21,635 nt of DNA from a virus, in IMG/VR virus record IMGVR_UViG_3300032020_000996, positions 1 to 21,635 of that record; one strand, given 5' to 3'. Under the pieces are notes generated by a model, which saw only the letters and a list, made by a program, of their open reading frames with translations, ran no database searches and was not told the origin of the DNA. Made by a program: the position numbers and the translations under genes. Positions 1 through 21,635 of the stretch are shown piece after piece. Numbering within the stretch: the stretch's first letter is position 1; the number at the start of each line of letters is the position of its first letter.

Positions 1-180
1 ATGCTTCCACTATTGATCGTCATCCTAGCGATGGTTATGCTAGCCATCCTGGGAGGCATGATGTTCTCACTTGTGATAGGCATCGCCATCCACATCGCTG
101 CAAGGATCCTGCTCCTGCTGGTGATACTGGCGGCATGCTTGTGGGTTGGCGGGTGGGTTCTGAGCTTCCTTGCCTGGTAA
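1..180 (+). CDS. small two-helix membrane protein (59 aa)
   Basis: An open frame runs from an ATG at base 1 to TAA at 178-180. It is almost wholly hydrophobic: one segment at about residues 3-27, a short turn containing HIAAR, and a second segment at about 33-57 ending VLSFLAW. This predicts two transmembrane helices. It overlaps the start of the next gene by 11 bases, as expected in a compact viral operon. Small two-helix proteins near the packaging genes of tailed viruses are sometimes holins, but nothing here proves that, and no endolysin is adjacent. The ATG sits on the window edge, so the true start could lie upstream. The reading is convincing as a gene because hydrophobicity is continuous with no stops; function unknown. 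Confidence 0.6.
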   Translation: MLPLLIVILAMVMLAILGGMMFSLVIGIAIHIAARILLLLVILAACLWVGGWVLSFLAW

Positions 181-742
181 AGGCAGACCGCAGAAATGCG
201 TGCGCCTTGAACCAGTTGTCCTGGATTACCTCAAACAGGAAGCAAAACAGCGCGGAGTTCCCGTAGCTGGCTTAATTCGCGCCGTTTTGGAAGGCTACGT
301 ACGAAAAAAACAGGGTGGGATTCACCCTATTTATTCCATGAGTGAGAGGGCTTTGGAAAGGGTTGCACACGTGAAATTCCTGCAAGCAATCACCCGTCTT
401 AGGTTCATCATAGCGGGATCTCGCCTTGACATACCAGCTTTGCGGGAGAAGAAGCTCATAGAAGTCGCTGACATCATCGATCAGTTGAACGCCTTAGCGG
501 CCAAAGTCAAAGGAGTCGAGAACCGCCTCTACGTCCACGACCGCATAGCTCGCTTCTACCGGATCTGGGACGCGATGGCGAAGAACGCCGAGTACGACGA
601 CATCAAGCGGATGCTTGACGAAATGGAGGCAGAGGAAATTGTCAGGGTGGGCGACTCTCAGGAAACGAGCGATAAAACTGAAACAAAGCAGGGCGAAGCT
701 GGACCAGTCAACAGCCAGCCTACTCGAGAAAACAAAGGATGA
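170..742 (+). CDS. ribbon-helix-helix DNA-binding protein, candidate small terminase subunit
   Basis: A 190-aa protein starting at TTG 170. Residues about 8-47 fit a ribbon-helix-helix/CopG-like pattern: a short basic strand (PQKCVRLEP) followed by two helices (VVLDYLKQEAKQRG, then VAGLIRAVLEGYVRKK). Residues 55-155 are predicted to be mainly helical and could oligomerise; the last 35 residues are polar and probably disordered. It lies directly before the large terminase and overlaps it by about 100 bases. In tailed viruses the gene in that slot is often the small terminase, which binds the packaging site through an N-terminal DNA-binding domain and forms a ring with its helical part. That role is inferred from position and architecture; a transcriptional regulator is the main alternative. 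Confidence 0.6.
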   Translation: MPGKGRPQKCVRLEPVVLDYLKQEAKQRGVPVAGLIRAVLEGYVRKKQGGIHPIYSMSERALERVAHVKFLQAITRLRFIIAGSRLDIPALREKKLIEVADIIDQLNALAAKVKGVENRLYVHDRIARFYRIWDAMAKNAEYDDIKRMLDEMEAEEIVRVGDSQETSDKTETKQGEAGPVNSQPTRENKG

Positions 743-2045
743 TCCAGTCGCATTCGGAAAGAGATTTCTCAAGTTCCACGCGCTCCTTTACCAAGAGAAG
801 GTTCTGACCGACAAGTCGAAACGCATCGCGGTACGAATGAGCCGGCAAGCAGGAAAGACCACAACCATAGCGGTTCGAGCCATCTGGTACACAGCCACAC
901 ATCCGAAGACGCTGTCTCTGATTGTGGCCCCTAGCTTGAGACAGTCAATGATAATGATGGACCGAGTCCAGAGTTTCCTCTATGGCATGAAACCAGAAGA
1001 GCGAAGAGCTATTGTTGGCAAGATCCAGAGGACCACGATCTGGTTTCGCAACGGTAGTCAGATGGTTGCTCTTCCATGTTCACCGAACCTGCTGCGCGGG
1101 TACACGGCCCACCAAGTTCTGGCCGACGAGGCAGCCTTCTTCCGTGATGACGAAATAATCTTCTACAACATCTTGTATCCGATGCTGGCCACGACAGATG
1201 GCACGCTGATCGCATCCTCAACACCCTGGGCCACGAAATCCGTTTTCTACCAAATGTGTAAAGATCCAAAGCTGGAAGAGATCTGGTCCCGTCATCATGT
1301 GACTTGGCGCGATGTCGTCGCTGCAGGACTCATGAAGCAAGACTTCATTGATGAGATGCGGACCGTCAGTCCACCGGAACGATTCATTCGAGAGTTTGAA
1401 GCTGAGTTCAGCGAAGACGTTGATGCCTACCTGCCCCGAGATTTCATCGTCGCCTGCATCTGGACTGACACATGGCACGACCTGAACCCACGTCAAATCT
1501 ACTATCCGTTCGAGTCCACACCGAAAGGCCGATTCAGCGTTGGCATCGACCTCGGAGAGATTCACGACTATTCCGTTCTTTCCGTTGTGGAGAGATGGAA
1601 CAACCGAATTGGCCTGGTTCACTGCCACCAGTTCCCGCTGAAGACGCCATACGCCACTGTCATCGGCTACACGAAGGCGCTCTGCGACCGCTTCCAAGAA
1701 GTTGAGACGGTCCTCGTCGACGCCACTCGAGAGAGCTACGTTGTCAAGGACATGCAGGCAGCTGGAGTGACGCAGGTCAAGCCGGTTATCTTCAGCATGC
1801 AGTCGAAGATGGAGATGGCGAAATACTTCAAGGAGCAGATGCAGCTCAAGAACTTCGCCCTGCCCTACGATCCTGATGTTATCGCTGAATTGAACGTTGA
1901 GAAGTATGAGCTCACCAAAGACGGCAACGTGAAGTTCAATCACGATGAAGGCACCCACGACGATCGATTCTGGTCAATCGCCCTAGCCGTCTACGCTTCT
2001 CGAGAGAGCGAGGCACCCGCTTTCATTCCCATAAGGAGACGATAA
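639..2045 (+). CDS. terL: terminase large subunit (packaging ATPase-nuclease)
   Basis: This is the motor that pumps viral DNA into the prohead and cuts it into genome lengths. The ATPase half has Walker A (SRQAGKTT, Lys about 73), Walker B (VLADEAAF, Asp-Glu about 163-164) and a coupling motif (ASSTP, about 192-196). The RNase H-like nuclease half has three acidic metal ligands: GIDLGEIHDYS (Asp about 304), VLVDATRES (Asp about 361) and HDDRFW (Asp about 441-442). The length of 468 aa is normal and all catalytic residues are present. The frame is open from TTG 615, but TTG 639 is preferred because GGAGG at 625-629 lies 9 bases before it. Either way it overlaps the upstream gene by about 100 bases. 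A clear SD of the next gene follows the stop. Confidence 0.95.
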   Translation: MSGWATLRKRAIKLKQSRAKLDQSTASLLEKTKDDPVAFGKRFLKFHALLYQEKVLTDKSKRIAVRMSRQAGKTTTIAVRAIWYTATHPKTLSLIVAPSLRQSMIMMDRVQSFLYGMKPEERRAIVGKIQRTTIWFRNGSQMVALPCSPNLLRGYTAHQVLADEAAFFRDDEIIFYNILYPMLATTDGTLIASSTPWATKSVFYQMCKDPKLEEIWSRHHVTWRDVVAAGLMKQDFIDEMRTVSPPERFIREFEAEFSEDVDAYLPRDFIVACIWTDTWHDLNPRQIYYPFESTPKGRFSVGIDLGEIHDYSVLSVVERWNNRIGLVHCHQFPLKTPYATVIGYTKALCDRFQEVETVLVDATRESYVVKDMQAAGVTQVKPVIFSMQSKMEMAKYFKEQMQLKNFALPYDPDVIAELNVEKYELTKDGNVKFNHDEGTHDDRFWSIALAVYASRESEAPAFIPIRRR

Positions 2046-2046
2046 C

Positions 2047-2256
2047 ATGGCCATCTTTCTCACAGAGTACCGGGATCGATACGGCCGTCGCTGGTGTGGC
2101 CCCAACATTCCAGCACCTAACAGAGCTGAAGCAGAGAGAACCTTGGACGCGCTACGAGACTCAGTTACCATTGCTGGCGTTCTTATCGAGACGATTGATT
2201 TTGAAACAGAAAAAAGAACGATCTATCCGGAGCCAGAAGAAGCGCACCGTGTTTAA
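2047..2256 (+). CDS. hypothetical protein (69 aa)
   Basis: ATG 2047 lies one base after the terminase stop and is preceded by AAGGAG at 2033-2038, a good SD. The product is small and charged (begins MAIFLTEYRDRYGRRW), with a helical middle (APNRAEAERTLDALRDS) and a beta-like end (AGVLIETIDFETEKRT). The YRDRYGRRWCGPNIPAPNRA stretch could fold as a short beta hairpin followed by a helix. It opens a run of three overlapping tiny genes between the terminase and the methyltransferase. I do not recognise the family. It is called a gene because of the SD, the spacing and its clean phase with its neighbours. Confidence 0.6.
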   Translation: MAIFLTEYRDRYGRRWCGPNIPAPNRAEAERTLDALRDSVTIAGVLIETIDFETEKRTIYPEPEEAHRV

Positions 2257-2422
2257 GGAGTGCGTCATGTGTCGTCGCCTCGTTCCAGCGTGCGACATCC
2301 AGTATCTTGAGACTCAGATTCCGACTGGTCAATTCGTTCGCGCTCCGGTCTGCAAGCTCTGCATCGTTGACGAAGAGAAGACGCGTTTCTACATCCAGCA
2401 GCAGCTGAGGAAAAAGAAGTGA
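2249..2422 (+). CDS. small zinc-ribbon-like protein (57 aa)
   Basis: The product has two Cys-x2-Cys knuckles, CVMC (residues 5-8) and CKLC (about 35-38), separated by about 26 residues. This is the spacing of a single zinc ribbon. A charged helical tail (EEKTRFYIQQQLRKKK) follows. The frame stays open back to GTG 2096, but that region lies over the previous gene and reads as a shadow. I chose GTG 2249, which keeps the first knuckle and overlaps the upstream gene by 8 bases. An alternative ATG at 2267 has a better SD (AAGGAG 2255-2260) but would cut the first knuckle to one Cys. Small zinc ribbons in viruses usually bind nucleic acid or a protein partner; which applies here is unknown. Confidence 0.55.
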   Translation: MFKECVMCRRLVPACDIQYLETQIPTGQFVRAPVCKLCIVDEEKTRFYIQQQLRKKK

Positions 2423-2538
2423 CCAAATGCGAACACTGCAAGGAGACGCGAGAACTCTACGAGATCACTCTAATCCTGTGTCATGAATGTCGAATCGAAC
2501 TGGAGAAGTGGTTGAAACGAAAAAAGACGAAAGAATGA
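2419..2538 (+). CDS. micro zinc-knuckle protein (39 aa)
   Basis: GTG 2419 overlaps the previous stop (GTGA) and has GAGG at 2406-2409 as an SD nine bases upstream. The 39-aa product has two Cys-x2-Cys pairs, CEHC (residues 4-7) and CHEC (about 21-24), followed by a strongly basic helix ending WLKRKKTKE. This is a complete four-cysteine zinc site in a minimal protein, and its stop overlaps the ATG of the methyltransferase (ATGA at 2535-2538). The phased overlaps at both ends and the intact knuckles make it very likely real despite its size. The basic tail suggests nucleic-acid contact. It may act together with the preceding zinc-ribbon gene. Confidence 0.6.
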   Translation: MTKCEHCKETRELYEITLILCHECRIELEKWLKRKKTKE

Positions 2539-3380
2539 TATTCAGAATAGCTTCACGCTTCTTCCCATACACGGGAGGAAAACATTTCCTCGTCAAGAAA
2601 CTGCTGCCGTTGATTCCTCCGCACAGAGTCTACGTGGAAGTGTTTGGCGGGGCAGCGGCTCTACTCTTCGCCAAGAAACCCAGCCAAGAAGAGGTCTACA
2701 ACGACATCGACTCAAACCTTGTCAACCTGTTCATGGTTGTGAGAGATCGAAAGGAGGAATTTCTCAAGCAGATTGAGCGCCTTCCATACGCCAGAGAACT
2801 GTACACGCGATTCACGAAAGACCTGGACGAAGGCAAAATAGTAGATCCTCTCGAACGGGCCGTAGCATTCTTCTACTGCATGAGGTCCTGCTTCGCTGGG
2901 CGGTTTGGGTCCGGATGGGCCTTCACGAGAAAAGGTGCTAGTCGGGCCAGTCGCTGGGCTAACCTTCCAGAATCCCTAGCTTCGATCGCGGAGAGAATAC
3001 GGAAGCTCGATATCGACCACTTAGATTTCAGGCGATGCATAAAGAACCGAGACGCTCCCGATGTGTTCTTTTTCCTGGACCCGCCCTATCTGGGCACGAA
3101 GCAAGCCAACAAGCTTGCAATGACTGAACAGGACCACGTGGATCTGGCCGACCTCTTGCTGTCAGTTCAGGGGAAATGGCTTCTCACATACGGCAACCAT
3201 CCCTTGATCCGCAAGCTATACCGCAACCGAGGCTTTGTCGTTCAGACAATCCGTTCCAGCATGGCCTCGCGAAAATGGGGACAAGGATTGCGCGAAGGCG
3301 CCTTGGTCAACCTTGTGATTCGCAACTATCGCTTGAGGCACCGCGTAGGTAAGCAGGTAGGTAGACAAGTAGGTAAATAG
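2535..3380 (+). CDS. D12-class DNA adenine N6-methyltransferase (Dam-like)
   Basis: It should transfer a methyl group from S-adenosylmethionine to N6 of adenine in viral DNA. Visible motifs are PYTGGK at residues 11-16 (motif X, start of the D12 family), YVEVFGGAAAL at 33-43 (motif I, SAM binding), YNDID at 55-59, and the catalytic LDPPYLG around 181-187 (DPPY). At 281 aa the length is typical. The open frame extends to ATG 2487, but ATG 2535 forms an ATGA overlap with the upstream micro-gene and begins close to the conserved motif, so it is preferred. No restriction enzyme gene is adjacent, so it looks like an orphan methylase for self-protection or packaging control. The C-terminal tail is built from a 12-base tandem repeat. 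Confidence 0.92.
   Translation: MIFRIASRFFPYTGGKHFLVKKLLPLIPPHRVYVEVFGGAAALLFAKKPSQEEVYNDIDSNLVNLFMVVRDRKEEFLKQIERLPYARELYTRFTKDLDEGKIVDPLERAVAFFYCMRSCFAGRFGSGWAFTRKGASRASRWANLPESLASIAERIRKLDIDHLDFRRCIKNRDAPDVFFFLDPPYLGTKQANKLAMTEQDHVDLADLLLSVQGKWLLTYGNHPLIRKLYRNRGFVVQTIRSSMASRKWGQGLREGALVNLVIRNYRLRHRVGKQVGRQVGK
3345..3380 (+). repeat. three tandem 12-base repeats at the methyltransferase 3' end
   Basis: Units at 3345-3356, 3357-3368 and 3369-3380 all start GTAGGTA or GTAGGTAG and differ only in their last few bases. They encode the repeated tail VGKQVGRQVGK, and the last unit contains the stop codon. Slippage expansion is the simplest origin. Confidence 0.8.
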
Positions 3381-3382
3381 AG

Positions 3383-5011
3383 TTGAGTAGGAAGATCAGC
3401 TGGTTCCAGAGGCTACGATTCCAAATCGCAGGCATACCTCGGACTCCTTCCGGAGTTTTCGAAAGCATACTGCGAGGAAAACCCATCCCTGCTTTCAAGC
3501 GATTTCAGAAACTCCCGGGAAAACTTGCGGAAGCAGTGAAGGAGGCCACTTCTGAGAAAGGTCTCTTCGTCCCTGCTTTCAAGACGCGGCTAGGAGAGCA
3601 ACCGCCACTCGCTCTTGGTAAGCTCGTAGACTACTACGCTAAGGATCCCCAGGTAATGGCCTCAGTTGACTACATGGGTGAACAGGTGGCGGGTGCGGGA
3701 TTCTACACGATCTGCGCCTCCGGGTTTGAGGATGCAAAGAAACTCGTTGATGATTTCTGCGCGAAGGTGAACATGGACAACCTGATCATGCAGTCTTCGA
3801 AGGAAATTATCTTCGCCGGTAACACTTTCTGGGAGAACATTCTCGACACCGAAAAGAAACTCGTCAAGTTGAAGCTTCTCCCTCTTTCATCAATCAAGCA
3901 AATTGATCGCGACAAATACGGTCGCCTACAACAGATCATTCAGCAAATAGGCACCGAGACGGTCACGTTCCTTCCTGGAGAGATCATTCACTTCTGCCTA
4001 AATCCCTTGGACGGTTCGGCTTGGGGAACAGGAATCCTGCACAGCCTCGCCTCCACACAAGTCATAGACGAGACAACCGCTAGACCGGCAATGCTCGACA
4101 TCAAAGCCCGGCTAATGGATGACATCTGGAAAATCGTGCATCGCTACGCTGCGCCAAAACGACTCTGGAGTTTTCTAGGAGTCAGCGATGAGAAGCTACG
4201 AGACGAGTACACCCCAACAATTCAGAATGCAGCTGCAGATGTAGACTTCGCCACGAACAAGGATGTTGATGTCAAGTCGTTGGACATTAATCCGGCTGCG
4301 CGTTTCGATGGCATGATAGAGAAGATTGACTCGCAGGTGGTCCAAGGCCTTCAGACTCCAATGACGAGGCTTCTAACGACGCCAGGGTTCACGGAGGCCA
4401 GCAGCACCGTCGCTGATGACGCCTCTCAACGCAAGATCATGTACCTGCAACGGTTCATCGCCCGCATCGTAGAGAAAGAAGTGTTCGAGGTCCTTCTCCG
4501 ACAGAATGAGACGGATCCTGTTGAGGCGGGGGTTCGAATCCGCTGGGGCATGCCTGACAAACCTGAAGTCAAAATGGAACATATCGTCCAACTGGCGCAG
4601 ATCAGCGCCGCATCCGGCGTCGAATACCTCACTCGAGACGAGGTGCGCAGCATGCTGTCGAAGTATGCAGGCTTCGAACTGCAACAGAAACCCGAGGAAA
4701 GCAAGGCCCCGGCAGCAGCGCCTGTCCATGAAGCGATTCTCCGCGAGGTCTGGGATGAGAACGAGAACAACGTTCGCTATCGAGTCCGAAACCCCGCAGG
4801 TTTCCAAGAGGGCAGCCTGCGCACGATCTGGTTGAGCCAGGATGAAGGGATCCGTGCGGTTGTGGGGCGACTGAAAGGCGAAGAGAAGACTTCGATCCAG
4901 TCAATTCTCTTCTCAAAGGAGAAAGACTGGACCCTGGACAAGGCCCAGGATTGGATCAAAGACCATCCGGATCTACAGGTGAGTGAAAGTGAATCTATTC
5001 GGGAAGCTTAA
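3383..5011 (+). CDS. portal protein with C-terminal extra domain
   Basis: The portal forms the dodecameric ring at the capsid vertex through which DNA passes and on which the terminase docks. The 542-aa product shows the typical order: N-terminal wing (LALGKLVDYYAKDPQVMASV, 77-96), a beta-rich stretch with LLPLSSIKQIDRD (165-177), the FLPGEIIHFCLNPLDG motif (196-211), a GTGILHSLAS helix entry (215-224), and a long helical stem through about 375. After a Pro/Ala/Glu linker (434-449), residues about 450-536 form a separate module with RYRVRNPAGF, VVGRLKGEEKTSIQSILF and DWTLDKAQDWIKDHPD. Similar sequences are more usual on protease/XkdF-type proteins. It starts at TTG 3383, two bases after the methyltransferase stop, and overlaps the protease gene. 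Confidence 0.88.
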   Translation: MSRKISWFQRLRFQIAGIPRTPSGVFESILRGKPIPAFKRFQKLPGKLAEAVKEATSEKGLFVPAFKTRLGEQPPLALGKLVDYYAKDPQVMASVDYMGEQVAGAGFYTICASGFEDAKKLVDDFCAKVNMDNLIMQSSKEIIFAGNTFWENILDTEKKLVKLKLLPLSSIKQIDRDKYGRLQQIIQQIGTETVTFLPGEIIHFCLNPLDGSAWGTGILHSLASTQVIDETTARPAMLDIKARLMDDIWKIVHRYAAPKRLWSFLGVSDEKLRDEYTPTIQNAAADVDFATNKDVDVKSLDINPAARFDGMIEKIDSQVVQGLQTPMTRLLTTPGFTEASSTVADDASQRKIMYLQRFIARIVEKEVFEVLLRQNETDPVEAGVRIRWGMPDKPEVKMEHIVQLAQISAASGVEYLTRDEVRSMLSKYAGFELQQKPEESKAPAAAPVHEAILREVWDENENNVRYRVRNPAGFQEGSLRTIWLSQDEGIRAVVGRLKGEEKTSIQSILFSKEKDWTLDKAQDWIKDHPDLQVSESESIREA

Positions 5012-5573
5012 GTTTAGAATCGCAAGTCTGGCAGAATCCTTCCGCTGGACTCCACCAATTCAGTTCTACAAGGCCACTGAAGGTGGACCTGGTAAGTTCT
5101 ACAAGGTCCATGCGATTCATGTCATCACAACTGGGAACAGAAACCAGTACACGGAGGAAGAACTGAAACTAGCGGCCCGCTCCCTCGCTGAAAGGCCTCT
5201 CAACATCAATCACGAGAGAGACCTACCATTTCCTCAAAACAAAACTGTTGACGCTGAGTTCGAAGGCAACAACGTTGAAGCCGTGATCTGCGTGGAGGAC
5301 GAGGAGACTAACCGCTTGTATGACACTGGCAAGATCAAGAACGTCAGCATCGACGCAAAGTTCCGAAGCGCCGAACGAGGTCAGGTTCTTGTTCCAAGAG
5401 GCATAGTTTTCACAGGCCTCGCGCTTCTCACGGAAGGCGTGGCTCCTGGAGATCCCCTCACAACCATCAAACTCTGGGAGAAGAAGCTCAGCGAATCTCT
5501 CAGCGAGTCGCAGAGAGAGCAGTATCTGACTGCGGTTGTGGCTGAGCTCAGAAGACGAGGCGTGAAAGTATGA
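4989..5573 (+). CDS. capsid maturation (prohead) protease
   Basis: This protease should cleave scaffold and capsid N-termini during head maturation. It has the order of the herpes/HK97-type protease fold: NQYTEEEL near residue 55, a candidate catalytic His in LNINHE (about 75), a candidate catalytic Ser in KNVSIDAKF (about 120), and the conserved block FTGLALLTEGVAPGDPL (about 141-157). The length of 194 aa is normal. GTG 4989 is chosen over GTG 4983 because AGGTGA at 4977-4982 gives proper SD spacing. It overlaps the end of the portal gene by 23 bases. The serine-rich tail (KKLSESLSESQREQYL) resembles a flexible or coiled-coil scaffold element. The third catalytic acid cannot be assigned by eye. 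Confidence 0.82.
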   Translation: MNLFGKLKFRIASLAESFRWTPPIQFYKATEGGPGKFYKVHAIHVITTGNRNQYTEEELKLAARSLAERPLNINHERDLPFPQNKTVDAEFEGNNVEAVICVEDEETNRLYDTGKIKNVSIDAKFRSAERGQVLVPRGIVFTGLALLTEGVAPGDPLTTIKLWEKKLSESLSESQREQYLTAVVAELRRRGVKV

Positions 5574-5767
5574 CTCGACGCAGTAGAAAGAAAGCTGAGA
5601 GAATCTATACTCGCCGCGCTCGAGAAGGACTCATTCGACCGAGCCCTGGAATACTTCACGGATTAAGGCCAGTAGCGCGACCCGTGGTCAAGCCTGAGAA
5701 AGCGGGAACTCTCGAGAAGATCAGGCGCTTCCTGACCCGGGTAGTACAGTATTATCGTAGTTACTGA
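5570..5767 (+). CDS. small basic protein (65 aa) between protease and capsid genes
   Basis: ATG 5570 overlaps the protease stop (ATGA). The product is very basic, rich in Arg and Lys throughout (starts MTRRSRKKAERIYTRRAREG), with a Pro-rich centre and a helical end (LEKIRRFLTRVVQYYRSY). I do not recognise a family. Its slot between protease and major capsid protein is where tailed viruses often keep a scaffold or minor head gene. The high charge would also suit contact with packaged DNA. The overlap and neat codon phase support it as a gene. Confidence 0.55.
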   Translation: MTRRSRKKAERIYTRRAREGLIRPSPGILHGLRPVARPVVKPEKAGTLEKIRRFLTRVVQYYRSY

Positions 5768-5822
5768 GACCGCGCAAGCGGATCGATGAGTAACAGGAAA
5801 ATCTCGAAAGGAGTTGTTTTGA

Positions 5823-6938
5823 TTGAGTGAACAGACTCCTTCCTCAACTGTAACGCCAGCGGAGACTCCGACCGGCCTAGAACAGGTTCCTACACAGGAC
5901 CTTCTTCGCTTGAAGGAACAGCTCGAACCTGGCAACGTTGAGGAAAAGAAGAAGGAGGTTAAGGAAGAATTGTCGAAGGAAGAAGCAGGAAAAGGGATCG
6001 TAGCAGGAGCCTCGCTCCAGGAAGCTGTATCGCCCTGGCAGGCACAGGTATGCAACAAGCTCAGAGAAGCTTTGACGACAACGGACGCAGCGAAAGCCAT
6101 ACCAATCATCTGGTCTGCGCAGATTGAGCTCGGAGCTCAGCCCAAGCGAGTCATGAGGGCCCTAGGTATTGTGGACACGACCCTAAGGGGTCAGCCTGGC
6201 AACAAATTCTATTTCCCCAAGGTCCCAACGGTCCTTGAGGCGATAGATGCAACTGAAGCCACGAAGCCAGATGATCTCGCCGTCACCGTGGACCGCCTCG
6301 AAATAACGGTGAAGGAGATCATCGCAGCCATCTCGGTGACTCGACAGGTGATCGAACAAGTCACATTCAACGTCATCGACGTATTGACCGATCTTCTCTC
6401 TCAGGCAGTGGCGAACAAGGAAGACAAGGACATACTCGCAGCACTCAACGCTGCGTCCGGAATCGCAGGAACCATCTACGGTGGTGGAAAAGCCGCCGAG
6501 AACGAAGTTGCAGCAGGCGATGTCTTTGACACAGACATCTTGGCTGACGCCATAACAGCGATGCGGAACAACAACCGCGATGCGCGATTCATGGTAATTC
6601 ACCCAGGCCAGGAAAACGCATTGCTGAAGAGCGACAGGTTCGTCAACGCCTCGCAGTACGGTGGCCGCGAAGTGATAATGAACGGTGAGATCGGCACATA
6701 CCTAGGAATCAAGGTGCTGAAGACCACGCAGGTTCCAACCGGCACAGGTGCAGGAGGAATCACAACCTACCACGCTTTCCTACTTGGTGAGAGAGCGTGG
6801 GTCGAGGAAGTCAAACGGGATCCTGACGTGGAATCGAAGTACGAGGCAGGCGAACGTAAGACCTACATGTACGGCACCATGGAGTACGGCCTCGGCGTCT
6901 TGAACCCGAAAGGCATCGTGAAGATCATCACCGCCTAA
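5823..6938 (+). CDS. major capsid protein, HK97 fold, with N-terminal scaffold segment
   Basis: The 371-aa product builds the icosahedral shell. Residues 1-60 are Glu/Lys-rich and predicted helical (QDLLRLKEQLEPGNVEEKKK), like the delta/scaffold segment that the prohead protease removes. The rest fits the HK97 fold: an E-loop region near 120-150 (GQPGNKFYFPKVP), a long spine helix (VIDVLTDLLSQAVANKEDKD, 184-203), and an A-domain block with ARFMVIHPGQENALL (254-268) and GTYLGIKVLKTTQVP (291-305). TTG 5823 is chosen because AAAGGAG at 5807-5813 lies nine bases upstream. The cleavage point probably falls around residues 55-65. It follows the protease and basic protein in canonical order. Confidence 0.92.
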   Translation: MSEQTPSSTVTPAETPTGLEQVPTQDLLRLKEQLEPGNVEEKKKEVKEELSKEEAGKGIVAGASLQEAVSPWQAQVCNKLREALTTTDAAKAIPIIWSAQIELGAQPKRVMRALGIVDTTLRGQPGNKFYFPKVPTVLEAIDATEATKPDDLAVTVDRLEITVKEIIAAISVTRQVIEQVTFNVIDVLTDLLSQAVANKEDKDILAALNAASGIAGTIYGGGKAAENEVAAGDVFDTDILADAITAMRNNNRDARFMVIHPGQENALLKSDRFVNASQYGGREVIMNGEIGTYLGIKVLKTTQVPTGTGAGGITTYHAFLLGERAWVEEVKRDPDVESKYEAGERKTYMYGTMEYGLGVLNPKGIVKIITA

Positions 6939-6952
6939 GCTCCCCAGATCCC

Positions 6953-6992
6953 TTTTTCCATAAGATTCCTGTTTGATGAGACCCCCATTTTT
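6953..6992 (+). terminator. possible U-rich terminator after the major capsid gene
   Basis: The 107-base gap after the capsid stop contains two runs of five T (6953-6957 and 6988-6992). U-tracts without an obligatory hairpin can terminate archaeal transcription, so partial termination here could set capsid mRNA levels. No TATA-like box is evident in the gap. Weak call. Confidence 0.3.
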
Positions 6993-7045
6993 GAGGACCG
7001 TCCGTTTCCGAGTCGAAACGAAAAAACTAGAGGTGATAATGCAAG

Positions 7046-7441
7046 ATGGTGAATTGGCACAATAGCGCTGAGGCCAGGAAGGCAATCTATGATAGGCTTC
7101 GAGGAAGCAGCGTCATAGAGTTCTTAGCGTCAGCAACCCGAGGCAGCGGCGCCACGAACAGCGCCTCTAAGGATCTCGGCACATACGCAGAAGCCATAGG
7201 GTTTGCGAAAGTAACCGCCAAGGCAGGGACCAGCCCCACTCTGGACATCAAGTTCCAGGGCAGCCACAACGGAACCGACTTCGCGGATCTCGGCGACGCT
7301 TTCACACAGATAACGACCGAAGGCACCTACCTGAAGAAGCTCGCCGCGAACTTCGGCAAATATGTGCGGGCTGTCGCCACGATCGGTGGATCTGACACGC
7401 CAACGTTCACGTTCAGCCTGCAAGTGGTCGTCAAGAGTTAG
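7046..7441 (+). CDS. probable capsid decoration protein (131 aa)
   Basis: ATG 7046 has AGAGGTGAT (7029-7037) as SD eight bases upstream. After a short helical start (SAEARKAIYDRLRGSSV), the protein is an alternating beta pattern with small residues: GTYAEAIGFAKVTA, TSPTLDIKFQGSHNGTDFAD, GKYVRAVATIGG, FTFSLQVVVKS. This is a compact beta-sandwich resembling proteins that follow major capsid genes and coat or stabilise the shell. The GSHNGTDFADLGD segment resembles a surface loop. Its immediate position after the capsid gene supports the decoration role; sequence alone does not prove it. Confidence 0.6.
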   Translation: MVNWHNSAEARKAIYDRLRGSSVIEFLASATRGSGATNSASKDLGTYAEAIGFAKVTAKAGTSPTLDIKFQGSHNGTDFADLGDAFTQITTEGTYLKKLAANFGKYVRAVATIGGSDTPTFTFSLQVVVKS

Positions 7442-7448
7442 GCCACAC

Positions 7449-7907
7449 ATGCCCCGAAGAAAGAAGCATGCTTTTGATCTCCCCATAGGTTTCTTAATTC
7501 TCAAACCGGACAAACCTTTCCCGTTCATAGAGGTAGCTGGGAAAAAATATCTCGTGATCATGGATCGCGGAGGGACCGCGCTTCGCGAACGCCTCGTCGC
7601 CGACTTGGACAACAGAACATACCTGCACGTCAATATAGCTGATGAGTTGTCGATCCAGCCGACTGGACTGGGATTCTTCTCAACACATCTGGTCTGCCAG
7701 AAGATCTGCAGACAAAGACTCAGAAGGATCCACCTTTTCTGCCTTAGTCAGTGCCCTCTCAGAGAGATGCTGAGAACTGGCAACCGTGAGCTGCTGGTTC
7801 CTGTCGAGCCTCACCTGATGCTGATTAGAAGAACTGCGAAGTGGACCTGGCGGCGACACGCGTTGAAGCGACTCATGTCTCTCTGCGAATTCTTAGGAAG
7901 GAAATGA
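7449..7907 (+). CDS. hypothetical head-region protein (152 aa)
   Basis: The frame is open from 7362, but ATG 7449, seven bases after the previous stop, is the sensible start. The N-terminus is basic (MPRRKKHAFDLPIGFLILKP), and the first half looks beta-rich (PFIEVAGKKYLVIMDRGG). The second half is Arg-rich and has four cysteines between about residues 81 and 102 (CQKICRQ, FCLSQCPL), then an Arg/Lys-rich helix to the stop. The Cys pairs could bind metal or form disulfides. I do not recognise the family. Its place between decoration protein and adaptor suggests a head or head-tail joining role. Confidence 0.55.
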   Translation: MPRRKKHAFDLPIGFLILKPDKPFPFIEVAGKKYLVIMDRGGTALRERLVADLDNRTYLHVNIADELSIQPTGLGFFSTHLVCQKICRQRLRRIHLFCLSQCPLREMLRTGNRELLVPVEPHLMLIRRTAKWTWRRHALKRLMSLCEFLGRK

Positions 7908-7910
7908 TTC

Positions 7911-8450
7911 ATGCCTTACACAACGAAGGAAGCGGTTAGAAACCTCTCTGGACTCACATCAACAGAGATCAGCGATGCGATAGTAGATGAGATGATCGAC
8001 TGGGCCGATAGGGAAATAGAGCAAATCACAGAGAAGATCTGGACCGGCCAGCAAGTCAAGGAGCTACTGGGAATCCAGAAGAGTTCCAGGAACAAGACTT
8101 TCCGAACTCTCTACAAGCCCATCGTCGACGAGAAGGGCGAGACAACTGACGACGAATCAAAGGTCACAGTCTACATAGATACCGTAGCGCAGGCCTCAGA
8201 CAAGTTTGAGCTTCGAGGGGCAGAGGGCAAGATCCTCTTCACGACAGCACCAAGCATAGGCGCTGAGATCGAGATGACTTATCGCTACAGCATGAAGTTT
8301 TTCGAAGGAATCTCAACTCGACTCGCAGCAGCCAACTGCATCCACCGTCTAGCGAAGAGCGAAGACAAAGAGAAGCAGTTGAGAGCTGAGGCAATGGAAA
8401 TGCTACGTCAAGTCACAGGCCACACATTCTCATCTACGGGTGGCGATTGA
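7911..8450 (+). CDS. head-tail adaptor (gp6-like connector)
   Basis: The 179-aa product matches the pattern of connector proteins that attach under the portal. The helical N-terminus has YTTKEAVRNLSGL and ISDAIVDEMIDWADREIEQI (about residues 20-39). A central beta domain follows (SKVTVYIDTVA, KFELRGAEGKILF, GAEIEMTYRY), then a C-terminal helical pair (STRLAAANCIHRLAKSEDKEKQ to QVTGHTF). This helix-beta-helix layout is that of HK97 gp6/SPP1 gp15-type adaptors. ATG 7911 has GGAAGG about nine bases upstream, and the gene lies three bases after the previous stop. Confidence 0.75.
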   Translation: MPYTTKEAVRNLSGLTSTEISDAIVDEMIDWADREIEQITEKIWTGQQVKELLGIQKSSRNKTFRTLYKPIVDEKGETTDDESKVTVYIDTVAQASDKFELRGAEGKILFTTAPSIGAEIEMTYRYSMKFFEGISTRLAAANCIHRLAKSEDKEKQLRAEAMEMLRQVTGHTFSSTGGD

Positions 8451-8452
8451 GG

Positions 8453-8638
8453 ATGAGTGTCTCCTCACAACTGCTTGGCGCTGTCTGGGATTCCAGTGAC
8501 TTCGATCTTGCCGACTTTGACCTTGAGGATTTCGGTTTCACGTTAGACGCACAAGGAGTACTCGTCACAGTCGATGCGACAAGAGTTCTACGCGCGTTGG
8601 ATCCACGAGGAATATTGAAGGCAAAACCAAGGCAGTGA
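8453..8638 (+). CDS. small acidic hypothetical protein (61 aa)
   Basis: The frame is open from TTG 8447 and a likelier ATG lies at 8453, just after the adaptor stop; GGTGG at 8440-8444 may act as SD. The first half is strikingly acidic and aromatic (SSDFDLADFDLEDFGFTLD), the second half less so (VLVTVDATRVLRALDPRGIL), ending in a basic tail. There is no recognised family. It sits between the adaptor and the first receptor-binding gene, so a minor structural or chaperone role is plausible but unsupported. Confidence 0.5.
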   Translation: MSVSSQLLGAVWDSSDFDLADFDLEDFGFTLDAQGVLVTVDATRVLRALDPRGILKAKPRQ

Positions 8639-8644
8639 TGCTCG

Positions 8645-8983
8645 ATGAGCGAATATGTGAACGCGATCGAAGTAGTGAAGAACGACAAGCTCTACGACCT
8701 GAACCTGAAGTGCTGCAATGCTAGCGGCGCAGGCGTTGACCTGACTGGATACAGTGAGATCCGGCTTAAGATCTTCAAATCAGGTGCAGCAAGCTGCAAG
8801 GTTGACGCTGTCGCAAACATTGTGATCGACGATGTTGCCAACGGAAAGCTACACTATGTTGTGCAGCAAGGCGACTTCGACAAGGTAGGAGCCTTTTCCG
8901 TTGAGATCCAAGTCACTTGGACAGCAGGAAAGATCCTGACATACAGAGGCCTAACGATCCATGTCGTGGAGGAGGCGCCGTAA
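8645..8983 (+). CDS. BppU-like immunoglobulin-fold structural protein (112 aa)
   Basis: The pattern matches the N-terminal domain of baseplate upper protein-type proteins. An opening strand NDKLYDLNLKCCNASG is followed by VDLTGYSEIRLKIF (about 31-44), then a small polar linker and NIVIDDVANGKLHYVVQQGDFDKVGAFSVEIQ (in pieces, 58-90), ending in the typical LTYRGLTIHVVEEAP. The LTGYSEIRLKI and GDFDKVGAFSVEIQVT blocks are the recognisable parts. Such domains anchor fibres to the virion. It ends in a TAATG overlap with the fibre gene, which supports a role as a fibre attachment or companion protein. Confidence 0.65.
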   Translation: MSEYVNAIEVVKNDKLYDLNLKCCNASGAGVDLTGYSEIRLKIFKSGAASCKVDAVANIVIDDVANGKLHYVVQQGDFDKVGAFSVEIQVTWTAGKILTYRGLTIHVVEEAP

Positions 8984-10536
8984 TGCCGGCTAAACGCGAT
9001 ATCGATTTCAACAACAAGAAAGCGTATGGTCTGAAAAGCGTCACTCTGAAGGATCAGGATGCGACTCCGGTAGGAGACCTTCTTCTCAAAGATGTTGACC
9101 AGGTTCTTCGTGTTCGCGATTCAGGAGATCAAGCAGACAAGTCGGTTGCAGTATCGAGCGTTCCAGATCTTCCAGCAAGCAAGATAACTTCAGAAACGCT
9201 CGCACTCGAGCGAATACCAAACGTCCTCACGGGAAAAGACGCCGATTCAGTTGATGGCGTTCATCTTCCCGCCACGATCGCCTCAGTTCTTTCAGATCAT
9301 GACAAAGCGGTCCATGATGCTCTCGCCATAAACGCTGATCTTCTCGATAGTCTTCACGCAGCAGACTTCGCTCTTTCTGGACATACCCATTCCCAGTATT
9401 TTCTAATCGCCGATCATACGAAGGCTGTTCACGACGCCCTAGCTATCAACGCCGACCAAGTTGACGGCCACGATCTTGACCAAGACGTCAAGGTTGCTTC
9501 GCAGCCGACATTCGGCCAGTTGACTGTATCGAGATCTGACGTAAGCGGAAATGGCGTCAAGATAGAGATTCGAGACACCGCAGTAGATTATCTATCCTTT
9601 GCGGTCCTCAGTATGCGTGCGGGTCTTGGCAACGAAGGGGGAATGTTCTTTGGTTCTCTAAATGCCCTTGATGCGTACGGTATAGTCAACGGAATCACAT
9701 TCGGCCCAGGCACGGACACACAAGATATAGGATTCAGAGTCGGAGCTGCCCTTGGAGGACTCGCTACCGGACCGGCCGTGATCGTAAAGGCAGACGGAAA
9801 GGTTGGAATTAATCAAAAAGCGCCGAGCAATGCGCTTCACGTTTTCATGCCGAACGCGGTTCTCAACAGTTTTCTTGGCGGTATCTCGGTCTATTCTAGT
9901 GATCTTAACGCCACTGGTATCGGTGGAACGATCAGATTCGGCGGAAGGACTACTGGCTTTCCAGCAGGTTATCCGACCGCCGCCATAAAAGGTGCGTTCG
10001 AGAACAACAGCGACTTCAAAGGCTTCTTAGCGTTCGCCACCGGATTGTCTGATGGCACGATCACCGAGAAGATGAGATTAACTGCGGCGGGTTATCTCGG
10101 TATCAATCAGCCTAGTCCGACCGACGTTCTTGACGTCAAAGGATTCATCAAAGTAGGCGGTGGATCTGGCCTTCGATTCTCGGACGGTTCGGACGTCAAC
10201 AAGTGGCATCTCCAATACGGCGACGGCGGACTGAAACTTGTCGAAACGGGCATCGCCGAACAGCATCACTTCGCAGACGGCGGAAAAGTCGGAATCAAGA
10301 AAATAAGCCCTGCTTATACTCTTGACGTCGGCGGAGACATTCACCTGACCGGAGATCACGTGGTCCCGGTCAAAGACGCGGCTCCCAGCGATACGCCGCC
10401 CGTTGGAACCATGAGGTTTGTGAGGCTTGCCGCTAATCAAAACAGGATATACGTCTACACGGCTGACGGCTGGCAATGGCACCATTTCGGCGGATCAGGT
10501 CTTCAATGGTGGTCTGACGGAGTGCCTTATCCATGA
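8983..10536 (+). CDS. tail fibre / receptor-binding protein with repeats
   Basis: The 517-aa product starts at ATG 8983 with GGAGGAGG (8968-8975) as a strong SD. After an N-terminal attachment region (RDIDFNNKKAYGLKSVTLKD), two copies of DHxKAVHDALAINAD (about residues 105-118 and 144-157) flank HTHSQYF, an HxH motif like those that bind metal in trimeric fibres. The remainder is Gly-rich beta sequence with repeated elements of the type KVGINQxxPSxxLHV, at about residues 273, 370 and 442. These are seen in trimeric phage fibres. There is no obvious C-terminal intramolecular chaperone. It overlaps the next gene as ATGA. Host receptor binding is inferred from architecture. Confidence 0.8.
   Translation: MPAKRDIDFNNKKAYGLKSVTLKDQDATPVGDLLLKDVDQVLRVRDSGDQADKSVAVSSVPDLPASKITSETLALERIPNVLTGKDADSVDGVHLPATIASVLSDHDKAVHDALAINADLLDSLHAADFALSGHTHSQYFLIADHTKAVHDALAINADQVDGHDLDQDVKVASQPTFGQLTVSRSDVSGNGVKIEIRDTAVDYLSFAVLSMRAGLGNEGGMFFGSLNALDAYGIVNGITFGPGTDTQDIGFRVGAALGGLATGPAVIVKADGKVGINQKAPSNALHVFMPNAVLNSFLGGISVYSSDLNATGIGGTIRFGGRTTGFPAGYPTAAIKGAFENNSDFKGFLAFATGLSDGTITEKMRLTAAGYLGINQPSPTDVLDVKGFIKVGGGSGLRFSDGSDVNKWHLQYGDGGLKLVETGIAEQHHFADGGKVGIKKISPAYTLDVGGDIHLTGDHVVPVKDAAPSDTPPVGTMRFVRLAANQNRIYVYTADGWQWHHFGGSGLQWWSDGVPYP
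9295..9474 (+). repeat. two in-frame copies of a 39-residue fibre repeat start
   Basis: Copies starting at 9295 and 9412 (117 bases apart) encode DHDKAVHDALAINAD and DHTKAVHDALAINAD. The bases differ mostly at synonymous positions, so the duplication is old and the protein sequence is under selection. Confidence 0.8.
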
Positions 10537-12155
10537 CAAGCAAAAGCTCGACCGGTTCCGGGAACTGGTCAACGGATAGTCTTTGGAATCCCGCTGGAGT
10601 TCCCCTTGATGGCGACGCGGTGACGATCGTCGCGGGCCACGTTGTCACTTTCGACGTGGATCAATCAGCCTGGGTCACTGGCCTGACGCTGCTCAGTCTC
10701 CAAGGAACTCTCAGGTTCAAAACGGATGCGAACACATGTCTAAAAATGGCTGATTGGATTGATGGATATGGTACGCTCTATGTTGGAAATAGCACAAGCG
10801 ACAGAATCGGTTCAAGCTACACGGCCAAGATCCACTTCGTGACAAGCCATGGAATACTGTTGCAACCTGATAAAATCAATATTTACGGCGCGGTCAAAAA
10901 CCACAAAGGCCAACTCGCACAAGCTGCAAATGCAGGAACGGCCACACTGGTTTTCACAACAGATGTCGGACTTGCTGTGGATGATAGAATCATCATCATG
11001 ACTTGCACGGCTGGAATGAACGCAGAAGATAAGATCGTTCAAAGCTACGATCCAGAAACCAAGACAGCAGTCCTCACAACGAACCTTGCAAGCAATCATT
11101 ACATTGATGACTACGTCGCTATCCTCACAAGAAATGTTCGCCTCTATTCCCCTACGGGTAATCAACAGATTCGATGGGGCACGGGTGGGCACATTGAATA
11201 TGCTTGGTTCACGGGCCACATATACGGTGCGATTGAACGCGGCGGGGTATATGTCAAAGGCTGTGTGCTCAGCGATCCAGGGGCTATGAATGGCTACGGT
11301 CATGGCAACCAAGATTGGATTGATTGTGTCTTCATTGGAAAGTCGGGGCAATCAAACGTTTGCTGGGGAGTAAACAGAAGGTTCACCAATTGTCTGTTTG
11401 CCATAGGAAGCTACGGTGCACTTTCGGCTGAAACGCATGACACTATCAAGGATTGTGTTATCTTCAATCACGGGGAAGGTGGGCTTCGTTCCTGTTCTGG
11501 AATGAAGGTTCACAACACAAAGTTTCTCTACAACACAGCAGGTGGCGTGCAATGGGAGAGGAATTTGGAGGCCACGGATTGTTATTTCAAAGGCAACACC
11601 TACGGCCACATCTTTCGATGCTATTCAGGTGTGCTCAGAAATCCGTCATTCGCAGATGGCGACGGTTTCTATGGAGGTGACGAAGGGGAACGGAGAGAGT
11701 GCGACGTCGTATGGATTCACGATTACAATCAGACACCTGGAGATCACCGAGCGCGAATGAAAGGCGGATGGGTCAAATCTGAAAGCTCTGTGGTCCACTG
11801 GGGGCCGAAATCTTTGAAGCTTGAACCCGTAAGTACGACATATCGCGCATTTTCTCATTTCTTGAAAGCGCCGTTCAAGAACGGTGTTCAAAGAAAAATA
11901 TCATTCTGGGTTCGTAAGACAACCTCTATGGCGGGTTGGCTTCCGCGCGTCTATCTATGCAAGCCGGGATCTAGCCCAATCGATTTTGTGGATCTTTCTC
12001 CTCTCGCGACGTTCACAATGCCAAACGACAACAACGACGTTTGGGTCGAAGTGACGGGAACCTACACTCACACGGCTGATGAAGTCCTGGAGTTAATCGC
12101 GGTCGCCAAGAACGGAAGCGGCTACGTGTACTTCGCCGATCCTGTTGTCATGTAG
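10533..12155 (+). CDS. tail spike-like protein: G8-like domain plus beta-helix
   Basis: The 540-aa product has three zones. Residues about 10-115 resemble a G8 domain: NWSTDSLWNPAGVPLDGDAV, AGHVVTFDVD, LTLLSLQGTLRF and GYGTLYVGN, the usual order of paired strands and turns. Residues about 200-390 are a right-handed parallel beta-helix with short rungs, many containing Cys and Asn (VYVKGCVLSDPG, DWIDCVFIGKSG, RFTNCLFAIGSYG, IKDCVIFNHGEGG). The last 150 residues resemble a jelly-roll carbohydrate-binding module (SLKLEPVSTTYRAFS, RKISFWVRKTT, VWVEVTGTYTHTADEVLEL). Such architecture occurs in glycan-binding or glycan-cleaving spikes. No catalytic residues can be assigned. It starts by ATGA overlap with the fibre gene. 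Confidence 0.75.
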   Translation: MTSKSSTGSGNWSTDSLWNPAGVPLDGDAVTIVAGHVVTFDVDQSAWVTGLTLLSLQGTLRFKTDANTCLKMADWIDGYGTLYVGNSTSDRIGSSYTAKIHFVTSHGILLQPDKINIYGAVKNHKGQLAQAANAGTATLVFTTDVGLAVDDRIIIMTCTAGMNAEDKIVQSYDPETKTAVLTTNLASNHYIDDYVAILTRNVRLYSPTGNQQIRWGTGGHIEYAWFTGHIYGAIERGGVYVKGCVLSDPGAMNGYGHGNQDWIDCVFIGKSGQSNVCWGVNRRFTNCLFAIGSYGALSAETHDTIKDCVIFNHGEGGLRSCSGMKVHNTKFLYNTAGGVQWERNLEATDCYFKGNTYGHIFRCYSGVLRNPSFADGDGFYGGDEGERRECDVVWIHDYNQTPGDHRARMKGGWVKSESSVVHWGPKSLKLEPVSTTYRAFSHFLKAPFKNGVQRKISFWVRKTTSMAGWLPRVYLCKPGSSPIDFVDLSPLATFTMPNDNNDVWVEVTGTYTHTADEVLELIAVAKNGSGYVYFADPVVM

Positions 12156-12172
12156 ATCTGGGAAGAGATGGT

Positions 12173-12553
12173 TTGTCGACGCCGATTCAAACCGTTGAGA
12201 ACACGGTCGCAGAGAAGCTGCGGGAGATTGAGGGGCTGAAAGTGTACGAGGTTAGGCCACCCGGAGCCCTTCCTTTGCCTTGCGTCACATTCACCCTGGT
12301 ACATACTGGCATGGATGGCGGCTTTCCGGTCACTATGCAGCAGCTAGTTGTCAATCTGCAGGTCGATGTGTGGACCCGCACAGAAGACGAGATGCGCCAG
12401 TTTGCAGACAAGGTCATTATGAAGCTTTTCGAGGATCGAACCGAGATGGGATTCATCGACATTGTTCTGAGAGGCGGGAAGGACGTAGTTGAAGAGAAGG
12501 TCTGGCGCCGCTACCTGTATTACCAGATCGAAACCACCGTTAAGAAATCATAG
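12173..12553 (+). CDS. probable tail terminator / tail completion protein (126 aa)
   Basis: An N-terminal helix (TVENTVAEKLREIEGLKVYE), a Pro-rich turn with LPCVTFTLV, a central beta strand (QQLVVNLQVDVWTRTED), a second helix (DEMRQFADKVIMKLFED) and final strands (WRRYLYYQIETTVKK) give the alpha/beta order of the tail terminator family (lambda gpU/HK97 gp10-adjacent type). The length is typical. It begins at TTG 12173 with GGAAGAG upstream. The next genes are the tail tube and chaperones, so its slot fits. The assignment rests on fold pattern and position. Confidence 0.6.
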   Translation: MSTPIQTVENTVAEKLREIEGLKVYEVRPPGALPLPCVTFTLVHTGMDGGFPVTMQQLVVNLQVDVWTRTEDEMRQFADKVIMKLFEDRTEMGFIDIVLRGGKDVVEEKVWRRYLYYQIETTVKKS

Positions 12554-12570
12554 TGATTCGTTCACCGCGG

Positions 12571-12587
12571 CCCCTTGCGTTAAGGGG
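12571..12587 (+). promoter_or_regulatory. short hairpin before the tail tube cluster
   Basis: CCCCTT (12571-12576), loop GCGTT, AAGGGG (12582-12587) form a perfect 6-bp stem with a 5-base loop in the 67-base gap after the tail terminator gene. It could mark an mRNA processing site, protect the downstream message or attenuate the upstream one. No T-run follows, so it is not a clear terminator. Confidence 0.45.
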
Positions 12588-12600
12588 GATAACCAACTCC

Positions 12601-12609
12601 AAAAGGAGG
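12601..12609 (+). promoter_or_regulatory. near-perfect Shine-Dalgarno for the 87-aa gene
   Basis: AAAAGGAGG lies 11 bases before ATG 12621, one of the strongest ribosome-binding matches in the window. It suggests high expression of the following gene and of the tail tube gene after it. Confidence 0.65.
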
Positions 12610-12620
12610 AATTCTAGAAA

Positions 12621-12884
12621 ATGACTGTAAGAGGATATACGCCACTCAGCCGAACCAAGTACGTCAGGACCGTTGAGGTCAAGAAGGGAATCGTAGACTT
12701 CGAGTCAACCGTGACGACGAACGACACGATTCCGATCAGCGAATACACCGCAATCGCAGGGGCCATGCTCAGGAAAAAGAGCGATAATACCGCTGTCACC
12801 TGCACCGTTGCCACAAACGTGATCACCGTGACAGGAGCAGGGCTGACGGATGAACCAGTAGTGGGCTCAGCTTACGAGACTTAG
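12621..12884 (+). CDS. small beta-rich tail-region protein (87 aa)
   Basis: The start follows a strong SD. The protein is short and Thr/Val-rich: KYVRTVEVKKGIVDFESTV, SEYTAIAGAMLRKKSDN, AVTCTVATNVITVTGAGLT. This is the pattern of a small beta-barrel or immunoglobulin-like module. Comparable small genes sit near neck or tail tube genes in tailed viruses and encode minor structural proteins. I cannot assign it to a named family. Strong translation signals here and on the next gene suggest an abundant virion component. Confidence 0.6.
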   Translation: MTVRGYTPLSRTKYVRTVEVKKGIVDFESTVTTNDTIPISEYTAIAGAMLRKKSDNTAVTCTVATNVITVTGAGLTDEPVVGSAYET

Positions 12885-12898
12885 GAGGAAGATAGAAT

Positions 12899-13297
12899 AT
12901 GTCTACTCCAATCAAACCGCTACTCGCAGTCATCAAGCTCGGCGCCACCGAGATCGGTGAAGGAATGACAACTGCTGCCAGCACTTCATTCAAACGGGAC
13001 GCGGATGAGCACTACGGTTTCGGAGACGGAGGAAAGCCAAAGATTGTCATAGGAAACATGCATCAGTCCGGCAAGCTCACAAAGTGCTGGATTGACAAGA
13101 CCTACCTGGACCTTGTCAAAGCTGGAACGCCAGTCGACGTGGTCATCTACCCTGAAGGCAAAGTCGCCGGCAAGTCCACGATCACAGTGAAGAACGCAAT
13201 CCTGAACTCGCACGACTGGAAAGGAACGCAGAACGCGGTCATGGCTGAGGACGTTGCCTTCATCGGCGACGACATTCTAAGTGGAACGGCATCGTAG
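12899..13297 (+). CDS. major tail tube protein
   Basis: ATG 12899 has TAGGAGG (12882-12888) ten bases upstream. The 132-aa product fits the tube fold: an opening strand AVIKLGATEIGEG, a loop with TSFKRDADEHYGFGDGG, a helix TYLDLVKAGTPVDVVIY, and strands STITVKNAILNSHDWKGTQN and AVMAEDVAFIGDD at the end. Tube subunits of siphoviruses are of this type and polymerise around the tape measure. It is followed by the tail assembly chaperone gene and then the tape measure, the canonical order, which supports the call. No sheath gene is present beside it. Confidence 0.7.
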   Translation: MSTPIKPLLAVIKLGATEIGEGMTTAASTSFKRDADEHYGFGDGGKPKIVIGNMHQSGKLTKCWIDKTYLDLVKAGTPVDVVIYPEGKVAGKSTITVKNAILNSHDWKGTQNAVMAEDVAFIGDDILSGTAS

Positions 13298-13385
13298 ACA
13301 GCCTACCTACGAAGCCGTCCCTAGAGTTTTGAGTCATCTCGAAGTTAGAGGCGGCTCTGAACTAGAAAGAAGGAGGAAAGGAAAG

Positions 13386-13775
13386 GTGAGTGAAAAGAAA
13401 AGCGAAGGCATGAAGGAGATAGAGAAGCAAGTAGATCAAGAGATCAAGCTTCTGGAAGAAGCTGAGAAAGCGAAGTTCAAGACCCTGACTGAGATCCTGA
13501 GCGACGACACCGGACCCAAAGAGGCATACGTACCGGCATTGAACTGCAAGATCAAATATCATGAGCTGAAGTTCGGCGACTATCCCGCCCTGGCTGAGGA
13601 GAAGGATCCCTTCAAACTAGCAGTAAAGACTTTACTGCTAACTTGGGGCCGCGCTGACTCTTCGGTCACGGAGGAGAACCTGGCCCGCCTCGGCCTGGTG
13701 AAGTGCACGCGTATTCTCGAGGCCCTCGGTTTGGGTGGGGCGAGAGGCCCTTTATCCAAACCGACGCAAACCTGA
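13386..13775 (+). CDS. tail assembly chaperone, frame-0 product (G-like)
   Basis: The frame is open from 13281, but GTG 13386 with AGGAGG at 13371-13376 (nine bases upstream) is clearly the start, giving 129 aa. The N-terminus is a charged helix (KSEGMKEIEKQVDQEIKLLE), followed by a beta-like block (AYVPALNCKIKYHELKFGDY) and helices ending LVKCTRILEALGLGG. It lies between tail tube and tape measure, where the lambda G/GT chaperones lie. It ends in an overlap with a -1 frame that contains the slippery heptamer at 13748-13754. Such proteins bind the tape measure and recruit tube subunits and are usually absent from the finished virion. The role is inferred from position, size and the frameshift site. 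Confidence 0.75.
   Translation: MSEKKSEGMKEIEKQVDQEIKLLEEAEKAKFKTLTEILSDDTGPKEAYVPALNCKIKYHELKFGDYPALAEEKDPFKLAVKTLLLTWGRADSSVTEENLARLGLVKCTRILEALGLGGARGPLSKPTQT
13748..13754 (+). promoter_or_regulatory. -1 programmed ribosomal frameshift site CCCTTTA
   Basis: The heptamer CCCTTTA has the X XXY YYZ phase relative to the chaperone frame (C|CCT|TTA). It lies 21 bases before the frame-0 stop (TGA 13773-13775), exactly inside the overlap with the -1 frame. Slippage would produce a 184-aa fusion (123 aa from frame 0 plus 61 aa from the -1 frame). A G-rich stretch (13733-13740) and GAGAGG (13742-13747) precede it; whether these stimulate slippage is not testable by eye. Confidence 0.7.
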
Positions 13776-13939
13776 TTCACCTAGCGAAAAGCATCGAAGG
13801 TCAAGCGGTCCTGGCTGTCTGTGAGACTCTAGGCAAGTGGCCTGAGGAGCTCAGGAATCGACGTCTCAAGACAGTGAGTTTTCTGGTTCATGCAATCGCA
13901 GCTAGAAACGAGATGCGTAGCAATGTCGTTCTCAGTTAA
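13754..13939 (+). CDS. tail assembly chaperone, -1 frame extension (T-like part of GT)
   Basis: The -1 frame is open from at least 13703 to TAA 13937-13939. After the slip it encodes 61 residues, IQTDANLIHLAKSIEGQAVL through TVSFLVHAIAARNEMR. It is helical with coding-like composition, which is unlikely for a chance frame. An independent start (GTG 13703) lacks a properly spaced SD, so fusion to the upstream product by frameshifting is the better model. In lambda the GT extension contacts tube subunits while the G part binds the tape measure; the same division is inferred here. The gene for the gp10-like protein begins inside its last codons at 13923. Confidence 0.65.
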   Translation: MQTDANLIHLAKSIEGQAVLAVCETLGKWPEELRNRRLKTVSFLVHAIAARNEMRSNVVLS

Positions 13940-14294
13940 GATCCTGGAAGACACAGCGACGCAAATGCTGAAATCCGTATCGGAGAATCTGCAAGCCAAG
14001 GTCCATGAGCGCATCTTGAATGTAGGCCACGCTTGGATCGTGCCTTACTCGCAGTCGATCTGTCCGGTGGATACTGGATATCTCAGGAGCACAATTTTCT
14101 TTGTGTCGGTGGGGATCCTGGAGTTTTCCTTTGGCGCATCTGCTGACTATGCAATGCCAGTGGAACTAGGACACATGAGCAGAGGTGGGAGGTTTATACC
14201 GCCTCAATCTTTCATCCGGCCAGCCATCGAAACCTACTATCCGCAAATTCTCGAAGCAGTTGTTCAAGCAGTCATGGAGGCTTGCAAAGGATGA
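13923..14294 (+). CDS. HK97 gp10-like structural protein (123 aa)
   Basis: The open frame extends to 13890, but ATG 13923 fits the overlap with the chaperone extension. The protein has the hallmark order of this family: helices around TQMLKSVSENLQAKVHER, then CPVDTGYLRSTI (the conserved D-T-G-x-L-R-x-S/T block), a strand with EFSFGASADYAMPVELGH (Y-A-x-x-V-E-x-G type), then IPPQSFIRPAIE. gp10-like proteins act at the neck or head-tail junction, or as a tail completion factor. No SD is obvious; translational coupling to the upstream frames is likely. Its location between chaperone and tape measure is unusual. Confidence 0.8.
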   Translation: MSFSVKILEDTATQMLKSVSENLQAKVHERILNVGHAWIVPYSQSICPVDTGYLRSTIFFVSVGILEFSFGASADYAMPVELGHMSRGGRFIPPQSFIRPAIETYYPQILEAVVQAVMEACKG

Positions 14295-15982
14295 GCGCAG
14301 TCGGAAACGTCGTGATTGGAATCAAAGCTGTTGACGAGGCCTCGAGCACGATGGATACTATTCGTGCTTCGCTAGGCATTTTCGGCGATACGATCGGCAA
14401 GCTCGGCGGTGGCTTCGATAGTCTTGGCAGTGTGATCAAAGGGTTCGCAGGCGGAGGGGTGATGGGTGGCCTGGCCGCTACGGTCGGCGAGGTCGCGAGT
14501 GGCCTCCAGGATTGTTTCAAGGCCGCGAAGGACAGCGAAGATGTTTGGAACAAGCTAGCTGGAACGGTGGAAAGATCTGGCACTGCTTGGACTGACGTGA
14601 AAGACCAGATCGAGGCGTTCACATCCAGTGCTGAGAAGATGTCGAAGTTCAGCGATGAAAAGGTGGCGGCTGCTCTCAAGACGATGATGGATTACGGCAT
14701 GGGTCTTAACGATGCGATGAAGAGTCTTGCCACTACGATGGACCTGGCGGCAGGTAAGCAGATCGACTTGGAGACAGCTGCTAAAGCAGTTGGTCGCGCC
14801 TTCGAAGGCAACGCAAGCCTGCTCGAGAGGATGGGCGTTGCAGTCACGGAGAGCAAGGACGACTCAGTCGTATTCGCTGACGCAATGACTAAGCTGCAGG
14901 AGAAGTTCGGTGGCGCCGCGCAGAAGGATCTCGAGACCTATGCAGGGAAGCAGGCGCTAGTCGCAAACGCGATGGATAATCTGAAGGAGAAGATCGGTGG
15001 CGCCCTGATCCCTGTTCTAAGCAACTTCCAAGACATGATGGGAAATGTGGTGAAAGGCGCAGATGCTCTTGTCACGGATCTCGGCAAGGCTTGGAAGGCT
15101 TTCAGCGAGATCCCCGAAGTTAAGAAAATCGCGGAGAGCCTCAGTGGCGCCTGGATGGATATGCAGAAAGGCATGAGTCAAGTCGCAGACGAGCTGGGCA
15201 AGACGCTGATGCCTATCTTCAAAGAATTGTGGGCGACCCTGGGTGATGTCTGGAAAGCTCTCAGTCCGGTTATCGATGCATTCGGCCAAGTCTGGAAGGC
15301 CATTGTGGGCGTCGGAAAGGATGGAAAAGAAGCCTACACGATCTTCAATCTTATCGCTGACGTGTTGAAGATCACGATTGTTCCCGCTTTGACTGCTCTC
15401 GTCGAGGGGATCAAGCTTGTGACGCCACTCATTGGAGCCATGGCCACCGTGTTCAAGACCGGAATCGAAACCATACTGTTCTGGATCGGCAAACTGAACG
15501 CGGCTTTTGAAACTATCAAGAAAGCAGCGCAAGGTGTGTCTGAGTTCTTCACGAACCTTTGGAGCGGATTGACCGGTCAAACCAAGAAGGGTGTCTCAGA
15601 GGTAACAGATGAAGTCAAGAAAGGGACTAGTCAAATCACAGATGCCTTCGACGATTTGAAAAAGGAAATCTCAAGCGAATCAATCTGGCCCGATATGTGG
15701 GGAGAGATGGTTCTTCAAGCCAGAGGGGGATTTGATGAGATCCTTTCTGAGACAGCGAGAGGGGTCGATCGGTTTCAGGGAATGTTCTGGGGAGCTGCAA
15801 TAGAACTTACAGGTCCAAGGCCTGCATCCTCTCTGTCACCAGCAGGAGTAGGGGCGCCATCGAGGACAAACGTGACAGTGTATTCAAGTGTTGGGACTTT
15901 GGCTGTTGGCAACAAGTCCGAGCTTGACGACTATCTGAGGCAGTTGTATAGAACCGTGGTCGACGCGGTTCGCAGTAGTTGA
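14291..15982 (+). CDS. tape measure protein (tail length determinant)
   Basis: ATG 14291 overlaps the previous stop (ATGA) and has GGAGG at 14276-14280 ten bases upstream. The 563-aa product is largely helical with Gly/Ala-rich hydrophobic stretches (IKGFAGGGVMGGLAATVGEV near residue 57; TIVPALTALVEGIKLV and PLIGAMATVFKTGIE at about 360-395). Between them come amphipathic helices such as SAEKMSKFSDEKVAAALKTM and AAKAVGRAFEGNASLLERMG, typical of tape measure proteins. The C-terminus is a small conserved beta/helix segment (TVYSSVGTLAVGN, then LDDYLRQLYRTVVDAV). At roughly 0.15 nm per residue this predicts a tail of about 80-85 nm if the whole protein spans the tube; that figure is inference. 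Confidence 0.85.
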   Translation: MSAVGNVVIGIKAVDEASSTMDTIRASLGIFGDTIGKLGGGFDSLGSVIKGFAGGGVMGGLAATVGEVASGLQDCFKAAKDSEDVWNKLAGTVERSGTAWTDVKDQIEAFTSSAEKMSKFSDEKVAAALKTMMDYGMGLNDAMKSLATTMDLAAGKQIDLETAAKAVGRAFEGNASLLERMGVAVTESKDDSVVFADAMTKLQEKFGGAAQKDLETYAGKQALVANAMDNLKEKIGGALIPVLSNFQDMMGNVVKGADALVTDLGKAWKAFSEIPEVKKIAESLSGAWMDMQKGMSQVADELGKTLMPIFKELWATLGDVWKALSPVIDAFGQVWKAIVGVGKDGKEAYTIFNLIADVLKITIVPALTALVEGIKLVTPLIGAMATVFKTGIETILFWIGKLNAAFETIKKAAQGVSEFFTNLWSGLTGQTKKGVSEVTDEVKKGTSQITDAFDDLKKEISSESIWPDMWGEMVLQARGGFDEILSETARGVDRFQGMFWGAAIELTGPRPASSLSPAGVGAPSRTNVTVYSSVGTLAVGNKSELDDYLRQLYRTVVDAVRSS

Positions 15983-15989
15983 TGTTTTC

Positions 15990-18077
15990 ATGTCGACTCG
16001 TGTTGATACATATATCGCAGGAACAAAGCGGCTTCCTGTCTTCTTCAAATACACAGAGGACATCATGCTTCCTCATTCGTTCGAGCTAGAACTTGAACCA
16101 AGGGCGGATTATGGGGCCCTCAATGATCTTGTCGAGTTCAAGCGATTAGGAACCTCAACACTCGAGTTCACAGGCGTTATCGAGAAACGCGGGCTTGTTG
16201 ATTCAGAGGACGAAGCCATCAAAGTGTCTGGTCGAGACCAGGGAAGCTGCAAGCTGATGCAGCATCCTCTCGATCGAGAAACCTTCCTAGGAACCTACCC
16301 CGAGAAAATCCTTGATTGCCTCATCTACAATGCACTTGCCCAAGCCGCAGGAATGACTCAGATCGGATATGTTTTCGCTGATCAGTTTGTCGGCGATGTT
16401 GAAGGTGAACCAGCCCCAACAGGCGATTGGTTCTGGCGTCGAGGTCACTGGAAGAAAGGTGGAGGATATTTCGAGGGGTGGGACCTAAACGCTCGGGATC
16501 TCGGGAACGAGTTCAACAATCTATGTTGGTTCGCTCGAAGAAACGTAGCGGCTGAGAACAAGACGAACTATGCAGTATTCGCTCGAGTCAAGCCGATTAG
16601 TGCTGGCAACGGAGGAGTTACCGATACAGATCAGGAGGGAAGGCGCGTAGGCCTCACCCTCTATGAGACTTATGACGGATCAGCCGAGGGAATTCCTGGA
16701 CAGGGCTATTCAATCTGCATGTATGCGGGAGTTCTCTTTCGTGACCCAAGTACCCATTCTGCTTGGATTGAGCTGATCAAGAGCTATGGCAGTTCTTGGT
16801 CGCGCATGGGAAACACGGATTATGTTTGGGCGTGGGGAAAAGAGTATCATCTTTGTTGGCAAGTGAACGGAACAAATATCTCTTTCCGAGTCCTGAACGA
16901 GAACAAGGAGTTCAGCGTCAACAATACCTGCGAATGGACAAGCGCACGCGCAGGCATGATGTTCGGTCTGTCAAGAGCCGAGTTTCGTGACTTCTATGTT
17001 CGTGATCTTGTCACCATAACGGCTTCGGGAACCGCTACGGGATACGACAAAGAGGCTGTCTGCGATGGAAGTGTCTTTAGCGCGTGGAAAGCAACCTCGG
17101 CGGGCTGGATCAAGATAAACTACTTGGCCGCAAAATCAATCGCCAGGATAGATGTCATCGCCGACATTCCAACAGCAGGAGCACCAATGAAGATTGAGAC
17201 AAGTCCCAACGACTCCACCTGGACAACTCGTTATGACAATGCGACTCACAAAGGAAACCATGCGGTCGCTACTTTCGCGGCAGCGAGTATTCAATTTGTC
17301 CGAGTCACGCAAGCGTCAGGAACGCCCTATGCGATCAGAGAAATCCGCACCTATCCAGCCCAATCAGGCGCAGTGATCAGCAAAGGAACAGTCAACAGCT
17401 ACGGCGCTCCGATCGAGTTTCGCGCCGACTATGAACAACTCTACACCGCTGTTGTCCGCTTGGTCCGTCAAATGGCATGGAACGCATACATAGGTCCAGA
17501 TGTTACGCTGAACATGGTTTCTGAGAGAGGTAGCGACAAATCGGGTTCAGTCGTGTTCACACGCGGAGTCGACATGTTCGGCGCCACACGTGAACCGGAT
17601 GGAACTGAGCTTGACTGGAAGGTGAAGGGACTGGGTCGGGGCGAAGGGTTAGCTCAATTGGCTGCGACAGCTACGAATGCCGCAGTGTTGGCAGCCTATC
17701 CCAATCTCGCAAAGTCCAGAGTCTACGTTGACAAAACCTTCGATGATCTGACTCTTCTTCAAACCTGGGTCAACACCATTCTGACAGCGAACTCAACACC
17801 GAGAGACAGAGTCGCGGCTGTTCTTGATGACGCCTATCCAGCCGGGACCTGGCGGGCCGGTGACACTATCAAACTTGTGAATCCGATCCTTGGCCTCAAC
17901 GGCAACTATCGAGTCCTGCGCGTCACCAGGTATATGATGGGCGGCTTGGATTACGCTGAGATCGAAGCCTATCCTGCTTCTCAGCTGAAACTTCCAGAGT
18001 ACCGCGACCTCTCAGACCTCTTGGTCGACATTGTGAATAGAATAAAGCCTCTTGAAAGAACGCCTCAGAGTGGATGA
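15990..18077 (+). CDS. large tail hub / baseplate protein with lectin-like insertions
   Basis: The 695-aa protein has hub-like flanks. The N-terminal part (LEFTGVIEKRGLV, AIKVSGRDQGSCKLMQHPLD, about residues 55-95) and the C-terminal part (IEFRADYEQLYTAVVRLVRQ from about 473, then VTLNMVSERGSDKSG and FDDLTLLQTWVNTI) resemble siphovirus ReqiPepy6 gp37-type hub proteins. Between them, residues about 170-335 look like a concanavalin/LamG-type beta-sandwich (YAVFARVKPI, VGLTLYETYDGSAEG). Residues about 345-456 look like a discoidin/F5-8C module (CDGSVFSAWKATSAGWIKIN, ETSPNDSTWTTRYDN, IQFVRVTQASG). The gene follows the tape measure by seven bases. No SD is clear. A cell-binding role for the insertions is inferred. 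Confidence 0.7.
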   Translation: MSTRVDTYIAGTKRLPVFFKYTEDIMLPHSFELELEPRADYGALNDLVEFKRLGTSTLEFTGVIEKRGLVDSEDEAIKVSGRDQGSCKLMQHPLDRETFLGTYPEKILDCLIYNALAQAAGMTQIGYVFADQFVGDVEGEPAPTGDWFWRRGHWKKGGGYFEGWDLNARDLGNEFNNLCWFARRNVAAENKTNYAVFARVKPISAGNGGVTDTDQEGRRVGLTLYETYDGSAEGIPGQGYSICMYAGVLFRDPSTHSAWIELIKSYGSSWSRMGNTDYVWAWGKEYHLCWQVNGTNISFRVLNENKEFSVNNTCEWTSARAGMMFGLSRAEFRDFYVRDLVTITASGTATGYDKEAVCDGSVFSAWKATSAGWIKINYLAAKSIARIDVIADIPTAGAPMKIETSPNDSTWTTRYDNATHKGNHAVATFAAASIQFVRVTQASGTPYAIREIRTYPAQSGAVISKGTVNSYGAPIEFRADYEQLYTAVVRLVRQMAWNAYIGPDVTLNMVSERGSDKSGSVVFTRGVDMFGATREPDGTELDWKVKGLGRGEGLAQLAATATNAAVLAAYPNLAKSRVYVDKTFDDLTLLQTWVNTILTANSTPRDRVAAVLDDAYPAGTWRAGDTIKLVNPILGLNGNYRVLRVTRYMMGGLDYAEIEAYPASQLKLPEYRDLSDLLVDIVNRIKPLERTPQSG

Positions 18078-18080
18078 GAA

Positions 18081-18416
18081 ATGGTGAAGTTTGGAACCAC
18101 GACCCTGCCCCTGGTCGAAGATATTGAAGATTTGACGAAGGTAGGGTATGTGGAGAGGTTCATTCCTGGAGGAACGCTGGCCAAGAGACTTGTCCGAGGC
18201 ACTTACGGAGGAGACTGGAGTATCCGTGGGTTGATAACGAGCAACGTAGTCGCCACCATAGCGGCCCTGAAAGCCCTGGCGGATGGAACTGCGCGTGCGC
18301 TTGACTTCGAGGATGGTTCACTCGTAGTTCCCTGCCTGATGATCGACCCGCGTTTCCACAAGACAGGCAAGCCAAATCAGGCTGGATACGATATTCGCTT
18401 CATCCAGTCAGCCTAA
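18081..18416 (+). CDS. small tail-tip protein (111 aa)
   Basis: ATG 18081 lies three bases after the hub stop, with GGATGAG just upstream. The short protein is beta-rich: MVKFGTTTLPLVEDIEDLTK, VERFIPGGTLAKRLVRGTYG, WSIRGLITSNVVATIAALKA, ALDFEDGSLVVPCLMIDPRF and finally YDIRFIQSA. The W-S-I-R-G then helix then D-G-T-A-R pattern is common in small tail-tip or baseplate proteins that follow hub genes. It ends the rightward operon. The exact role cannot be fixed from sequence alone. Confidence 0.55.
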   Translation: MVKFGTTTLPLVEDIEDLTKVGYVERFIPGGTLAKRLVRGTYGGDWSIRGLITSNVVATIAALKALADGTARALDFEDGSLVVPCLMIDPRFHKTGKPNQAGYDIRFIQSA

Positions 18417-18427
18417 TCTGCCGCTAC

Positions 18428-18432
18428 TTTTT
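18428..18432 (+). terminator. weak T-run at the end of the rightward operon
   Basis: A run of five T lies 12 bases after the last tail gene, in the 52-base space between convergent genes. It is a candidate archaeal-type terminator for the long structural operon; no strong hairpin precedes it. Confidence 0.3.
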
Positions 18433-18468
18433 CGCATCTTCACCGCGCTTAGCGAAAGCTCTCGTGGC

Positions 18469-19938
18469 CTAGCTGTAGAATAGCCACTGCTTCATCTGAG
18501 AGGTGGGGGCTCCACCTGAGAAAAGACTCTGGACTTCGCCGAATTTCATTTGGGGCGCATAGAATGCCGGCGTCTCAAAGAACCCTCTACTATGCTCGTA
18601 TTTCCATTTTAAGTAACCACGTTGATTCCATGGAGGAATAAACAATTGAAGATGGACAATCTGCGTATCACGTAAGGGCCCACCAGTTGTACGAATCTGC
18701 ATCTGTCCAGTGTGTGATTTCCAGCACTTCAGATTCGCTACGTAGTAGGCGACGAAGCCGTGTCCACCTGCTTCGCCCTCAGTCACCCACACAACTCCAT
18801 TTGAGGTAGTTGGAATACCTATTGCCTTATTCAGCGCATCCACAAATGCACTGTTGTCTGCGCAGACACCGATGCCTCTCCCGGTTCTTCCAAAATAGCT
18901 CCAGATTAAGTCGACATTCCAGAAGTTTCTGGGACGAATCTCTTCGCCATCGATCAAGATTGGAGTCTCGGGCCTGAGCCCGCCCAGATTCCCTGGGTCA
19001 GTAGGGTTGTCCCAATGGCTGCGACCGCCCAGATAGAAGTATGATTCAACCAGCTGATTTACCAGATCGGTGTCATCCTTGAACCAATCCTTGTCTATCA
19101 TGAATCTCTGCATCTCGACTAAGGTCTGCACACTAACAGTGTCCCAAGCATAATCTCGGATGTTCGCTTTGGGTACTCTAGACTCGTCTCGCCTATCAGC
19201 CCCACTCAGAGAGTGACCGGGCCAGTTCATGTATACCGCAGCACTCCCTGACCAAACCAAGCATAACTTGGCTTCGATTGGGTAGTCTTCCAGTTGACGA
19301 TACCCTTGCTTTTTTCGGATATCATTGGTATCTCTGAAGAATGCCAGAAATTCGCTCGTATCTTTCTGCACGGCCTCTGTAACTTGCTCGTCTCCCACTG
19401 TCACCCAAAGACCATTCGCCATGGCAACGGCCAATGAGAGTGTATCGTCTTTCTTGAACTCGTTCTGGCACGCAAGCCAATACAGAACTTGAAGCTCAGT
19501 GTTGTATTCTGGAACCTTGTACGCATAGTCTCCTGGGCTTGGTGTTCCTCCTTTCATCATCAACTCAAAAGCTTCTTTGACTTCCGGATTTGTGGCGTTG
19601 AGTGCGAGATACGTGATCTTGGCGACTGCCGTCGCATTGGTAAGCTCAGGAAGTTTACGCAGTTCCCAAAACAACTGACCATACGGTGCTGTTCTATTCG
19701 ATTCTAGCAGTGATAGATAGTAGTCGACAGGTTTGACTTCGCCGATCCTGATCCATTCTGTTTGACGTTGCGGAGTAACGGCTGTTTGGGTAGCTGTGAC
19801 CCTGGTTGCAGAAGGAGTAATCGTCATAGTTGTGGGAGACATGGGGCCCGTCAGGAATTGTTGCCAACACACAACTCCCAGTATTGCTGATGCTACAATG
19901 AGCACGCTTAGAAGTTTCCATCTGCTTCTGGAAGACAT
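18469..19938 (-). CDS. membrane-anchored transglutaminase-like protein
   Basis: The 489-aa product has an N-terminal hydrophobic anchor (WKLLSVLIVASAILGVVCW, residues 7-25) preceded by basic residues. A Thr/Ser/Pro stalk follows (residues 31-58), then a large extracellular part. Near the C-terminus GIGVCADNSAFVDALNKAIG (Cys 359) and GGHGFVAYY (His 393) carry the Cys and His of the transglutaminase-like/papain-fold superfamily, with IPTTSNGVVWVTEGEAG between them. The third catalytic acid is not obvious. The middle region (YNTELQVLYWLACQNEFKKD) seems conserved in archaeal secreted homologues, as far as I recall. It is transcribed against all structural genes, so it is either a virus-carried accessory gene acting at the cell surface or host DNA. 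Confidence 0.7.
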   Translation of the reverse strand: MSSRSRWKLLSVLIVASAILGVVCWQQFLTGPMSPTTMTITPSATRVTATQTAVTPQRQTEWIRIGEVKPVDYYLSLLESNRTAPYGQLFWELRKLPELTNATAVAKITYLALNATNPEVKEAFELMMKGGTPSPGDYAYKVPEYNTELQVLYWLACQNEFKKDDTLSLAVAMANGLWVTVGDEQVTEAVQKDTSEFLAFFRDTNDIRKKQGYRQLEDYPIEAKLCLVWSGSAAVYMNWPGHSLSGADRRDESRVPKANIRDYAWDTVSVQTLVEMQRFMIDKDWFKDDTDLVNQLVESYFYLGGRSHWDNPTDPGNLGGLRPETPILIDGEEIRPRNFWNVDLIWSYFGRTGRGIGVCADNSAFVDALNKAIGIPTTSNGVVWVTEGEAGGHGFVAYYVANLKCWKSHTGQMQIRTTGGPLRDTQIVHLQLFIPPWNQRGYLKWKYEHSRGFFETPAFYAPQMKFGEVQSLFSGGAPTSQMKQWLFYS

Positions 19939-19967
19939 GGCAGACCAGAATGCTACATCGAACAGGG

Positions 19968-19976
19968 AAAAATAAG
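19968..19976 (-). promoter_or_regulatory. TATA-like element for the transglutaminase-like gene
   Basis: On the minus strand this reads CTTATTTTT, about 30 bases before the ATG (19938). If it acts as an archaeal TATA box the transcript would be nearly leaderless, which fits the lack of a clear SD. Weak call. Confidence 0.3.
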
Positions 19977-19986
19977 ACTAATTGTT

Positions 19987-20003
19987 CCGCAGACGGTCTG
20001 TGG
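19987..20003. repeat. imperfect 17-base palindrome
   Basis: CCGCAGAC and GTCTGTGG flank a central G with one mismatch. It lies about 50 bases upstream of the transglutaminase-like gene and could be an operator. It is also compatible with chance. Confidence 0.3.
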
Positions 20004-20091
20004 CCAAGACAGTCTCGCTATTCTTTCTCAGCCGGAATCGGTTTAACGTGGGCGTTGTCTTGTTCGTTGAGGCGTTGGATGGTGGCTGTGA

Positions 20092-20244
20092 AGGCGCGCC
20101 GGCCGGCCGTCTCAGCCTTGGGCCTCGCGCTCCGATATCTACTATGAGGATGACGAAGCCTGGATTCTGGAACGCACTTGGCAACATGGAAAACTAGTCA
20201 AAGAGAAATGGGTTAGAGACCAGAAATACGATAAAGGGACCTAG
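20092..20244 (+). pseudogene. 3' remnant of a protein-coding gene
   Basis: The frame is open from 20092 to TAG 20242-20244 and lacks any ATG, GTG or TTG start. From about 20131 it encodes well-formed protein sequence (SDIYYEDDEAWILERTWQHG, then KLVKEKWVRDQKYDKGT). The charge alternation, Trp residues and lack of bias resemble a real C-terminus. Sequence upstream changes abruptly to a GC-rich patch with no continuing frame. The simplest reading is a gene truncated by recombination near the integrase. A start by a non-standard codon is a less likely alternative. Confidence 0.4.
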
Positions 20245-20309
20245 GCCTAGATGCCTAGCTTTCTTTGATCCTCAGTTTCTCCGAGTAGACGGCCGCCTAG
20301 CTTTTCTAG
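20240..20309. repeat. CTAG-rich cluster next to the integrase 3' end
   Basis: Five CTAG tetramers fall within 69 bases (20241, 20247, 20255, 20297, 20306), and GCCTAGCTTT occurs twice (20253-20262 and 20294-20303). It lies at the end of the integrase gene, a common place for attachment or integrase arm-type binding sites. The function is inferred only. Confidence 0.4.
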
Positions 20310-21481
20310 TCGGTCCTGTTTTTGGTGTCGAGTTGTGCGATTCCGGCCGTGATCATTTGGCGTAGGTCTTGAAGCTGCGTTTCCAATGTCTGCATTCTTC
20401 CTTCTTGTTCCTCATTCTTCTTTTGCAACTGTTCTAGTTCTCCGGTTGAGGCTTGATGTGGGCTTAGGGCTGGAGCTATTCTGTCTCGGTAAATGCTTCT
20501 TAGTTCCTCAACCTCGTGAATCGAATAGGCTTTCTGCAGGCTGTTTAGGCTGTGCCCGGTGAATTTCTTGATTATGGCTTCGTTGAGGCCGGCGCTTTCG
20601 CATTTCGACTGGAAGGCTCGCCGGAAATCATGCGGGGAATACTTCTTTGGATCCCCGAATACGCGCCTGCAGGCCCGCCTCACAATATGGTAGATGCTGG
20701 CCGGGTCTAGGCTTCGCGGACCGTACCTTGTATCGCTGAATGCGAATAGGGGTTCATCGTTTTTGGCTTCGGGCCGTGTCTCGAGATATGCGTCGATCAG
20801 CTCCTTGGTTTCCTTGATTGTGAAGCAAGCAGCACCTTGGCCTCGACGGCCCTTCAGTTTCAACGGAGACACAAACATATAGGGCGGATCCCCACGCCTG
20901 TCCTGCAGGTATTCTCCGAGTGTGATTTTCACCAAAGTGTCCTCTCGGACGCCCCAGCTCCAAAGAGCCCCGATAATCGCCTTATCTCTGACGTTTCTCG
21001 TGCCTTCAATGAGGCGTAGCACGTCTTGATTTGTCGGAGCCGTATTCATCTTGCTATTCTCATAAGCAGGCATAGCCATCTGCAAGCGAAGCCCGTGACG
21101 ACGATAGAACGAGCTGACCACATTCACACGATGAACGGTCATGTTGTAATTGACGCCGGCCTTGGTCTGCTCCGAGAAATACCGTCTAAGCAGGTCCTCA
21201 GCTTCCTGATCGGTTCCATCTAACTTGAGCCGCTGCTTTCTCCGTTCAACCATTTGGTCCGGCGTTGTCTGGGCCCAGTGACAGAAATCCCAAAGCCCGT
21301 TCAAATAGCTATTACGAGTATGTTCGCTAACGAAGCCTTTCCTCTCTCCAAGTCTCAAGAAAAAGGTTTCAACTGTCTTGTATTTCGCCATCTCAGCCCG
21401 ACGTTTCGGCCAGAAAGAATTCTTTTCTAAGTATTTGGCGCGACCACGCGCCACCGATTCCAAGGCTATCTTGTTCGGCAA
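20306..21481 (-). CDS. int: tyrosine recombinase integrase with C-terminal coiled coil
   Basis: The 391-aa protein should catalyse site-specific integration and excision. An N-terminal SAM-like core-binding domain (about 32-135, with SEHTRNSYLNGLWDFCHWA) precedes the catalytic domain. Arg 179 lies in WGVREDTLVKI, the beta-hairpin Lys in SPLKLKG (208 or 210), His-x-x-Arg in SPHDFRRAF (284, 287), His 310 in FTGHSL and the nucleophile Tyr 319 in QKAYSIH. All catalytic residues are present. Residues about 347-378 form a predicted coiled coil (GELEQLQKKNEEQEGRMQTL), an uncommon addition. TTG 21481 gives the longest product; ATG at residue 31 is an alternative. The overall pattern is close to archaeal XerA-like and proviral integrases. 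Confidence 0.92.
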   Translation of the reverse strand: MPNKIALESVARGRAKYLEKNSFWPKRRAEMAKYKTVETFFLRLGERKGFVSEHTRNSYLNGLWDFCHWAQTTPDQMVERRKQRLKLDGTDQEAEDLLRRYFSEQTKAGVNYNMTVHRVNVVSSFYRRHGLRLQMAMPAYENSKMNTAPTNQDVLRLIEGTRNVRDKAIIGALWSWGVREDTLVKITLGEYLQDRRGDPPYMFVSPLKLKGRRGQGAACFTIKETKELIDAYLETRPEAKNDEPLFAFSDTRYGPRSLDPASIYHIVRRACRRVFGDPKKYSPHDFRRAFQSKCESAGLNEAIIKKFTGHSLNSLQKAYSIHEVEELRSIYRDRIAPALSPHQASTGELEQLQKKNEEQEGRMQTLETQLQDLRQMITAGIAQLDTKNRTD

Positions 21482-21482
21482 C

Positions 21483-21632
21483 CTAATTCATGATATGAGG
21501 TATCTTAGCTAGTTTTAAGGGTTTCGACTTATACGATTCATGCTCTATTGAAATAAGCTCATTTATCTTTGCCACTCTTTCCCCTCCGACTACGCCCGTC
21601 TTTATTATCGGGCTTCCAAACGCTATTGCCAT
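21483..21632 (-). CDS. small ORF (49 aa) just upstream of the integrase, possibly partial
   Basis: On the minus strand ATG at 21632-21630 opens 49 codons ending at TAG 21485-21483, one base before the integrase TTG. The frame also stays open to the window edge, so it may be the C-terminus of a longer protein. The product ([20 protein letters not shown], then [20 protein letters not shown]) has a balanced composition and no family I recognise. Tight linkage suggests co-transcription with the integrase, for instance a small regulator of integration. It could equally be the end of a host gene at the insertion boundary. Confidence 0.4.
21512..21528 (-). promoter_or_regulatory. BRE/TATA-like element upstream of the integrase
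   Basis: On the minus strand this reads GTCGAAACCCTTAAAAC, an A-rich BRE-like part followed by a TTAAAA core, about 35-45 bases before the integrase TTG. The spacing fits an archaeal promoter with a short leader, but it overlaps the small upstream ORF. Weak call. Confidence 0.3.
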
Positions 21633-21635
21633 GTG

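Follow-up and report, generated by a model that had tools for sequence, protein, structure and literature searches.

How many proteins are made from positions 13386-13939 of this viral DNA, and by what route? The window, by which we mean the whole stretch analysed, is 21,635 bases long and constitutes the complete IMG/VR virus record IMGVR_UViG_3300032020_000996. We place at roughly 0.94 the probability that a single tail assembly chaperone gene, belonging to a temperate tailed virus of Bathyarchaeia (archaea that live in sediments), occupies 13386-13939 and yields two proteins through programmed -1 ribosomal frameshifting, a reading based on comparative sequence analysis.

The chaperone gene and its overlapping -1 frame

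The frame-0 gene (13386..13775, on the plus strand like all of the tail genes and signals described here) begins with GTG at 13386, ends with TGA at 13773-13775, and encodes a G-like protein of 129 aa. Its Shine-Dalgarno (SD) sequence, AAGGAGGA at 13370..13377, pairs with the 16S 3' end at -10.0 kcal/mol and has the same strength in the relatives that were checked. Searches with the protein matched no family in Pfam or PHROG and gave zero direct phage relatives in INPHARED. The predicted structure (pLDDT 75) comprises a helix, a beta hairpin and further helices, and Foldseek relates this fold weakly to several annotated viral tail assembly chaperones (best E about 0.04-0.05); nothing was found when the same structure was used in a fold search of the PDB.

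Gene order places the locus within the tail genes. Upstream lies a putative tail tube gene (12899..13297, 132 aa), which is assigned from position and synteny and has no match in PHROG or Pfam. Downstream are genes for a gp10/neck1-like tail completion protein (13923..14294, 123 aa; phrog_5, E = 2.9e-11) and the tape measure protein (14291..15982, 563 aa; phrog_305, E = 8.4e-16, together with many other TMP families). The succession of tail tube gene and chaperone gene is kept in all relatives, and the chaperone gene sits between the tail tube and neck/tape-measure genes in every relative checked. The order of tail tube, chaperone and tape measure given in the initial annotation is correct as to position, but has to be amended in that the gp10-like gene (13923-14294) intervenes before the tape measure gene. 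The start of this gp10/neck-like gene lies within the final codons of the -1 open reading frame, and its SD is weak (-3.0 kcal/mol, compared with -9 to -10 for its neighbours), so that in the window's family its translation might be coupled to the arrival of frameshifted ribosomes.

The open stretch of the -1 frame runs from 13658 to the TAA at 13937-13939. Within the overlap, at 13748..13754, frame 0 reads C|CCT|TTA, and the slippery heptamer C CCT TTA is therefore in the exact X XXY YYZ phase that had been claimed for it; 18 nt separate it from the frame-0 stop, or 21 if the stop codon is counted. Beyond the heptamer the -1 frame continues as a T-like extension (13754..13939) of 61 aa, and the G-T fusion of 184 aa that had been predicted earlier (123 + 61) is consistent with this open frame. 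The junction of the predicted fusion would read ...GPL-IQTD..., within the peptide ...GPLIQTDANLIHLAK. The T-like extension itself matches phrog_9001 (tail assembly chaperone) weakly, at E = 0.1. In-phase X XXY YYZ heptamers with Y = A or T number only six per 5,412 codons in the genes of the window, and the other five are all GGGAAAN. TTA supplies 10 of the 439 Leu codons in these genes (2.3%), and CCT a quarter of the Pro codons.

In the mechanism that we propose, the majority of ribosomes would remain in frame 0 and produce the 129-aa G-like chaperone. Some would pause at C CCU UUA, where both tRNAs could slip back by one base to pair with CCC UUU, and these shifted ribosomes would read on in the -1 frame to give the 184-aa G-T fusion. 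If the two parts act as they do in lambda gpG/gpGT, G would coat the tape measure protein while T would recruit tail tube subunits, with the rate of slippage presumably setting the ratio of the two products.

Host lineage and related loci in Bathyarchaeia

Protein searches gave a family of ten distinct loci, namely the window, eight viral contigs and one MAG contig, across which the frame-0 protein is 56-93% identical. Every one of the ten loci has CCCTTTA in phase, 18-27 nt ahead of the frame-0 stop, and the -1 frame extends for 54-64 codons past the heptamer. Comparison of homologues had been put forward as a check by the initial annotation, and none of them either lacks the heptamer or has a broken -1 frame. 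The sequence flanking the heptamer diverges: one clade has ...GGARG-PL, a second has ...GKPLA-PL, and locus L016 has ...ALKS-PL. Moreover, synonymous divergence in G between clades is near saturation (pS 0.73-0.76), and the retention of CCT TTA in three clades is thus hard to explain without selection at the nucleotide level.

Evidence on the host comes from a capsid-protein scan of genome contigs, which returned one relative, JALHTG010000078.1 (L035, the same contig as G001:C58). This 41.8-kb contig belongs to the MAG of Candidatus Bathyarchaeota archaeon PFL18 and has the gene order seen in the window; its major capsid protein (MCP) is 95% identical, and its chaperone 92% identical, to those of the window. 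The rest of the contig carries genes for ThiL, for crenactin (NF053560, E 2.4e-160, a strong match, yet one below the model's curated score cut-off) and for ribosomal protein L7Ae (TIGR03677, E 6.8e-46), with an integrase-like gene alongside. These host-type genes indicate that the close relative is integrated in an archaeal chromosome. The window itself has no host genes, and it is because of its closeness to this contig that a host in Bathyarchaeia is well supported for the window virus; the archaeal host that had been raised earlier as a possibility gains its support from the same chromosomal contig. The MCP differs in length among relatives, several of which (L035:10001-11389; L004 and others as judged by match length) have a protein about 90 aa longer than that encoded at 5823-6938 in the window. 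The additional residues follow residue ~35, and no Pfam domain was found in them.

When the chaperone profile was run against 257 genomes of the class to which PFL18 belongs, it matched more distant proviruses in G032 (E 6.3e-18) and G088 (E 3.4e-4). These loci have C CCT TTC and T TTT TTA, respectively, in phase and 54 nt ahead of the frame-0 stop, followed by a T-like extension in the -1 frame. A third such provirus locus, G144, which was obtained from a scan filtered on the heptamer, has T TTT TTG in the corresponding position and a T-like domain in -1. The heptamer-filtered scan missed most loci of a second chaperone family because frame 0 in that family runs for 84-138 nt past the site, and a domain-anchored search was used instead: genes upstream of gp10-like genes were inspected, and a G-domain profile was then applied, which identified 51 places in 32 of the 257 genomes.

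All 39 distinct second-family loci that we examined have a slippery heptamer in phase at the same alignment position, the end of the G domain, and in every one of them T is encoded in the -1 frame. These heptamers are T TTT TTA (33 loci), A AAA AAC (4), A AAA AAA (1) and A AAA AAT (1). This search was not conditioned on the heptamer; the final two residues of the profile (FL or KN/KK) are encoded by it, and synonymous codons would have passed. The 39 loci share kinship and do not represent 39 independent events. Their T domain matches phrog_9001, again a tail assembly chaperone family, at E 2.3e-12, and gp22 of Bacillus phage Finn, annotated as a tail assembly chaperone and itself encoded in -1 after A AAA AAG, at E 9e-9. 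No member of the second family was found outside Bathyarchaeia in the phylum sample. One Bathyarchaeia genome (G072) contains up to five second-family copies, which suggests that a single chromosome may carry several related tailed proviruses.

We consider it somewhat more likely than not that -1 frameshifting of the tail chaperone is general in tailed Bathyarchaeia viruses and that ribosomes of these hosts slip efficiently on pyrimidine-rich heptamers (C CCU UUA, U UUU UUA) without downstream RNA structure, which would make the viral lineages reliant on -1 recoding as a matter of routine in a TACK-type archaeon.

Selection, RNA structure and alternative explanations

Past the frame-0 stop, the dN/dS of the -1 extension is 0.07-0.34 in close pairs, and the differences between such pairs are mostly at third positions of the -1 frame. 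The extension is also alignable across clades around the motif HLA+S.EGQA...AC..L. By these measures of sequence change, the -1 extension evolves like a real protein, under purifying selection.

The downstream RNA, in which a pseudoknot or stem-loop had been suggested as something to look for, gave no sign of a conserved structure of either kind: folding of +6..+66 and +6..+100 gives z values near 0 in all family members. A strong hairpin enclosing the heptamer (13725..13766) is predicted for the window and its four closest relatives and is absent from the other members, so that any role for it is putative. The window also has a G-rich stretch complementary to the anti-SD sequence about 16 nt upstream of the heptamer. 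An upstream SD-like stimulator has no support in the window's family, since synonymous shuffles reach equal energy. In the second family, where such a stimulator may act, the mean energy of upstream SD-like pairing is -5.8, compared with -4.3 in shuffles, an excess that is uneven across loci and does not make the median locus unusual. Neither the downstream structure nor the upstream SD-like stimulator of a canonical stimulated -1 frameshift signal is thus supported at the window's site; lambda-type frameshift sites are not defined by a stimulator. Within the frame-0 gene there is a near-perfect inverted repeat (CTAGCAGTAAAG/ACTTTACTGCTAA, 13618-13640), about 108 nt upstream of the heptamer, which is not conserved among relatives.

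Another way to account for a conserved T-like protein would be a separate small gene that overlaps the chaperone gene and is translated from its own GTG or ATG (13703 in the window), with no frameshift at all. This proposal can draw on the presence of GTG, ATG or TTG 45 nt upstream of the heptamer in nine of the ten family members, the exception being L016. GTG 13703, however, which is the only -1-frame start upstream of the window's heptamer, has no SD sequence, and the conserved codon coincides with frame-0 Lys/Asn-Cys codons, of which it appears to be a by-product. Upstream of the heptamer, the -1 frame has no ATG, GTG or TTG in L016, L113, L114 and L109, and no start in 29 of the 39 second-family loci, 21 of which lack one all the way to a point 90 nt short of the -1 stop; in L109, L092 and L106 the entire -1 open reading frame is devoid of start codons. 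The earlier statement that the -1 frame has no proper start of its own agrees with these findings. Separate initiation of T is disfavoured because so many homologues have no start codon, and it would leave the invariance of a heptamer built from rare codons unexplained. We regard it as very unlikely.

The fusion might instead arise through slippage of the polymerase, rather than the ribosome, on the slippery run, and the homopolymer-like sites of the second family (T TTT TTA, A AAA AAN) would be compatible with such an origin. The runs in CCCTTTA, by contrast, are three bases each, which is too short for efficient polymerase slippage, and the X XXY YYZ phase is needed only for tandem tRNA slippage, so that transcriptional slippage seems to us slightly less probable still. 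Finally, the window is a single contig from a metagenomic assembly, and an overlap of this kind could in principle stem from gene decay or from an indel introduced during sequencing or assembly. The frames and the stop are nevertheless identical in ten separately assembled contigs, one of them a MAG, and both parts are under purifying selection; the conservation of the frame-0 stop and of the -1 frame already refutes an artefact or decay, to which we give a negligible probability. Programmed ribosomal frameshifting at C CCU UUA is thus the explanation that we prefer.

Relation to known systems and other genes of the window

Frameshifting by -1 in tail chaperone genes is classical in phages. 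The window resembles lambda G/GT in the position within the tail operon, in the combination of a frame-0 G with a G-T fusion in -1, and in having a classical X XXY YYZ heptamer close to where G ends. It differs in the heptamer itself (C CCU UUA rather than G GGA AAG), in the neck/gp10-like gene between T and the tape measure gene, in a G without detectable sequence similarity, and in its archaeal host. Similarly, gp21/gp22 of Bacillus phage Finn (Andromedavirus) has a T homologous to that of the second family and likewise read in -1, past an A AAA AAG heptamer that lies 3 nt ahead of the stop, but the host is bacterial and the homology extends to the T of the second family, not demonstrably to that of the window.

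Among archaeal viruses, a -1 shift in the tail assembly chaperone was reported earlier for the haloviruses HVTV-1 and HCTV-1, -2 and -5 (PMC5009743, PMC8211752) and, at G GGA AAT, for the halovirus Hardycor1 (PMC7911831). These are likewise tailed viruses of archaea with the shift in the same gene (PMC5009743, PMC8211752, PMC7911831), but their hosts are Halobacteria and their heptamers are G GGA AAN or A AAA AAC, whereas those in Bathyarchaeia are mostly the pyrimidine-rich C CCT TTA and T TTT TTA. The suggestion in the initial annotation that this locus would be a useful case of archaeal -1 recoding therefore stands as far as the host is concerned, although the haloviruses precede it. The word "frameshift" is absent from the Bathyarchaeia virus and provirus papers PMC10848311 and PMC11705971 in the open-access literature (earlier reports may exist elsewhere), and in the survey of archaeal tailed viruses PMC8651126 it occurs only in one reference title. 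The kind of event is thus already known from lambda G/GT-type genes and haloviruses, and the novelty lies in its apparently general occurrence among tailed Bathyarchaeia viruses and proviruses.

Recoding in archaea is poorly documented; for frameshifting, a review lists little beyond a fucosidase made by a -1 shift and a few haloviruses (PMC8211752). The present loci would add a -1 frameshift that is independent, deeply conserved and found in another archaeal phylum. Together, the 10 + 3 + 39 loci also provide over 50 natural sites that can be compared to learn on which heptamers the ribosomes of archaea slip and whether a stimulator is needed, as well as a rule for annotating Bathyarchaeia proviruses, in which the T domain is otherwise missed or called as a separate hypothetical gene.

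The window has no tRNA genes. On the minus strand, a gene at 18469-19938 adjoins the integrase gene and is possibly a cargo gene; its product, 489 aa long, has a hydrophobic stretch at the N terminus and no Pfam match. Between the terminase and portal genes, positions 2487-3380 encode a D12-class adenine methyltransferase (PF02086, E 1.2e-26), which is also present in L007 and L035.
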